DNA from: Rhizobium nepotum 39/7
GTDB taxonomy: Bacteria; Pseudomonadota; Alphaproteobacteria; Rhizobiales; Rhizobiaceae
Assembly: GCF_000949865.1 (NCBI RefSeq)
Contig: NZ_JWJH01000011.1
Location: 1 to 64,000 of the forward strand
Direction of reading: 5' to 3'
Length of the DNA: 64,000 nucleotides
Position 1 is the stretch's first letter. Every line of letters begins with the position of its first letter. Below the pieces are notes generated by a model that had not been told where the DNA came from, searched no databases, and saw only the letters and a list, made by a program, of their open reading frames with translations. This document shows positions 1 through 64,000 of this stretch, piece by piece. The translations under genes were made by a program, and so were the position numbers.

Positions 1-1
1 G

Positions 2-592
2 ATCTGGCACAATGCGCCGGAAAAAATACTGGCGGTGAAACGGGGCTGGGCGGAGGAGAACGCCACCCTGCTGGAAGGGCTGCTGCGCGCGCTTTACCGC
101 GCCGGAGAATGGTGCGCCAATCCCGCCAATATCGAGGAGCTTACCGGCATTCTCGCAGCACCCCATTATATTGACGAGAACGGTGAATTCCTGCTTCCGG
201 CGCTGACGGGGTATATTTCCACCTCGCAAAGGGACATGCAGCGTTATCCGGAGTTTTTCGTGACGAGCGCGAAGGCCGCCAATTTCCCCTGGCAGAGCCA
301 GGCCCTGTGGTTTTTCAGCCAGATGTTGCGCTGGGGCGAGGTTTCCGCCGATTGTCGGTTCGATGCGGCCGTGGTGGAGGCGGCGCGCAACGCCTACCGG
401 CCGGACATTTTCCGCAAGGCGATGAAACCGCTTTTCGTGCCGGTGCCGGGCGCGAACATGAAGCTGGAAGGCACGTTGCAGGAGCCGATCCACGTCGGCG
501 CATCGCGCGCGGGTCTCGTCCTCGGCCCCGACAGTTTTTTCGATGGTCGCGTTTTCGACCCGGAAACACTTAACATGGACGACGAAATCTGA
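2..592 (+). CDS. NrtA/CmpA-like substrate-binding protein, 5' truncated
   Basis: The open frame enters from the left edge and ends with TGA at 590-592, leaving the last 196 residues. The visible start reads IWHNAPEKILAV, and the tail holds conserved-looking Trp, Pro and Gly positions typical of the nitrate/bicarbonate/taurine binding-protein family (NrtA, CmpA, and the nitrate sensor NasS). Such proteins bind a small anion or amine, either in the periplasm for an ABC importer or, for NasS, in the cytoplasm to control the antiterminator NasT. The N-terminus that would show a signal peptide is outside the window, so exporter-type and sensor-type roles cannot be separated. No permease or ATPase gene follows; the next gene is unrelated, so this is the last gene of its unit. 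Confidence 0.75.
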   Translation: MWHNAPEKILAVKRGWAEENATLLEGLLRALYRAGEWCANPANIEELTGILAAPHYIDENGEFLLPALTGYISTSQRDMQRYPEFFVTSAKAANFPWQSQALWFFSQMLRWGEVSADCRFDAAVVEAARNAYRPDIFRKAMKPLFVPVPGANMKLEGTLQEPIHVGASRAGLVLGPDSFFDGRVFDPETLNMDDEI

Positions 593-693
593 GCCCTTGT
601 TCGCGCTTGGGCATTGGCGAAGTGCTCCGGCTTGTCTATGGATGACGCGTAATGCAGCCCTTATCCGGCCGGACGATGTAGTGGAGTAAACAT

Positions 694-1836
694 ATGGCAG
701 AGGTCAGCAAGCACCAGGTCGAAAAGGCTTTGGAAGCCGTCATCTATCCGGGCAGCGGCAAAAGCATCGTGGCGCTCGGCATGGTCTCGGAAATCTTCAT
801 CGCCGACGCCAAGGCCTATTTTTCGATTACGGTCCCGGCCGACAAGGCCGCCGAGATGGAGCCGTTGCGGCTTTCGGCGGAAAAGGCGGCCAGGGGCGTT
901 GAAGGCATCGCCGGCGCCGTCGTCGCACTGACTGCGGATCGTAAACCCGGCACGCAGCAACCGGCGCCCGCACCAGCACCGGCGCGTCCTGCGGCTGCAA
1001 CCGGCCGTCCGGCCGCGCAGCCCGGATCGTCAAAGGTCGGCGTTCCCGGCGTCGGCGCCATCATCGCGGTTGCCTCGGGCAAGGGCGGGGTCGGAAAGTC
1101 GACCACCGCTGTCAATCTGGCGCTCGGGCTACAGGCGCTCGGCCTCAAGGTCGGTATGCTCGACGCGGACATCTACGGCCCTTCGCTGCCGCGACTGCTG
1201 AAAATTTCAGGCCGCCCGAAGCAGCAGGAAGACCGCATCATCATTCCCATGGAAAATTATGGGCTGAAGGTCATGTCCATGGGTTTTCTGGTGGATGAGG
1301 AAGCGGCGATGATCTGGCGTGGGCCGATGGTTCAGTCCGCATTGATGCAGATGCTGCGCGAAGTCGCCTGGGGCCAACTCGACGTGCTGGTGCTTGATAT
1401 GCCGCCCGGCACAGGTGATGCGCAGTTGACCATCGCTCAGCAGGTGCCGCTTGCCGGTGCCGTCATCGTCTCGACGCCGCAGGATCTGGCGCTGATCGAC
1501 GCGCGCAAGGGCATTACCATGTTCCGCAAGGTGGAAGTGCCGCTCCTCGGCGTCGTTGAGAATATGAGCTATTTCATCGCCCCGGATACCGGCGCGCGGT
1601 ACGATATTTTCGGCCATGGCGGGGCAAAGGCGGAAGCTGAGCGGATCGGCGTACCGTTCCTCGGCGAAGTGCCGCTCACCATTTCCATCCGCGAAATGTC
1701 GGATGCCGGAACGCCTGTTGTCGCCGCAGAACCGGATGGCCCTCAGGCCGCCATCTATCGCGACATTGCGGAAAAAGTCTGGGCGCGTATCGGTGCGAAC
1801 GAAAGAAAAGCCGCACCGAGAATCGTTTTTGAATAG
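694..1836 (+). CDS. mrp: Mrp/ApbC/NBP35-family P-loop ATPase
   Basis: A 380-residue protein with the family layout: an N-terminal MIP18-like domain (about 1-80), a Pro/Ala-rich linker (about 88-112), then a deviant Walker A motif GKGGVGKST at 129-137 and the ParA/MinD-like ATPase domain including DMPPGTGD (235-242) and ENMSYF (289-294). Family members carry and transfer Fe-S clusters in the cytosol using a CxxC pair just after ENMS. Here that stretch reads APDT (296-299), and the whole protein contains no cysteine, so classical cluster binding is doubtful. The start ATG at 694 follows a purine-rich GTGGAG. A hairpin follows at 1859-1880. The family call is firm; the Fe-S function is not. Confidence 0.9.
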   Translation: MAEVSKHQVEKALEAVIYPGSGKSIVALGMVSEIFIADAKAYFSITVPADKAAEMEPLRLSAEKAARGVEGIAGAVVALTADRKPGTQQPAPAPAPARPAAATGRPAAQPGSSKVGVPGVGAIIAVASGKGGVGKSTTAVNLALGLQALGLKVGMLDADIYGPSLPRLLKISGRPKQQEDRIIIPMENYGLKVMSMGFLVDEEAAMIWRGPMVQSALMQMLREVAWGQLDVLVLDMPPGTGDAQLTIAQQVPLAGAVIVSTPQDLALIDARKGITMFRKVEVPLLGVVENMSYFIAPDTGARYDIFGHGGAKAEAERIGVPFLGEVPLTISIREMSDAGTPVVAAEPDGPQAAIYRDIAEKVWARIGANERKAAPRIVFE

Positions 1837-1858
1837 CGCATCGACTGCGGAAGAAAAA

Positions 1859-1880
1859 TGGCCGGGCGATTGTCCGGCCA
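1859..1880 (+). terminator. Hairpin after mrp, probable terminator
   Basis: Seven-base arms TGGCCGG and CCGGCCA close an eight-base loop 22 bases after the mrp stop codon. The following GAATGTTTGTTT is T-rich but not a clean T-run, so termination may be weak. Confidence 0.45.
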
Positions 1881-1985
1881 GAATGTTTGTTTAAAAACAG
1901 TATATTAACTGGCTGCATCGGGAAGGATCGATGCATTTGAACGCCAGAAATGTGTTGCTTGCAATGCTGTCGCGAGAAAATACTA

Positions 1986-2014
1986 CTTGATTGCGTCTCG
2001 CTTTGGGAGCATAG
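1986..2014 (+). promoter_or_regulatory. Candidate promoter of corA-kup
   Basis: CTTGAT at 1986-1991 and GCATAG at 2009-2014 are separated by 17 bases, resembling the alphaproteobacterial housekeeping pattern CTTGAC-N17-CTATAT. If used, it gives a leader of about 100 bases before corA, which contains the hairpin with arms GCGGGAT and ATCCCGC at 2049-2068. Confidence 0.4.
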
Positions 2015-2123
2015 GCCTCCGCCGTTTGCTTCTTGGTCCGTCAGTCTGGCGGGATGTGAAAATCCCGCTGGTTCCAGCGTTCCCTGAAGTGTCGTCCAAA
2101 GGTTTGCCGACCTTGAACAGGAT

Positions 2124-3152
2124 ATGTTAAGCAGCATTGCGGCTGAAGCCTGCGATGCGGACCGGAGAAACGGATTGATAAAAGCCTATCGCGCCAATTG
2201 CGAGGCGATCAGCCTGTCGCCAGACGACGGCTCCGAACAGATTCCCGACGACGTCGTCTGGATCGATCTTATCAATCCGAGCAGGACGGAGGAGCAGCAT
2301 GTCGAAAAGCTGCTGGGGCTCGATCTGCCCACCCGCGAGGATTTGAAGGATATCGAACCGTCCAGTCGTCTTTATATTCAGGACGGCAATGTCTTCATGA
2401 CCGCCTCCCTGGTGTGGAAGGCGGATTCGGATGATGCGCGCCTGACCGATGTCGCCTTCATTCTTGCCGGCAAACGTCTGGTGACGATCCGTTATGCCGA
2501 GCCGAAATCGTTTCACCTCTTCATCGCCGCCATTACCCGCGTGCCGCACGAGATGCGCAGCGGTGCCGCACTTCTGCTCAAGCTGCTTGAAACCATCGTC
2601 GACCGCACGGCGGAAATTCTCGAAAACTCGGTGGCCGGCATAGACAATCTCGCCGCCGATATTCTCGGCAGCCAGGCGCGCAGCAAGCGCAAGGCGCCGC
2701 GTTATCTCGAAGATCGCCTGACGAACATCGCCGCCTATCACCGGCTGATCTCTAAGGTTCGCGACAGTCTCGCATCGCTTGCACGCCTGCAGACCTTCCT
2801 GCACACAAGTGCGCAGGTGCAGCAGGACAAGGAGGCGAGGGAACAGGGCAAATCGATCGCGCGGGATATCCAGTCGCTGACCGAGCATGCCTCCTTCGTT
2901 TCCGGCAATCTGACATTCCTGCTGGACGCCTCTCTCGGTATCATCAATATCGAGCAGAATGGCATCATCAAGATATTCTCCATTGCTTCGGTGGTCTTTT
3001 TGCCGCCCACCCTGGTGGCTTCGATTTATGGAATGAACTTTCAGCTCATGCCGGAGTTGAACTGGACGTTCGGTTACCCAGTCGCGCTCGTCGTCATGCT
3101 GATGTCCGCAATCATCCCGTTTCTCTTTTTTCGCTGGAAGGGCTGGCTCTAA
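2124..3152 (+). CDS. corA: CorA-family divalent cation transporter
   Basis: CorA channels form pentamers in the inner membrane and import Mg2+ (some Co2+ or Ni2+). The 342-residue frame has a long alpha/beta and helical cytosolic part and the diagnostic C-terminal YGMNF motif between two membrane helices, ending in a short basic tail (FFRWKGWL). The ATG at 2124 has a weak ribosome site; a TTG at 2175, nine bases after GGAG, would begin IKAYRAN, which looks like the usual family N-terminus, so the true start may be 2175 (325 aa). The gene lies 15 bases before kup and is probably cotranscribed with it, pairing Mg2+ and K+ uptake. Confidence 0.9.
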   Translation: MLSSIAAEACDADRRNGLIKAYRANCEAISLSPDDGSEQIPDDVVWIDLINPSRTEEQHVEKLLGLDLPTREDLKDIEPSSRLYIQDGNVFMTASLVWKADSDDARLTDVAFILAGKRLVTIRYAEPKSFHLFIAAITRVPHEMRSGAALLLKLLETIVDRTAEILENSVAGIDNLAADILGSQARSKRKAPRYLEDRLTNIAAYHRLISKVRDSLASLARLQTFLHTSAQVQQDKEAREQGKSIARDIQSLTEHASFVSGNLTFLLDASLGIINIEQNGIIKIFSIASVVFLPPTLVASIYGMNFQLMPELNWTFGYPVALVVMLMSAIIPFLFFRWKGWL

Positions 3153-3167
3153 GGAGCCAGGATCATC

Positions 3168-5087
3168 ATGTCTCAGATCGTAGACAAGGACGTTGCCGAG
3201 AAACCGGATGCGGACGACAAGCACCAGAACAAGGGGCTTTACGCCGCGATCCTCGGTTCCATCGGCGTCGTTTACGGCGATATCGGCACCAGTCCGCTAT
3301 ATGCCTTCCGCGAAGCCCTGCGGCCGATCGCTTATGACGGCGTGACGAGGGACGAGGTCATTGGCCTCACCTCCCTGATGATCTGGTCTCTGACGATCAT
3401 CGTGACGTTCAAATACATCACGCTTCTGCTGCGCGCCGACAATGACGGCGAAGGCGGCACGCTTTCGCTTCTGGCGCTGCTGATGAAGACGGCGGGCACC
3501 CATCGCGGCGTTCTCATCGTGCTCGGCCTCATCGGCGCGGCGCTGTTCCTCGGCGATGCGATGATCACGCCGGCGCTTTCCGTGCTTTCGGCGGTGGAAG
3601 GCCTGAAGCTGGTCACGCCGGCGATGGACGACTTTATTATCCCGATATCCGTCTGCATTCTTATCGGCCTGTTCGCCATCCAGTCGCACGGCACGGGAAC
3701 GGTGGCGAAATTCTTCGGACCGATCACGGCCGTCTGGTTCATCATCATGGGGCTGGCTGGCCTCATTCACATCGCCGATGATTTCGGCATCCTCTTCGCC
3801 TTCAATCCCTGGCACGCGGTGGAATTTCTGATCGATGAAGGGTTTCACGGCTTTATCGTGCTCGGCGCGGTTTTCCTGACGATCACCGGTGCCGAAGCGC
3901 TTTATGCCGATCTCGGGCATTTCGGCCGCCGTCCCATCCAGTGGGCGTGGTTCTGTCTGGTGTTCCCGGCATTGACGCTGAACTATCTCGGGCAGGGCGC
4001 GCTGGTGCTGAAAGACCCGGCGGCGATGTCCAATCCGTTCTATCTGATGTTCCCGCAATGGGCGATCCTGCCGGCGGTCATTCTGGCGACCGCCGCCACC
4101 ATCATCGCCAGCCAGGCGGTCATAACAGGTGCGTTTTCGCTCGTGCGTCAGGCGATCCATCTCGGCTATCTGCCGCGCATGGAAATCCTCTTCACCTCGG
4201 AAACCAATACGGGGCAGATCTATCTTCCCGCCGTCAACACCATCCTGCTGTTCGGCGTCGTGGCCCTGGTGATCACCTTCAAGAGTTCGGATGCGCTGGC
4301 CACGGCCTATGGCATTTCCGTCACCGGTGCCATGGTCGTCACCAGCCTGATGTTCTTCGAATTCGTTCGCAAACGCTGGCAATGGTCCGTCTGGCTGGCG
4401 ATTGCCGTGCTCGCGCCGCTGCTGCTGCTGGAACTGATTTTCCTCGGTGCGAACCTGCTCAAGATACATGATGGCGGTTACGTGCCGGTGCTGCTGGCAA
4501 TCGCCTTCACCATCATCATGACCACCTGGCAGCGCGGCTCGAGAATCCTTTTCGCCAAGACCCGCCGCAGCGATGTGCCGTTGAAGGCTTTCGTCGCATC
4601 GGTGGAAAAGGAAAGCGCCCATGCGCCGGTGCGTGTGCCCGGCACCGCGATTTTCCTGACCGGCGACCCGGAGGCCGCACCAGCGGCGTTGCTGCATAAT
4701 CTCAAGCACAACCACGTCCTGCACGACAAGAACGTGATCCTGACGATCCGCACCGAGGATCAGCCGCGCGTCCGTCCCGAAAATCGTTACACACTGACGA
4801 AGCTGAGCGATCGTTTTGCCGTGGTCGAACTGCATTTCGGCTTCATGGAAACGCAGAACGTCACCCAGGCGCTGGGTTATCTCAGGCGCACCGGCTACAA
4901 GTTCGACATCATGTCCACTTCGTTCTATCTCGGCCGCCGCAAGCTGGTGCCGGATCCGAAATCGGGCATGCCGGGCTGGCAGAACCGCCTGTTCATAGCG
5001 CTTGCCGAAACCGCCGCCGATCCGTCGGATTACTTCCGCCTTCCGGCCAACCGCGTGGTGGAACTCGGGTCTCACGTCGTCGTCTGA
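3168..5087 (+). CDS. kup: Kup-family low-affinity potassium transporter
   Basis: A 639-residue K+/H+ symporter of the HAK/KUP/KT family. The N-terminal part carries the signature [14 protein letters not shown] near residues 33-46, followed by about twelve hydrophobic segments up to about residue 460 and a hydrophilic cytosolic C-terminal domain of about 150 residues. Length and order match the bacterial family. The ATG at 3168 follows AAGGAGCC with good spacing, 15 bases after the corA stop. A large dyad repeat (5099-5213) lies just downstream and may serve as the transcript end. No frame damage or composition anomaly is visible. Confidence 0.95.
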
Positions 5088-5098
5088 TAAGTCCACCG

Positions 5099-5213
5099 CC
5101 GTCATTCCGGCCTTGAGCCGGAATCCAGCCAGCCCAAGTCTTTGGGCTGAAAAGACTCTTCCCGCCGCGCAGACGCGTGTCGGCTGGATTCCGGCTCAAG
5201 GCCGGAATGACGG
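5099..5213. repeat. Palindromic intergenic repeat, family A copy 1
   Basis: The ends of this 115-bp element are exact inverted complements over 30 bases (5101-5130 against 5182-5211), beginning GTCATTCCGGCC. An internal hairpin, AGCCCAA against TTGGGCT, lies near 5131-5148. Related copies are at 35423-35545, 39980-40094, 50393-50507 and 59281-59352. It has no coding potential and sits after kup. Confidence 0.85.
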
Positions 5214-5305
5214 TGTCGGGAAGCCGTAAACGATGTGACCTATGCCACGCAACGCGCTTTAGCATGTCCTTACACATTAACGTGAAGCCGCGCCCCCGCG
5301 CGGCG

Positions 5306-5336
5306 TTAACCAAGCATCAAGGTTAATAAGAGATTC
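5306..5336. promoter_or_regulatory. TTAACC dyad plus GANTC site before wall hydrolase
   Basis: TTAACC at 5306-5311 and its complement GGTTAA at 5321-5326 are separated by nine bases, and a GATTC (CcrM methylation type) site follows at 5332-5336. TTAACC-like half-sites are known targets of the cell-cycle regulator CtrA in rhizobia. The inverted arrangement is unusual, so this is a tentative regulatory assignment. Confidence 0.35.
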
Positions 5337-5401
5337 TCGAACACCTGTAGCAAATATGGTTGTCGGTGTTCGGAGTGCTGGTTTTGCGTTCGAAAAGTGT
5401 A

Positions 5402-6565
5402 ATGCGTCGTCGGTCCTCCGCGTCCTTTAAGGTATGGAGTGCGAAATGGGCTTCACCCGTCGTCTTCGGCCTTGCCGCCTGGCTCGTCTTTCCCTCCATC
5501 TCCGCGCGTGCGGATCTCGCCTCGCTTCTGGCCGGGCTGGACAATGGCGGCGAGCAATGGCGCATGGTGCTGACAGCCTCTCCGGCGGGCTCTGTACATA
5601 ATGCCTCGCTCACTTTTAATGATGCGGAAGGCGAGGCGGCGCTGCATGGCAGCGGCATGACCCTGCCCGATGGTCGCAAGGTGGCCTTCGTCACCAACAA
5701 GAAGGGTGAAGAGACGACGCCCGACAGCGAGCGGGTCAACCGCGCCGCCAAAAAAGGCCGTATTGTCGCAACCGAAATCATGCAGCCGCCGAAGGCCTTC
5801 ACCGCCGGTTCCGTTCTGCAGCGCACCAGCATGCTGGATATAGAGCCGCTGAAGCGCAAGGATCGCACGGCTTTCGTCAAACCGAAACGCGGCAGCGATG
5901 TGGAACTCGCCTCCTTCTATTTCCGCCGTGAGGAAAAGAAGGCGGACAGGAGCGTTTCGCCGATGCTGGCGGAACTCGTCACCAACCGTACCCCGGACAT
6001 TCTCGCCACGGCTTATGCGCCGGCCGCACCGGATTTCGCCCGCGAGTCGCCGTTCGATGCCATTTTGAAAAAGCCGGAGACTGGGCGTTTCGTGCCGCAG
6101 ATCAGCGAGGAAGACCATGCCTGGGCGGCCACCCCGCTGCCGGCCGAGGTGTTTTCCTCAGCCGAACAGCAATGCCTCGCATCCGGCATTTATTTCGAGG
6201 CGCGCGGAGAATCGGTCAAGGGACAGGCGGCGGTGGCGCAGGTCATCCTCAACCGCGTGCGCAACCCCACCTATCCGAAAACCATCTGCGGTGTGGTCTA
6301 CCAGAACAAGGACTGGCGCAACCGCTGCCAGTTTTCCTTCGCTTGCGACAATATAAAGGACCGGGTGAATTCCGAACGGCACTGGAAAATGGCGCGCGAA
6401 GTTGCCATGGCCACCACCGCTGGCAAGATCTGGCTGACGGAAGTCGGTTCGGCGACTCATTATCATGCCGTCTATGTTCGTCCTGCCTGGGGAAAATCCA
6501 TGAAGAAGGTCGGCAGGATAGGCTTGCACGTCTTTTATCGAACCTATGGTGGCGGCTGGAGCTGA
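5402..6565 (+). CDS. SleB-type cell wall hydrolase
   Basis: A 387-residue exported protein. A basic N-terminus and hydrophobic stretch ending PSISARA suggest a signal peptide cut near residue 37. The middle (about 40-245) is low-complexity and unassigned. The C-terminal ~140 residues form a Hydrolase_2/SleB domain, with QQCLASGIYFEARGES carrying the likely catalytic Glu, then AQVILNRV, CQFSFACD and THYHA motifs. SleB-type enzymes act on peptidoglycan, probably as lytic transglycosylases. I chose ATG 5402; earlier in-frame TTG/GTG codons from 5360 are possible but have poor ribosome sites. It stands alone between the kup repeat and the atp operon. Confidence 0.85.
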   Translation: MRRRSSASFKVWSAKWASPVVFGLAAWLVFPSISARADLASLLAGLDNGGEQWRMVLTASPAGSVHNASLTFNDAEGEAALHGSGMTLPDGRKVAFVTNKKGEETTPDSERVNRAAKKGRIVATEIMQPPKAFTAGSVLQRTSMLDIEPLKRKDRTAFVKPKRGSDVELASFYFRREEKKADRSVSPMLAELVTNRTPDILATAYAPAAPDFARESPFDAILKKPETGRFVPQISEEDHAWAATPLPAEVFSSAEQQCLASGIYFEARGESVKGQAAVAQVILNRVRNPTYPKTICGVVYQNKDWRNRCQFSFACDNIKDRVNSERHWKMAREVAMATTAGKIWLTEVGSATHYHAVYVRPAWGKSMKKVGRIGLHVFYRTYGGGWS

Positions 6566-6701
6566 TACCACCGCCAATTTGTCGCAATTTGCGTGTCAAA
6601 AATGCCGATTCCCTCGCGAAACATCGCCGCCAAACCGCGATTTGGCATCAAGCGATTGTTTTTCAACGATAAATTTGTATCGAAACAAGCTGCGCCAGTG
6701 C

Positions 6702-6730
6702 CTTGACTAGCGAAGCCCCTAAAACTATGT
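6702..6730 (+). promoter_or_regulatory. Strong housekeeping promoter of atp operon
   Basis: CTTGAC at 6702-6707 and CTATGT at 6725-6730 with exactly 17 bases between them closely match the alphaproteobacterial sigma-70 consensus. The element is about 105 bases before atpI with no gene between, so it most likely drives the whole F0 operon. Confidence 0.65.
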
Positions 6731-6835
6731 TGCGCGCGACTTCAGAGCGGGCTGGAACAGGCTTAATCCGTCACCGTTTACAACTCCAAAGGGTTCTGGC
6801 ATGGCTGGAACGGAGAAAATGGGTGGGATTCTAGG

Positions 6836-7201
6836 ATGACTGGCAACCGTGACGATAGTCTGGACGAGCGTCGCAAGCGCCTTGCCGAAGAGTTGGCAAA
6901 GGTGAAGGCGGAGGATGAGGCGGAAGTGAGGGCGGAGACCAACGCTGCGGAAAACCGGAAAGGTTTTGCGATGGCGGTGAAGCTCTCATCGGAGTTCATT
7001 TCGGCCATCGTGGTCGGCGCTATGCTGGGTTATCTTCTGGACTATTTTGTCGGCACGACGCCGTGGGGGATGATCGTTCTTCTCCTTCTCGGTTTCTGCG
7101 CAGGCGTATTGAATGTGTTGCGCTCCACGGGCGCGGTGGCCAAGCCGCCGCTGCTGGAGAAGGCGGACAAACGAGACGAGGGTGGAAAAGGCGGCGTTTA
7201 A
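6836..7201 (+). CDS. atpI: ATP synthase F0 subunit I (AtpI)
   Basis: A 121-residue protein with a charged, helical N-terminus (about 1-45), two membrane helices (about 52-72 and 77-100, the latter GMIVLLLLGFCAGVLNVLRS) and a charged tail. This is the AtpI family, thought to assist c-ring assembly or Mg2+ handling of the ATP synthase rather than catalysis. Position as first gene of the F0 operon supports the call. The start ATG at 6836 follows a GGGATTCTAGG stretch. About 60 bases separate it from atpB. Confidence 0.9.
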   Translation: MTGNRDDSLDERRKRLAEELAKVKAEDEAEVRAETNAAENRKGFAMAVKLSSEFISAIVVGAMLGYLLDYFVGTTPWGMIVLLLLGFCAGVLNVLRSTGAVAKPPLLEKADKRDEGGKGGV

Positions 7202-7262
7202 GCTGTTTTTTCTTGCAGTTGAGATGCCGCGCGGGCGCGGCAACAGGTAAAGAGGGCAGCCG

Positions 7263-8012
7263 GTGGCAAACGATCCGACCCATCAGTTCTTGGTGCAGCC
7301 GATCATTCCGATCGAAATTGGCGGCGTCGATTTTTCCTTCACCAATGCGTCGCTTTTCATGGTCGCGACCGTGGCCGCCGCTTCCGGTTTCCTTTATTTC
7401 GCAACGTCGAGCCGCGGTCTGATCCCGACCCGCATGCAGTCCGTTGCCGAAATGTCCTATGAATTCATCGCCTCCATGCTGCGCGAAGGCGCCGGCAAGA
7501 AGGGCATGGTGTTCTTCCCATTCGTCTTTTCGCTGTTCATGTTCGTGCTGACGGCGAACCTTCTCGGCATGTTCCCGTATTTCTTTACGGTCACCAGCCA
7601 GATCATCGTCACCTTCGCGCTTGCCTGCCTCGTCATCGGCACGGTCATCGTTTATGGCTTCTACAAGCACGGCCTGCATTTCTTCGGCATCTTCGCCCCT
7701 TCGGGTGTGCCGAAGGCGCTTTTGCCGCTTGTCGCGTCAATTGAAATGATTTCGTTCCTGTCGCGCCCGATCAGCCTTTCGGTTCGTCTCTTCGCGAACA
7801 TGCTGGCCGGCCACATCACGCTCAAGGTTTTCGCAGGCTTCGTCGCCTCCATGGGTGCGCTCGGCGCGCTCGGTGTCGGCGGTGCTGTCCTGCCTCTCAT
7901 CATGACGGTCGCAATGACCGCTCTCGAATTTCTCGTTGCCTTCCTGCAGGCTTATGTGTTCGCGGTACTGACTTGCATGTACCTGAACGACGCCGTGCAT
8001 GGTGGTCACTGA
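7263..8012 (+). CDS. atpB: ATP synthase F0 subunit a
   Basis: A 249-residue integral membrane subunit forming the proton half-channels next to the c-ring. The essential arginine is seen in [10 protein letters not shown] at residue 175, and the C-terminal helices contain the usual polar residues ([15 protein letters not shown]). About five to six membrane segments are predicted. The start is GTG at 7263, six bases after AGAGGG; no better ATG exists nearby. It lies between atpI and atpE as in other Rhizobiales. Confidence 0.97.
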
Positions 8013-8085
8013 GAAGTAAAGTCGCTGGCCCCGGTAACGGGCGCCAAAAAATAGCCGCAACAACCTATATCTCAAGGAGTCTCAC

Positions 8086-8313
8086 ATGGAAGCGGAAGCA
8101 GCAAAGTACATCGGCGCAGGTCTCGCATGCCTCGGCATGGCTGGTACGTCCCTCGCACTCGGCCGTATCTTCGGTGATTACCTCTCCGGCGCACTGCGCA
8201 ACCCCTCTGCTGCCGACAGCCAGTTCGGCCGTCTGGTATTCGGCTTCGCCGTTACGGAAGCTCTGGGCATCTTCTCGCTGCTCGTTGCTCTTCTTCTCCT
8301 GTTCGCTGTCTAA
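8086..8313 (+). CDS. atpE: ATP synthase F0 subunit c
   Basis: A 75-residue double-helix hairpin proteolipid. The first helix is Gly/Ala-rich (AGLACLGMAGTSLALG), the polar loop contains RNPSA, and the second helix carries the proton-binding glutamate at residue 58 (FAVTEALGIFS). Multiple copies make the rotating c-ring. A strong AAGGAG site precedes the ATG. The length matches the alphaproteobacterial family. The 73-base gap before it contains no gene. Confidence 0.97.
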   Translation: MEAEAAKYIGAGLACLGMAGTSLALGRIFGDYLSGALRNPSAADSQFGRLVFGFAVTEALGIFSLLVALLLLFAV

Positions 8314-8393
8314 TAGCAGCATCAGGTCTGGATCACGGCTCGCGCAACAGCGTGCCGTGATCCTTCGCATTTGCAGTCCCCCTGGAGGTGAGC

Positions 8394-9035
8394 ATGTTCG
8401 TGACCGAGGCTTATGCCCAGTCAGCACCGACCGTAGGTGAAACGCATACGGAAACTCCGGCCGTCGGCCAGCCGCAGCCGGAAGCCACGCACACGGAAAC
8501 CGGTGTAGCGCACGGCGCTGAACACGGTACTTCCGGCGTTTTCCCGCCGTTCGACCAGTCTACTTATGCATCGCAGGTCCTGTGGCTGGCGATCACGTTC
8601 GGCCTTTTCTATCTGCTTATGCAGAAGGTCATCGTTCCTCGCGTCGGCGGCATTCTCGAAAACCGTCATGGACGCATCGCACAGGATCTCGACGAAGCGG
8701 CACGGCTGAAAACCGAAGCCGACGCAGCCGTCGAAACCTATGAAAAAGAACTCGCGGCAGCCCGCGCCAAGGCAAGCTCGATAGGCTCCGCGGCACGTGA
8801 CGCCGCCAAGGCGAAAGCCGATGCCGACCGCGCTGCGATCGAGGCAGGACTTGCTGAAAAGCTTGCCGCCGCCGAAAAGCGCATTGCGGACGTCAAGGAA
8901 CAGGCATTTGCCGATGTCGGCGCGATCGCCGAGGAAACCGCGACCGCGATCGTTGACCAGCTGGTCGGCGCCAAGGTCAAGGATACCGACGTCAAGGCCG
9001 CCATTGCCGCCGCTTCGACTGTGAAGGGAGCCTGA
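8394..9035 (+). CDS. atpG: ATP synthase F0 subunit b' (second stalk subunit)
   Basis: A 213-residue peripheral-stalk subunit of the b' type found in photosynthetic and alphaproteobacterial ATP synthases. After a polar N-terminal extension of about 55 residues comes one membrane helix ([16 protein letters not shown]), then a long Ala/Glu/Lys-rich coiled coil. ATG 8394 is preferred because GGAGG at 8384-8388 is correctly spaced; the GTG at 8388 overlaps that site. It ends two bases before the atpF start, so translation is probably coupled. Naming varies (atpF', atpF2, atpG); I use atpG as a b' label only. Confidence 0.9.
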
Positions 9036-9036
9036 T

Positions 9037-9522
9037 ATGGCGTTTGATGCATCATTTTTCGCTCTCGTCGGCCTTATCCTTTTCTTCGTCCTGATCGCCT
9101 ATCTCAAGGTTCCGGGCATGCTCTCCAAGTCTCTGGACGAGCGCGCGCAGAACATTCAGGACGAGTTGGCCGAAGCCAAGCGCCTGCGTGAAGAGGCCCA
9201 GCACCTGCTGGCCGAATATCAGCGCAAGCGTAAGGAAGCCGAAGCGGAAGCAGCCGGCATCGTTGCCGCTGCCGAGCGTGAAGCCGCCGCCTTTACGGCC
9301 GAAGCCAAGCAGAAGACGGAAGAATTCGTCGTCCGCCGCACGGCCTTGTCGGAACAGAAGATCAAGCAGGCCGAAGAAGACGCCATCGGCGCCGTTCGTG
9401 CCGCCGCCGTGGATATCGCCATTGCAGCTTCCGAGAAGCTCATTGCCGAAAAGACCACCGCTGCCGCAAAAGCCAAACTTTTCGCCAACACCATCGGCGA
9501 AGTGAAGTCGAAGCTGAATTAA
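9037..9522 (+). CDS. atpF: ATP synthase F0 subunit b
   Basis: A 161-residue stalk subunit with an N-terminal membrane helix (FFALVGLILFFVLIAYL) followed by an Ala/Glu/Lys/Arg-rich helix that dimerises with b' to form the stator linking F0 to F1. It starts right after the b' stop. It is the last gene of the F0 operon: a clear intrinsic terminator follows at 9542. The F1 genes are not in the window, as is normal for this group where F0 and F1 operons are apart. Confidence 0.95.
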   Translation: MAFDASFFALVGLILFFVLIAYLKVPGMLSKSLDERAQNIQDELAEAKRLREEAQHLLAEYQRKRKEAEAEAAGIVAAAEREAAAFTAEAKQKTEEFVVRRTALSEQKIKQAEEDAIGAVRAAAVDIAIAASEKLIAEKTTAAAKAKLFANTIGEVKSKLN

Positions 9523-9541
9523 GTTCATCATCGGACTATTC

Positions 9542-9580
9542 AAAACCCCTCCGGCTCCGGCCGCGAGGGGTTTTTTGTTT
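9542..9580 (+). terminator. Intrinsic terminator of the F0 operon
   Basis: AAAACCCCT and AGGGGTTTT arms with a GC-rich loop, followed by a run of six T, 20 bases after the atpF stop. Confidence 0.8.
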
Positions 9581-9861
9581 GAGTTGATGAAGCTGATTAG
9601 AGATGTGGTGCCGGGGGGTGGGGACTGGCACCCCTTTGGTTATAGTGTTTTCAATTCAATCGCGTCGATTGCAGAGTGGGAACGCGGAAGCCTCCGACCC
9701 CAGAGGTTTAGACATCAAAATTATTCATTGGGGCGATACCCGGCCCATGATGGATTTCCCAGCTCGGAGACACTAGCCTTGTTGCCACAAAGTCACCCGC
9801 AGATATCAACGGGATGCTGCTTCGGTGCGGCTGGCTAACAGTATGCTTGAAAAGGTTCTCC
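9581..9861. other. Gene-free stretch before acetyltransferase islet
   Basis: No supported gene. A short open frame here has no recognisable protein features. A hairpin with arms GGTGCC (9607-9612) and GGCACC (9627-9632) is visible. Base composition shifts to AT-richer sequence from about 9630, marking the edge of the islet. The promoter of the next gene should be here but no convincing boxes were found. Confidence 0.5.
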
Positions 9862-10500
9862 ATGGCTCTTCTCGACGCAAATGCCATATATCCGATCACC
9901 TTGCCCGATGGGACTGTATACAGGGACACAGTGTATCTGAAGAACGTCATAGATCATCCGCGCATGGAGATCGGGGATTTCAGCTACTACACGCATTCTG
10001 GAAAGCCCGAAGACACAGCCATGATTTTGGCACCTTATCTCGGTCATGGCGTTCGCGAACGGCTAGTGATCGGTAAGTTTGTCCAGATTGCGAGAGGAAG
10101 CTACTTCATTACCAGCTCTGCAAACCATCCGATGACTGGCTTCACCACCTATCCGTTTCGTATCTTCAAACCCGAGACCTTTGGTTACAAAGACCTGCCT
10201 TTTAAGGACACGGTTGTAAATCACGACGTATGGATCGGCCAGAACGCGGCAATTATGCCGGGTGTCCACATAGGTTCGGGCGCGATTGTCGCTGCCGCTT
10301 CGGTCGTTGCCCGGGACGTACCGCCCTATGCAGTTGTCGGAGGAAATCCGGCATCTATTATCCGAATGAGTTATTCCAGCGAAGTCATCAGCGAGCTGCT
10401 TCATCTCGCTTGGTGGAACTGGCCGATAGATAAAATCGAAGCCAATCTGGCAGCACTTAGCAGCGGTGACATGGGCGCACTCAGGCTAGTTGGAGGATGA
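9862..10500 (+). CDS. CatB/Vat-like hexapeptide acetyltransferase
   Basis: A 212-residue left-handed beta-helix acetyltransferase. Hexapeptide repeats run through VVNHDVWIGQNAAIMPG and VHIGSGAIVAAASVV, ending in the family motif YAVVGGNPAS and a WWNWP segment. The His in SSANHP fits the catalytic His of xenobiotic acetyltransferases (CatB chloramphenicol, Vat streptogramin). Substrate cannot be told from sequence; many chromosomal members are not resistance genes. ATG 9862 follows AAAAGG. The gene lies in AT-richer DNA between two core loci (atp and rnhB) beside a second acetyltransferase, suggesting an accessory insertion. Confidence 0.85.
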   Translation: MALLDANAIYPITLPDGTVYRDTVYLKNVIDHPRMEIGDFSYYTHSGKPEDTAMILAPYLGHGVRERLVIGKFVQIARGSYFITSSANHPMTGFTTYPFRIFKPETFGYKDLPFKDTVVNHDVWIGQNAAIMPGVHIGSGAIVAAASVVARDVPPYAVVGGNPASIIRMSYSSEVISELLHLAWWNWPIDKIEANLAALSSGDMGALRLVGG

Positions 10501-10640
10501 ATGTCGGGCGTTCCCAGCGCTCGTATTGAACGAATTGCGGTCATTGTTCGCAGCGGAAAACGACCTATTTAGAGACCATGCAAAACGGTCGCTTTCATCG
10601 AGCTTTCAGCGGTGGGGCAAGCCATCAGATTGGATACTTG

Positions 10641-11234
10641 ATGCAATTTCAAAGACTAGACGCACCGCTCTCGACAGACCGCCTTATCCTGCGTGAATTC
10701 AGGATAGGTGATTTTCCCGACTATGCAGCCTACCATTCTCTGCAAGAGGTTTATCGTTATCTATATGCCGCACCTCCGATAGGAGATGACTTGCAAGAGC
10801 AATTTTTGAAGATACTGGACGCACCATTCGAGCGTGACAGCGACACCTATCGATTGGCCGTCGAGCGGGAGAATGACAAGGCGCTGATCGGTGAAGTCCT
10901 GTTGAAGCTGGCGAGCTTGGATGCGATGCAAGGAGAGGTTGGATACATTTTCAATCCCGCCTTCGCCGGAAATGGATATGCGACGGAAGCGGTTGCGGCG
11001 ATGATCGACGCAGGCTTCTCCTCGTTCGGATTTCACCGAATTTTCGCGCGACTGGATGCGGCAAACGCGGGTTCGGTCGGTGTGGTGGAGCGCCTGGGAT
11101 TGCGTCGGGAAGCGCATTTGATCCAGAATGATCGTTTCAGAGACGTTTGGGGAGACGAGTACATCTATGCCGTTCTTGCTACGGAATGGAAATCGCGCGC
11201 CACCCCACCTTTTGCAGCATCACGGAAGCCCTAA
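10641..11234 (+). CDS. GNAT acetyltransferase, RimJ/RimL type
   Basis: A 197-residue GNAT-family N-acetyltransferase. It begins with the typical LSTDRLILREF motif, contains a central sheet with ALIGEVLLKLA, and the acetyl-CoA binding region VGYIFNPAFAGNGYATEAVAAMI, then the C-terminal VVERLGLRREA motif. These enzymes acetylate protein N-termini or small amines. ATG 10641 places the conserved motif at residue 9; an upstream ATG at 10578 would add 21 unconserved residues. It shares the AT-richer composition of the preceding acetyltransferase, 140 bases upstream, and the two may form one islet. Confidence 0.85.
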   Translation: MQFQRLDAPLSTDRLILREFRIGDFPDYAAYHSLQEVYRYLYAAPPIGDDLQEQFLKILDAPFERDSDTYRLAVERENDKALIGEVLLKLASLDAMQGEVGYIFNPAFAGNGYATEAVAAMIDAGFSSFGFHRIFARLDAANAGSVGVVERLGLRREAHLIQNDRFRDVWGDEYIYAVLATEWKSRATPPFAASRKP

Positions 11235-11386
11235 TTTACGACAATCCGATCTTTCCTAAAAACTGCTCGGGAACGCTCGTCGCTACCCACGCCGAAGTTG
11301 GAGCTACTTAACGGATTTGGCAGTGTCAACGACCGCAATGGGCCAATAACGGAAGTTATGGCCGGACCTCCATTGCCTCGCCGCAA

Positions 11387-12040
11387 TCAATCCCGCTTCA
11401 GCGGCCGAAAGCTCATCCTGTGCAGCGGGCAGGGGCCTTCGCTTTCGATGGCGCGTAGATGCGCCGGTGTGCCGTAGCCGACATGGCCTTCGAAGCCGTA
11501 GCGTGTATGCACTGTGCTCGCCCGTTCCATCATCCGGTCGCGGGTTACCTTGGCGATGATCGAGGCGGCTGCAATGGAGAGGGAGCGGGAATCGCCCTTG
11601 ATGACGGCCTTGGCTTCGCAGGCGATGCCGGGTGGCTTGTCGCGTCCGTCGGCCAGTACGAGGGCGGGGGAGGTTTCGAGGCCGAGTACGGCGCGGCGCA
11701 TGGCGTCGAGGCTGGCGCGCAGAATATTCATGGTGTCGATCAGGCCGGGGCCAGAGGAGGCGACGGAAACTATCGACGTTTCCATGATCTGCAGAAACAG
11801 GTTTTCGCGTTTCAGCTTGGTCAGCTTCTTGGAATCGTCGAGACCCTTTGGAATATTATCCGGATCGAGAATGACGGCTGCCGCAACCACCGGTCCCGCA
11901 AGCGGACCCCGGCCAGCCTCATCCGTGCCGGCCACGGGCCAGAGGCCCTTCTTTTTCGCTTCCAGTTCGAAGGAAAAATCCGGGCCGGTATCGGCAAGAT
12001 CAAAGAGGGCAGGAGAATCGGGTGCGGTGCTGCGTTTCAT
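11387..12040 (-). CDS. rnhB: Ribonuclease HII
   Basis: A 217-residue enzyme that removes ribonucleotides and RNA from RNA-DNA duplexes. The active-site motif [14 protein letters not shown] supplies the first Asp and Glu, DDSKKL follows, and the later LVLADGRD and [13 protein letters not shown] motifs complete the DEDD site. C-terminal HVGYGTPAH is also characteristic. I chose ATG at 12040 ([10 protein letters not shown]); an upstream in-frame start at 12061 would add seven residues. It follows the radical SAM gene on the same strand after 337 gene-free bases. RNase HI (rnhA) lies elsewhere in this window. Confidence 0.95.
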
Positions 12041-12377
12041 GCGGCAGAAACTCGCACACACACCCGATCTCCTGCAAGCCCCCGGAAGCGGGCGATGACG
12101 GGCGCGGCCGGCCGGTCAAGGGGCGTGGCCGACCGTGCCCCTTAGGTCGTCATGACCTTTGATCCTCCAACGGGGCGGCGGAGGAAAAACGATCGCACGC
12201 GAGGCGGCGGGTTCCGGGGGGTGATGTCCGGCAGGCCAGGGAAAACCCGCCGGGCATTTCGTCAAAAGCATGGCCCTATCGAGAGGACAGGGCCGCCACT
12301 CTTAATTGGTCAGCACCGCTCGTTATCGGCTGCGCGCACTGTGCCGCGCCCTCGATCGAACAAGTGGGGTCGATATT
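12041..12377. other. Gene-free stretch between rnhB and radical SAM gene
   Basis: No protein-coding support on either strand. A hairpin with arms GGCCCT (12272-12277) and AGGGCC (12289-12294) is present; read on the minus strand it is followed by ATGCTTTTG, so it may weakly end the radical SAM transcript. The rnhB promoter must lie here but was not identified. Confidence 0.45.
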
Positions 12378-13535
12378 TCAAAGCAACGACAATTGCACTC
12401 CTGTGCCACCAGGCGGTACGAAGAGATCGTCGCGCAGGTGAATGCCGCGGCGGATGAGGCCAAGCCGTTTTGTCGCCATTTCGAAACGCCTGCCGATCTG
12501 CCAGGCATAGGGACCGGCGCCCTTCATGCGTTTTCCGAATTCTGCGTCGTAATCCTTGCCGTCGCGCATGGAGCGCACCAGCGACATGACGTGCCGGTAG
12601 CGGTCCGGGTAATTGCGCAGCAGCCAGTCGCGGAAGAGGGGGCTAACCTCCAGCGGCAAGCGCAGCAGCACATAAGAAGCCTCGCTGGCACCGGCGGCCT
12701 TGCCGGCCTCCAGAACCCGTTCGATCTCATGATCGTTGAGCGCTGGAATGACAGGCGCCATCATCACCGCAACGGGAATGCCGGCATCGGTCAGTGTCTT
12801 GATGGCTTCCAGGCGTTTGTCTGGCGTGGCGGCGCGCGGTTCCATGCTGCGTGCCAGTTTGCGATCCAGCGTCGTCACGGAAATAGCCACCTTGGCGAGC
12901 CCCTTTTTGGCCATGGGCGCCAGAATGTCGATATCGCGTCTGATCAGGGCCGATTTGGTGACGATGGCGACGGGGTGGTCGGCCTTTGCCAGCACTTCCA
13001 GTATCTGCCGCATGATGCGCCATTCACGTTCGATCGGCTGGTAGGGGTCGGTATTGGTGCCGATGGCGATCACGCGCGGCTTGTAGCCCGGTTTCGAAAG
13101 CTCCCTTTCCAGCAATTTGGCCGCATCCGGCTTGGCGAACAGCTTCGCCTCGAAATCCAGCCCCGCCGAAAGCCCCATATAGCTGTGCGTAGGGCGGGCG
13201 AAACAATAGATGCAGCCATGCTCGCAGCCGCGATAGGGATTGATGGAACGGTCGAACGGAATGTCGGGCGATTCGTTGCTGCTGATGATGCTGCGCGGCT
13301 TTTCCACCTGCACCTCGGTGCGGAACTCCGGCAGCTCCTCCAGGGTTTGCCAGCCATCGTCGAAAACCTCGCGCTGCAGCGCCTCGAAGCGTCCGCCCGG
13401 ATTAATTCCGGCGCCACGCCCGCGACGGCGGTCGATCTCGATCCGCAGGCCCGAAGCATCGGCCAGCGCATTGGCAATGTCAGGCGTATGGCTCGGCTGG
13501 AAGGCAGCCTGCCCCGAAAGCGTATGGTCTCTCAT
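12378..13535 (-). CDS. Radical SAM protein, PA0069 / Rv2578c family
   Basis: A 385-residue radical SAM protein. The cluster-binding motif CEHGCIYC (Cx3Cx2C) sits in RGCEHGCIYCFARPTHSY, followed by GTNTDPYQPIE and later AVMMAPVIPALND, all hallmarks of the SplB-like PA0069/Rv2578c family. The substrate is not known for this family. The start at 13535 is supported by GGGAG seven bases upstream; a further upstream start at 13568 is less likely. It is divergent from the following glycosyltransferase-like gene. Confidence 0.88.
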   Translation of the reverse strand: MRDHTLSGQAAFQPSHTPDIANALADASGLRIEIDRRRGRGAGINPGGRFEALQREVFDDGWQTLEELPEFRTEVQVEKPRSIISSNESPDIPFDRSINPYRGCEHGCIYCFARPTHSYMGLSAGLDFEAKLFAKPDAAKLLERELSKPGYKPRVIAIGTNTDPYQPIEREWRIMRQILEVLAKADHPVAIVTKSALIRRDIDILAPMAKKGLAKVAISVTTLDRKLARSMEPRAATPDKRLEAIKTLTDAGIPVAVMMAPVIPALNDHEIERVLEAGKAAGASEASYVLLRLPLEVSPLFRDWLLRNYPDRYRHVMSLVRSMRDGKDYDAEFGKRMKGAGPYAWQIGRRFEMATKRLGLIRRGIHLRDDLFVPPGGTGVQLSLL

Positions 13536-13736
13536 CTGGATGCTCCCAGGGCGCCGCGCGCCTCTCAAGACACGTTCAACGCCCTAAACCGTTTCCGTTC
13601 GAACCGGCGTTTCATCGCCTCTTCGAATGATTAAATTCCTACAGCAGGAACGAGAACATTACAAGAACAAAAATCGTGAATTATCTCGTGGCGGGCGGAG
13701 TGGCAATTTATTGTGCGATGCGTTAGAGCTATGCAT

Positions 13737-14255
13737 ATGTTGACAGTCATAATGGAATGCCGGGATCAGGAACCGGAACTGGCGCACACGCTGTCTGCGC
13801 TTGTAACCGGGGCCGTGGAAGGGCTTGTAAGCGATGTGGTGATCCTCGATCACGGTTCGCGCGATGGGTCGTCGCGCGTCGCCGACGCCGCTGGCTGCCG
13901 TTTTTATGTGCAGTGGGACATTGAGGATGTCATACGTTCGGCGCGCGGACACTGGATCCTGCTGGTCGAACCGGGCGCCCGTCCGCAGAGCGGCTGGATC
14001 GAGGAAATACTGGAATATGTGGCGGTGTGCGCAGAGCCCGCACGTTTCTCGCCTTCCCGTTACCACAAGCGACCGTTTTTCAGCCGGATAGTGCGCCGTC
14101 AGCCTCCCCTGGAGTGCGGTTACCTGATGCCGAAGAAACATGCGGTGGCGATCGCCAAATCCGGCATGGGGCTGACGCAACTCGTACACGCGCAAAAACC
14201 GCGCCGCCTGAATGCGGAACTGGTTCCGGCCTGGACGGCCCGGCCTTCCAATTAA
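13737..14255 (+). CDS. Glycosyltransferase family 2-like protein, short
   Basis: A 172-residue protein with a GT-A-like start: LTVIMECRDQEPELAHTLSALV, then VVILDHGSRDGSSRVADAAGC, which resembles the DxGSxDGT nucleotide-sugar motif, and WILLVEPGARPQ where a DxD-like site is expected but absent. It is shorter than usual GT2 enzymes (often 230 residues or more) and lacks a clear acceptor domain, so catalytic activity is uncertain. The start could also be ATG 13731. It converges with the downstream FAD oxidoreductase gene (27 bases between stops). Confidence 0.65.
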   Translation: MLTVIMECRDQEPELAHTLSALVTGAVEGLVSDVVILDHGSRDGSSRVADAAGCRFYVQWDIEDVIRSARGHWILLVEPGARPQSGWIEEILEYVAVCAEPARFSPSRYHKRPFFSRIVRRQPPLECGYLMPKKHAVAIAKSGMGLTQLVHAQKPRRLNAELVPAWTARPSN

Positions 14256-14281
14256 CCTGTCACGATGACGATGCCGCCAGC

Positions 14282-15715
14282 CTAACGGGCGGCGAGCACT
14301 TTGCCGGGGTTCATGATGCCGGCGGGGTCGAAGGCGTGTTTGATCCGCCGCATCAATTCCATTTCGATACCGGGCCGGATGGCGGCCAGTTCGTCGCGCT
14401 TTAGCTGGCCGATGCCGTGTTCGGCCGAAATCGAGCCGCCGAGCGACAGCACAATGCCGTGCACGATCTCGTTCATATCCCGCCAACGGCCGATGAATTC
14501 GGCTTTGTCCGCACCAACAGGCTGGGAAATATTGTAATGGATGTTGCCGTCGCCGAGATGACCGAAGGCGCAGATGCGGGCGCCCGGAATGGCGGCGAGA
14601 ACAGCCTTTTCCGCCGTGGCCATGAATTCCGGTATTTTTGACACCGGAACGGAAACATCGTGCTTGATCGACCCGCCTTCCGGTTTCTGCGCATCGGACA
14701 TGCTTTCGCGCATGTGCCAGAGCGCCTGCCGCTGCGCCTCCGATGCGGCGATCACCGCATCCTCGACCAGCCCGGCCTCAAAACCGCGCTCCAGCAAAGA
14801 TTGCATCATCGTTTCGGCCGTCTCTTCCGAATCGGAGGTGGAAATATCGATGAGCGCATACCAGTCATGCGGCTTTTCCAGTGGATCGCGCACGCCGGGA
14901 ATATGTTTCGCGGTGAATTCGACGCCGATGCGCGGCATCAGTTCGAAGCCGGTCAGCGCCGTGCCGCAGAGGTTCGAGGCCATTTCGAGCAGTTTCAGCG
15001 CGTCCTCAGTGGAGCCAAGCCCCGCAAAAGCCACCTGATGGCCGAGCGGCACGGGGAAAAGCTTCAGCACAGCGCCGGTAATGACGCCGAGCGTGCCTTC
15101 CGAGCCGATGAAGAGATCGCGCAGGTCGTAGCCGGTATTGTCCTTTTTCAGCCGGCGCAGCCCGTTCCAGATTTCGCCGGTCGGCAGCACCACTTCCAGC
15201 CCAAGGCATAGCTGGCGCATATTGCCGTATGCCAGAACGGCGGTGCCGCCGGCATTGGTGGCGAGGTTGCCGCCGATACGGCAGGACCCTTGCGAGCCGA
15301 GCGACAGCGGGAACATCCGCTCCACGGTCGATGCAGCCTTGTGAATATCGTCGAGAATGCAGCCGGCATCCGCCACGATGGTATTGGCGACGGGATCGAT
15401 GTCGCGGATGCGGTTCATGCGTTCGAGCGAGAGGATGATGTCGGTTCCGTCAGCACGCGGCGTCTGGCCGCCTACGAGGCCGGTATTGCCGGTCTGCGGC
15501 ACGATGGGCGTGCCGGTCTCGCTCGCAAGCTTCAGGATGGCTGCAACCTCCTCGACCGTGCCGGGCTTGATGAGCAGCGGCGAGGCACCATGGTAAAGCC
15601 CCCGATTTTCCACGAGACGCGGCGCCATTTCCGCAGCGTCGCGCACCGCGTTCTTCTCGCCGACGATGGCGGTGAAGCGGTCGAGGGTATCGGAAGTGGC
15701 GGCGGCAATGGTCAT
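14282..15715 (-). CDS. FAD-linked oxidase, GlcD / D-2-hydroxyacid dehydrogenase type
   Basis: A 477-residue flavoprotein of the VAO/PCMH family. The N-terminal FAD-binding domain shows PQTGNTGLVGGQTP and GSCRIGGNLATNAGG; the C-terminal FAD-oxidase domain shows FGHLGDGNIHYNIS, SAEHGIGQLKRDEL and the terminal DPAGIMNPGKVL. Related enzymes oxidise D-lactate, glycolate or D-2-hydroxyglutarate and pass electrons to quinone or an electron-transfer flavoprotein. The substrate cannot be assigned here. It ends the minus-strand pair with the Sua5 gene, 48 bases upstream. Confidence 0.88.
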   Translation of the reverse strand: MTIAAATSDTLDRFTAIVGEKNAVRDAAEMAPRLVENRGLYHGASPLLIKPGTVEEVAAILKLASETGTPIVPQTGNTGLVGGQTPRADGTDIILSLERMNRIRDIDPVANTIVADAGCILDDIHKAASTVERMFPLSLGSQGSCRIGGNLATNAGGTAVLAYGNMRQLCLGLEVVLPTGEIWNGLRRLKKDNTGYDLRDLFIGSEGTLGVITGAVLKLFPVPLGHQVAFAGLGSTEDALKLLEMASNLCGTALTGFELMPRIGVEFTAKHIPGVRDPLEKPHDWYALIDISTSDSEETAETMMQSLLERGFEAGLVEDAVIAASEAQRQALWHMRESMSDAQKPEGGSIKHDVSVPVSKIPEFMATAEKAVLAAIPGARICAFGHLGDGNIHYNISQPVGADKAEFIGRWRDMNEIVHGIVLSLGGSISAEHGIGQLKRDELAAIRPGIEMELMRRIKHAFDPAGIMNPGKVLAAR

Positions 15716-15763
15716 GGGTGTCTCGCTGTCATTTGAAACGGTGGGCGAAATGGTGGAGTGCCG

Positions 15764-16741
15764 TCAGTCTCTCGGCGCGGCGGCGCGGGAAAGGCGGTCG
15801 TTGATCGCCTCTCCGAGACCATGGGCGGGAATGGTTGTGATCGCGATTGACGCAGCACCGCTCGCATCGGCGGCTTTCAGGTAATCGAACAGATTGGCGG
15901 CCGCTTCGGCAAGGTCGCCGGAAGGGCTGAGGTCGAGAACGGCGCGGGCCGTCTCTTCGCCTGCAATGGCGATGCCGCCGAACCGGATCAGCGCTTCGCC
16001 GGGAGAAACGGATGTGGCGTCAAGGCGGACAATGGCGCCGGGCGCATAATGCGAGGCGAGCATTCCGGGCGCCTCGATGGCGGCGGATGCCTTTTCCGGC
16101 CTCTCCAGCTGCGCACCGGTGATACGCTCAATCTCCTCGGTGACGATGCCGCCGGGCCGAAGCAGCCGCACGCGCCCGTCCTCCTCCACCTTGACGATGG
16201 TGGATTCGACGCCGACGGATGCAGCACCGCCATCGAGAATGAGGTTGATCCTCTGACCCAGATCAGCCTCGACATGGGCGGCGCTGGTCGGGCTGATCTT
16301 GCCGGAACTGTTGGCGCTGGGCGCGGCCAGCGGCTTGCCGAACCGGCGGATCAGATCACCGGCAAAACCCTGAGGCACGCGGATGCCGACGGTGTCGAGC
16401 CCCGCTGTCGCGAGCGCGTGGATGCCGCTTGCCGGTTTCAGCGGCAAAACCAGCGTCAGCGGGCCGGGCCAGAAGGCTTCCGCAAGCTTCCGCGACACGG
16501 GATCGAAAGTGGCATAACGCTCGGCCATGGCGATATCGGCCATATGGCAGATCAGCGGATTGAACTGCGGACGGCCTTTGGTTTCGTAGATACGGGTGAT
16601 GGCCGCCGGATCGGTTGCGTCGGCAGCAAGGCCGTAGACGGTTTCGGTCGGCAGGGCGATGGGCTGGCCGCGGGAAAGCTCCTCTGCGGCCGCTTGCAAG
16701 GCGGTTTCCCGCTCGTTTTCGATATCTATATGACGCGCCAT
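15764..16741 (-). CDS. Threonylcarbamoyl-AMP synthase (Sua5/YwlC type)
   Basis: A 325-residue protein that makes threonylcarbamoyl-AMP from Thr, bicarbonate and ATP for the t6A37 modification of ANN-decoding tRNAs. The N-terminal YrdC-like domain has ALPTETVYGLAADA, the KGRPQFNPLICH binding motif and APSANSSGKISPTSA. The C-terminal third (LASHYAPGA onward) is the extra SUA5 domain that separates this from short TsaC. ATG 16741 (MARHIDIE) follows AAAGG; an upstream start at 16765 is possible. Confidence 0.92.
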   Translation of the reverse strand: MARHIDIENERETALQAAAEELSRGQPIALPTETVYGLAADATDPAAITRIYETKGRPQFNPLICHMADIAMAERYATFDPVSRKLAEAFWPGPLTLVLPLKPASGIHALATAGLDTVGIRVPQGFAGDLIRRFGKPLAAPSANSSGKISPTSAAHVEADLGQRINLILDGGAASVGVESTIVKVEEDGRVRLLRPGGIVTEEIERITGAQLERPEKASAAIEAPGMLASHYAPGAIVRLDATSVSPGEALIRFGGIAIAGEETARAVLDLSPSGDLAEAAANLFDYLKAADASGAASIAITTIPAHGLGEAINDRLSRAAAPRD

Positions 16742-16861
16742 GGTGCTGCCTTTCAGGGCGGTCAATAGCGTATTTAACGCCGTTATGGAAAGTGCAAATG
16801 CATGCCGCCCGAAAGTGCGCAGCAGTTACGGCAGGGAACGTGACGCGCTCTATCGTGGCTT

Positions 16862-17470
16862 TTATATCGCCTTGATGATCTTGCGCATCTCTTCCGAGCG
16901 CGTGCCGAGCATAAGCACGTTTTTCAGGGCCACGCGCGGATCGTGGGTCTGGAACAGCAGGCCGCTGCGATGGAAGGAGGTATCGATGGCGATTTCCCGG
17001 TTGGGAAGGGCGTTGATGGCGACGGCGAAATACATCCGGGAATAGCGCGGATCGATGTTTTCGAAGAAGTTTTCAGACCCGCTCAGCTCGGCGAAGAAAT
17101 TCGCGAAATAGAAGGACCAGAGTACGTGGCGCTCGGCATCGAAACTGGTCTTCGCCGCCGTGACATGGCAATAGCCAAGATGCGGCCGGTCGTCGAGCAA
17201 ATGGGGAAAGACCATCTTGGGAAAACGGATGGACTGGTGAAAACCGTTGAGACGGCCATGGGTGGAATCGGCGGCGGCCTCGAGCTTACGCCCGGTCATC
17301 GCCGCCACTTCCTCATGGCTGTAATAGACGCGATCCTTCGGCAGCCAGCGTTCTTCGTAGCGGCTGATGCGCCCGGTCCGCAGGAAATCCGAATGCGCGG
17401 TTTTGGACCGTATCGGCGCGACCGAATGTTTGCCCGCATCGAAATAACGTATGCGTGTCGCCTTCTCCAC
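16862..17470 (-). CDS. Uncharacterised conserved protein
   Basis: A 202-residue protein I do not recognise with confidence. It has no signal peptide or membrane helix, is rich in aromatic and basic residues (IRYFDAGKHS, SRYEERWLPKDRVYYSHEEVAAMTGR), and ends with HDPRVALKNVLMLGTRSEEMRKII. Codon use and composition match neighbours and the frame has few rivals, so it is likely a real gene. It stands alone, minus strand, divergent from gbcA across a 332-base regulatory gap and 120 bases upstream of the Sua5 gene. Confidence 0.65.
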   Translation of the reverse strand: MEKATRIRYFDAGKHSVAPIRSKTAHSDFLRTGRISRYEERWLPKDRVYYSHEEVAAMTGRKLEAAADSTHGRLNGFHQSIRFPKMVFPHLLDDRPHLGYCHVTAAKTSFDAERHVLWSFYFANFFAELSGSENFFENIDPRYSRMYFAVAINALPNREIAIDTSFHRSGLLFQTHDPRVALKNVLMLGTRSEEMRKIIKAI

Positions 17471-17802
17471 CCGGAACGCCCTCGTTGCTGTCGGTCAGGC
17501 AATGTAATTTAGGGCTCGTTAAAACTCCGTTGCGCCGTAACCCCTGTTTTTTGACGGGTGGAGAGCGTCCCGCGCGACATTGCGTGTCATATTGCGACGT
17601 GGTTGCGGGTGCGCAATAGCTGCCGGATTTCGCAGCGGAATGGCGTGTGGCGGCCATTTGCGCATGTCGCAATTTGTCGCCAATGCGGAAGCCGATGTCG
17701 CTGTCTGCGCTGCTGCAAATACCCGCCGGTGTTTAGATGGGATCATACTTCCGCAGCCCCGTAAATGGTGTGGGGCAGGGCGGTTTGATCGAGGATTTGG
17801 CC
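17471..17802. other. Divergent regulatory gap before gbcA
   Basis: No gene in this 332-base region. It holds repeated TGTCGC hexamers (see separate entry) and must contain the promoters of gbcA and of the divergent unknown gene. Confidence 0.5.
17665..17701 (+). promoter_or_regulatory. Three phased TGTCGC repeats, candidate operator
   Basis: TGTCGC occurs at 17665, 17675 and 17696, spaced 10 and 21 bases, i.e. on one face of the helix. Direct repeats of this kind fit an AraC-family activator; in pseudomonads gbcA is activated by the AraC-type GbdR in response to glycine betaine. The link here is inference. Confidence 0.4.
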
Positions 17803-19047
17803 ATGGAATTGCGTGATACCGTATTGCGCCAGCTGAAGAACCGCCGCGAAGGTTTCAGCCTGGAACAGCCCTTCTACACGGACCCGGATTATTTCCAGCT
17901 GGATATGGAAACGATCTGGTATCGCGACTGGCTGTTCGCCGGCCACGATTGCGAGGTGCCGAAGGCCGGTAACTACATCACCCTTCAGGTCGGTGCCTAT
18001 TCCGTCATCGTCATTCGCGGTCGCGATGGACAAATTCGCGCTCTCCATAATTCCTGTCGCCATCGCGGTTCCCGCGTCTGCTCTTCTCATAAGGGCCAGT
18101 CCGCCCGTCTCGTCTGTCCCTATCACCAGTGGACCTACGATCTGGATGGCAAGCTGCTGTTCGCCCGCCATATGGGCGATGATTTCGACAAGGCTGAATT
18201 CGGCCTGAAGCCGGTCCACTGTGAAACCGTTGCCGGTTACGTCTTCATCTGCCTTGCCGACCAGCCCGCCGATTTCGCGCCGATGCGCGCCGAGGTCGAA
18301 AGCTACATGGCTCCGCACCGCATCTGGGAAGCCAAGGTCGCGCATGAAAGCACGATCATCGAAAAGGGCAACTGGAAGCTCGTCTGGGAAAACAACCGCG
18401 AGTGCTACCATTGCGCCGCCAACCACCCGGAACTCTGCCGCACCTATCCTGAAAACCCGAGCGTTACGGGAACGGACGGCGGTGCGAGCGATCCGGAAAT
18501 CGGCGGCCACTGGGCGCGCTGCGAGGCCGCCGGCCTGCCAAGCCGTTTCAAGATCGATCCGAAGGGCCAGTTCCGTGTCGCCCGCATGCCGCTGATCGGC
18601 GAGGCGGAAAGCTACACCATGTCCGGCAAACGCGCCGTGCGCCGGCCGCTGTCGGAAGATGTGAGCATCAGCCATATCGGCGCGCTGCTTCTGTTCCATT
18701 ATCCGACGACCTGGAACCACTTCCTCGGCGACCACACCATTTCCTTCCGGGTGCTGCCGCTGAGCGCCAACGAAACCATGGTCACCACCAAATGGCTGGT
18801 GCACAAGGATGCGGTGGAAGGCGTGGATTACGATCTTGAGGATCTCACCCACGTCTGGAACGAGACCAACGATCAGGACCGTCGCATCGTCGAGGAAAAC
18901 GCCTTCGGCATCCGTTCGCCCGCTTACCAGCCCGGCCCCTATTCCATGGAAGACGAGGGTGGCGTGATGCAGTTCGTCAACTGGTATACCGATTTCATGG
19001 TCGATCGGCTGTCGGGCGACAAGGCCCGGCTTTCGGCAGTAGCGTAA
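17803..19047 (+). CDS. gbcA: Rieske oxygenase, glycine betaine monooxygenase large subunit
   Basis: A 414-residue terminal oxygenase that demethylates glycine betaine to dimethylglycine with O2 and electrons from GbcB. The Rieske site is CRHRG (C85, H87) plus CPYH (C105, H108); the mononuclear iron ligands fall in ENNRECYHCAANHPE (H203, H208). The C-terminal stretch TKWLVHKDAVEGVDYD and AYQPGPYS is very close to Pseudomonas GbcA as I recall it. ATG 17803 follows GAGG; an upstream start at 17737 adds an unlikely extension. It is eight bases before gbcB. Relatives also act on stachydrine, so the exact betaine is not certain. Confidence 0.87.
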   Translation: MELRDTVLRQLKNRREGFSLEQPFYTDPDYFQLDMETIWYRDWLFAGHDCEVPKAGNYITLQVGAYSVIVIRGRDGQIRALHNSCRHRGSRVCSSHKGQSARLVCPYHQWTYDLDGKLLFARHMGDDFDKAEFGLKPVHCETVAGYVFICLADQPADFAPMRAEVESYMAPHRIWEAKVAHESTIIEKGNWKLVWENNRECYHCAANHPELCRTYPENPSVTGTDGGASDPEIGGHWARCEAAGLPSRFKIDPKGQFRVARMPLIGEAESYTMSGKRAVRRPLSEDVSISHIGALLLFHYPTTWNHFLGDHTISFRVLPLSANETMVTTKWLVHKDAVEGVDYDLEDLTHVWNETNDQDRRIVEENAFGIRSPAYQPGPYSMEDEGGVMQFVNWYTDFMVDRLSGDKARLSAVA

Positions 19048-19054
19048 CGCGAAG

Positions 19055-20137
19055 ATGAATATGGCTGTGACTTACAAGCACATAGATGAGATGAAGCCGT
19101 GGAGCGACAAGCTTCACCTCTTGGAATGCATTTCGGTGACGCCCGAGACGCCTGACGTGATGACATTCCTGTTCCGCTCCGAGGATCAGAACTGGTTCCG
19201 ATATCTGCCGGGCCAGTTCGTGACGCTGGAATTGCCGGTGGGGGCGGAGCTGCTCTATCGAACCTATACATTGTCGTCCAGCCCGTCGCGACCCTACGCC
19301 CTGTCTGTCACGGTCAAGGCGCAGGCCACCAGCATCGGCACGCGCTGGATGTTCAACAATCTGAAGCCCGGCATGAAAATCCGGGCGCTCGGTCCGCTCG
19401 GCGATTTCTCCTACGTGCGGCATCCGGGTGAGAAATATCTGTTCATCTCGGCCGGTTCCGGCGTTACGCCGATGATGTCGATGGTGCGCGACATGAGCGA
19501 CCGTGCGCCGCAAAGCGACATCGCCTTCATCAATTGTTCGCGTTCGCCATCCGACATCGTGTTCCGTCACGAGCTGGAATATCTTGCCCGCTTCATGCCG
19601 AAACTGTCGCTCGGTTTCATCGTGGAGAATTGCGGCCGCACCGATCTCTGGTCCGGCCTGAAGGGCATGGTCGACAAGGCCAAGATCGCGCTTTTGACCC
19701 CGGATTTCATGGACCGCACCGTTTTCTGTTGCGGGCCGGGGCCTTTCATGGCTGCCATCAGCTCCATGCTGGATGCTTCCGGCTTCGACATGAGCCGTTA
19801 TCATCAGGAAAGCTTCTCTCCGGCCGCCCCCGTTGCCGTGGGTGAAAGCGTCCACACCGCTGCGGATGGCGAAGCGCTGTCGATGGTGGGTTTCACGCTG
19901 TCCGGCAAGGAAGTGCCGTGCCAGCCCGGCCAGACGGTTCTGATGACGGCGCGCGCCGCCGGCGTCCGCATCGGTGCCGCCTGCGAATCGGGGATTTGCG
20001 GCACCTGCCGGGTGCTGAAGCTTTCCGGCGAAGTGGAGATGAACCACAATGGCGGCATTCTCGATGATGAAATCGAGGAAGGCTATATTCTTGCCTGTTG
20101 TTCGCGGCCCTTGACCGATGTGAAAGTGGAAGCCTGA
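19055..20137 (+). CDS. gbcB: GbcB-type NAD(P)H:[2Fe-2S] reductase
   Basis: A 360-residue reductase that feeds electrons to the Rieske oxygenase. The N-terminal flavin domain has RTYTLSSSPSRP, the NAD(P) domain has FISAGSGVTPMMSM and CCGPGPFM, and a plant-type ferredoxin domain is fused at the C-terminus with CESGICGTC and a final Cys in YILACCSRP. This order (FNR then ferredoxin) is that of the GbcB family. It follows gbcA immediately and completes the two-component betaine demethylase. Confidence 0.9.
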   Translation: MNMAVTYKHIDEMKPWSDKLHLLECISVTPETPDVMTFLFRSEDQNWFRYLPGQFVTLELPVGAELLYRTYTLSSSPSRPYALSVTVKAQATSIGTRWMFNNLKPGMKIRALGPLGDFSYVRHPGEKYLFISAGSGVTPMMSMVRDMSDRAPQSDIAFINCSRSPSDIVFRHELEYLARFMPKLSLGFIVENCGRTDLWSGLKGMVDKAKIALLTPDFMDRTVFCCGPGPFMAAISSMLDASGFDMSRYHQESFSPAAPVAVGESVHTAADGEALSMVGFTLSGKEVPCQPGQTVLMTARAAGVRIGAACESGICGTCRVLKLSGEVEMNHNGGILDDEIEEGYILACCSRPLTDVKVEA

Positions 20138-20188
20138 CCGGCAGGGAAAACGCTGCATCTCCTTGTCCTGAAACCCATTTTTTGTTTG

Positions 20189-20213
20189 GGAACCAATCTT
20201 CCTTGAACGCGTT
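20189..20213 (+). promoter_or_regulatory. EcfG-type general stress promoter before BA14K gene
   Basis: GGAAC at 20189-20193 and CGTT at 20210-20213 are separated by exactly 16 bases. This equals the published consensus of the alphaproteobacterial general stress sigma factor EcfG/RpoE2/SigT. It lies about 115 bases before the BA14K start and faces the same way. Confidence 0.6.
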
Positions 20214-20326
20214 TGCATCGCGTTGAATTCTTTTCGGGTGTTTTAAATGGGGGCTGACCCATATCTCCGACAAGAGTGAGTGGGTGAAAGCGCGGCTCAA
20301 CACGCGCGAGCAAACGGAGGAAGACC

Positions 20327-20791
20327 ATGATGAATATCCGGAGAACGAGTGTCGCCACAGCGATCGTCCTGTTCCTGACAAGCTTTACGCCGTCGCAGGC
20401 GTTCCAGGCGCCTGTTCCGATGCCGAAGCCGGCGATCACCGCCGACAATGTTGTGCCGGTGCAGTACCGCGAATGGGACCGCCGAGGCGACCGCAGGTAT
20501 GGGGACCGGATGTATCGTCCGCGCCCGCCGCGTGACGGCTACTATAATGGCCATCGCGGCTATCGCGACCGCCGTCCGGGCTACCGTTATCATAATGGAA
20601 TGTGGTTCCCGCTGGCGGCCTTTGCAGCAGGTGCGATCATCGGCGGTGCCGTGTCGCAGCCGAGGCCGGCCTATGGCGGCAGCCATGTCTCCTGGTGTCA
20701 GAACCGCTGGCGCTCGTATCGCGCCTACGACAATAGCTACCAGCCGAGTAACGGCCCGCGCCGGGTGTGCGTGTCGCCCTACAGCCGTTAA
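20327..20791 (+). CDS. BA14K family secreted protein, copy 1
   Basis: A 154-residue exported protein. The signal peptide spans about residues 1-25 (ending PSQAFQA). A Tyr/Arg/Gly-rich middle ([18 protein letters not shown]) is followed by a short hydrophobic segment ([15 protein letters not shown]) and the C-terminal BA14K motif [18 protein letters not shown]...NGPRRVC. BA14K proteins are immunoreactive lectin-like proteins first described in Brucella; their role in free-living relatives is unclear. The gene has its own stress-type promoter and terminator. A paralogue follows. Confidence 0.88.
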
Positions 20792-20803
20792 GGACGGTTT
20801 TCG

Positions 20804-20835
20804 AAAGCCCGGATCTGATCCGGGCTTTTGCTTTC
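20804..20835 (+). terminator. Intrinsic terminator after BA14K copy 1
   Basis: AAAGCCCGGAT paired with ATCCGGGCTTT, then TTGCTTT, 13 bases after the stop codon. Confidence 0.75.
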
Positions 20836-21015
20836 AGGACGCCGATTTCGATAAACGAGGTGTGACAACGCCGTTAATGCTGGGTTCAGGCACAACCGCC
20901 TAGCCTGTATCCTGTAAAGTTGCAGCCAGAACCTACAAACTGGCCGAACGAGAAGAAAAAGATGTTATTATTCACGCGTAACGGCCTGTTGACCGTCGTG
21001 AATGGAGGAAGTCAG

Positions 21016-21531
21016 ATGAGAAGCTATGTGAAGAATATCCTGGCTGTCGGTCTTTCTGCGATCGTGGTTGCAGGAGCGATCGTTCCCGCTGAGGCAATGC
21101 CATTGTCGATGGCGCCGAAGAGCGTCGAGACCGCAGGCAACGACGCCAGCCAGAACATCGTGAATGTGCAATATTGGCGTGAACGTCGCGGTGACTGGGG
21201 TGATCGTCGCGGCTGGTATGGCGGCCATCGTGGTTATCGCGATTACCGTCCAGGCTATCGCCATCATGACGGCTACTGGTTCCCGCTCGCAGCCTTCGCG
21301 ACGGGCGCGATCATCGGCGGCGCCCTGTCGCAGCCGCGTGAGGTCTACCGGCCGGTGCCGGAATATCGTCCGCGCCCGGTCTATCGCGAGTACCGTCCGG
21401 TGCGCCGTGGCGGCATGAGCCAGTCGCATGTGAACTGGTGCTATGGTCGCTATCGTTCCTACGATGCCTATAGCAACACGTTCCAGCCCTATCACGGCCC
21501 ACGCCAGCCCTGCTATTCGCCTTACAGCTGA
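21016..21531 (+). CDS. BA14K family secreted protein, copy 2
   Basis: A 171-residue paralogue of the preceding gene with the same plan: signal peptide ([23 protein letters not shown], cut near PAEA), a Tyr/Arg/Gly-rich middle ([18 protein letters not shown]), the hydrophobic [15 protein letters not shown] segment, and the C-terminal [18 protein letters not shown] and [11 protein letters not shown] motif with two cysteines. ATG 21016 follows a perfect GGAGG; an upstream frame start at 20920 is unlikely. Separate terminators after each copy show independent transcripts. No GGAAC-type promoter was seen for this copy. Confidence 0.88.
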
Positions 21532-21556
21532 TAGAAGGACGAATTGAACCGACAAG

Positions 21557-21592
21557 AGCCGTCCGGCAACGATCCGGGCGGCTTTTTTGTTT
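21557..21592 (+). terminator. Intrinsic terminator after BA14K copy 2
   Basis: AGCCGtCCGG pairs with CCGGgCGGCT (one mismatch pair), followed by a run of six T. It also abuts the stop of the convergent ZntB-like gene. Confidence 0.75.
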
Positions 21593-22588
21593 TCAGAGAA
21601 TGCGTGCCCGTTTCAGCACGAACCAGGCAAGCATGACCGAAATCACGATGAAGATGCTGGCCGAAAGCGTGCCGCCTGTGCCGACCGTAAATGGCAGCTC
21701 ATCCGTATTCATGCCGAAGAAACCCGTCACCAGCGATGGTGGCAGCAGGAACGCCGTCATCAGCGACAGGATATAAAGGTGTCGGTTGGTCTCGGACGAG
21801 AGTTTGGAATCGATTTCCTCGTGCAGCAGTCTCGCGCGCTCCTGTAAGGCGTAGACGTCGTGATCGACAGCCTCGAGGCGGCTCATCAACCGTGAGGCGA
21901 CATCCTCGAAACCATCGGGCATTTCATCCTCGTTTGCAGCGGAGGCCCGCCGCATCAGGGTCAGCACGGTGCGCAGATGCCGGTGCAGGCGCACGACCGT
22001 TCGCCTGAGCGGCGCAAGACGCCGCCGCTCGTCACGGTTCTCGCTGTCATAGACCATATCCTCGATGGCGTTCAGCTCCTCGGTCGTTTCAATCACGAGG
22101 CTGATGAGCGAACGCTGGAACTCCGCGACAAGGCCCTCGAAGACATGGGCGGGTGTGAGATAGCGGTTGGAATTTTTGTCAACCGCCGCTTTCAGTCGGT
22201 CCACCGAGCGCAGCGGCTGCAAGCGGGTGGTAATGATGAAACGGTCGCTCACCGCGAAATGCAGCCATCCGAAATCGCGCGTTTCCTGATCGAATTCCCG
22301 CTGGAAATCGACCAGCGTGCCATAGAGCGATTTTTCATCCACCGTGATGGAGGGATGTGTCTCATGGGTGGTGAGACTTGCCAGCGCCGCCGGATCGAGG
22401 CCATCGATCGTCTCGAGAAAGGCGGTCACCCGCTGATCCGCGAGATTGAGATGCAGCCAGAAGAACCCCTCGCATTCGGCCATCTCGCCGAAGCCCTCAT
22501 CGGGCGCAAGCCGTCTGCACGGCGCTGTTCCGGGGTGGAATTGATAGGCCCAGACAAGGCCGGGGATAGCGGGCGTTATGAGATCCAT
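21593..22588 (-). CDS. CorA/ZntB-like cation transporter
   Basis: A 331-residue member of the CorA superfamily. The soluble part is helical and acidic; the C-terminus has two membrane helices joined by FFGMNTDELPF, a GMN motif followed by an acidic-Pro loop like that of ZntB (Zn2+ transport) rather than the YGMNF of the corA gene in this window. The tail VLKRARIL is short. Start MDLITPAIPG at 22588 is preferred over 22639. Substrate (Zn2+ or Mg2+) is not certain. It is divergent from the acyl-CoA genes. Confidence 0.85.
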   Translation of the reverse strand: MDLITPAIPGLVWAYQFHPGTAPCRRLAPDEGFGEMAECEGFFWLHLNLADQRVTAFLETIDGLDPAALASLTTHETHPSITVDEKSLYGTLVDFQREFDQETRDFGWLHFAVSDRFIITTRLQPLRSVDRLKAAVDKNSNRYLTPAHVFEGLVAEFQRSLISLVIETTEELNAIEDMVYDSENRDERRRLAPLRRTVVRLHRHLRTVLTLMRRASAANEDEMPDGFEDVASRLMSRLEAVDHDVYALQERARLLHEEIDSKLSSETNRHLYILSLMTAFLLPPSLVTGFFGMNTDELPFTVGTGGTLSASIFIVISVMLAWFVLKRARIL

Positions 22589-22740
22589 CGTGGCAGTCCT
22601 GACCGGCGAAATGGGAGGGGGAGACGTCCGTCGCCCCAAGACGGGAACGGCAGCGGTGGCACGGCACCTGTCAGCGCATGCTGAGCAAATTCACATGACA
22701 GTTTTATAACAATCCCGCTGAAAAGCGGGGAATTTTCAAA

Positions 22741-22756
22741 TTGACGTTTACGTAAA
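22741..22756 (+). promoter_or_regulatory. LiuR-like inverted repeat before acyl-CoA operon
   Basis: Two half-sites TTnACGT and ACGTnAA meet at a TT centre, giving a 16-base dyad beginning TTGACGT. This resembles the operator of LiuR, a MerR-family regulator of branched-chain amino acid and acyl-CoA degradation genes. The site is 55-70 bases before the acyl-CoA dehydrogenase start. LiuR itself is not in the window. Confidence 0.45.
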
Positions 22757-22810
22757 AATCATTTAGCCCGAAGAACAGCACGATAGGCAAAAGCTTCGGG
22801 AGGAGGCAGC

Positions 22811-24595
22811 ATGTATACCGCGCCGGTGGACGATATCGCCTTTACGCTCAAACATGTGGCGGGTCTTCAAGATGCGCTCGCGAAGGGTGCGCTGGGGGAT
22901 CTCGGTGAAGATGTCGTGGATGCCATTTTGCAGGAAGCGGGCCGTTTTGCCACCGAGCAGGTTGCGCCGCTTGCCGATATAGGCGACCGCCAGGGTGCGC
23001 GCCTGAGCGACGACAAGGTCACGACGCCGGATGGCTGGGCCGATCTTTACCGGCGCTGGGCTGAGGCCGGCTGGAACAGCCTGACCGCGCCTGAGGAGTT
23101 CGGGGGCCAGAACCTGCCGCATATGCTGAATGTCGCGGCGCTCGAAATGTGGAACTCCGGTTCCATGGCTTTCGCGCTGGCGCCAACGCTGACCATGGGG
23201 GCTGTCGAAGCTCTGGTCGCCCACGGCAGCAACGATCTCAAGCGCACCTATCTTCCAAAACTCGTCTCCGGCGAATGGACCGGCACGATGAACCTCACCG
23301 AACCGCATGCGGGGTCGGACCTTGGCGTCCTGAAGAGCCGGGCTGAACGTAATGGCGACGGCACCTACCGCATCTTCGGCCAGAAGATTTTCATCACCTG
23401 GGGTGAACATGACGCGGCGGACAATATCATCCACCTCGTTCTCGCGCGCCTGCCGGATGCGCCGGCCGGCACGCGCGGCATCTCGCTGTTCCTCGTGCCG
23501 AAATTCCTGCCGGACGACGATGGTGCGCCGGGCAGCCGCAACGACGTCTTCTGCCATTCGCTGGAACACAAGCTCGGCATTCACGGTTCGCCCACCTGCA
23601 CGATGATCTTCGGAGACGGCAGGTTCGGCGAAGAGAAGGGTGCCTTGGGCTGGCTGATCGGCGAGGAGAACAAGGGTCTCGCCTGCATGTTCACCATGAT
23701 GAACAATGCTCGCCTTGCCGTCGGCATGCAGGGCGTGGCGATCTGCGAAGCGGCCACCCAGAAGGCAATCGAATACGCCAAAGAGCGCACGCAGGGCAAG
23801 GCGCCCGGCTGGCAAGGTTCCGGCATGAGCCCGATCATCGCGCATCCGGATATCGCCAGAACGCTTCTGACGATGAAGGCGCTGACGCAGGGGTCGCGGG
23901 CGATCTCCTTCAGCTGCGCCCACGCCATCGACATGGCGCATGCTGCCGAAGATACGGCCGAGCGCGCCCACTGGCAGGAGCGCGCAGCACTTTTGACGCC
24001 GATCGCCAAATCCTTCTCCACCGATGCCGGTGTCGATGTCGCTTCCATGGGCATTCAGGTGCATGGCGGCATGGGCTTCATCGAGGAGACCGGGGCTGCG
24101 CGTTACCTGCGGGACGCGCGCATCGCGCCGATCTACGAGGGCACCAACGGCATTCAGGCCATCGATCTTGTGGTGCGCAAGCTGTCGCTTTCCGATGGCG
24201 CGCAAGTGCGCGGCTTCATCACTGAGCTGCGTGAAATCGCCACCCGGACAGCAGCCTCGAACCGCGTCGATCTCGGCGAAACGGCCCGTTACCTGGAAAC
24301 AAGCCTCACCGATCTGGAAACCACGACCGACTGGCTGCTGCAACGCCTGAAGGCGGGCGAGATCGAAACCGCGCTTGCTGGCGCCACACCCTATCAGCGC
24401 CTCTTCGGGCTGGCGCTCACCGGGGCTTATCTCGCCAAGGGCGCCTTGGCGCAGGTGGATGACGGCAGGGGTGCGCAGCGCGCCTCGCTCTGCCGGTTTG
24501 CGGCGGAAAACCTGCTGGCGGAAACGGCGGCGCTCAAAGACCGCGTCATTGCCGGGGCGGCAAGCCTTGCCGCCGCCCGCGTCGTGCTGGATTAA
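22811..24595 (+). CDS. Acyl-CoA dehydrogenase with C-terminal extension
   Basis: A 594-residue FAD enzyme of the long acyl-CoA dehydrogenase subfamily, which introduces the 2,3 double bond in acyl-CoA. Motifs include MNLTEPHAGSDLG, FITWGEHD, HKLGIHGSPTC, MNNARLAVGMQG, and VHGGMGFIEETGAARYLRDARIAPIYEGTNGIQAIDL at the flavin site; the likely catalytic Glu is in YEGTNG. An extra C-terminal domain of about 120 residues (from DLETTTDWLL) is typical of the subfamily. It starts with a good ribosome site (GGGAGGAGG) and is ten bases before an enoyl-CoA hydratase. Confidence 0.93.
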   Translation: MYTAPVDDIAFTLKHVAGLQDALAKGALGDLGEDVVDAILQEAGRFATEQVAPLADIGDRQGARLSDDKVTTPDGWADLYRRWAEAGWNSLTAPEEFGGQNLPHMLNVAALEMWNSGSMAFALAPTLTMGAVEALVAHGSNDLKRTYLPKLVSGEWTGTMNLTEPHAGSDLGVLKSRAERNGDGTYRIFGQKIFITWGEHDAADNIIHLVLARLPDAPAGTRGISLFLVPKFLPDDDGAPGSRNDVFCHSLEHKLGIHGSPTCTMIFGDGRFGEEKGALGWLIGEENKGLACMFTMMNNARLAVGMQGVAICEAATQKAIEYAKERTQGKAPGWQGSGMSPIIAHPDIARTLLTMKALTQGSRAISFSCAHAIDMAHAAEDTAERAHWQERAALLTPIAKSFSTDAGVDVASMGIQVHGGMGFIEETGAARYLRDARIAPIYEGTNGIQAIDLVVRKLSLSDGAQVRGFITELREIATRTAASNRVDLGETARYLETSLTDLETTTDWLLQRLKAGEIETALAGATPYQRLFGLALTGAYLAKGALAQVDDGRGAQRASLCRFAAENLLAETAALKDRVIAGAASLAAARVVLD

Positions 24596-24605
24596 GGAGA
24601 AAGCC

Positions 24606-25364
24606 ATGTCGGACGATCATATTCTCGTCGAGCGGGTCGGCCATGCGCCTGACGTTCTGACCATCCGCTTCAACCGGCCGGAAAAGAAAAACGCCATTAC
24701 CGATGCGATGTATCTGCGTATGGCTGAAGCCTTGCAGGCCGCCAATGCGGACCCGGATATTCGTGTGGTCGCTTTTCTCGGCACGGAAGGCTGCTTTTCC
24801 GCTGGCAACGACATGGCCGATTTCCTCGCCTTCGCCATGTCGGGCGCAAAGGGCAAGCTTGCGGTGCTCGATCTTCTGAAGGCGCTGGCGACCTTTGAAA
24901 AACCGCTGGTTTCCGGTGTTGACGGGCTGGCCATCGGCATCGGCACGACGCTGAACCTGCATTGCGATCTGACCGTCGCCTCCAACCGCAGCCTGTTCAA
25001 GACGCCTTTCGTGGATCTGGCACTGGTGCCGGAAGCGGCCTCAAGCCTGCTTGCACCGAGACTCATCGGCCATCAGCGCGCCTTTGCGCTGCTGGCCATG
25101 GGCGAAGGTTTTTCCGCCGAACAGGCCTTGCAGGCCGGAATGATCTGGAAGGTCGTGGCTCCCGAACATGTCGAAAGTGAAACGCTGGCGCTTGCCACCC
25201 GGCTTGCCGCCAAGCCGCAGCAGGCGCTGAAGATCGCCCGCGATCTCGTGCGCGGCAACCCGCAGGACGTGCTCGCCCGCATCGACGAGGAAGCCCGCCA
25301 CTTCATCGCGCAATTGCAGAGTGCCGAAGCGAGGGCGGCTTTCGAGGCATTCATGCGCCGTTAA
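24606..25364 (+). CDS. Enoyl-CoA hydratase/isomerase family protein
   Basis: A 252-residue crotonase-fold protein likely to hydrate the product of the upstream dehydrogenase. Seen are RFNRPEKKNAITDAMY at the CoA site, the oxyanion-hole segments CFSAGNDMADF and GLAIGIGTTLNLHCDLTVAS, and a helical C-terminus. In the position of one catalytic Glu there is TTLNLH, so the activity may be isomerase-like rather than classical hydratase. ATG 24606 follows AAGGAG, ten bases after the dehydrogenase stop: one operon. Confidence 0.88.
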   Translation: MSDDHILVERVGHAPDVLTIRFNRPEKKNAITDAMYLRMAEALQAANADPDIRVVAFLGTEGCFSAGNDMADFLAFAMSGAKGKLAVLDLLKALATFEKPLVSGVDGLAIGIGTTLNLHCDLTVASNRSLFKTPFVDLALVPEAASSLLAPRLIGHQRAFALLAMGEGFSAEQALQAGMIWKVVAPEHVESETLALATRLAAKPQQALKIARDLVRGNPQDVLARIDEEARHFIAQLQSAEARAAFEAFMRR

Positions 25365-25518
25365 GCGTTCGCGCAGCGATCAGTCCCACTTTTTGTGAAG
25401 CAGGCGGCAGCGTTGAAATTTGAAGGCCGCTGTGCTTGTGAAGGCGGATTATGTATGGTCGATCAAACTGGTCCGGCAAAGACGGATCGCACAAACTCTA
25501 CGTCCGAAGGCCACCCGC

Positions 25519-25833
25519 ATGCGTCACTTCGTTTTCGCCCTGACCATTTTTCTCTCTGCCGCGACCGTTGCAGAGGCGGCGGCGATTGCGCCTTTGCCGG
25601 GTTCGAGCAACAACGTCATTCTGGCGCAGTCCATGCAAGACGATAGTCCGAACTACTATTCCGGCAATTCCCGCGATCGCCAGCGCCGCGCGCGCTTCGT
25701 GTGCGTCATCACCCCGCCGGAGAGCGCCAATCGCCGCCGGCCCTATGTCTGCCCGATCAAGCAAGGTCGCGTCGGCGGCAGTTGCCGCTGCTCGGGCGTG
25801 GTCGGCAACGGCACGGTCGATACGGCCTGGTGA
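25519..25833 (+). CDS. Small secreted protein, unknown
   Basis: A 104-residue protein with a clear signal peptide (MRHFVFALTIFLSAATVAEA, cut near residue 20). The mature part has four cysteines (FVCVITPP, PYVCPIKQG, GSCRCSG) that could form two disulfides. I do not recognise the family. ATG 25519 is chosen because it places the signal peptide at the start; an upstream start at 25420 would bury it. The gene converges with the methyltransferase, sharing the stop region. Confidence 0.7.
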   Translation: MRHFVFALTIFLSAATVAEAAAIAPLPGSSNNVILAQSMQDDSPNYYSGNSRDRQRRARFVCVITPPESANRRRPYVCPIKQGRVGGSCRCSGVVGNGTVDTAW

Positions 25834-27084
25834 TTATTTCTCCAGCGTCGCGACCGCTTCCACATGCGGCGACCACAGGAACTGATCGACCGGCGTGACG
25901 CGCGTGACGCGATAACCGCCCTCCACCAGAATGGCGAGGTCGCGGGCAAGCGTCAGCGGATTGCAACTGACGGCGACGATTTTCTTCACCGTGCTGCGGG
26001 CAAGTTCCTTGCACTGGAATTCCGCACCGGCGCGTGGCGGATCGAACACGACAGCGTCGTAATTCTTCAATTCGCTCGTCATCAGCGGGCGGCGGAAGAG
26101 ATCGCGTCTCTCGATGCTGACGGGTTTCACCCCCTGCGTATTGCGCGCGGCGAAATCCAGCGCCTTCAGCGGCTTGTCCTCCGCCTCCACCGCATGCACG
26201 CGGCCGACGCGGGCCAGCCGGAGCGCAAATGTGCCGGAACCGCAGAAAAGATCGGCAATGCGTTTGGATTTGCCGACATGGGCGAGCACCAGTTCTGCCA
26301 TTGCGTCTTCGGCCTGTTTCGTCGCCTGTGTAAAACCGCCGGCCGGCGGCGACACGGTGATGCCGCCAAATTCGATGATCGGCTTATGCGGTTCGATCAG
26401 GATTTCGCCTGATAGCGAGACGCGGGCGATGCCGCGCATGGCCAGCACCGTCTCCGTCAACATGCGCCGCTGCTTGTCGCCAACGGATTTGATGCCGTCG
26501 ACGGAGATATCAAGACCCGAGAGCGTTTCAAGAACGGCGATGCGGAACGGTTCCGCATTCGATGAAACGGAAAGGCCGATGGTGCGGATGGCATCCAGCC
26601 GCGACACGATGCCGGGCGAGGTGACGGGACATTCCTCGATGGCGACGATGTGATGGCTGTTCGCCTGGCTGAAGCCGAGCAGCAGACCCTTTTCCGTCCT
26701 GCGGGCGGCAAACACCGCGCGGCGGCGCTCGCCGGGGCGACAGATGACGAGATCGTCCACATCAGGGGTAAGCCCCTTCGATTTCAGCGCCGAAACCACC
26801 AGTTCCCGCTTGAAGACGTGATAGGGCTGGTCGGCCAGATGCTGCAACGAACAGCCGCCGCAGGTGCCGTTGACGCCCTCGAGGCCGAAGTGGCGGCAGG
26901 CGGGCTCGCGGCGGTCTGCCGAGGCTTCCGCAATGGACATGATCGTGCCGGTATCCTTGACCCTGGCAATGGCCACGGTTTCTCCGGGCAGGGCGAAGGG
27001 CACGTAGACCGGACCGTCGGGACAGTGCGCAATGCCGTCGCCCTGGGCGCCGAGGCTCGTGATGCTGACGGTTTGTGCACTCAT
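25834..27084 (-). CDS. TrmA/RlmD-family RNA (uracil-5-)methyltransferase
   Basis: A 416-residue SAM-dependent enzyme that methylates uracil C5 in rRNA or tRNA. An N-terminal TRAM-like domain precedes cysteines C63, C75 and C78 (CRHFGLEGVNGTCGGC), the Fe-S cluster pattern of RumA/RlmD. The Rossmann part has DLFCGSGTFALRLA and VVFDPPRAGAE, and the catalytic Cys is in AVSCNPLTLARDL. Whether it acts on 23S rRNA U1939 or another site is unknown. The start overlaps the tlyA stop by four bases (ATGA), so the two are translationally coupled. Confidence 0.9.
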   Translation of the reverse strand: MSAQTVSITSLGAQGDGIAHCPDGPVYVPFALPGETVAIARVKDTGTIMSIAEASADRREPACRHFGLEGVNGTCGGCSLQHLADQPYHVFKRELVVSALKSKGLTPDVDDLVICRPGERRRAVFAARRTEKGLLLGFSQANSHHIVAIEECPVTSPGIVSRLDAIRTIGLSVSSNAEPFRIAVLETLSGLDISVDGIKSVGDKQRRMLTETVLAMRGIARVSLSGEILIEPHKPIIEFGGITVSPPAGGFTQATKQAEDAMAELVLAHVGKSKRIADLFCGSGTFALRLARVGRVHAVEAEDKPLKALDFAARNTQGVKPVSIERRDLFRRPLMTSELKNYDAVVFDPPRAGAEFQCKELARSTVKKIVAVSCNPLTLARDLAILVEGGYRVTRVTPVDQFLWSPHVEAVATLEK

Positions 27085-27833
27085 GGCTTTTCGCCCCCGA
27101 GAAGAAATTCGACATTGCCATCGCCGCCGGAAATTGGCGAAGGAATGAGACCGAGGCTTTTCCAGCCCATGTCTTCCGTCAGCCAGCGTTCCAGCTCGGC
27201 GGCAACTGCGGGCGCCGTTTCCGGCTCTTTGAGCAGCCCAGCCTTGCTGATGGCGTCGCGTCCCGCCTCGAATTGCGGCTTGACCAGCAGAACCGCGAGA
27301 GCGCCGGAGACGGCAAGCGCGAGCGCCGGGGCAAGCGCAAGCTTTATGGAGATGAAGGACACGTCGGAGACGATGAAGTCCACTGGACGGTCATCGATGT
27401 CGTCGGTGGTCAGGTAACGCGCGTTGAGCCCTTCCAGATTGGTCACGCGCGGATCGTTCTCGATCCTTGGGTGCATCTGGCCGTGGCCGACATCGATGGA
27501 GGTGACGTGTTTTGCACCGCGATGCAGCAGCACCTCGGTGAAGCCGCCGGTGGAGGCGCCGACGTCGAGACATTCATGGTCCTTCGGATCGAGCCCGAAA
27601 TGATCGAGCGCGGCCGTGAGCTTGAGGGCTGCGCGGGAAACATAGGCCTGCGCCGGATCGGTAATAGTGATCTTGACGTTTGCGGCAACGGTCTGGCTTG
27701 GCTTGGTGGCGGTTTTCCCGTTGATATTCACGGTGCCGCGCGCAATCGCGTCGCGCGCGCGCGAGCGGCTGGCAAAGTGGCCGAGCGAAACAAGAAGCTG
27801 GTCAAGCCGTTCATTTTCAGGTTTTTTGGACAT
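27081..27833 (-). CDS. tlyA: TlyA-family rRNA 2'-O-methyltransferase / hemolysin A-like
   Basis: A 250-residue protein with an N-terminal S4 RNA-binding domain (RLDQLLVSLGHFASRSRARDAI) followed by an FtsJ-like methyltransferase domain (CLDVGASTGGFTEVLL, DVGHGQMHPRI, FIVSDVSFISIKLAL, VKPQFEAGRD). TlyA in mycobacteria methylates ribosomal RNA ribose; in many proteobacteria it is annotated hemolysin A. The start is ATG 27833; the open frame continues upstream only by chance. It heads the pair with the RlmD-like gene and is divergent from the chemoreceptor gene. Confidence 0.88.
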   Translation of the reverse strand: MSKKPENERLDQLLVSLGHFASRSRARDAIARGTVNINGKTATKPSQTVAANVKITITDPAQAYVSRAALKLTAALDHFGLDPKDHECLDVGASTGGFTEVLLHRGAKHVTSIDVGHGQMHPRIENDPRVTNLEGLNARYLTTDDIDDRPVDFIVSDVSFISIKLALAPALALAVSGALAVLLVKPQFEAGRDAISKAGLLKEPETAPAVAAELERWLTEDMGWKSLGLIPSPISGGDGNVEFLLGGEKP

Positions 27834-28110
27834 GATCCTGTCAATGACCGCCAAACCCCGGAGATGCAAGCAATTTATCGTCAAAACCGCCCGGCGATGC
27901 CCTCCGGCCGCGATAAGGACCATGAATGCGATGTCCCCGCAAACGGTAAATGCGATTAATCCAATATAAAGGCTTGTATTGCACTTTGTGTGCAAGGCCC
28001 GTGCGGCCACTCGGAACCTGCCATGACGGCATCTCCTCCCATTCCCAAAATTGCGACCGTTGCAGCGCAGACGCTTGCTCCGTGGCATCAGGTCGCCGAG
28101 AGAGTTTGCG

Positions 28111-30132
28111 ATGTCGCTTAAAAACTTCCCCATCAACATAAAGCTTATAGTCACTTTCTGTGCCTTGATGGGCGTGTGCCTGCTCGCCTCCGCGGTCGTC
28201 TTCTGGCAGACGCTGGGGAGCGAGCGCGCCACGATCGAAAACAACAGGGCAAACACCATCATGCATGCGGTGGATGGAGCCACGGCCGCCATGCTGGAGC
28301 AGGCCGTCAACCAGCGCGGTTTCCTGCTGTTTCGCAGCGACAGCACCTATAATGATGTGTTCGCCCAGCGCGACCTGATGCTGAAGAAGCTCGACGAAGC
28401 CCGCGCGCTCGCCGCCGGCCAGCCGGAAATCGTGAAATCCATTAACGACATGCAAGCATCCGCCACCGTGTTCTTCAAGGAACTGGCGGAACCGCAGATC
28501 GCTGCACGCAAGACGACCGAAGCGCCGATTTCCGAAATCATCGAGATCGGCCGCAATCAGGCCAAGGGCCAGCTCGATGGGTTCCGCGCTTCCGCCGCCA
28601 AGATCAAGGACCAGCTGAACGGCTTGTCGGCAAGCTATGCCGCGCAGCAGGATGACGCCGCGCTCAACCTCAAGCTCGCGCTTGTGGGTGGTGGCGCCGT
28701 TGCCGGACTTCTCGCCGTCGCCCTCATCTTGGCGCTGTCGCGCTCGATCGTCACGCCGATCGTCGGCATGACGGCGGCGATGAGCAGGCTTGCCGATGGC
28801 GATATGACCACGGAAGTTCCGGCTCTCGACCGCAAGGACGAAGTCGGCAAGATGGCGAAGGCTGTTCTCGTCTTCAAGGAAGCCGGTCTGGAGAAATCCC
28901 GCCTTGCCGGCGAAACCGAGCGCATGCGCTCCGCAACCGAGACCGAGCGCCACCGCAACGAGGAAGAGAAGGCGAAGGACGAGGCCGCCAACGCCGTTGC
29001 GCGTGACGAGCTAGGCAAGGGCCTTGCTGCACTTGCCAATGGCGATCTCGCCTACCGGATCGAGACACCTTTCGCTTCTTACATCGACCCCATCCGCATC
29101 GACTTCAACAGCGCTGTTGAAAAGCTCCAGCAGGCGCTGCGCACGGTCGGCGAGAACGCGGCCGCGATCAATGCCGGCGCTGCGGAAATGCTGTCCGCCG
29201 CTGACGATCTTTCGCGCCGCACCGAACACCAGGCGGCCTCCATCGAGGAAACAGCCGCAGCACTGGAAGAAGTCACCACCACGGTGCGCGACAGCGCCAA
29301 GGGCGCCGAGGATGCCGGCAGTCTGGTCCAGCGCGCCCGCACCGGTGCGGAAAAGTCGGGCGTCGTGGTGCGCAAGGCTGTCGCCGCCATGCGCGAGATC
29401 GAGAAGTCCTCGGGCGAGATCGGCAACATCATCGGCGTCATCGACGACATTGCCTTCCAGACCAACCTGCTTGCGCTGAATGCCGGCGTCGAAGCTGCCC
29501 GCGCCGGTGATGCCGGCAAGGGGTTTGCCGTCGTCGCGCAGGAAGTCCGCGAACTCGCCCAGCGTTCCGCCAATGCCGCCAAGGAAATCAAGACGCTGAT
29601 CGGCGCTTCCAGTCGGCAGGTGGAAAACGGCGTCAACCTCGTCGACGAGACCGGCAAGGCGCTGGAACTGATCGTGGCGGAAGTCGAGGAGATCAACGCC
29701 CATGTCAGCGCCATCGTCGTTGCCGCCCGCGAGCAGGCGACTGGCCTGCAGGAAATCAACACGGCGGTGAACACCATGGATCAGGGCACGCAGCAGAATG
29801 CCGCGATGGTGGAGCAGCAGACCGCCGCCAGCCATTCTCTCGCCCGCGAGGCGGAAGCGCTCAATAGTCTGCTCGGCCAGTTCAAGATGGGTGGCGTCCG
29901 TGGCGCCGTCGCCAGCGCCGGCGGATATGCGGCATCCCGCCAGTCCTCGGCAAAACCCGCCTTCCAGCCAGCGCCAGCCGCGCCGGCCAGAAAGGCACCG
30001 GTAAAACCGGCCTCCGCCACCGCAAGACCGGTCGCGTCGCCTGCGCGCGCGCTCGGCCAAAGCCTCACCCGCGCCTTCGGTGGCGCTGCCGAAGCACCCG
30101 CAGCCAAGGATCAGGACTGGACGGAGTTCTGA
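28111..30132 (+). CDS. Methyl-accepting chemotaxis protein
   Basis: A 673-residue transmembrane chemoreceptor. Membrane helices lie near residues 10-33 and 187-210, enclosing a helical periplasmic domain of about 150 residues. Two HAMP-like segments follow (about 211-265 and near 315-360), then the signalling coiled coil with the hairpin tip [30 protein letters not shown]-like consensus. The C-terminus is Pro/Ala-rich and ends DQDWTEF, matching the xWxxF tether for CheR/CheB. The ligand is unknown. ATG 28111 is chosen over 28051 because it starts just before the first helix. Confidence 0.93.
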
Positions 30133-30161
30133 GCTGGACTTGTCAGTATCGTTGCGTAAGA

Positions 30162-30188
30162 AAAAAGGGGTCCGCGAGGCCCCTTTTT
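30162..30188 (+). terminator. Intrinsic terminator after chemoreceptor gene
   Basis: AAAAAGGGG pairs with CCCCTTTTT across a nine-base loop, 29 bases after the stop codon. Confidence 0.8.
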
Positions 30189-30279
30189 GTTGTTCGGTTT
30201 TCAGGTCAAATAGGGCCGGTGCACAACCGCGCGTATCAGCAATCGCCCGCCGCAGTTTTTCAGAAAAGGTAATTTCTAG

Positions 30280-30663
30280 ATGACAGCTCGCGTTAAATTA
30301 CGAGTTTTGGACGGTGCATATGGGGTGGCCCGGCTTCAAGCTTCTGACGCCATTCCGGCGTGGGCCGATGGCGGCGGGTTCGTCAGCATCAGCCGGACAG
30401 ATGACGAACTTTCCATCGTCTGCCGGGAAGATCGCATCCCTCGGGATGTGCGATCTGATGCCGGTTGGTCCTGTTTACAGTTACAGGGTCCATTCGCCTT
30501 CGATGAAACGGGTATCGTCTTGTCCGTGATCGAGCCGTTGTCGACCAATGAGATCGGAATATTTGTGGTTTCGACTTTCGATGGTGACCATCTGCTCGTG
30601 AAATCGAACGATCTGGAGAAAGCGCTCGATCTGCTGGCAAATGCGGGACATTCGCTCATTTAA
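30280..30663 (+). CDS. ACT domain protein
   Basis: A 127-residue soluble protein resembling the ACT_7/CASTOR-like family: a first half with FVSISRTDDELSIVC and a second with TGIVLSVIEPLSTNEIGIFVVSTFDGDHLLV, which is the characteristic ligand-binding beta-alpha-beta ACT core. Such domains bind amino acids and regulate partners; no target is evident. It has its own ribosome site (AAAAGGTAATTTCTAG) and lies between the chemoreceptor terminator and a convergent monooxygenase gene. Confidence 0.75.
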   Translation: MTARVKLRVLDGAYGVARLQASDAIPAWADGGGFVSISRTDDELSIVCREDRIPRDVRSDAGWSCLQLQGPFAFDETGIVLSVIEPLSTNEIGIFVVSTFDGDHLLVKSNDLEKALDLLANAGHSLI

Positions 30664-30689
30664 GATCCATTAGCCGCGACGCTGATGCA

Positions 30690-31022
30690 TTATGCGTTGG
30701 TGAGAGGATGATCTCGCGCGGCATGATCGGCCCGCATGGGGTGCCAGACGGAGATATCGCGTGGGGCATCCAGAAGATCGGGCAGGGCATCGTGCCAGGC
30801 CTGCCGATAGGGGCGATGTATCTGAACGTCGAGGACGTCCTGATGGTCGCTCCAGGTCTCGTGCAGCAGGAAGTGGTTTTCGTTGTCGCCGTCTCGATGC
30901 AGGGTCGCGTTCACAAAGGTGTTTTCGTGTCGCATGGCGTCGAGCAGCGCATTCAGCAATTCCAGAAAACGGTCGCGCTGGCCGGGGCGGACCTTGAAGC
31001 CGATGAGATAGGTGGTGTGCAT
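30690..31022 (-). CDS. ABM-domain monooxygenase-like protein
   Basis: A 110-residue dimeric alpha/beta-barrel protein of the antibiotic biosynthesis monooxygenase (YgiN-like) type: TTYLIGFKVRPGQRDRFLELL opens the fold, ENHFLLHETWSDHQDVLDVQIHRPYRQAW is the signature. Members oxidise quinols or aromatic polyketides without a metal, but many have no known substrate. ATG 31022 is favoured; an upstream frame to 31088 overlaps the regulator. It starts five bases after the regulator stop, so it is the second gene of a regulator-monooxygenase operon. Confidence 0.8.
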   Translation of the reverse strand: MHTTYLIGFKVRPGQRDRFLELLNALLDAMRHENTFVNATLHRDGDNENHFLLHETWSDHQDVLDVQIHRPYRQAWHDALPDLLDAPRDISVWHPMRADHAARDHPLTNA

Positions 31023-31027
31023 GGTCT

Positions 31028-31822
31028 TTACTCCTGTGTGCCTTGCATCAGGGCGGCGCGGGTCTCCGCATCGGCCGGGTAAAAACATTCCAGCACCAGC
31101 TCGGACAACGTTACATCAGTGGCGGTTCCGAAAACCGTGGTGGTGGAGATGAAGCGCAAAACGCGCCCCGACGACGGATCGCGCAGTTCGAGCGGTATCG
31201 CCAACGGATCGGCCCCGGCAACATGCCGCGGAGCGGCAGGCGCGGGATAGGCGGAAAGCTCCGCATGCAACCGGGAAAGCGTCTCGTCTCCGGTTTCTTC
31301 GACCTGTCGTCGCAGGCGTTCCAGCAGGTGGTGCCGCCATTCGGCAAGATTGACGATGCGCGAACTCAAACCATCAGGATGCAGGCTCAGCCTCAATGCA
31401 TTGAGGGGCGGGCGAAGCAGTTCCTCGGAAACGCCGGCCAGAAGCGATTTGATCGCGTCGTTGGCAAGGATCAGGTTCCAGTGGCGGTCGACGGCAAGTG
31501 CCGGAAAGGGCATGTGTCCCTGCACCACGGTTTCGACGGCGTGGCGAGCCGCCGCCATGTCCGGCGCATCCAGCGATCGTTCGGAATGGACAGGCGCGTA
31601 GCCCGCCGCCAGCATCAGCCGGTTGGTGGCGCGGGCGGGCATGGAAAGCTGCGCCGCCAGCCGCGTCAGCATTTCGCGGCTGGGCGATGATCGCCCGCTT
31701 TCCACAAAGCTCAAATGACGCGCCGATATCTCCGCCTCCGATGCCAGATCGAGCTGGCTCAACCGGCGGCGGGCACGCCATTCCTTCAGCACCTGGCCGA
31801 CATGTTCTCTGTGATGTGTCAT
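31028..31822 (-). CDS. XRE-type regulator with MmyB-like ligand domain
   Basis: A 264-residue transcription factor. The N-terminal helix-turn-helix is LKEWRARRRLSQLDLASEAEISARHLSFVESGRSSPSREML; the rest (from about 90) is the MmyB-like PAS-fold ligand domain, with ALAVDRHWNLILANDAIKSLL and a conserved C-terminal LSELVLECFYPADAETRAAL. Members bind small hydrophobic ligands or fatty-acid-like molecules. It is transcribed with the ABM gene and diverges from the NTF2-like gene across a palindrome at 31857-31873, which is its likely operator. Confidence 0.88.
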   Translation of the reverse strand: MTHHREHVGQVLKEWRARRRLSQLDLASEAEISARHLSFVESGRSSPSREMLTRLAAQLSMPARATNRLMLAAGYAPVHSERSLDAPDMAAARHAVETVVQGHMPFPALAVDRHWNLILANDAIKSLLAGVSEELLRPPLNALRLSLHPDGLSSRIVNLAEWRHHLLERLRRQVEETGDETLSRLHAELSAYPAPAAPRHVAGADPLAIPLELRDPSSGRVLRFISTTTVFGTATDVTLSELVLECFYPADAETRAALMQGTQE

Positions 31823-31856
31823 GCCCCGCAGCCTAGCAGAAGAAATCGGCAATGCG

Positions 31857-31873
31857 ATTACCCAGCAGGTAAT
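31857..31873. promoter_or_regulatory. Palindrome ATTACC-N5-GGTAAT, candidate operator
   Basis: Six-base arms separated by CAGCA, in the 107-base gap between the XRE regulator and the NTF2-like gene. Its centre is about 43 bases from the regulator start and 65 from the NTF2-like start. The position fits autoregulation plus control of the divergent gene. Confidence 0.5.
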
Positions 31874-31929
31874 TGTTCTGCGCCACGGCTCCCGGCATTT
31901 TCAGGCCGTCAACCACAAGGAGCGCAATC

Positions 31930-32292
31930 ATGACGCAACATCTCGCAATCGCCGAAACCTACCTCGCCGTCTGGAACGAGGAGAACGATGAACGCCGCAA
32001 GCACCTCGTCAAGGAGGGGTGGGCCGAAACGGCGCGCTACGCCGATCCTTTGATGCAGGGCGAGGGGCAACTGAGCATCGCCGCGATGATAGAGGCGGCC
32101 CGACAGAATTTTCCGGGATATCGCTTTGTTCTGGCAGGCACCCCGGATGGCCATGGCATCTTTACCCGGTTCTCATGGCGTCTGGTTTCGCCTGATGGAG
32201 ACGATGTCGCCGGTGGTACTGATGTCGTCAGCCGCGATGCCGGCGGACGGATTGAAAATGTCGTCGGTTTCCTCGACGGTGCCGCGACGTAA
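31930..32292 (+). CDS. NTF2-like / SnoaL-type protein
   Basis: A 120-residue cone-fold protein: helical start (LAIAETYLAVWNEENDERRKHLVKEGW), then AETARYADPLMQGEGQLSIAAMIEAARQNFPGYRF and a beta-rich end (HGIFTRFSWRLVSPDGDDVAGGTDVVSRDAGGRIENVVGF). Members include isomerases, polyketide cyclases and small-molecule binders. ATG 31930 follows CAAGGAG. It is divergent from the XRE regulator gene, so the enzyme, regulator and ABM monooxygenase look like one small-molecule module. Confidence 0.8.
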   Translation: MTQHLAIAETYLAVWNEENDERRKHLVKEGWAETARYADPLMQGEGQLSIAAMIEAARQNFPGYRFVLAGTPDGHGIFTRFSWRLVSPDGDDVAGGTDVVSRDAGGRIENVVGFLDGAAT

Positions 32293-32346
32293 AACGATCA
32301 GGCGGCGGCGGGGTTACCCCGCCACGCCTCGTCCTGAGAAGGGTGC

Positions 32347-34257
32347 TTAACCGGCAAATCCCACACCGGCCTGGCTCTGGCCGAGTGCATTGAACACGGT
32401 GGTAACGATGCCGGCGCGGTCTAGGCCGGCATTGGCATACATGGTCTCGGGCTTGGCCTGCTCGACCCATTGGTCAGGCAAGGTGAGCGTGCGGACCTTC
32501 GGGCCGTGGTCGAGCAATCCGGCGCTTGCCATGAAATGCAGCACATGTGCACCGAAACCGCCGACGGAGCCTTCCTCGATCGTCACCAGAACCTCGTGAT
32601 GGGCGGCAAGCTGGCGGATGAGGTCGAGATCGAGCGGCTTGGCGAAACGCGCATCGGCCACCGTCGTCGAAAGTCCGGCGGCATCGAGGTCTTCGGCCGC
32701 CGCAAGGCATTCCGCAAGGCGTGTGCCGAAGGAGAGGAGGGCGACCTTGGTGCCTTCCTTGATGATGCGTCCCTTGCCGATCTCAAGAATTTCGCCGCGC
32801 GCCGGCATCTCGACGCCCACGCCTTCGCCGCGCGGAAAACGGAAGGAGATCGGGCCTTCATCATAGGCCGCAGCCGTGCGGACCATATGTTTCAGCTCGG
32901 CCTCATCTGAGGCCGCCATCACCACCATGCCGGGCAGGGTGGCAAGGAAGGTGGTGTCGAAGGAGCCGGCATGGGTCGGTCCGTCAGCGCCGACGAAACC
33001 GGCGCGGTCGATGGGGAAACGAACCGGCAGGCTCTGAATGGCCACGTCATGCACCAGCTGGTCGTAACCGCGTTGCAGGAAGGTGGAATAAAGCGCGCAG
33101 AACGGCTTGTAACCATCCGCCGCAAGTCCGGCGGCGAAGGTGACGGCGTGCTGTTCGGCAATGCCAACATCGAAGGTGCGGGCCGGGAAAAGCTCGGCCA
33201 TCTTGTCCAGCCCGGTACCACTAGGCATGGCGGCGGTGACACCGATGATCTTGTCGTCGAGGGTCGCTTCCTGGATCAGCGCTTCGGCAAAGACGCTGGT
33301 GTAGCTCGGCGCATTGGGCTTGGCTTTCGCCTGTGCGCCGGTGATGACGTCGAATTTGTTGACGCCGTGATATTTATCCGCTGCCGCTTCCGCCGGCGCG
33401 TAACCCTTGCCCTTCTGCGTCACCACATGGATGAGAACAGGGCCTTTCTGGTTGTCGCGCACATTGCGCAGCACCGGCAGCAGGTGATCGAAGGAATGGC
33501 CGTCGATCGGGCCGATGTGATAGAAGCCAAGCTCCTCGAACAGCGTGCCGCCGGTCACGTAACCGCGCGCATGGGTCACGGCGCGGGTAATGGCGCGGTC
33601 GATGGTCTTGCCGAGATATGCCGTGAGTTTCTTGCCGAAATCGCGAAAGCCCATATAGGTGCGGCCGGAGGCCAGCCGCGCCAGATAGGCGCTCATCGCG
33701 CCCGTCGGCGGCGCAATCGACATGTCGTTGTCGTTGAGGATGACGATCAGCCGCGCGTCGAGCGCACCGGCATTGTTGAGCGCCTCAAACGCCATGCCCG
33801 CCGACATCGAACCGTCGCCGATGACGGCGATGACCTTGCGGTCGCTCTGGTCCAGCCCCGCCGCCACCGCCATGCCGAGACCGGCGGAAATGGAGGTGGA
33901 GGAATGGCCAGCGCCGAAATCGTCATATTCGCTTTCGGCCCGCCTTGTGAAACCGGAAAGCCCGCCTTCCTGCCGCAGCGTGCGGATGCGTTCGCGACGG
34001 CCGGTCAGGATTTTGTGCGGATAACATTGGTGGCCGACATCGAAGATCAGCCGGTCTTCCGGCGTGTTGAACACCTTATGGATGGCGATCGTCAGTTCCA
34101 CCACGCCCAGACCGGCACCCAGATGCCCGCCGGTGCTCGACACCGCATCGATCATCTCGTCGCGTAGTTCCCTTGCCAGTGCCGGCAGGTCGCGATCGTC
34201 GATCTCCTTGAGATCGGATGGGAAATTCACCCGGTCAAGCAATGGTGTCTGTGGCAT
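32347..34257 (-). CDS. dxs: 1-deoxy-D-xylulose-5-phosphate synthase
   Basis: A 636-residue thiamine diphosphate enzyme joining pyruvate and glyceraldehyde-3-phosphate, the first step of the MEP isoprenoid pathway (which also needs ispH in this window). The N-terminal part has [16 protein letters not shown], the TPP motif [18 protein letters not shown] and the later [14 protein letters not shown]; the C-terminal transketolase domain ends with VLTLPDQW-like sequence. ATG 34257 is used; a TTG nine bases upstream (34266) is possible. Pirin lies upstream on the same strand, 107 bases away. Confidence 0.97.
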
Positions 34258-34364
34258 TCCGGTCAATAGTTCGGCCTTTTCTCGTGGTCAGCGGCGGCGC
34301 CAGAGCATCTTTCATATGGAAAGCCTGATGGTGAGCCGTGCATGTCGTTCACTTCTATAGAATT

Positions 34365-35288
34365 TCAACCCTCCGGCAAAGGGACAAACTCTTCTTCGTC
34401 GCCGGGAACGATATCGAAGCGTCCGGTTCTCCACTCCTGTTTGGCCTGCTCTATGCGTTCTTTTGATGACGAAACGAAGTTCCACCAGATGTAGCGGCGC
34501 TGGTTGAGCGCCGCCCCACCGAAGATCATGATGTGACAGCCGCCGGTGCCGCCCTGAAGCGTGATGTCGTCGCCGGGCCGGAAAACGAGCAGCTGGTCGG
34601 CGGCAAAAACGTCGCCCGCCACATCCAGAGAGCCGGAAAGAATGTAGATCGCCCGTTCCTCATGGTCGGCGGAAAAGGGAAATTTCACACCCGGCTCCAG
34701 CGTCAGATCGACGTAAAGCGTGTCGGTAAAGGCCGAAACCGGGGAGGTGAGGCCTTCGAATTCGCCGACGACGACCCGGCCGGATGCGCCCTTAAGGTCG
34801 ATCAGCGGCATGTCTTCCCTTGCCGTATGGGCAAAGGCCGGGGCGATTTCCTCCATATGGTCGGGCAGGGCAAGCCAGGTCTGGAGGCCGGACATGGAAA
34901 GCGGGTGGCCGCGCAGATTTTCCGGCGTGCGCTCCGAATGCACGATGCCACGGCCGGCCGTCATCAGGTTGATATCGCCGGGACGAATGACGAGTTCGGT
35001 GCCGAGACTGTCGCGATGTTTGATCTCACCGTCAAACAGATAGGTGACGGTGGAAAGTCCGATATGCGGATGCGGCTTGACGTCCAGCGCCTCGCCCGCC
35101 TTCAGGATCGCCGGCCCCATACGGTCGAAAAAGATGAAGGGACCGACAAGACGCCTCTGCCGGGTTGGCAAAGCGCGCCGCACCGCAAAACCGCCAATAT
35201 CGCTGGTGCGCGGAATGATGAGGTTTTCGATGGCGTCGCAGGCGAAAGCGTCACCCGCGACAGGATCGTTGCCGGGAAAGAAGGACAT
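34365..35288 (-). CDS. Pirin family protein
   Basis: A 307-residue double-cupin protein. The N-terminal cupin has the metal-binding motif HPHIGLSTVTYLFDGEIKHRDSLG and later GRGIVHSERTPE, with His and Glu positions as in pirins that show quercetin 2,3-dioxygenase activity. The C-terminal cupin is degenerate. The biological role in bacteria is uncertain. ATG 35288 follows AGGAGCAAAAT-like sequence on the minus strand. A dyad repeat separates it from xseB. Confidence 0.9.
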   Translation of the reverse strand: MSFFPGNDPVAGDAFACDAIENLIIPRTSDIGGFAVRRALPTRQRRLVGPFIFFDRMGPAILKAGEALDVKPHPHIGLSTVTYLFDGEIKHRDSLGTELVIRPGDINLMTAGRGIVHSERTPENLRGHPLSMSGLQTWLALPDHMEEIAPAFAHTAREDMPLIDLKGASGRVVVGEFEGLTSPVSAFTDTLYVDLTLEPGVKFPFSADHEERAIYILSGSLDVAGDVFAADQLLVFRPGDDITLQGGTGGCHIMIFGGAALNQRRYIWWNFVSSSKERIEQAKQEWRTGRFDIVPGDEEEFVPLPEG

Positions 35289-35422
35289 ATTTTGCTCCTC
35301 GTGTCGTCAGGCGGGAGTTTATCACAACTGTCGGTACTGGGGAGCATCGCGATATTGAACGCTGTGTTTGTGCGTCGTTACCGGATGCGAGGGAGCGAAT
35401 TTAATGCGGTTCAATCCACAAA

Positions 35423-35545
35423 CTCCCTCATTCCTGTGCTTGTCACAGGAATCCAGCCGACGTGCGTCTGCGCGGCTAAGAGAGTCCTTTCAGCCCAAGG
35501 ACTTGGGCTGGCTAGATTCCTGTGACAGGCACAGGAATGAGGGAG
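35423..35545. repeat. Palindromic intergenic repeat, family A copy 2
   Basis: Inverted arms begin CTCCCTCATTCCTGTGC and end with a near-exact complement. The internal AGCCCAAG/CTTGGGCT hairpin is shared with copy 1 but the outer arms are diverged (TCCTGTGC rather than TCCGGCC), with compensating changes on both sides. It lies between pirin and xseB. Confidence 0.8.
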
Positions 35546-35552
35546 GGGATAA

Positions 35553-35807
35553 TCACTCCCCGTCGAGCGGCTCCACGCCCTGCGGTTTTCCGGCGCGGTC
35601 GAGGCGGATTTTCTCGATACGCTTTTCGGCGGCGTTCAGAAGCGTTTCGCAGTGTTTCTTCAGGGCTTCGCCGCGCTCGTAAATGGCGATCGATTCGTCG
35701 AGCGCCACGTCTCCGCGTTCCAGGCGTGCGACAATGCTTTCCAGCTCGGCGACGGCCTTTTCGAAGGAATAACCGCTGACATCGGCTGTGTTGGCATTTT
35801 CCGTCAT
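35553..35807 (-). CDS. xseB: Exodeoxyribonuclease VII small subunit
   Basis: An 84-residue small subunit of ExoVII, a complex that degrades single-stranded DNA into oligonucleotides. The family core is [43 protein letters not shown] 35807 is chosen; a TTG at 35813 would overlap the upstream gene stop. The start is two bases after the deacetylase stop region and AAGGG gives a ribosome site. The large subunit xseA is not in this window. Confidence 0.92.
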
Positions 35808-35809
35808 AT

Positions 35810-36745
35810 TCAACCCTTCATCATTCTCAAAATATGCATGGCCGCCGATTCCGCCAGCCCTTCAAGATCATAACCGCCTTCAAGCAGGCTGACGACCCGG
35901 TTCGATGCGTATTTATCCGCCATTTCCAGAAGCCGTCCCGTCGCCCAGTCGAAATCCTCTCCGACCAGATTGATCTGCGCCAGCGGATCGCGGTGATGCG
36001 CATCGAAACCGGCGGAGATGATGATGAGATCAGGCGAAAAATCGGCAATCGCCGGCAGGACACGGGATTTGAAAGCCTCGCGAAAATGCTCGCTGCCGGT
36101 ATTGGGCGAAAGCGGGGCGTTGACCACATTGTTCTTCACGCCGGTTTCGTTTTTATCGCCGCTCCACGGGTAAAGCGGCATCTGGTGGGTGGAACAGAAC
36201 AGCACTGATGTGTCGTTCCAGAAGATATCCTGCGTGCCGTTGCCGTGATGCACATCCCAGTCGATGATGGCGACGCGCTCTGCCCCATGCACCTTCTGCG
36301 CGTGGCGGGCGGCGATGGCTGCATTGTTGAAAAGGCAGAACCCCATGGCCTTCGCGGTTTCCGCATGGTGGCCGGGGGGGCGGGCCGCAACGAACACATT
36401 GTCGGCGGCACCCGTAAACACGTCATCCACCGCCGCCATCGCGGCACCTATGCCGGTCAGCGCCGCCTGCAGGCTTTTCGGCGAGACATAAGTATCGGCC
36501 TCGACGCGGTTGATCTCGCCATCCTCTTCGGGGATCTGGCGCATGACGGAAAGCAGATGCTCCTCCGGATGCGCCAGAAGCACCGCGTCCTCATTGGCCT
36601 GCGGCGCTTCCTTCCGGTTCAGCCGCTCGAAATTCGGATGTTCGAGCGCAATGTTCAGCGACCGCAGGCGATCCGGTCGCTCGGGATGGCCTTCGGGCGT
36701 GATGTGCTCAAGGAAGATCGGATGTTCGTAAAGACGGGTCGCCAT
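35810..36745 (-). CDS. Histone deacetylase-like / AcuC-type hydrolase
   Basis: A 311-residue metallohydrolase of the histone deacetylase superfamily. Visible metal and catalytic motifs are [25 protein letters not shown] (active-site His-His and Asp ligands) and [13 protein letters not shown]. Bacterial members deacetylate acetylpolyamines, acetoin-related substrates or acetylated proteins; the substrate here is not known. It precedes xseB with nearly no gap and probably shares its mRNA. Confidence 0.9.
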
Positions 36746-36771
36746 TCTTTATCCTCCCGGAAGCGGATCGA

Positions 36772-37335
36772 TCAGGCGCGCTGCGGCAGAAGCGGATAAC
36801 CCGCCATTACGGCGCGGCCGGCAAGGGCGGCAAGCACGGCCTTCAGCGCATCACCCGGAATGAAGGCGAGCGAGCCCATGAAGGCCTTCTCGAAACCAAG
36901 CCCGACGACCAGCGCCAGATAGGTGATGCCGAAAGCATAAAGCACGACCACACCGCCGGCGAGGCTGGCGACGAAGAAGCCGATACCCTGCGTCAGGGCA
37001 GACTGGCCGCGATTGACGAGTTTTTCCGAGAGAGTACCTGTCACGAAAACCGCTGCGATCCAGCCGATCAGGAAGCCGGTGGTCGGCGTGGTGAAGATGG
37101 AAAGACCGCCGCGCCCACCCGAAAGCACCGGCAGGCCGATGGCGGCGATGAGGATTGTCAGGAGAACCGCGAGCGTGCCGCGTTTCGCCCCCAGCACGAC
37201 ACCGGCCAGCATGACGCCGAGCGACTGCGCGGTGATCGGTACCGGAATGAAACCAAGGGTGATCGGCGGCAAAAGCCCGAGCGCGATGATGATGGCGGAA
37301 AACAGCGAAATCAGCACAAGGTCGCGGGTCGTCAT
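36772..37335 (-). CDS. bioY: Biotin ECF transporter S component BioY
   Basis: A 187-residue membrane protein with about six helices, including ILIAAIGLPVLSGGRGGLSIFTTPTTGFLIGW, the biotin-binding BioY signature. It is the substrate-specificity component of the energy-coupling factor biotin importer. ATG 37335 is used; the open frame continues to 37422 without homology-like sequence. It is the third gene of bioM-bioN-bioY; 31 bases separate it from bioN. Confidence 0.93.
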   Translation of the reverse strand: MTTRDLVLISLFSAIIIALGLLPPITLGFIPVPITAQSLGVMLAGVVLGAKRGTLAVLLTILIAAIGLPVLSGGRGGLSIFTTPTTGFLIGWIAAVFVTGTLSEKLVNRGQSALTQGIGFFVASLAGGVVVLYAFGITYLALVVGLGFEKAFMGSLAFIPGDALKAVLAALAGRAVMAGYPLLPQRA

Positions 37336-37366
37336 GGCTCGGGAACTCCGGATGGTTGTTTTGCCG

Positions 37367-37972
37367 TCAGCTTTGGCCTCTGAAACCGCGCGCGTCAATG
37401 GCGTCGGCAATGGCATCGGCATCCTTCAACGTCATAATCACCAGCGGCACGATGATCGTCGCAAACCGAACGGGAAGACCGCGCGCCCGGTGCGCATCGC
37501 GCACGCCGTGGTAACGGTTGACGATCTCAGGCACGAACCGTACGACGAGCCCGACCGCGAGCCCGATATCGGCCGCCTTGACCAGCCCCAGCCTCTCCAG
37601 CGGCGCGGCGGCAAGCGCGATCTCATCCATGAATTGGGAAATGCTGACGGTGATGGTGACGGCAGTAGCGAGCAGCGCCAGTGCCGTCAGCCGCAAAAGA
37701 TTGACGCTTGCGTCATGGGCGGGAAGCAGCAGATAGCTGAAGGCGGCAACGAGCAGAATGGTGAGCATTACGGGGCGCAGCCGCAGGCCGATCTCCCGGA
37801 AGGGCAGCTGGGTTTCGCGCAGAATGGCGGCGGCTAAAATCACGGCGCATCCCAGCCAAAGCAGATCGCGGGTGAGGAACAGCACAATGCTGAAGCCCAT
37901 CAGCGTCACGAGCTTGAGGCGCGGCGAGACGCGGTAGAGCCAGCCGGTGCCTTCGACATGTAGAGACTTCAT
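37367..37972 (-). CDS. bioN: Biotin ECF transporter T component BioN
   Basis: A 201-residue membrane coupling protein. It has four to five helices and the conserved cytosolic Ala-Arg-Gly coupling motif seen as RARGLPVRF near the C-terminus, which transmits ATP-driven movement from BioM to BioY. Its start overlaps the end of bioM by four bases, so the pair is translationally coupled. Confidence 0.92.
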   Translation of the reverse strand: MKSLHVEGTGWLYRVSPRLKLVTLMGFSIVLFLTRDLLWLGCAVILAAAILRETQLPFREIGLRLRPVMLTILLVAAFSYLLLPAHDASVNLLRLTALALLATAVTITVSISQFMDEIALAAAPLERLGLVKAADIGLAVGLVVRFVPEIVNRYHGVRDAHRARGLPVRFATIIVPLVIMTLKDADAIADAIDARGFRGQS

Positions 37973-38649
37973 CGCGATGCCACCTCCAGATAGTGCGTGA
38001 CCGCCTCTTCGGGCGCGGCATCTGCAATCAATGCGCCCTCGTGAAAAACCAGCACCCGGTCGAAGCTGGCAAGCAGCGGCAGATCGTGGGTGATGACGAT
38101 CAGCGCCTGCGACAGCGCCGCCATGGTTTTTTCCACGATAGTGCGGTTTTTGAGGTCGAGCTGGTTGGTAGGCTCATCGAGAATGAGGATTTGCGGATCG
38201 GTGACCAGAAGGGCCGCCAGCGCCGCCAATTGCAATTCGCCGCCGGAAAGTTCGTGCGCGCGCCGTTCTTCCAGATGCGCGATGCCAAGCCTGGCAAGCA
38301 CGGCCTTCACCCTGTTGTCGGTGTCCGCTTTGCCGATGCCGAGCCGTTTCAACCCGAAGGCGACATCGTCGCGCACGATCGGCAGGATGATCTGGTTCTG
38401 CGGATTCTGGAAGATGAAGCCGACCGTCTGCAATACCGCTTTCGCATCCTTCACGGTATCGAGACCGTTGACCGACACCTTGCCCCCGGTGGGTTTGGTC
38501 AGCCCGTTGATCAGCCGCGCAAACGTGGTCTTGCCCGAGCCGTTGAGGCCGATCACGCCGATACGCTGCTCCGTCAATGTCAGGGACAGGGGCTGTAATG
38601 CCTGCCTGCCCTCGAAGGCGACGCTGGCGGTGTCGAAACGGATTTCCAA
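37969..38649 (-). CDS. bioM: Biotin ECF transporter ATPase BioM
   Basis: A 226-residue ABC ATPase. Walker A is GLNGSGKTT (about 34-42), the Q-loop QNPQNQ, the signature LSGGELQ and Walker B LILDEPTNQLD are all present, followed by the switch His in ITHDL. The start codon appears to be TTG (38649) in the minus strand, preceded by GAGGAAG nine to ten bases away. It heads the bioMNY operon. Confidence 0.93.
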   Translation of the reverse strand: MEIRFDTASVAFEGRQALQPLSLTLTEQRIGVIGLNGSGKTTFARLINGLTKPTGGKVSVNGLDTVKDAKAVLQTVGFIFQNPQNQIILPIVRDDVAFGLKRLGIGKADTDNRVKAVLARLGIAHLEERRAHELSGGELQLAALAALLVTDPQILILDEPTNQLDLKNRTIVEKTMAALSQALIVITHDLPLLASFDRVLVFHEGALIADAAPEEAVTHYLEVASR

Positions 38650-38763
38650 GGTTGATGCTTCCTCTATCGCTTTCCGGTTCTATATCGTGTCATCAACAGA
38701 AGTGAAATAAAGAACAAAAAAAGAACATTGCAATCCTGAAAAAGCCGTCATACCTTCTGCGCC

Positions 38764-39954
38764 ATGATGATCAAGGTTTCGAACGAAGCGGCAAGGCGAA
38801 TTTTTCTGGCGCGGCAGGGGCTTTCCTCCCCGCCCGGCAAGGCGCTTTCCAAGGATGGCCTGCTGCAACTCATCACCGATATCGGTTTCGTGCAGGTGGA
38901 CAGCATCGGCACGGTGGAGCGCGCCCATCACCAGATCTTATTCTCCCGAAACCAGACCTACAGGCGCGAACATCTGACCACGCTGCTGGAAAAGGACCGT
39001 GCGCTGTTCGAGCACTGGACCCATGACGCCTCCATCGTGCCGACAGAATTTTATCCCTATTGGAAACATCGCTTCCGCCGCCGCGAGCCGATCATTCAGG
39101 AGCGCTGGCGCAAGTGGCATGGCGAGGGTTTCGATGCGGCTTTCACAGAGACGCTGGAGCGTATTGCCGCGACCGGCCCGGTTCTGGCGCGGGAGCTGAA
39201 GGAGGAGGGGCATCAGTCAGGCGGCTGGTGGAACTGGCATCCTTCCAAGACCGCACTCGAATATTTGTGGCACACCGGCAAGCTCGCCATTGCCGGCCGG
39301 GTGAATTTCCAGAAGGTTTACGATCTGGCGGAGCGGGTCATTCCCGGCGAGCATCACGAAAGTGAAGTGGAGCACGCGGAGTTTGTCGACTGGGCCTGCC
39401 GGCAGGCGCTGAAGCGGCTGGGTTTCGCCACCCACGGCGAGATCGCCGCCTTTTTCGATCTCGTCACCTCGCAGGAAGCGAAGGACTGGGTGACAAGCCA
39501 CCGCGATGAATTGTGCGAGATCTCGCTTCTCGCAAGCGATGGCGGCGCTGCCCGCCCGTCCTATGCCTTTGCGGATTTTAGCGCTGATGTCTCCAACCTG
39601 CCGGAACCGTCGTCCCGCGTCCGTGTTCTCAGCCCCTTCGATCCGCTTTTGCGCGACCGCAACCGCACGGAGCGACTGTTCGGCTTTTATTACCGCATCG
39701 AGGTCTTCGTGCCCGAGCCAAAACGGCAATATGGCTATTACGTCTTCCCGCTTCTGGAGGGAGACCGGCTGATCGGCCGCATCGACATGAAAGCGGACCG
39801 CAAGCGCGGCACGCTGGATGTGCGCCGCCTCTGGCTCGAACCGGGCGTACGCGCATCAGTGGGAAGGTTCGAGAAACTCGACGCGGAATTGTCGCGGCTT
39901 GCGAAGTTTACGGGGGTTGAGAGTGTGAATTATCTGGAGGGATGGCGGGATTAG
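38764..39954 (+). CDS. YcaQ-family DNA glycosylase-like protein
   Basis: A 396-residue winged-helix protein. The early motif FVQVDSIGTVERAHH contains the Q44-x-D46 pair corresponding to the catalytic QxD of YcaQ/AlkX-type glycosylases, which unhook DNA interstrand crosslinks and remove bulky adducts. FEHWTHDASIVPTEFYPYW and the C-terminal GRIDMKADRKRGTL are also family-like. It is a single gene, divergent from bioM, with 114 bases between. A family A repeat follows it. Confidence 0.88.
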   Translation: MMIKVSNEAARRIFLARQGLSSPPGKALSKDGLLQLITDIGFVQVDSIGTVERAHHQILFSRNQTYRREHLTTLLEKDRALFEHWTHDASIVPTEFYPYWKHRFRRREPIIQERWRKWHGEGFDAAFTETLERIAATGPVLARELKEEGHQSGGWWNWHPSKTALEYLWHTGKLAIAGRVNFQKVYDLAERVIPGEHHESEVEHAEFVDWACRQALKRLGFATHGEIAAFFDLVTSQEAKDWVTSHRDELCEISLLASDGGAARPSYAFADFSADVSNLPEPSSRVRVLSPFDPLLRDRNRTERLFGFYYRIEVFVPEPKRQYGYYVFPLLEGDRLIGRIDMKADRKRGTLDVRRLWLEPGVRASVGRFEKLDAELSRLAKFTGVESVNYLEGWRD

Positions 39955-39979
39955 AGCCTTATTCCCACCAAGTCCTCTT

Positions 39980-40094
39980 CCGTCATGCCGGGCTTGACCC
40001 GGCATCCAGCCGCCGCACGTCTGTGCGGCGAAAGGAGTCTTTAACGATCAAGGACTTGATCGTGCTGGACCCCGGATCGGGTCCGGGGTGACGG
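39980..40094. repeat. Palindromic intergenic repeat, family A copy 3
   Basis: Begins CCGTCATGCCGGGCTTGACC and ends with GTCCGGGGTGACGG, with the arms less exact than in copy 1. The internal stem GATCAAGGACTTGATC replaces the AGCCCAAG stem, again a dyad. It lies between the convergent YcaQ-like and ribB genes. Confidence 0.75.
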
Positions 40095-40112
40095 CACTTT
40101 CAGTGCCTTAAA

Positions 40113-41213
40113 TCACCCGATATCCGTTGCCGAAATCTTGATCCCGAAACCTTCAAGCCCGACATAGTGACGTTCGCGTGTCGTCATCAGCTTGATCGAG
40201 CTGATGCCGAGGTCTTTGAGGATCTGCGCGCCGAGGCCGATTTCCAGCCATTCGTTTTCGCGCGAACGAGCCTGGGCATGCGCCTCGTCGGGGTCACGCG
40301 CCTTGCGCCGTCCTGACACCTGGCCGACACCGACCGAGCCTTCGCGCAGGTAGACGATGACGCCTCGGCCTTCCTCGGCGATCTTCTGCATATAATGCCG
40401 CACCGGCTGGCGGTCGCCGAACACGTCGTCGGCAACGTTTTCGGGGTGCAGGCGAACGGGAATATCGACGCCATCGCGAATATCCCCGAAAATCACCGCC
40501 ATATGCTGCATTGGATCCCAGGGCAGGGAATAGGTCTGCGCCTTTGCAGGCCCGAAGGGCGTTTCGATGGTGAAGGAGGACTCCATCTCGACCAGCGTTT
40601 CCTTACGCTGGCGATAAGCGATCAGATCGGCGACCGAAACATGCTTCATGCCGTGTTTGTCGGCGAAATCCAGAACCTGCGGACCGCGCATCACGGTGCC
40701 GTCATCGTTCACCAGCTCGCTGATGACGCCGATCGGCGGCAGGCCGGCGAGCCGGCAGAGATCGACGGCTGCTTCGGTGTGGCCGGAGCGCATCAACACG
40801 CCGCCTTCGCGGGAAATCAGCGGGAAGATATGACCCGGCCGGGTAAAATCGGACGCGCCGACATTCGGGTTGGCGAGGTTGCGCACCGTCAGCGTGCGGT
40901 CGTCGGCGGAAATGCCTGTCGTGGTGCCGTGCTTGAAATCGACGCTGACGGTAAAGGCAGTCGTATGCGCACTGTCGTTTTCCGCCACCATGGCGTTGAG
41001 GTTCAGCCGCTTGGCTTCCTCGCGCGGCATGGGGGCGCAGACGATGCCGGAGGTGTGGCGCACGATGAGCGCCATTTTTTCGGGCGTGCAATGAACCGCC
41101 GAAATAATCAGATCGCCTTCGTTCTCGCGATCGTCGTCATCGGTCACGACGACGATCTCTCCGGCTTCGAAAGCGCGGATGGCGTCGACGACACGTTTCT
41201 GATCATATGCCAT
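40113..41213 (-). CDS. ribB: 3,4-dihydroxy-2-butanone 4-phosphate synthase with degenerate RibA-like domain
   Basis: A 366-residue riboflavin biosynthesis protein. The N-terminal DHBP synthase domain (about 1-205) has the catalytic acidic segment DDDDRENEGD (25-34) and GHTEAAVDLCRLAG (about 145-157), converting ribulose-5-phosphate. The C-terminal half resembles GTP cyclohydrolase II but the zinc-binding cysteines are gone: VRLHPENVADDVFGDRQP (253-270) stands where VRVHSEC...RCDCG is expected. So only the RibB activity is expected. It follows aroC by 12 bases, with no riboswitch at that gap. Confidence 0.9.
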   Translation of the reverse strand: MAYDQKRVVDAIRAFEAGEIVVVTDDDDRENEGDLIISAVHCTPEKMALIVRHTSGIVCAPMPREEAKRLNLNAMVAENDSAHTTAFTVSVDFKHGTTTGISADDRTLTVRNLANPNVGASDFTRPGHIFPLISREGGVLMRSGHTEAAVDLCRLAGLPPIGVISELVNDDGTVMRGPQVLDFADKHGMKHVSVADLIAYRQRKETLVEMESSFTIETPFGPAKAQTYSLPWDPMQHMAVIFGDIRDGVDIPVRLHPENVADDVFGDRQPVRHYMQKIAEEGRGVIVYLREGSVGVGQVSGRRKARDPDEAHAQARSRENEWLEIGLGAQILKDLGISSIKLMTTRERHYVGLEGFGIKISATDIG

Positions 41214-41225
41214 TTCGGGTCTACC

Positions 41226-42323
41226 TTACTTTAACCGGCCGGTCTGGCCGCGATCTCTCAAATAATGGTCGGCAACGGTGCAGGCCACCATCGCCTCGCC
41301 GATCGGCACGGCGCGGATGCCGACGCAGGGGTCGTGACGACCCTTGGTGCGCACATCCACATTGCGGCCGTCGGCGTCGATGGACTGCCGCTCCGTCAGG
41401 ATGGAGGAGGTGGGCTTGATGGCGAAGCGGGCGATAACAGGCTCGCCGGTCGCGATGCCGCCCAGAATGCCGCCGGCATGGTTGGACAGGAAAATCCGTT
41501 TGCCGTCATTGCCCATGCGCATCTCGTCGGCGTTTTCCTCGCCGGAAAGCTCGGCCGAGGCAAAACCCTCGCCGATCTCCACGCCCTTGACGGCGTTGAT
41601 CGACATCAGGCTGGAAGCGATATCCTGATCGAGCTTGGCGTAGATCGGCGCGCCGATGCCGGCCGGAACCCCTTCCGCCACGACTTCGACGACAGCGCCG
41701 ATCGACGATCCCGACTTGCGGATGCCATCCAGATACTCTTCCCATACCGGCACCATGGCCGGGTCCGGGCAGAAGAACGGGTTCTGGTCGACCTGATCCC
41801 AATCCCAATTATCACGGTTGATCTTGTGTTTGCCGATCTGCACCAGCGCGCCGCGCACGGTGAGGCTCGGCACCACCTTGCGGGCGATTGCACCTGCGGC
41901 GACACGCGCCGCTGTCTCGCGTGCGGAGGAGCGTCCGCCGCCGCGATAGTCGCGAATGCCGTATTTCAGGTCATAGGTGAAGTCGGCATGGCCGGGGCGG
42001 AAGCTGCGGGCGATCTCGCCATAATCCTTGGAACGCTGGTCGGTATTCTCGATCAGCATGGAGATCGGCGTGCCGGTGGTTGTCATCGTCTCGCCATCCT
42101 CGTCCAGCATCACGCCGGACAGGACCTTGACGATGTCATCCTCGCGACGCTGGGTAACGAAGCGGCTCTGGCCGGGCTTGCGCTTGTCCATCCAGTGCTG
42201 CACCTCGGCCAGCGTGAAGCGAATGCCGGGCGGGCAACCATCCACCACGCAGCCCAAAGCGGGGCCATGGCTTTCTCCCCAGGTGGTAACGCGAAAAAGA
42301 TGACCGAAGCTGTTATGCGACAT
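41226..42323 (-). CDS. aroC: Chorismate synthase
   Basis: A 365-residue FMN-dependent enzyme that makes chorismate from EPSP, the last step of the shikimate pathway. The hallmarks are [39 protein letters not shown]-like sequence and the C-terminal [10 protein letters not shown]-type region. Its length is normal. It is the first gene of an aroC-ribB pair, transcribed from the 42.3-42.8 kb gap. Confidence 0.96.
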
Positions 42324-42776
42324 ATTTCTCTAGACCGGAATACGAGGGCGCGCCTGCGGACAGGGGCCGTTTAAAACAAGCGGATTTGTCATAGTAGAAA
42401 ATCGGACCAAGGCAAAAGCCTTTCTTTCATCGCAAGTCCGATAAGAAGGTGACGCACCGTTCACGACGTCGGGCCGGCCGGAAAACGACAGGCTTCGTCG
42501 TGGCAGCCGACCGGGCAGGGGGAAATGATTCGAACAGGCGTGCAAGTTTTTCGAGATGACGAAAGTGTAAAAGCGCGGGTGTTTTCCACGCTATTTTGCA
42601 GTTTTCCAATATTGCTGTGAAATGCGGTGTAAAAATCACTAACGACTTGAACGCGGTCCAAAATCCGTTCATCAATTGGGCCGAAAATGTCATGGTTGCG
42701 GGCAATTTCCGCCACATTCGAAAGGCAATTCTTCATGCATGTAAGGTTTTCACACAAATCCACGAAAGCTAGATCG
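42324..42776. other. Gene-poor divergent gap
   Basis: A 453-base AT-richer gap between aroC (minus) and the DUF1344 gene (plus). A weak minus-strand frame at 42461-42736 (MKNCLSNVAEIARNHD) has protein-like composition but no recognised homologue. Promoters for both flanking genes must be here. No hairpin terminator or riboswitch was found. Confidence 0.5.
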
Positions 42777-43037
42777 ATGCGTATGATGATTGCCGCCCTT
42801 CTGGCCGCCACCAACCTGCTGATGCCCATCAACGGCTACGCCCAGAGCGTCGATGTCGAGGGGACGATCAGCAAGATCGACGTGAATGCTCTGAGCATCA
42901 CGCTCAACGACGGCAAGAATTACCGTGTGCCGGAAGAATTCAATTTCGAAGGCCTGAAGGCGGGCGTGAAGGTCGTTGTCTTCTACACGGAAGTCGACGG
43001 AAAACGTGTGGTCGACGATCTCGAGGTCGTACAGTAA
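42777..43037 (+). CDS. DUF1344 small secreted protein
   Basis: An 86-residue protein with a signal peptide (MRMMIAALLAATNLLMPINGYAQS, cut near residue 22-24) and a compact mature domain (VEGTISKIDVNALSITLNDGKNYRVPEEFNFEGLKAGVKVVVFYT) matching the DUF1344 family, common in Rhizobiales. Its role is unknown. ATG 42777 is the best start; the frame extends upstream to 42687 without a plausible N-terminus. It is followed by a family B repeat. Confidence 0.8.
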   Translation: MRMMIAALLAATNLLMPINGYAQSVDVEGTISKIDVNALSITLNDGKNYRVPEEFNFEGLKAGVKVVVFYTEVDGKRVVDDLEVVQ

Positions 43038-43102
43038 GGCCCTTCCGTTGATGGCTTGGTCGCTAAGGCAAAACGCTATTGTGAACGAGCGTTTGCATCC
43101 GT

Positions 43103-43224
43103 TTCTTCTCCCCGCCGGGGAGAAGGTCGCGGCAGCGGGATGAGGGGGCGAGGGTAGCGATATTCGGTGGGGGTTCCCCCTCATCCGACCCTTCGGGCCA
43201 CCTTCCCCCCGCCGGGGAGAAGAA
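43103..43224. repeat. Palindromic intergenic repeat, family B copy 1
   Basis: A 122-bp dyad element beginning TTCTTCTCCCCGCCGGGGAG and ending CGGGGAGAAGAA, so each end carries a CCCCGCCGGGG-type hairpin. The inner part has AGGTCGCGGCAGCGGGATGA followed by a GGTTCCCCCTCATCC stretch. A second copy at 59095-59213 matches it closely. It sits between DUF1344 and the phosphatase. Confidence 0.85.
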
Positions 43225-43266
43225 GCAGGCCGCATCGCCGTGCCACATGCGAGGACAGTGCTTCGC

Positions 43267-43860
43267 TCAAGAAGCCCAGTCTGCAACATTCCTGTCGATC
43301 TCGACTTTCAAAATCCGGTCCTGCGGGATTGGTGTTCGGGAGGCCTCGTCCTTGTCCATGCCGGATACCAGCCTGAAGATCGAGCGGATCACGCCGCCAT
43401 GGCAGACGCAGACGGTGGGGACCTCGACGGAGGAAAGCCATGCGCCGATGCGCCAGGACAGGATTTCGTAGCTTTCGGCGTCCTGTCCGGGGGGAATGAA
43501 ATCCCACTTGTTGGCCTTGCGGGCCTTCACCCGGTCGGGGAATTCTTTTTTCAGCTCCGGCAGGGTCTGGCCTTCCCAGTCGCCGAAGGAAACCTCGACC
43601 AGGCGATCGTCGGTGCGGTAGGCAAGGGGATCGAGCCCCATCGCCCCGCGCATCAGTTCCATGGTTTCACGCGTGCGCCCGAGCGGGCTTGCCACGTAAT
43701 CGAAATCATTCGCCGAAGCGCCTAGAATTTGCGCGAGAATCTTGCCGTTGCCGACCGCTTGCTCGCGGCCGAAATCATTGAGCGGAATGTCTTTCTGACC
43801 CTGAAGCCGGCGTATCGCATTCCAGTCCGTTTGTCCGTGCCGGATCACATAGACGAGCAA
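43267..43860 (-). CDS. Histidine phosphatase family protein
   Basis: A 197-residue phosphoglycerate-mutase-like phosphatase. The catalytic RHG motif is VIRHGQTDWN (His about residue 8), the second His is CVCHGGVIRS, and DRLVEVSFGDWEGQTL provides the acidic catalytic residue. Many members dephosphorylate small metabolites; this one is not assigned. It follows fabI by 31 bases on the same strand, so they may be cotranscribed. Confidence 0.9.
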   Translation of the reverse strand: MLVYVIRHGQTDWNAIRRLQGQKDIPLNDFGREQAVGNGKILAQILGASANDFDYVASPLGRTRETMELMRGAMGLDPLAYRTDDRLVEVSFGDWEGQTLPELKKEFPDRVKARKANKWDFIPPGQDAESYEILSWRIGAWLSSVEVPTVCVCHGGVIRSIFRLVSGMDKDEASRTPIPQDRILKVEIDRNVADWAS

Positions 43861-43891
43861 GGCGATACCCCTGTTTCAAAGTTCGGTTGGC

Positions 43892-44710
43892 TCAGTCCTT
43901 GACCACCGAAATATCGGGCGCGTCCACAGCCTTCATGCCGATGGTGTGGTAACCGGAATCCACATGGTGGATTTCGCCGGTCACGGCGGTCGAAAGGTCG
44001 GACAGCAGGTAAAGCGCCGACTTGCCGACTTCCTCGATGGAAACGGTGCGCTTCAGCGGCGCATTATATTCGTTCCATTTCAGAATGTAACGGAAATCGC
44101 CGATGCCGGAGGCCGCAAGCGTCTTGATCGGGCCGGCGGAAACGGCGTTGACGCGGATACCGCGATTGCCGAGATCGACGGCGAGATAACGCACGCTGGC
44201 CTCAAGTGCGGCCTTGGCCACGCCCATGACGTTGTAGTTCGGCATGACCTTCTCGGCGCCGTAATAGGTCAGCGTGATGATCGAGCCGCCGTCATTCATG
44301 ATCGGCTCTGCCCGCTTGGCAATGGCGGCCAGCGAAAAGACGGAGATGTCCATGGTGCGGTTGAAGTTGTCGCGGCTGGTGTCGAGATAGCGGCCGGTCA
44401 GCTCGTCCTTGTCGGAAAAGGCGATCGCATGCACGACGAAATCGATCTTGCCCCAGTGCTTTTCCAGCCCGGCAAAAACCGCATCGATCGTCTCGAGGTC
44501 GGTCACGTCACAGTGGCCGGCCATGAAGGCACCCAGTTCCTGCGCCAGCGGTTCGACACGCTTCTTCAGCGCGTCGCCCTGCCAGGTGAGCGCGATTTCC
44601 GCGCCCGCGTCGGCACAGGCCTTGGCAATGCCCCAAGCGATTGAACGATTATTGGCGACACCCAAGATGATGCCGCGTTTGCCAGCCATAAGGCCGGATG
44701 CCTGAGCCAT
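43892..44710 (-). CDS. fabI: Enoyl-[acyl-carrier-protein] reductase (NADH)
   Basis: A 272-residue short-chain dehydrogenase/reductase that completes each cycle of type II fatty acid synthesis. The NAD-binding start is GKRGIILGVANNRSIAWGIAKA, the catalytic Tyr-x6-Lys motif is YNVMGVAKAALE, and GPIKTLAASGIGDF is the substrate-loop segment, all characteristic of FabI and the site bound by triclosan-type inhibitors. A promoter-like element lies at 44744-44772. It is the upstream gene of a unit with the histidine phosphatase. Confidence 0.95.
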   Translation of the reverse strand: MAQASGLMAGKRGIILGVANNRSIAWGIAKACADAGAEIALTWQGDALKKRVEPLAQELGAFMAGHCDVTDLETIDAVFAGLEKHWGKIDFVVHAIAFSDKDELTGRYLDTSRDNFNRTMDISVFSLAAIAKRAEPIMNDGGSIITLTYYGAEKVMPNYNVMGVAKAALEASVRYLAVDLGNRGIRVNAVSAGPIKTLAASGIGDFRYILKWNEYNAPLKRTVSIEEVGKSALYLLSDLSTAVTGEIHHVDSGYHTIGMKAVDAPDISVVKD

Positions 44711-44743
44711 TTTGTGCTCCCTGATACTTTCGATTGATCCTGC

Positions 44744-44772
44744 CTATGGCATAGGCTGCAATCCTGTTCAAG
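44744..44772 (-). promoter_or_regulatory. Candidate fabI promoter
   Basis: On the minus strand CTTGAA (44772-44767) and CCATAG (44749-44744) are spaced by 17 bases. Transcription would start about 27-30 bases before the fabI ATG, an unusually good fit. Confidence 0.5.
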
Positions 44773-44841
44773 ATTGCCGGGGATCATCTACTGTTAGGGA
44801 GCGTAACAAAGGGTGCGTTGTCCCGCCTATTCGTGAAACTT

Positions 44842-45957
44842 TCACAAATACAGGCCTTCGCGCATATGCCGCATCAGGTCGGTCACCTTCTCATCCGGCT
44901 TTTCGAGCAGGATGATGCGCAGTTCGATGACGAGATCGCCATATTCGCCCTTGCCGTCGGCAAGGCCCTTGCCGGCAAGTCTGAGCACCCGATCAGAGCC
45001 GGACCAGGGCGGAATGGTAACGGTTTCCTCGCCAAGCGGCGTCCCGACCTTCGTTTCGCAACCCAGAACCGCATCACTGAGCGAGATCGGCAACGTCGTA
45101 TGAATATCGAAACCGCGAAGGGAAAAGGCGTCGTCGCGCGCCGCCAGTAACGTCACGAAAAGATCGCCGCGCGCCATGCCGGGAAGTTTCAGCCCCTGTC
45201 CCTTCAGCCGCACCACATGGCCGTCGGTCATTCCGGGCTCGAGCTGGAAACGGGCGTCGCGTTCTTCACCAAGTGCTACGGTCACCCATTTGCGCTCCAG
45301 AAGGTCGGCGACCGTGACGGTGGCTTCCGCCGTGATATCGGGCGCCTTTTCCGGCGCCGGCTGGGCAGGACGGAAGCGGCGCACGAGCGCGCTGAAGAGA
45401 TTGGTGGCAAGCGAGGCGGGGGCGGATTTGTCGTCGGCGGCACCGGGCTGTCCGGTTTCGCCGGCGCCCGGCATATAGCCTCTTGCGCCGCTGGCCGCAG
45501 CTTTTGCCGCTTCCGCTGCCTGCTGCACCTTGGGGTCGTTCTGCGCCTCGGCGCCAAAAATCCGCTCGACGATATCCTCGGCCGTTTCCGGCCGGCCGTC
45601 GGTTTTCTGGCCGGTCTGCGCCCTGTTGCGGGCATCCGCGCGGGCCAGTTCCTCCATCAGTTTTTCAGCGACCTTGGCGCGTTCGGCGGCCTCGCGTGCC
45701 GCCTCCCGCTGCTGCATGATGGTTTCGCCGCGCTGCTTTTTCTCGGCCGCCTTGCGGGCCTGATCGTAAAGATCGCGCTTTTTGGGGTCTTTCAGGAGGT
45801 CGTAAGCCTGCCCCACCTCGGCGAATCGCGCCGATGCGTCGGGATCGTCGCGATTGGCGTCCGGATGGACGGTTTTCGCCTTCGTGCGCCAGGCGGCCTT
45901 GATGTCCTCGTGGCGGGCGTCACGTTTCACGCCGAGGATGGAATACGGATCGCGCAT
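44842..45957 (-). CDS. DnaJ-class co-chaperone (CbpA-like)
   Basis: A 371-residue J-domain protein. The J domain occupies about 1-70 with HPD at 31-33 (KAKTVHPDANRDDPDASARFAEVGQAYDLLKDPKKRDLYD). A charged, helical linker is followed by the C-terminal substrate-binding domain (KWVTVALGEERDARFQLEPGM to FDIHTTLPISLSDAVLGCETKVGTPLGEETVTIPP), lacking the DnaJ zinc-finger cysteines. It stimulates Hsp70. Start ATG 45957 gives MRDPYSILGV; an upstream frame adds three residues. Confidence 0.9.
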   Translation of the reverse strand: MRDPYSILGVKRDARHEDIKAAWRTKAKTVHPDANRDDPDASARFAEVGQAYDLLKDPKKRDLYDQARKAAEKKQRGETIMQQREAAREAAERAKVAEKLMEELARADARNRAQTGQKTDGRPETAEDIVERIFGAEAQNDPKVQQAAEAAKAAASGARGYMPGAGETGQPGAADDKSAPASLATNLFSALVRRFRPAQPAPEKAPDITAEATVTVADLLERKWVTVALGEERDARFQLEPGMTDGHVVRLKGQGLKLPGMARGDLFVTLLAARDDAFSLRGFDIHTTLPISLSDAVLGCETKVGTPLGEETVTIPPWSGSDRVLRLAGKGLADGKGEYGDLVIELRIILLEKPDEKVTDLMRHMREGLYL

Positions 45958-46169
45958 GCGAAACACCAGTTACGTTGGCTCAGGCGTGTGCTGCCGCTCA
46001 TGGCGCAATCCTGAAACAAACCCCTCCGAAAAGGGATGCCCGCGATCATTCGCCAGCACGCCCTCGGTTTACTCAACGTCGACTGTTGCAATAAGTTGCT
46101 AATCAGTTCTTTACGGGGACTGCGCGCTGCCGTGCGGCAGGCTTTATTCCCTGCACCAGGGTAAACAGT

Positions 46170-46619
46170 TTATTTCTGCTCGAAGCGGGTGAGTAACCAT
46201 TCGCCGGTTTCCGACAGGCAGGCCTGTCCCGCATAGCTCGCAATGCCCTCGAAGGAGTGGCGCGTCGTCCTGAAATCGCGGCAGACGAAACCGCTGGATC
46301 TGTCTTCATGAATGGTGGTGACGACGCCGGCGCTGCCGGTTGCGGCATTGGCCCAGGGCAGCGGCTGGTCGGCAAGCTTGGTAAGATCGGCCGATGTTAC
46401 CGCGTTGCGGATCGTCGCGTCGTCCGTCTGCTGGCCATTGTTCGGCTGGTTCGGAACGGAAGCGGTGGAAAGCGTGCGGTCGATTTTATCGCCGCCGAAC
46501 AGATCAAGGCTGACGCAACCGCTCAGCACAACGAGCAATGACACGATGGCGGAAACTTCCGCTATCGACGAAAGGAGGCCCTTTGTTCGACTGTTCGACT
46601 TTGCTATGACGGTCACCAT
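46170..46619 (-). CDS. Outer-membrane lipoprotein, RT0821/Lpp0805-like
   Basis: A 149-residue lipoprotein. A hydrophobic segment ends with the lipobox LSGC (about residue 34), and the C-terminal half has [43 protein letters not shown], with two cysteines, resembling the RT0821/Lpp0805 surface-antigen group. Its function is unknown. It is divergent from pdxH, with 56 bases between, and is probably the last gene of its transcript. Confidence 0.75.
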
Positions 46620-46625
46620 CTTTCA

Positions 46626-46642
46626 CCAGAGATCATCTCTGG
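46626..46642. promoter_or_regulatory. Perfect 7-bp dyad between lipoprotein gene and pdxH
   Basis: CCAGAGA and TCTCTGG flank a TCA centre, in the 56-base gap between divergent starts. It could be an operator shared by both genes or a hairpin in a short leader. Confidence 0.4.
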
Positions 46643-46675
46643 GGTCCAAATCAGCTCGGGAGTATTTTAGTCAAT

Positions 46676-47296
46676 ATGTCGGAAACGGGGTTAACATCCA
46701 GTGACTTCACGGAAGAAAATGAACCGTTCACACTTTTTGCCGAGTGGCTGAAGGATGCGACGGCTTCCGAAATCAACGATCCGAACGCGGTTGCGCTGGC
46801 AACCGTCGATGAAAACGGCCTGCCGAATGTGCGCATGGTGCTGCTGAAAGACGTGGATGATCGCGGCTTCGTTTTCTACACGAATTTCGAAAGCCAGAAG
46901 GGACGCGAGATTCTGGGCCAGAAAAAGGCGGCCATGTGTTTCCACTGGAAAAGCCTGCGACGGCAGGTGCGTCTGCGCGGCGAGGTGGAGATCGTCAGCG
47001 ATGCGGAGGCGGACGCCTATTACGCCTCACGCCCGCGCGGCAGCCGCATCGGCGCCTGGGCGTCGAAGCAGTCGCGGCCGCTGGAAGGCCGTTTCGCGCT
47101 GGAAAAGGCCGTTGCCGAATATACCGCCAGATATGCGATCGGTGAAATTCCCCGCCCGTCCTACTGGTCCGGTTTCCGCATTCGCCCCGTCAGCATCGAG
47201 TTCTGGCACGACCGCAAGTTCCGCCTGCACGACCGCGTCGAATTCCGTCGCGAGACGCCGGATGAGCCCTGGTCCAAGGTTCGCATGTATCCGTGA
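46676..47296 (+). CDS. pdxH: Pyridoxamine 5'-phosphate oxidase
   Basis: A 206-residue FMN enzyme that oxidises pyridoxine or pyridoxamine phosphate to pyridoxal phosphate, using O2. FMN-binding [26 protein letters not shown] and [18 protein letters not shown], and the C-terminal [28 protein letters not shown] signature are present. It begins with an acidic variable N-terminus. It is a single gene, divergent from the lipoprotein gene. Confidence 0.95.
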
Positions 47297-47328
47297 AGGC
47301 GGCGGAGGCGGGTCGTTCTCCGGCCCGC

Positions 47329-48108
47329 CTATTTCAGCAGCGCATCGAACAGCGGCAGGCCGATGATGGCGGAAATGGCGATCAGGCCATAGCAGATGCG
47401 CCGGAATGCGGCTTCGTCGGCGAGCCCGTGCAGCCGCGCGCCAGCATAAAGACCAGCCCCGTAAAACGGCAGGGCCAGCAGGAAAAAAACCAGCACATCG
47501 GCGGTGAAAAGGCCACCGAGAAAATAGCTGGCAGCGGAAATTACCGTCGAAATCGCGAAATAGAGAATGACGTTGGCGCGCACGAAAGCCCCTTTGAGGG
47601 CGCCGCCAAGCCAATAAGCGACGATGGGCGGACCACCCAGTTGCGCAGCGCCTGAAAACAGCCCGGCAATAAGCCCGGTAAACAGGGTCAGCGGCGTTTT
47701 CGGCCGACCGCTGTAACGCCAGCCGGAAACCAGAAACACCAGCAGCACGACCACCACGGCGGAGATGATCCAGCGCAGGGTCAGGGGATCTCCGCTGGAA
47801 AGCAGGATGGTTCCGAGCGGCACGCCGACAAGCGCGCCAGCCGCCATGATGAAAACTTCCCGCCGGTCCGCCATGCGCCATGCGGGCGGTATCATGCCGA
47901 GTGTCAGGACGCCGTCCACCACCAGCAGAACCGCCGAAGCAACGCGTGGTCCGACGATGGCGCTGGCAAGCGGAATGAAGATGAGCGCCGCACCGAAACC
48001 GGAAAAGCCGCGGGCAAGGCCGGCGAGAAAGGCAGCGCCCGCAAACATCGCAAGCAGCGACGGACTATGCGCGGTGATGAGGGCTGAGAAAAAATCGAGC
48101 TGAGACAT
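47329..48108 (-). CDS. TauE/SafE (TSUP) family membrane transporter
   Basis: A 259-residue integral membrane protein with about eight helices arranged in two repeats. The first repeat has ARGFSGFGAALIFIPLASAIVGPR and the second a related GLFSGAAQLGGPPIVAYWLGG, the conserved features of the TSUP family, which exports sulfite, organosulfonates or sulfoacetate. The substrate is unknown. Start MSQLDFF at 48108 is preferred; an extension to 48120 is possible. Confidence 0.88.
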   Translation of the reverse strand: MSQLDFFSALITAHSPSLLAMFAGAAFLAGLARGFSGFGAALIFIPLASAIVGPRVASAVLLVVDGVLTLGMIPPAWRMADRREVFIMAAGALVGVPLGTILLSSGDPLTLRWIISAVVVVLLVFLVSGWRYSGRPKTPLTLFTGLIAGLFSGAAQLGGPPIVAYWLGGALKGAFVRANVILYFAISTVISAASYFLGGLFTADVLVFFLLALPFYGAGLYAGARLHGLADEAAFRRICYGLIAISAIIGLPLFDALLK

Positions 48109-48258
48109 GGGTGACTGCACGGTTTCGAATGCCTTTTTCTATCCCGCATGCAGACGCCTGTCGCGGAAATTTCCGTTCACGGTCGTATGCGCCCTTTCGG
48201 GTCGACGTCGCCGGAGAATCGTGATTAGAGTTGTATCTCATGAACAAAGGATGAACAA

Positions 48259-48564
48259 ATGCTTGCTGTCATGATGCGCCAGTTCGAAGAGGCCTCGCAA
48301 AAATACGCTGAGGAAAACGGGATCGTCCGCGATCCCGACTGGTACATGCTGAAGCTTCAGGAAGAGATCGGCGAGGTCACGCAGGCCTGGAACCGCCTGA
48401 CGGGGCGGGGGAGAAGCAAAGGCAAAAGCGAAGACGAGATGAAGCGCGATCTCGCCGACGAAACCGCCGATCTCCTCGGCCATGTGCTGTTGCTGGCTCA
48501 CCACAAGGGGCTGGATATTGCAGGTTCGATAGAGCGCAAGTGGCGTTTTACGCCGTCGGTATGA
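48259..48564 (+). CDS. MazG-like nucleotide pyrophosphohydrolase
   Basis: A 101-residue all-alpha NTP pyrophosphohydrolase. The metal-binding pattern EEIGEVTQAW (EExxE) is followed by a lysine-rich insertion (GRGRSKGKSEDEMKRD) and the second acidic motif LADETADLLGHVLLLAH (ExxD). Relatives hydrolyse non-canonical dNTPs or ppGpp. It is a single gene; the terminal TPSV is followed by a non-coding gap of about 50 bases before the convergent membrane gene. Confidence 0.82.
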   Translation: MLAVMMRQFEEASQKYAEENGIVRDPDWYMLKLQEEIGEVTQAWNRLTGRGRSKGKSEDEMKRDLADETADLLGHVLLLAHHKGLDIAGSIERKWRFTPSV

Positions 48565-48613
48565 CAGTTTGTGGAATGAGATTCGACCTTGGCGCTGCCT
48601 GCCACTGCCGCGA

Positions 48614-49036
48614 TTATGAGAACGAGACGATAAAGAACAGAATTGCGAGAATGGCGGCTACCGGCGTCATGTACCGCCGCTCCGCACGGCTTCGCGACAT
48701 TGCGTTCAATCCGATGCTCACCGCGAAATAGCAGGCGATGATCCAGATGCTGGGCTCGATCCAGTCTGCCGGCCAGAGACTGATGAAACCCGCCTTTTGC
48801 AGCGGAAAAGATGCGGCAAGGGCATAGATCGCGACAGATCCCACGCTGGCAATGCGTTGCGTGGCGGGCAGGACCCTGTGCTCGCCGCCCCAGGCGAAGC
48901 GACCGAGGGGCGCACCCGCCACAAGGACAATCTGAAATGCGGAAAGGGCGAGCAGTATAAGCGTCGCGAGCGACACGGCGACAAGCAGCATGACCACTCC
49001 GTTTATGGATGCGCCGACAATGAATTCTAACAGCAT
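48614..49036 (-). CDS. Small integral membrane protein, unknown
   Basis: A 140-residue hydrophobic protein with about four membrane helices (NGVVMLLVAVSLATLILLALSAFQIV and VGSVAIYALAASFPL among them). No conserved motif or known family is recognised. ATG 49036 (MLLEFIVGAS) is the likely start, with an earlier in-frame start at 49075. It follows the HAD hydrolase on the same strand by about 60 bases and converges with the MazG-like gene. Confidence 0.6.
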   Translation of the reverse strand: MLLEFIVGASINGVVMLLVAVSLATLILLALSAFQIVLVAGAPLGRFAWGGEHRVLPATQRIASVGSVAIYALAASFPLQKAGFISLWPADWIEPSIWIIACYFAVSIGLNAMSRSRAERRYMTPVAAILAILFFIVSFS

Positions 49037-49099
49037 CGGCCTGTCAGCCGATATACGCGTCACCATAAAGACCAATCACTAAAGGCATGTGACGCGCTT

Positions 49100-49774
49100 T
49101 CACACCGCTGACGGCTGTGCATACTGCAGAAGGCTTGCCACCGCATGAAGGTCGCTTGAAACGGCGATGCATTTCTCCCGCATTTCGTCGGTCGGCGGCG
49201 CGACATCCGGCACCATGATCGTCATCATGCCCGCCGAGGAGGCGGAGCGGACGCCGTGCCAGGAATCTTCAAGCGCCAGGCAAAGGCCCGGATCGATGTC
49301 GAGACGCTTTGCGGCGGTCAGATAGGGCATGGGCGAGGGCTTCGGCGCGGTATAATCGCCGCGCGCGACGATGGTGTCGAAACGTCTGAGAAGATCGTAA
49401 GGGCCGAGGTGGCGCGTGACCGAATCGTGCCGCGAGGACGTGGCGATGGCGCGGCGGATGTCGAGCCGGTCGAGAAGATCGAGGATTTCGATGACGCCGG
49501 GTTTCAGCGCCACGCCTTCCGCCATCATCACGGCAAGATGCCGGAGCCATGCATCGCGGAAGGTATCGATCGGAAAATCCGCGCCATAATCGGCGAAAAT
49601 GGTTCCGGTGATGACATCCCATGGGCTGCCGCAGACCTTCTGGTAGGTCTCGACCCGCATTCCGTGGCCGCCTTCATCTGACGCCGCCAGAAAGGAGTCG
49701 CGATAAAGCGCCTCACTTTCGATCAGCAATCCGTCCATGTCGAAAATGACAGCATGCGGGAGAAAAGGCAGCAT
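49100..49774 (-). CDS. HAD-family phosphatase, beta-phosphoglucomutase type
   Basis: A 224-residue HAD hydrolase. Motif I is IFDMDGLLIESEALY (nucleophile Asp about residue 11), motif II ATSSRHDSV, then the Lys in PKPSPMPYL and motif IV LALEDSWHGVRSA. A helical cap is present, as in subfamily I. The substrate is a sugar phosphate or related small molecule; it is not assigned. The start follows the VOC gene stop by six bases, so they are in one operon. Confidence 0.88.
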   Translation of the reverse strand: MLPFLPHAVIFDMDGLLIESEALYRDSFLAASDEGGHGMRVETYQKVCGSPWDVITGTIFADYGADFPIDTFRDAWLRHLAVMMAEGVALKPGVIEILDLLDRLDIRRAIATSSRHDSVTRHLGPYDLLRRFDTIVARGDYTAPKPSPMPYLTAAKRLDIDPGLCLALEDSWHGVRSASSAGMMTIMVPDVAPPTDEMREKCIAVSSDLHAVASLLQYAQPSAV

Positions 49775-49780
49775 GCCGGC

Positions 49781-50218
49781 TCAACCGAACCGGAAGGGGC
49801 GTTCGCCGAGGCTCTCGAACGGGCGGATCAGATAACCGTCCGGATCGGCCACGATAAATTGCCGGTTGCCGACTTCGACTGTCCCGCGCCGGTACCATTT
49901 TTCCTCCGGCGGCAGGAGAAGATCGATCGAGGCTCGCTCCAGCCGCGCCAGGATCGGCAACAGGGAAGGGACGGCGAGCTGCAGGTTCATGCCGCGACCC
50001 AGCGGAAATTCAAGCGCTGCATTTTCCGCCACGAAGGTCCGGGTCGCGCCGATCTGGTCGATCATCAGCTGCGCATCACCCAGCGCAAGGTAGGTGAAGC
50101 CCTCTTCGGCGCGCTCATAGGCCACATGAAAACCGATCAGGTCGCAATAAAAAGCGCGGCTTTTCTGCCAGTCGCTGACGGCAAGTTCCGGGACGAGGGC
50201 ATTTCGTATGATGGTCAT
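49781..50218 (-). CDS. VOC-family protein, bleomycin-resistance-like
   Basis: A 145-residue glyoxalase/dioxygenase-fold protein: IRNALVPELAVSDWQKSRAFYCDLIGFHVAYE begins the first beta-alpha-beta-beta-beta unit, ending YRRGTVEVGNRQFIVADPDGYLIRP with a C-terminal His/Asp/Glu region. Members bind metals or sequester hydrophobic drugs; the name bleomycin resistance is a family label only. It is the upstream partner of the HAD gene. A family A repeat lies in the gap upstream. Confidence 0.85.
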   Translation of the reverse strand: MTIIRNALVPELAVSDWQKSRAFYCDLIGFHVAYERAEEGFTYLALGDAQLMIDQIGATRTFVAENAALEFPLGRGMNLQLAVPSLLPILARLERASIDLLLPPEEKWYRRGTVEVGNRQFIVADPDGYLIRPFESLGERPFRFG

Positions 50219-50579
50219 GGTCTCCTTTGCCGCGCAGGCCGGGCGATGGGAGAAGAGGCCTGTCGTGATGGGCGATCTTATCGTCTTCTCGGCGGCGTGC
50301 CAGAGGAATCCTCATCATGGCAGCCATGTGCGGTGCTACTGGCTGAGCTTGTCGCGGCAGGTTCAACGTTTCGCCGGCCGCAATTCTCCCTGCCGTCATG
50401 CCGGCCTTGAGCCGGTATCCAGCCAGCCCAAGTCCTTGGGCTGAAAAGACTTATCTCGACACGCGGACGCGTGTCGGCTGGATTCCGGCTCGAGGCCGGA
50501 ATGACGGAGAACGATGCGCGCGTGTGGTACGTTCTCCAGAGCTGCAAACATCGTGAAGCGCAACTCCCGCACCCCGAAA
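50219..50579. other. Gene-free gap between tldD and VOC gene
   Basis: No gene in 361 bases. It contains family A copy 4 (50393-50507), with the VOC promoter expected upstream of 50218 on the minus strand and the tldD end at 50580. The repeat may insulate the two units. Confidence 0.5.
50393..50507. repeat. Palindromic intergenic repeat, family A copy 4
   Basis: A 115-bp copy that differs from copy 1 by only a few substitutions (TCATGCCGG in place of TCATTCCGG, GGTATCC in place of GAATCC). It keeps the AGCCCAAGTCCTTGGGCT stem and the TGTCGGCTGGATTCC arm. It lies between the VOC gene and tldD. Confidence 0.85.
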
Positions 50580-51995
50580 CTACGCCTTCGTGCCGCCAAC
50601 GGTGATCTGGTCCATGCGCAGATGCGGCTGGCCGACGCCGACCGGCACCCATTGCCCGGCCTTGCCGCAATTGCCGATGCCCGTATCGAGCTTGGAATCG
50701 TTGCCGATCATCGAGACGCGCTTCATCGCGTCCGGTCCGTTGCCGATCAGCATCGCGCCCTTGACCGGCGCGCCGATCTTGCCGTTTTCGATCAGATAGG
50801 CCTCGGTGCAGCCGAACACGAATTTGCCTGACGTGATGTCCACCTGTCCGCCGCCAAAGGAAACGGCATAGATGCCTTTTTTGACCGAGGAAATGATTTC
50901 TTCGGGCGTCTTGTCGCCCGATAGCATGTAGGTGTTGGTCATGCGCGGCATCGGCACATAGGCATAACCCTGCCGGCGGCCGTTGCCGGTGGCTTTCGCG
51001 CCCATCAGCCGGGCGTTCTGGCGGTCCTGCATATAACCTACCAGCCTGCCGTTCTCGATCAGCACATTATAGGCCGACGGCGTGCCCTCGTCATCGACGG
51101 TCAGCGAGCCGCGACGGCTGTCGATGGTGCCGTCATCCACGACCGTCACGCCGGGGGCGGCGACCATCTCGCCCATCAGGCCGGCGAAGGCCGAGGTTTT
51201 CTTGCGGTTGAAATCGCCTTCGAGACCGTGGCCGACCGCCTCGTGCAGCATCACGCCGGGCCAGCCGGAGCCGAGCACCACATCCATGGTGCCGGCCGGC
51301 GCATCGATGGCGGTCAGGTTGACGAGCGCCTGACGCAGCGCCTCGTCGGCGCCGTGCTGCCAGCTTTCCGTGGTGATGAAATCACCGAAGCCGACACGTC
51401 CGCCAATGCCGTAGGAACCGCTCTCCTGCCGGTCGCCTTCGCCCGCGACAACGGAAATATTGATGCGGGTCATGGGCCTGACATCGCTGACCCGATGTCC
51501 GTCGGCACGCAGAATATCCACCACCTGCCAGCTTGCGGAAATCGTCGCCGTGACCTGCCGGACATTTGCGTGCCTGTCGCGCAGATAGGCGTCGATTTCG
51601 GTGAGAAGCTTCACCTTCTCCTCGAAGCTTGGGCTGCCGATCGGGTTTTCGTCGCCGTAGAGTTTCTTGTTGGTGCGCTGGGGTGCTGCGGCATAGGAAC
51701 CGGAATAGCCCTTGGTGACCGCACCGACCGCATCGGCAGCCCGCTTCAGTGCGCTTTGCGATAGCTCACCCGCATGGGCATAACCGACCGTCTCGCCTGC
51801 GACGGCGCGAAGGCCAAAACCCTGGTCGGTGTTAAAAGAGCCACCCTTGAGACGGCCATTGTCGAAGGTGAGCGACTCCGCCTGGGCATGTTCAATGAAC
51901 AATTCGCCATCGTCAGCCCCCGCGAGCGCCTCGCCGACCAGCTTGCGCAATTGCGTCTCGTCGCAATCGAAGAGTTTTACAAGGTCGTCGGTCAT
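50580..51995 (-). CDS. tldD: Metalloprotease TldD
   Basis: A 471-residue zinc protease of the TldD/PmbA type. The metal-binding HExxxH motif is HEAVGHGLEGDFNRK. TldD works with TldE (PmbA), which is not in this window, as a heterodimer that processes peptides such as microcins and CcdA. GGVQVDI-like strand motifs and the C-terminal RMDQITVGGTKA fit. Start at 51995 (MTDDLVKLF) is preferred over the frame opening at 52061. Confidence 0.92.
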   Translation of the reverse strand: MTDDLVKLFDCDETQLRKLVGEALAGADDGELFIEHAQAESLTFDNGRLKGGSFNTDQGFGLRAVAGETVGYAHAGELSQSALKRAADAVGAVTKGYSGSYAAAPQRTNKKLYGDENPIGSPSFEEKVKLLTEIDAYLRDRHANVRQVTATISASWQVVDILRADGHRVSDVRPMTRINISVVAGEGDRQESGSYGIGGRVGFGDFITTESWQHGADEALRQALVNLTAIDAPAGTMDVVLGSGWPGVMLHEAVGHGLEGDFNRKKTSAFAGLMGEMVAAPGVTVVDDGTIDSRRGSLTVDDEGTPSAYNVLIENGRLVGYMQDRQNARLMGAKATGNGRRQGYAYVPMPRMTNTYMLSGDKTPEEIISSVKKGIYAVSFGGGQVDITSGKFVFGCTEAYLIENGKIGAPVKGAMLIGNGPDAMKRVSMIGNDSKLDTGIGNCGKAGQWVPVGVGQPHLRMDQITVGGTKA

Positions 51996-52074
51996 GGGAG
52001 GCTCCAAACTGAATAGTGTCTGGCAAGCATGTAGGATCGTGCGGCGCCGGTGGCAAGCCAAAGCGTGATGAGGC

Positions 52075-52383
52075 TTAGGTCAGCTTGAAAATGAAATGAA
52101 TCACAATGAAAGCAGCAATGCAGATCCATACTTGATGGAGGATCATCGGGAATGCCAGCCGTGACCAATGATTGCTCGGATCAGGTGCTATGCGTTGCCA
52201 GTGAAAATAGGCAAGCTGGTTGCCAGATGTAACTGACAGAGCAAGCTCGATGCTTTGCCAATCACGTGGAGATTCGAAAAATATTCCTCTCGTGCGAGCA
52301 TAACCCGCTATGAATGCAAATGCGACGTAACACAGGGCAACGCCGCAGATGAAGCGCGAGCTTGGCGATCTGTTTTCTCTCAT
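52075..52383 (-). CDS. Small orphan membrane protein
   Basis: A 102-residue protein with two hydrophobic helices (FICGVALCYVAFAFIAGYA and HQVWICIAAFIVIHFIF). No family is recognised. The gene and its flanks are AT-richer than neighbouring tldD and ialB, and a 27-base perfect palindrome lies 18 bases before the start. These features suggest a recently acquired or lineage-specific gene, but the frame is short and could be chance. Confidence 0.5.
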   Translation of the reverse strand: MRENRSPSSRFICGVALCYVAFAFIAGYARTRGIFFESPRDWQSIELALSVTSGNQLAYFHWQRIAPDPSNHWSRLAFPMILHQVWICIAAFIVIHFIFKLT

Positions 52384-52400
52384 GCTTTTCAGTAATGCCT

Positions 52401-52427
52401 AAAACTATACTGTCATAGTATAGTTTT
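52401..52427. promoter_or_regulatory. 27-bp AT-rich perfect palindrome
   Basis: Eleven-base arms AAAACTATACT and AGTATAGTTTT surround GTCAT. It contains TATACT in -10 configuration for the downstream small gene. Two readings are possible: an operator, or a low-GC terminator for the upstream ialB transcript. Confidence 0.5.
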
Positions 52428-52452
52428 TTCCTGAAAATGCAAGGTGTTTTAC

Positions 52453-52977
52453 TCACGGAAGCGCGTCGTAGCCTTCGGCAAAGCCGGTCAGCTCGATCGG
52501 AATGCCGACACGATCCTGATCGACGGATTCACGCAGGGCGAAAACAGCGTTCTTGCCGGCGCGCAGAACCTTCAGCAGCTCGTCGTCGATATCGACCTCG
52601 ACATAGCAGCCTTCGGAGAAGCAGCGGGTGAAATAGGCGCGGCCGATATTATTATTGTCGATATAAAGCTCCATGCCGTCCTTCAGGAGCACGCCGAGCG
52701 GCGCCAGGATACGCAGGATGCGCGACTTGCGGTCGGCAGTCTTCAGCACCACCACCGAAAGCCCCACTTCCGGGCGGTCGTCGGCGATCACGTTCTGCAT
52801 CAGGGCGCACTGATCTTCGGACGCGCCGGCCGGCTTGTCGCAGATCACCGACCATGCGCCATGCGTCGACTTCGGCGTTCCGGGCGGCTGCTGTTGCGCC
52901 AGCGCCGATGCGGCGGGAGCGATGATGGCAAGACCGGCGGCAGCAAGAAAAGTGCGCGCGAGCGGGGAAAGACGCAT
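52453..52977 (-). CDS. Invasion-associated locus B (IalB) family protein
   Basis: A 174-residue exported protein with a signal peptide (MRLSPLARTFLAAAGLAIIAPAASALA). The mature part shows HGAWSVICDKPAGASEDQCALMQNV and the closing YFTRCFSEGCYVEVDIDDELLKVLRAGKNAVFALRES, as in the IalB family, first linked to erythrocyte invasion in Bartonella but common in harmless rhizobia. The function here is unknown. It diverges from the ctaC region across 421 bases. Confidence 0.87.
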   Translation of the reverse strand: MRLSPLARTFLAAAGLAIIAPAASALAQQQPPGTPKSTHGAWSVICDKPAGASEDQCALMQNVIADDRPEVGLSVVVLKTADRKSRILRILAPLGVLLKDGMELYIDNNNIGRAYFTRCFSEGCYVEVDIDDELLKVLRAGKNAVFALRESVDQDRVGIPIELTGFAEGYDALP

Positions 52978-53398
52978 GGATACCTCTGGGATTCGAATCA
53001 GTGCGGCTATTTTGACGCCATAATCCGGAAAAAAAAGCCTTGGTACCTCAATTCCAGCCGAGTTGGGCGGAAATAGGACGCATCCACCTGCACGAGCGCG
53101 TGATTTGCCCTCCCGGCAGCCGGTGTCCGGCGGCTAAAGCCGGTTGCGGAACCCGCTGGAAACCGGGTGAAACAAAGGGCCGCGCCGGTTTTTGACTGGT
53201 GGAAAGCGCGTCCGGCACATTCAGCCGGGTGCGGGACGTGGGAAACTCGGTCAAGGACGAACAATGGCGAATTTGCCTGTCGTCCGTGTCCTTACGCATA
53301 TTGCGGCAGAGGACAAACTGTGGTTTGAAGTTGGTAACATAAGCATGGATTCTGCGTTTGTGATTGATCAAGATCAGACGTGTGAGGGAGAGGGTACC
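52978..53398. other. Divergent regulatory gap between ialB and ctaC
   Basis: No gene is supported; a 70-codon in-frame extension upstream of ctaC lacks a proper signal peptide and is rejected as coding. The FNR-like box at 53364-53377 sits 21 bases before the ctaC GTG, and a weak promoter-like TTGCCT-N18-CATATT lies near 53273-53302. Confidence 0.5.
53364..53377 (+). promoter_or_regulatory. FNR/FixK-like box before ctaC
   Basis: TTGAT-CAAG-ATCAG matches the TTGAT-N4-ATCAA anaerobox with one mismatch. It is 21 bases before the ctaC start, a position that suits repression when oxygen is low. The site was seen by eye only. Confidence 0.45.
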
Positions 53399-56028
<2,630 letters not shown>

Positions 56029-56035
56029 ATGCCGG

Positions 56036-56070
56036 ACCGGAAGGCGCGGGCAGGGCTCGCGCATTCCGGT
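56036..56070 (+). repeat. Hairpin between ctaD and ctaB
   Basis: ACCGGAA and TTCCGGT form the stem, with an inner CGCG/CGCG pairing, eight bases after the ctaD stop. No T-run follows, so it is more likely an mRNA-stabilising or partial-termination stem than a full terminator. Confidence 0.4.
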
Positions 56071-56341
56071 GGCTGAAAAAGGGATGGCATGGCCTCGTTT
56101 CATGCCGTTTCCCGCATCTGAAGGCCTATCCGGTGGCGTGAGGCATTTTGTCCAAGCGAACCTGGACGCTCGACGTGATAAATGCCAAGTGCTGGGCTAG
56201 GATGGCATTGGTCGCTTTTATTCCGGTGACAGCCGCAAAGAACAAATCAAGGCGCCGCGCATGCCGAAAACGACATCAGGTTTTCGGGCCGGTGCAAGGG
56301 ATGCCGCGACAAGCGGCGTCCGAAGGAAAACAGGACAGGAC
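56071..56341. other. Gap between ctaD and ctaB
   Basis: About 270 bases without a supported gene, which together with the hairpin at 56036-56070 makes the 313-base break in the cta locus. A second short dyad TGCCA...TGGCA lies near 56184-56208. An independent promoter for ctaB may be here but I could not assign it. Confidence 0.4.
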
Positions 56342-57295
56342 ATGACCGTTATCGACAATCGCGAGATGCTTGGCGTGGAAAGCTCCGAACTTTCGGAAGC
56401 TGGCGCGCGCGATTATTTCGAATTGCTGAAACCGCGCGTCATGTCGCTCGTCGTCTTCACGGCGTTTGCCGGCCTCGTGCTGGCGCCGGGCCATATCAAC
56501 CCGATCCTCGGTGTCATCGCCATTCTCTGTATCGCCGTTGGCGCGGGTGCGTCCGGCGCGCTCAACATGTGGTACGATGCCGATATCGACGCCGTGATGA
56601 GCCGCACCGCCAAGCGGCCGATCCCATCGGGCCGCGTCGCACCGGGCGAGGCGCTCGCCTTCGGCCTCACGCTCTCGGCCTTTTCGGTGGTCATCCTCGG
56701 CCTTGCGGTCAACTGGTTCTCCGCCGGCCTGCTCGCCTTCACCATCTTCTTTTACGCCGTCGTTTATACGATGTGGCTGAAACGCTCGACGCCGCAGAAC
56801 ATCGTCATCGGCGGTGCCGCCGGCGCTTTCCCGCCCATGCTCGGTTGGGCCTGCGTCACCGGCGGCGTTTCGCTCGACAGCGTCATCCTGTTCCTCATCA
56901 TCTTCTTGTGGACACCAGCGCATTTTTGGGCGCTGGCGCTGTTCAAGATGCGCGATTACGGCTCCGTCGGCATTCCGATGATGCCGAACGTGGCGGGCGA
57001 ACGCTCCACCAAGAACCAGATGATCGTTTATGCCGTTCTGACTGCTGCCGCGGCCGTCGCGCCATATTTCACCGGTCTGGCGAGCATCGGTTACGGCATC
57101 TTCGCCACAGTGCTGAGCGTGATCTTCGTCTACTGTTCGCTCGATGTCCGGCGCATGCCTGATGGTGACGAGAAGATGCTGCCCGCCAAGAAGATGTTCG
57201 CCTATTCGGTGCTTTACCTCTTCGCCATCTTTTCCGGCCTGTTGGCCGATCATTTCGCTCCGGCCCTCAAGGCCGTGATTTCGGGAGTTCTTTAA
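56342..57295 (+). CDS. ctaB: Protoheme IX farnesyltransferase (heme O synthase)
   Basis: A 317-residue UbiA-superfamily enzyme with about nine membrane helices that attaches farnesyl to heme b, giving heme O for the oxidase. The [23 protein letters not shown] motif carries the acidic Mg-diphosphate residues, and [12 protein letters not shown]-like sequence is near the end. ATG 56342 is favoured. The stop TAA at 57293-57295 overlaps the first base of the next small gene. Confidence 0.94.
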
Positions 57296-57426
57296 TGGAA
57301 ACGGTGGAACTGAGCGCGGCGCAGAAAAGATCGAGACGTGGGCGCAATATCGCGCTCGGCGTCCTGCTCGCCGGTCTGGTGGTGCTGTTTTACGTCATCA
57401 CCATCATAAAGATCGGCTCGCATTGA
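57295..57426 (+). CDS. coxF: CoxF-like small membrane protein of cta operon
   Basis: A 43-residue frame ([18 protein letters not shown], then one hydrophobic helix of about 20 residues and KIGSH) wedged between ctaB and ctaG. Its start shares one base with the ctaB stop, and the arrangement (basic start then VLLAGLVVLFYVITIIK) equals the small CoxF/CtaF-type proteins found in this place in other alphaproteobacteria. Its role in oxidase assembly is not well defined. Confidence 0.8.
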   Translation: METVELSAAQKRSRRGRNIALGVLLAGLVVLFYVITIIKIGSH

Positions 57427-57468
57427 CGGCCTGACGTCGAGTGCATGACCGGAGGAGAGGGGGAGGAC

Positions 57469-58086
57469 ATGGCGAATATTGGAGCAGACAAGGCAACGGC
57501 CGGCACGCAGCGGGTGAGCAATCGCTCCATCCTCGTGCTCTGTGTCGTTTTTTTCTGCGGCATGATCGGTATGGCCTATGCCGCCGTTCCGCTCTACAGC
57601 CTGTTCTGCCGCGTCACCGGCTATAACGGCACGACGCAGCGCGTCGAGCAATATTCCGACGTCATCCTCGACAAGACCATCAACGTCACTTTCGACGCCA
57701 ATACGTCGAACGGTCTCAACTGGGATTTCCGCCCGGTCGACAGGCAGGTCACGCCGAAGATCGGCGAAACGGTGCAGATCAACTTCAAGGCGACGAACCG
57801 CTCACCCGTGGCGACCACGGGCACGGCGGTCTTCAACGTCACGCCCATGGAAGCGGGCGCCTATTTCAACAAGGTGGAGTGTTTCTGCTTCACCGAAACG
57901 ACGCTGCAGCCGGGCGAAACGCTCGAAATGCCGGTGGTGTTCTTCATCGATCCGGATATCGCCACGGCGCGCGAAACGAAAAGCATTCATACTTTGACGC
58001 TGTCCTATACGTTTTATCCGGCCAAAACCGAAAAACCGGTTGCGTCCTTGCCGGTAAAGACTGAATCTGGCGAAAGCAAATTGTGA
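57469..58086 (+). CDS. ctaG: Cytochrome c oxidase assembly protein CtaG (Cox11)
   Basis: A 205-residue copper chaperone that delivers CuB to subunit I. A single N-terminal membrane helix ([26 protein letters not shown]) anchors a periplasmic immunoglobulin-like domain holding the copper motif VECFCF, as in CNxCFCF-type Cox11 proteins. ATG 57469 follows GGGGAGG; an upstream ATG at 57445 adds eight unlikely residues. It is 42 bases after coxF. Confidence 0.94.
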
Positions 58087-58149
58087 GAGGAGACTCGGGC
58101 CTTTTCAGTAAGGCCGGGTCAGGGAAAAGACATTCGGGGATTGTCGCAC

Positions 58150-59025
58150 ATGGCAGATACGCATCAGAAGAACCACGACTACCACATCATAGATCCAAGC
58201 CCCTGGCCGCTTTTGGCCTCGATCGGCGCCTTTATTCTGACCTTCGGCGGCGTCTGCTACATGCGTTACCTGTCGGCCGGCTCCTTCAAGCTGTTCGGTA
58301 TGGAACTGGCCAATCCCTGGCTGTTCTACATCGGTCTCGTCATCGTGCTTTATGTCATGTACGCATGGTGGGCGGACACGATCAAGGAAGCCAATGAGGG
58401 CAGCCATACCCGTGTCGTCGCGCTTCACCTGCGCTACGGCATGATCATGTTCATCGCCTCGGAGGTGATGTTCTTCGTTGCGTGGTTCTGGGCCTATTTC
58501 GATGCCAGCCTGTTTCCGAATGAGGCCATTCAGGCGTCCCGCCTCGAATATACCGGCGGGCAATGGCCGCCGAAGGGCATCGAGGTCATCGATCCCTGGC
58601 ATCTGCCGCTCTACAACACCGTCATCCTGCTGCTTTCGGGCACCTGCGTCACCTGGGCGCACCACGCCCTGCTGCACAATGACCGCAAGGGCCTGATCAG
58701 CGGCCTCGCGCTGACCGTCGCGCTCGGCGTCCTGTTCTCGACCGTGCAGGTCTACGAATACATGCACGCCCCGTTCGACTTCAAGAACTCGATCTATGGC
58801 GCGACCTTCTTCATGGCGACCGGTTTCCACGGTTTCCACGTCTTCGTCGGCACGGTGTTCCTGCTGGTCTGCCTGTTCCGGGCCATTGCCGACGGTTTCA
58901 CGCCAACGCAGCATTTCGGCTTCGAGGCCGCCGCCTGGTACTGGCACTTCGTCGACGTCGTCTGGCTGTTCCTGTTCTTCGCCATCTACATCTGGGGTGG
59001 CTGGGGCGCGCCGGTGCACGGGTAA
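58150..59025 (+). CDS. ctaE: Cytochrome c oxidase subunit III
   Basis: A 291-residue membrane subunit with about seven helices. Motifs include SEVMFFVAWFWAYFDASLFPNE (conserved acidic residue), HGFHVFVGTVFLLVCL and the C-terminal EAAAWYWHFVDVVWLFLFF. It stabilises the catalytic centre and helps proton uptake. ATG 58150 (MADTHQKN) is favoured over the TTG at 58141. Repeats of families B and A follow before the next gene. Confidence 0.96.
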   Translation: MADTHQKNHDYHIIDPSPWPLLASIGAFILTFGGVCYMRYLSAGSFKLFGMELANPWLFYIGLVIVLYVMYAWWADTIKEANEGSHTRVVALHLRYGMIMFIASEVMFFVAWFWAYFDASLFPNEAIQASRLEYTGGQWPPKGIEVIDPWHLPLYNTVILLLSGTCVTWAHHALLHNDRKGLISGLALTVALGVLFSTVQVYEYMHAPFDFKNSIYGATFFMATGFHGFHVFVGTVFLLVCLFRAIADGFTPTQHFGFEAAAWYWHFVDVVWLFLFFAIYIWGGWGAPVHG

Positions 59026-59094
59026 TTGCTCCAGATAGTGCGCCGAGGTTTCGGGCAGGGCTATCACCTGTGAAATGAGAGGACGCGGCCGGTC

Positions 59095-59213
59095 TTCTTC
59101 TCCCCGGTGGGGAGAAGGTCGCGGCAGCGGGATGAGGGGCAAGGCTCACGAATCCCGAAAGCTCGCCCCTCATCCGACCCTTCGGGCCACCTTCTCCCCG
59201 GTGGGGAGAAGAA
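59095..59213. repeat. Palindromic intergenic repeat, family B copy 2
   Basis: A 119-bp dyad with outer TTCTTCTCCCCGGTGGGGAG hairpins at both ends and an inner GGTCGCGGCAGCGGGATGA shared with family B copy 1. The outermost hairpin loops differ (GGTGG against GCCGG), but stems are conserved by paired changes. It follows ctaE. Confidence 0.85.
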
Positions 59214-59280
59214 ACCAAGGTGCAACGACGAGCAACAAGCGATTGCTTGTGTTTGGGAGCGAGCTTCCCGCACGCTCGGC

Positions 59281-59352
59281 GTCATCCTCGGGCTCGACCC
59301 GAGGACCCACTGCGCCGCCGATCTGGATCCTCGGGTCAAGCCCGAGGATGAC
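59281..59352. repeat. Palindromic intergenic repeat, family A short copy 5
   Basis: A 72-bp element with arms starting GTCATCCTCGGGCTCGACCC and ending in its near complement. It is shorter than other copies and lacks the AGCCCAAG inner stem. It lies only 67 bases from the family B copy, before the DUF983 gene. Confidence 0.75.
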
Positions 59353-59460
59353 GGAGGAGGGAGGTTATCCTTCGTCAACACTTCACGGGCGGCGATGTCG
59401 CCCTCGTGCTTGAGCCTCTTTCCAGCAGAGGGTTTGCAAGCTGAAGCGGGAGATCTCACC

Positions 59461-59847
59461 ATGTCTGAACAATCGAACGGCAATTTCGCGCCCGTCGACC
59501 CCATCAAGGTGGGCTTAAAAGGCTGCTGCCCGCGTTGCGGCAACGGCCGGTTGTTCGATGGCTTCCTGACCCTGAAACCCGCATGCAGCGCCTGCGGGTT
59601 GGATTACGATTTTGCCGATGCGGGCGATGGCCCGGCCGTATTCGTCATGCTGATCATGGGTTTTCTGGTCGTCGGGCTGGCGCTCTGGTTCGATCAGCGT
59701 TTTGCGCCGCCCGTCTGGGTGCATGTCATGCTCTGGTTGCCGTTCACGGTGATTGTCTCGCTCGTGCTGCTGCGCAAGCTGAAGGGGATCATGATTGCCC
59801 TGCAATACCGCAACAATGCAAGCGAAGGCAGGCTTGATCGTGAATGA
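59461..59847 (+). CDS. DUF983 membrane protein
   Basis: A 128-residue protein with a zinc-ribbon start (CCPRCGNGRLFDGFLTLKPACSACGLDYDF; CxxC...CxxC) and two membrane helices (AVFVMLIMGFLVVGLALWF and VMLWLPFTVIVSLVLLRKL). DUF983 genes usually sit in cytochrome oxidase loci and may assist assembly. ATG 59461 follows GGGAG. It overlaps or abuts surf1, depending on the surf1 start. Confidence 0.88.
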   Translation: MSEQSNGNFAPVDPIKVGLKGCCPRCGNGRLFDGFLTLKPACSACGLDYDFADAGDGPAVFVMLIMGFLVVGLALWFDQRFAPPVWVHVMLWLPFTVIVSLVLLRKLKGIMIALQYRNNASEGRLDRE

Positions 59848-59857
59848 TGTTTCCCAC

Positions 59858-60592
59858 ATGAAGACGGCGGAAAGACACATCTGGTTCGCCGCGCCGCTCG
59901 TCCTGCTCGCACTCGCCATCCTTCTCGGGCTCGGCACATGGCAGGTGAAGCGGCTCCATTGGAAAGAGGCCCTGATTGCCGATATCGAGGAACGGTTGAG
60001 TGCAAGCCCGGTGCCACTCTCCGAAATCGAGGCGATGGCCAAAAGCGGCGGCGATATCGAATATCGCAGGGTCAGTCTTTCCGGCATTTTCGACCATTCC
60101 CGCGAGCGGCATTTCTTCGCCACCCATCAGGGCAGAACCGGTTATTACATCTATACGCCGCTGTCGCTTGCCGATGGGCGCATCCTTTTCGTCAATCGCG
60201 GCTTCGTGCCCTTCGAGATGAAGGAACCGGCCAAGCGGCTTGACGGGCAGGTGGCGGGCGAAGTGCAGATCAAGGGGCTGGCGCGTGCGCCGCTTGTCGC
60301 AAAACCGTCTTCCATGCTGCCGGATAATGATATCGCCAAGAACATCTTCTACTGGAAGGATCTGGCGGCGATGGCCTCGAGCGTCGATATCCCGCCCGGC
60401 CGGCTGGTCAACCTGTTCGTGGATGCCGATGATGCGCCGAACCCCGGCGGCTGGCCGCAGGGCGGGGTGACGCTGATAGATTTGCCCAACAATCACCTGC
60501 AATATGCGATAACGTGGTATGGTTTGGCGGCGGCCCTTGTCATCGTCGCCGGTTTTGCCTATTTCCGGAACGTTAAGGCGCAAGGTGACTAA
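59858..60592 (+). CDS. surf1: SURF1-family cytochrome oxidase assembly protein
   Basis: A 244-residue protein with two membrane helices near the ends (WFAAPLVLLALAILLGLGTWQ and YAITWYGLAAALVIVAGFAYF) flanking a periplasmic domain, with LFVNRGFVP and NHLQYAITWYGLA signatures. It helps heme a insertion in subunit I. ATG 59858 is used; a GTG at 59840 overlaps the DUF983 stop and has AAGGCAGG upstream, so it may be the true start. It ends the cta locus. Confidence 0.9.
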   Translation: MKTAERHIWFAAPLVLLALAILLGLGTWQVKRLHWKEALIADIEERLSASPVPLSEIEAMAKSGGDIEYRRVSLSGIFDHSRERHFFATHQGRTGYYIYTPLSLADGRILFVNRGFVPFEMKEPAKRLDGQVAGEVQIKGLARAPLVAKPSSMLPDNDIAKNIFYWKDLAAMASSVDIPPGRLVNLFVDADDAPNPGGWPQGGVTLIDLPNNHLQYAITWYGLAAALVIVAGFAYFRNVKAQGD

Positions 60593-60655
60593 ACCGCGCC
60601 CGGTTCGGTAACGCTGGTTATCGAGCAAGGGCGAGGAGCAGGCCAAGGAGCACGA

Positions 60656-61702
60656 ATGAACATCGCCGTTTCCAAACCCCCTTTGACGATAAGGCTGTGC
60701 GGACCGCGCGGCTTTTGCGCGGGCGTGGACCGGGCGATCCAGATCGTGGTGCTGGCGCTCAAAGCCTATGGCGCGCCGGTCTATGTCCGCCACGAAATCG
60801 TACATAATCGCTATGTGGTGGAAGGGCTGGAAGCCAAGGGCGCAGTTTTCGTTGAAGAACTGCATGAAATCCCCACCGAACATCGCGAGCAGCCGGTGGT
60901 CTTTTCCGCCCACGGCGTGCCCAAATCCGTGCCGGAGGATGCGCAGGCGCGTAACCTGTTTTATCTCGATGCGACATGCCCGCTGGTCTCCAAGGTTCAC
61001 AAGCAGGCCATGCGCCACCAGCGTCTCGGCCGCCATGTCGTGTTGATCGGCCATGCGGGTCACCCGGAAGTCATCGGCACCATGGGCCAGCTTCCCGAAG
61101 GCACTGTCTCGCTGGTCGAAACGGTGGAAGATGCCGGTCGTTATGAGCCGGTGGACCGCGAAAACCTCGGTTTCGTCACCCAGACGACGTTGTCGGTGGA
61201 TGATACCGCTGGTGTTATCGCGAGGTTGCAGGAACGTTTCCCCGCCATTCAGGCGCCCGCCGCCGACAGCATCTGCTACGCAACGACAAACCGTCAGGAT
61301 GCGGTGAAGCAGGCGGCCCCTGGCTGTGATCTGTTCATCGTGGTCGGTGCACCCAATTCCTCCAATTCGAAGCGGCTGGTGGAAGTGGCGCTGCGCGCTG
61401 GCGCAAAACACTCCGTGCTGGTGCAGCGGGCAGCGGAAATCGACTGGGATGCGATCGGCGATGTCAGCACCGTCGGTCTGTCAGCCGGCGCTTCCGCGCC
61501 TGAGGTCATCGTCGATGAGATCATCGAAGCCTTCAAGGCGCGTTTCGACACGACGCTCGATCTGGCTGTCACGGTTGAGGAAACGGAACATTTCCTCGTC
61601 AACCGCGAACTGCGCAGTATTGAACTGACGACGGACGACATGGCCTTCGTGAACGGCAATGCCAGCAACGCGCTCCCGCCGAAAACCGCCGCCGGTGCCT
61701 GA
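60656..61702 (+). CDS. ispH: 4-hydroxy-3-methylbut-2-enyl diphosphate reductase
   Basis: A 348-residue Fe-S enzyme of the MEP pathway, yielding isopentenyl and dimethylallyl diphosphate. The three cluster-binding cysteines appear in [11 protein letters not shown] (C21), [11 protein letters not shown] and [10 protein letters not shown], with [11 protein letters not shown] and [13 protein letters not shown] motifs. It works downstream of dxs, which lies 26 kb away. ATG 60656 is the natural start. It is 63 bases after surf1. Confidence 0.96.
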
Positions 61703-61794
61703 AACGGGATGGCGATAAATGTGGGCGGTTTCCGCCTCGCATCCGTCATTCTCACCCCGGATTTTCACTCCATCCTTCATCAAGAGATTTGAAA

Positions 61795-62763
61795 TTGGCA
61801 GTTTATACGGACATCACCGAAGATGATCTGAGGAATTTCCTCACGCAATACGACGTCGGCAGCCTCACCTCCTATAAGGGCATTGCCGAGGGCGTCGAAA
61901 ACTCCAATTTCCTGCTGCACACCACCAGGGACCCGCTGATCCTGACGCTTTACGAAAAGCGCGTGGAAAAAAACGACCTACCGTTTTTCCTCGGCCTCAT
62001 GCAGCATCTGGCCGCCAGGGGCTTGTCGTGCCCCTTGCCCCTGCCGCGCAAGGACGGGGAATTGCTGGGCGAATTGTCGGGCCGCCCGGCGGCGTTGATC
62101 TCCTTCCTTGAAGGCATGTGGCTCCGAAAGCCGGAAGCGAAACATTGCCGGGAAGTCGGCAAGGCTCTGGCCGCCATGCATCTCGCCGGCGAGGGCTTTG
62201 AGATCACGCGCCCCAATGCGCTCTCCGTCGAGGGCTGGAAGGTGCTGTGGGACAAATCGGAGGCCCGCGCCGACGAGGTGGAGAAGGGCCTGAGGGATGA
62301 AATTCGTCCCGAACTCGACTATCTCGCCGCCCATTGGCCGAAGGATTTGCCCGCCGGCGTCATCCATGCGGATCTGTTTCAGGATAACGTGTTCTTCCTC
62401 GGTGACGAGCTTTCCGGCCTGATCGATTTTTACTTCGCCTGCAACGACCTGCTCGCTTACGACGTGTCGATCTGCCTCAATGCCTGGTGCTTTGAGAAGG
62501 ATGGCGCCTACAACGTCACCAAGGGCAAGGCGCTGCTGGAAGGCTACCAGTCTGTGCGGCCGCTGAGCGCCGAGGAACTGGATGCGCTGCCGCTTCTGGC
62601 GCGCGGTTCGGCGCTGCGCTTTTTCCTGACCAGACTTTATGACTGGCTGACGACGCCGGCAGGCGCGCTGGTGGTGAAAAAAGACCCGCTGGAATATCTG
62701 CGCAAGCTGCGGTTCCACCGCTCCATCGGCCATGTCGCCGAATACGGGCTGGTCGGCGAATGA
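61795..62763 (+). CDS. thrB: Homoserine kinase ThrB (aminoglycoside phosphotransferase fold)
   Basis: A 322-residue kinase that phosphorylates homoserine for threonine synthesis. It is the APH-fold type, with [13 protein letters not shown] (catalytic Asp and Asn) and [20 protein letters not shown]. The start is taken as TTG 61795, giving [12 protein letters not shown] as in known relatives; another TTG at 61789 is six bases upstream. It overlaps rnhA by four bases (ATGA), so both are coupled. Confidence 0.93.
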
Positions 62764-63200
62764 AACACGTCGATATTTTTACCGATGGCGCCTGCTCCGG
62801 CAATCCCGGTCCGGGTGGTTGGGGCGCGGTGTTGCGTTATGGCGAGACCGAAAAGGAATTGTCCGGCGGCGAAGCCGACACCACCAACAACCGCATGGAA
62901 TTGCTGGCGGCTATCTCGGCGCTCAATGCGCTGAAAAGCCCTTGCGAGGTCGATCTTTATACCGACAGCGCCTATGTCAAGGACGGCATCACCAAGTGGA
63001 TTTTCGGCTGGAAAAAGAAGGGCTGGAAAACCGCCGACAATAAGCCGGTCAAGAATGTCGAGCTGTGGCAGGCGCTGGAGGCGGCGCAGGAGCGCCACAA
63101 GGTCACCCTGCACTGGGTCAAGGGCCATGCCGGCCATCCGGAAAACGAGCGCGCCGATGAATTGGCGCGCAAGGGCATGGAGCCTTTCAAACGCCGGTAA
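62760..63200 (+). CDS. rnhA: Ribonuclease HI
   Basis: A 146-residue enzyme cutting RNA in RNA-DNA hybrids. The catalytic residues lie in [14 protein letters not shown] (first Asp), NNRMELLAA (Glu), [12 protein letters not shown] (second Asp) and [15 protein letters not shown] (last His and Asp). Its length is standard. It starts within the thrB stop codon. A tandem repeat follows downstream. The genome also has rnhB in this window. Confidence 0.96.
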
Positions 63201-63215
63201 CGGAAGCCTGCTCTA

Positions 63216-63296
63216 TTCGGGGCAAGTCTTGACCGGGGCCACTCTTGACCGGGGCATGTTTTAATCGGGACAGGCCCTGATCGGGGATTGTGAAAA
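63216..63296 (+). repeat. Degenerate 16-bp tandem repeat
   Basis: Five units of 16-17 bases follow rnhA; the two cleanest are TTCGGGGCAAGTCTTG and ACCGGGGCCACTCTTG, and the next three are more diverged (cores ACCGGGGC, TCGGGACA, TCGGGGAT). Boundaries are 63216, 63232, 63248, 63265 and 63281. No coding frame is maintained. Confidence 0.65.
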
Positions 63297-63361
63297 CTGA
63301 AACCCGATCTATCTTGTCGTCAAACAGTTGGACGGCGTTCCAACGGAGGAGAGACATTCGG

Positions 63362-63670
63362 ATGATCCTGCATTGTGTATTTCTACGGTTCAAGGCCGCG
63401 ACGGCATCCTCTGAAAAACAGGCGGTATTCGAGGCGATTGCGGCCCTGAAGGACGTGATACCCGGCATAATTGACGTGAAATACGGCCAGAATGTTTCAC
63501 CCGAAGGCCTGAACGGCGGCTTCGTCGATGGCTTCATCGTGACGCTGGAAAGCCCGGAAGCCCGCGACGAATATCTCGCGCACCCGCAGCACATGGAAGT
63601 CGGGCAACGTCTGGTCTCGCTGACCGATGGCGGCCTGGCAGGGCTTCTGGTATTTGATATGAACGTGTGA
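63362..63670 (+). CDS. Dabb (stress-responsive A/B barrel) protein
   Basis: A 102-residue dimeric alpha-beta barrel protein: MILHCVFLRFKAATASSEKQAVFEAIAALKDVIPGI and YGQNVSPEGLNGGFVDGFIVTLESPEARDEYLAHPQHMEV are the Dabb signature. Some members bind polyketides or act on stress-related substrates; this one is not assigned. ATG 63362 follows GGAGGAGAG; an upstream frame to 63290 is in repeat sequence. A bidirectional terminator follows. Confidence 0.88.
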   Translation: MILHCVFLRFKAATASSEKQAVFEAIAALKDVIPGIIDVKYGQNVSPEGLNGGFVDGFIVTLESPEARDEYLAHPQHMEVGQRLVSLTDGGLAGLLVFDMNV

Positions 63671-63671
63671 A

Positions 63672-63694
63672 AAAGGGCGGTTCGACCGCCCTTT
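63672..63694. terminator. Bidirectional intrinsic terminator
   Basis: AAAGGGCGGT and ACCGCCCTTT form a near-perfect stem with a TCG loop, right after the Dabb stop, before the convergent peroxiredoxin gene. Confidence 0.75.
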
Positions 63695-63740
63695 AATCTG
63701 TCCTTTGCTCCATGCCCGAGGATGGAGACGTAGAGGTGGC

Positions 63741-64000
63741 TTAAAGCTGCTCGATCATCGCCGCTGCGGCCGAGACCGTCGCCTGACCGGGGTTTTCTTC
63801 CACGTTGAGCGATGTTACCACACCGTCTTTCACCAGCATCGAATAGCGCTTGGAGCGCACACCGAGGCCGCCGCCGGAGAGATCGGCGTCGAGACCGAGC
63901 GCCTTGGTGAAGGCGGCGTCCCAGTCGGCGAGGAAGTGGATTTTGCCCTGGCCGCCGGACGATTGCGCCCATGCGCCCATGACGTGCCAGTCGTTGACGG
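63741..64000 (-). CDS. Peroxiredoxin (Prx5-like), 5' truncated by window edge
   Basis: The C-terminal 86 residues, in frame from the right edge of the window (VNDWHVMGAWAQSSGGQGKIHFLADWDAAFTKALG onward). This equals the second half of the Prx5/AhpE-type thioredoxin-fold peroxidases, with LGVRSKRYSMLVKDGVV and SAAAAMIEQL. The catalytic Cys is beyond the window. It likely reduces peroxides with a glutathione or thioredoxin partner. Confidence 0.88.
   Translation of the reverse strand, partial: VNDWHVMGAWAQSSGGQGKIHFLADWDAAFTKALGLDADLSGGGLGVRSKRYSMLVKDGVVTSLNVEENPGQATVSAAAAMIEQL

Follow-up and report, generated by a model that had tools for sequence, protein, structure and literature searches.

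The window analysed here, a stretch of 64,000 nucleotides from Rhizobium nepotum 39/7, contains an oxidase operon in the order ctaC-ctaD-ctaB-ctaG-ctaE (Table 1). The profile matches of ctaC and ctaD, both above their cut-offs, identify them as subunits II and I of an aa3-type oxidase, so that the target named in the sequence-only reading of this DNA was correct. Further in-frame starts of ctaC occur upstream (53192, 53264 and the 53345 region), and these were set aside because the alignments of the relatives start at 53399 with a ribosome site preceding. Between the operon and its divergent neighbour lies an FNR/FixK-type box, TTGATCAAGATCAG, separated by a gap of 21 bases from the GTG start codon. 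The box matches TTGAT-N4-ATCAA at nine of ten positions, the last base being G instead of A, and it contains two TTGA half-sites arranged as TTGA-N6-TCAA with one mismatch (7/8 of the core). The same sequence-only reading had placed a TTGAT-N4-ATCAG one base off the consensus at this site, 21 bases before the operon, and all of this was borne out.

Table 1. Annotated features of the aa3 oxidase operon and its upstream region in the window.
Feature	Position	Strand	Basis or remark
Divergent neighbour, IalB-type gene	52453-52977		PF06776; start about 390 bases from box
Degenerate copy (8/14) at the place of GCAAAAATGCCGCA	53267..53280	+	
Putative -35, TTGCGG	53301..53306	+	17 bases before TTTGAA; TTGCG(G/A) conserved in relatives
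Putative -10, TTTGAA	53324..53329	+	Extended, TGG preceding; inferred; TTTGAA/TTTTAA in relatives
Left arm of leader hairpin, GCGTTTG	53354..53360	+	
Second, weaker overlapping match, TTGTGATTGATCAA	53358..53371	.	7/8 of TTGA-N6-TCAA
FNR/FixK-type box, TTGATCAAGATCAG	53364..53377	.	Motif and conserved position in relatives
Right arm of leader hairpin, CAGACGT	53375..53381	+	Overlaps box; two G-U pairs with left arm
Shine-Dalgarno region of ctaC, GAGGGAGAGGG	53384..53394	+	
ctaC, cytochrome c oxidase subunit II	53399..54295	+	TIGR02866 (CoxB), above cut-off; GTG start
ctaD, cytochrome c oxidase subunit I	54313..56028	+	TIGR02891 (CtaD_CoxA), above cut-off
ctaB, heme o synthase	56345..57295	+	TIGR01473
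ctaG/cox11, oxidase assembly protein	57454..58086	+	PF04442; NF003465
ctaE, oxidase subunit III	58150..59025	+	PF00510

The motif by itself is not uncommon. Three matches with at most one mismatch were found in the window against 1.60 expected, and 24 of 100 shuffles reach three; rarity was therefore dropped as an argument, the count being near chance. Genome-wide, TTGATNNNNATCAR was found at 31 distinct places (36 rows, in which five palindromes are listed twice). A genome control with the reversed pattern, which gave counts of 0 and 1, was left aside as this pattern contains TAG words that coding DNA avoids.

A total of 170 ctaC loci were gathered for comparison: 80 from the nearest named relatives, and, from a draw spread evenly over the family, 30 returned and 60 fetched. 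CtaC was matched in 145 family genomes, of which 90 loci were used, the 60 being taken approximately in rank order, with gaps, and without regard to their content. Of the 170 loci, 169 have a recognisable start codon and ribosome site (one locus, L165, was dropped for lack of them), and these gave 142 distinct regions spanning positions -75 to -10. At least seven of the eight core positions, in a match beginning 31-49 bases ahead of the start codon, were found in 74 of the 142 regions and were absent from the other 68; the full 8/8 core was in place in 50. In base-shuffled regions, with a match allowed anywhere, the corresponding figures are about 1.3% and 0.04%. Retention of the box at one place before ctaC, and not the bare motif, thus exceeds chance.

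The box is unevenly distributed among the sources, being in place in 60 of the 80 nearest named relatives and in 25 of 89 loci of the even family draw. All 25 belong to the 30 best-ranked loci, and the 60 lower-ranked family loci that were fetched in addition have no box in place. Nor is it in place in the R. tropici group, whose half-sites are lost or separated by five bases. Within the genus of the window, 18 of 19 genomes hold at least 7/8 in place, some of them through an overlapping match, and the one other leader has 6/8. In the window, as in its nearest relatives, the right half reads ATCAG in place of ATCAA. The left half reads GTGAT in one subgroup of the genus, and CtaC relatives far outside the genus retain the 8/8 core.

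The box starts 34 bases past the end of the putative -10 element. The same block, as TTTGAA or TTTTAA, precedes the box start by 31-35 bases in 27 Rhizobiaceae-type regions that have the exact 14-bp element described below together with an exact core; the promoter block was unrecognised in 17 of the 142 regions. In another family of the order, here f27, a perfect anaerobox (TTGATCTCGATCAA) follows the ctaC promoter in all four loci (L261-L264). This box lies downstream of the promoter block, 72-74 bases after the 14-bp element, and 200-250 bases before the likely start codon of ctaC, that of L261 being ambiguous. No exact box was found in the other two non-family loci with the 14-mer (L260 and L265). 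As the start codon is far off in f27, the box appears to keep to the downstream side of the promoter, as expected of a repressor site, rather than to the start codon. The location downstream of a likely promoter, as originally proposed, agrees with this arrangement, in which the promoter-like block, although putative, is conserved in the window and its relatives. An activator role was judged unlikely: with the box centred near -41, as in a canonical activator site, transcription would have to start inside ctaC.

The 14-bp element GCAAAAATGCCGCA was found exactly in 85 of the 142 ctaC upstream regions (for example in the region L048:2870-2883), and its distance to the TTGC of the -35-like block is exactly 20 bases in 85 of the 97 regions that have it with at most two mismatches. 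Across 101 family genomes the element was found 63 times, in 56 of them, and 49 of these copies precede ctaC by no more than 450 bases; among the other 14, four look ftsK-like by eye and one is followed at 133 bases by an Rrf2-like gene. In a draw from the whole order, the element with its TTGC spacing was present in 13 of 249 genomes, six of them outside the family, where each copy precedes a ctaC-like frame (by eye). Its other strand contains TGCGGC, which agrees with one half-site of the consensus quoted for RegA in PMC5435760. As a RegR/RegA box it is only a lead, however, as a second half-site is not evident. The literature searched did not contain the 14-mer as a literal string, a 13-base part of it occurring in one unrelated cancer paper.

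A candidate regulator is encoded in the genome. Next to hemN lies a gene for a 241-residue Crp/Fnr protein, which we call FnrN (L202:390-1115, minus strand), with an N-terminal C-X2-C-X7-C cluster and a later cysteine, and its best NCBIfam model is FnrL at 220.7 bits, under the cut-off of 300. Further FNR boxes were found between fnrN and hemN (TTGATTGAAGTCAA), before hemA (TTGATGTGAATCAA; TIGR01821) and upstream of one of two cydA genes, at a distance of about 135 bases (TTGATCAGTGTCAA); the second cydA has no box of at least 8/10 in the stretch examined.

The oxidase that would take over from aa3 is less clear. Neither ccoN nor FixO was matched in the assembly of 79 contigs, where an assembly gap may hide the cbb3 genes, and the two COX1-type genes found are ctaD and one on contig C35. 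The fnrN-hemN pair is present at a contig end (contig C60, L202) though ccoN and FixO are unmatched. A hand-over to cbb3 is therefore not to be assumed for this strain; the partner oxidase may be bd, and the switch one from aa3 to bd. A ccoN match is missing in three of the 19 genomes of the genus, including that of the window, and sequence resembling the box is retained in all three, in two cases as GTGATCATGATCAA.

The box also lies within a potential hairpin of the ctaC leader, whose right arm it overlaps. Sixty-seven leaders were aligned, comprising 63 distinct segments picked for a core of at least 7/8 and four hand-picked rows in which the core is lacking or shifted (L048, L059, L093 and L096). 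The inner pairs T29/A41 and G30/C40 are unchanged in 66 of the 67 sites each and show no compensatory change. The outer four pairs comprise 215 Watson-Crick, 19 G-U, 3 A-C, 15 other and 16 gapped cells, with six MAFFT rows (L039, L040, L042, L113, L117 and L017) that pair in a shifted register scored as unpaired. Pair 20-43 is UA in 35, UG in 13, CG in 11 and another combination in 4 of the 63 rows with letters. Column 20 has changed at least seven times on a quick CtaC tree, and its C is accompanied by G in 11 of 12 rows. Double-changed cells number 18 against 6.6 in shuffles.

Folding was also observed in the absence of the box. In 44 box-less representatives it peaks just past the promoter block, with a mean z of -1.20 at +5 (p 3.6e-7) and -1.07 at +10; in 21 representatives with the box the z is -2.14 at +20 (p 8e-10), a value aided by the symmetry of the box itself. 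Folds of whole leaders are modest (mean z -0.75 against -0.18), and only 37% fall below -1. Hairpins after the ctaC promoter thus occur also in genera without the box, and that of the window is weak. Two loci of one genus (L104 and L107, genus g10), which have no FNR box, carry two unlike 9-bp stems at the same place, TTTTCGCCG/CGGCGAAAA and ATTTCCGCA/TGTGGAAAT. A GAAA loop was seen in the ctaC leader of L108.

These observations raise the question of what is being conserved. One alternative is that the conserved entity is the RNA hairpin, acting as a 5' end stabiliser or a guard of the ribosome site, and that the resemblance to an FNR box is secondary. The variation of the outer arms argues for it, as pair 20-43 is mostly UA, UG or CG, column 20 has changed repeatedly with its C nearly always accompanied by G, and G-U cells outnumber A-C cells. 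Box-less regions fold as well. A leader's own arm also pairs better than the arms of other lineages (53/74 against 0.50, or 0.41 with a different arm). A natural experiment is provided by L017, whose right arm was displaced by an insertion: a stem was re-formed there from GCGTTTGT and ACAAGCGC, while the box stayed intact. Against this, the hairpin of the window folds no better than its shuffles (z 0.02), pairs with a double change number 2 against 2.1 in shuffles, and a sign test on independent pairs (median p 0.5) is without power. The TTGA/TCAA core does not covary but stays invariant, a constraint beyond the needs of a stem alone, and this invariance of the inner pairs would suit recognition by a protein better than pairing. 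Rfam gave no match in the window stretch, apart from one chance hit elsewhere, or in ten relatives. In the literature searched, a hairpin in the ctaC leader is not described. A hairpin that shares the right half can account for part of the conservation of the box; as the whole explanation we regard it as unlikely. In our reading, the core would be held by protein and the outer arms by pairing.

If a protein holds the core, it might be another member of the Crp/Fnr family, of FixK-, NnrR- or FtrB-like type, that answers a signal such as nitric oxide. Paralogues do exist, the HTH_Crp_2 matches above cut-off including C13:175613 and C12:176795, and a perfect box (TTGATTTCGATCAA) lies close before the latter, an FtrB-like gene (L203 near 1640; G000:C12:177639). 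The TTGAT/ATCAA half-sites are, however, of the FNR/FixK pattern, and fnrN sits with hemN as an oxygen regulon would predict, which makes such a binder improbable. The box might also be a decaying relic in this genus, or a chance match without effect, given the near-chance frequency of the motif in the window, the degenerate right half, the likewise degenerate 14-bp element and the lack of a ccoN or FixO match in the genome. Its near-constant presence within the genus and the intact core far outside it speak against decay or accident, and we consider this explanation distinctly unlikely.

We therefore favour the reading that the box serves FnrN as an operator past the ctaC promoter, through which aa3 oxidase is lowered at low oxygen, and give it a probability of about 0.6. 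The operator would be bound by an oxygen-sensing dimer of the FNR type within the Crp/Fnr family, most probably FnrN. As oxygen falls, [4Fe-4S]-FnrN would bind the box just past the promoter and hinder initiation or early elongation at ctaC, leading to less aa3 oxidase; the promoter position, the binding, the repression and its direction are all what we infer from the arrangement. The proposal of an oxygen-dependent shut-off of aa3 made in the sequence-only reading is thereby upheld in part. In its favour are an FNR-type box past a promoter-like block that is kept in related genera, the presence of an fnrN gene and of other FNR boxes, and the repression by FnrL in Dinoroseobacter (PMC5398030); telling against it are that the box is degenerate on the right in the window and in relatives, that part of the family lacks it, and that ccoN and FixO were not matched in the genome.

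A wider scheme would have the same roughly thirty bases serve both as a DNA operator, at which FnrN blocks ctaC at low oxygen, and as a leader hairpin acting post-transcriptionally. The hairpin would be the older, family-wide feature, and in the Rhizobium-Agrobacterium group its loop and right arm would have come to accommodate the box. The promoter would be switched on by some regulator acting through the 14-bp element, which is nearly exclusive to ctaC and would have been lost in the genus of the window. This combination is tentative, and we hold it to be possible but doubtful.

The choice of oxidase as oxygen falls shapes the life of a plant-associated bacterium in soil, roots and nodules. 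If aa3 is governed by a conserved repressor site, as proposed, one mutation suffices to test the switch. Two additional layers of control are suggested by the hairpin in the leader and by the 14-bp element specific to ctaC; neither is described in the literature searched. A cta mutant of R. etli is impaired at high oxygen (PMC4274787), and the main text of the S. meliloti transcription start site paper does not mention cta. The cta operon is listed as a new predicted FnrN/FixK target in Rhizobiales by Tsoy et al. 2016 (PMC4999443), so that this assignment is not new; less expected in our annotation were the hairpin and the 14-mer. The window shares the TTGAT-N4-ATCAA palindrome and the target gene class with the anaeroboxes described there; our analysis adds the position past the promoter and the place within a hairpin, both accounts being sequence predictions.

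Redox control of the same operon is also known from the RegA/PrrA/ActR systems, and RegA strongly activates aa3 in Brucella suis (PMC5435760). The likeness extends to the one RegA-like half-site in GCAAAAATGCCGCA, and the difference lies in the second half-site, which is not evident, and in the degeneracy of the element in the window. Close parallels are found in the FnrL systems of Dinoroseobacter shibae, in which FnrL represses aa3 anaerobically (PMC5398030), and Rhodobacter sphaeroides, for which the FnrL/CrpK peak table has the aa3 coxI row with a minus sign (PMC4263372). These have in common with the arrangement proposed here an FNR-type regulator, aa3 genes as the target and repression at low oxygen, whereas they belong to another order, Rhodobacterales, and cbb3 is present there.
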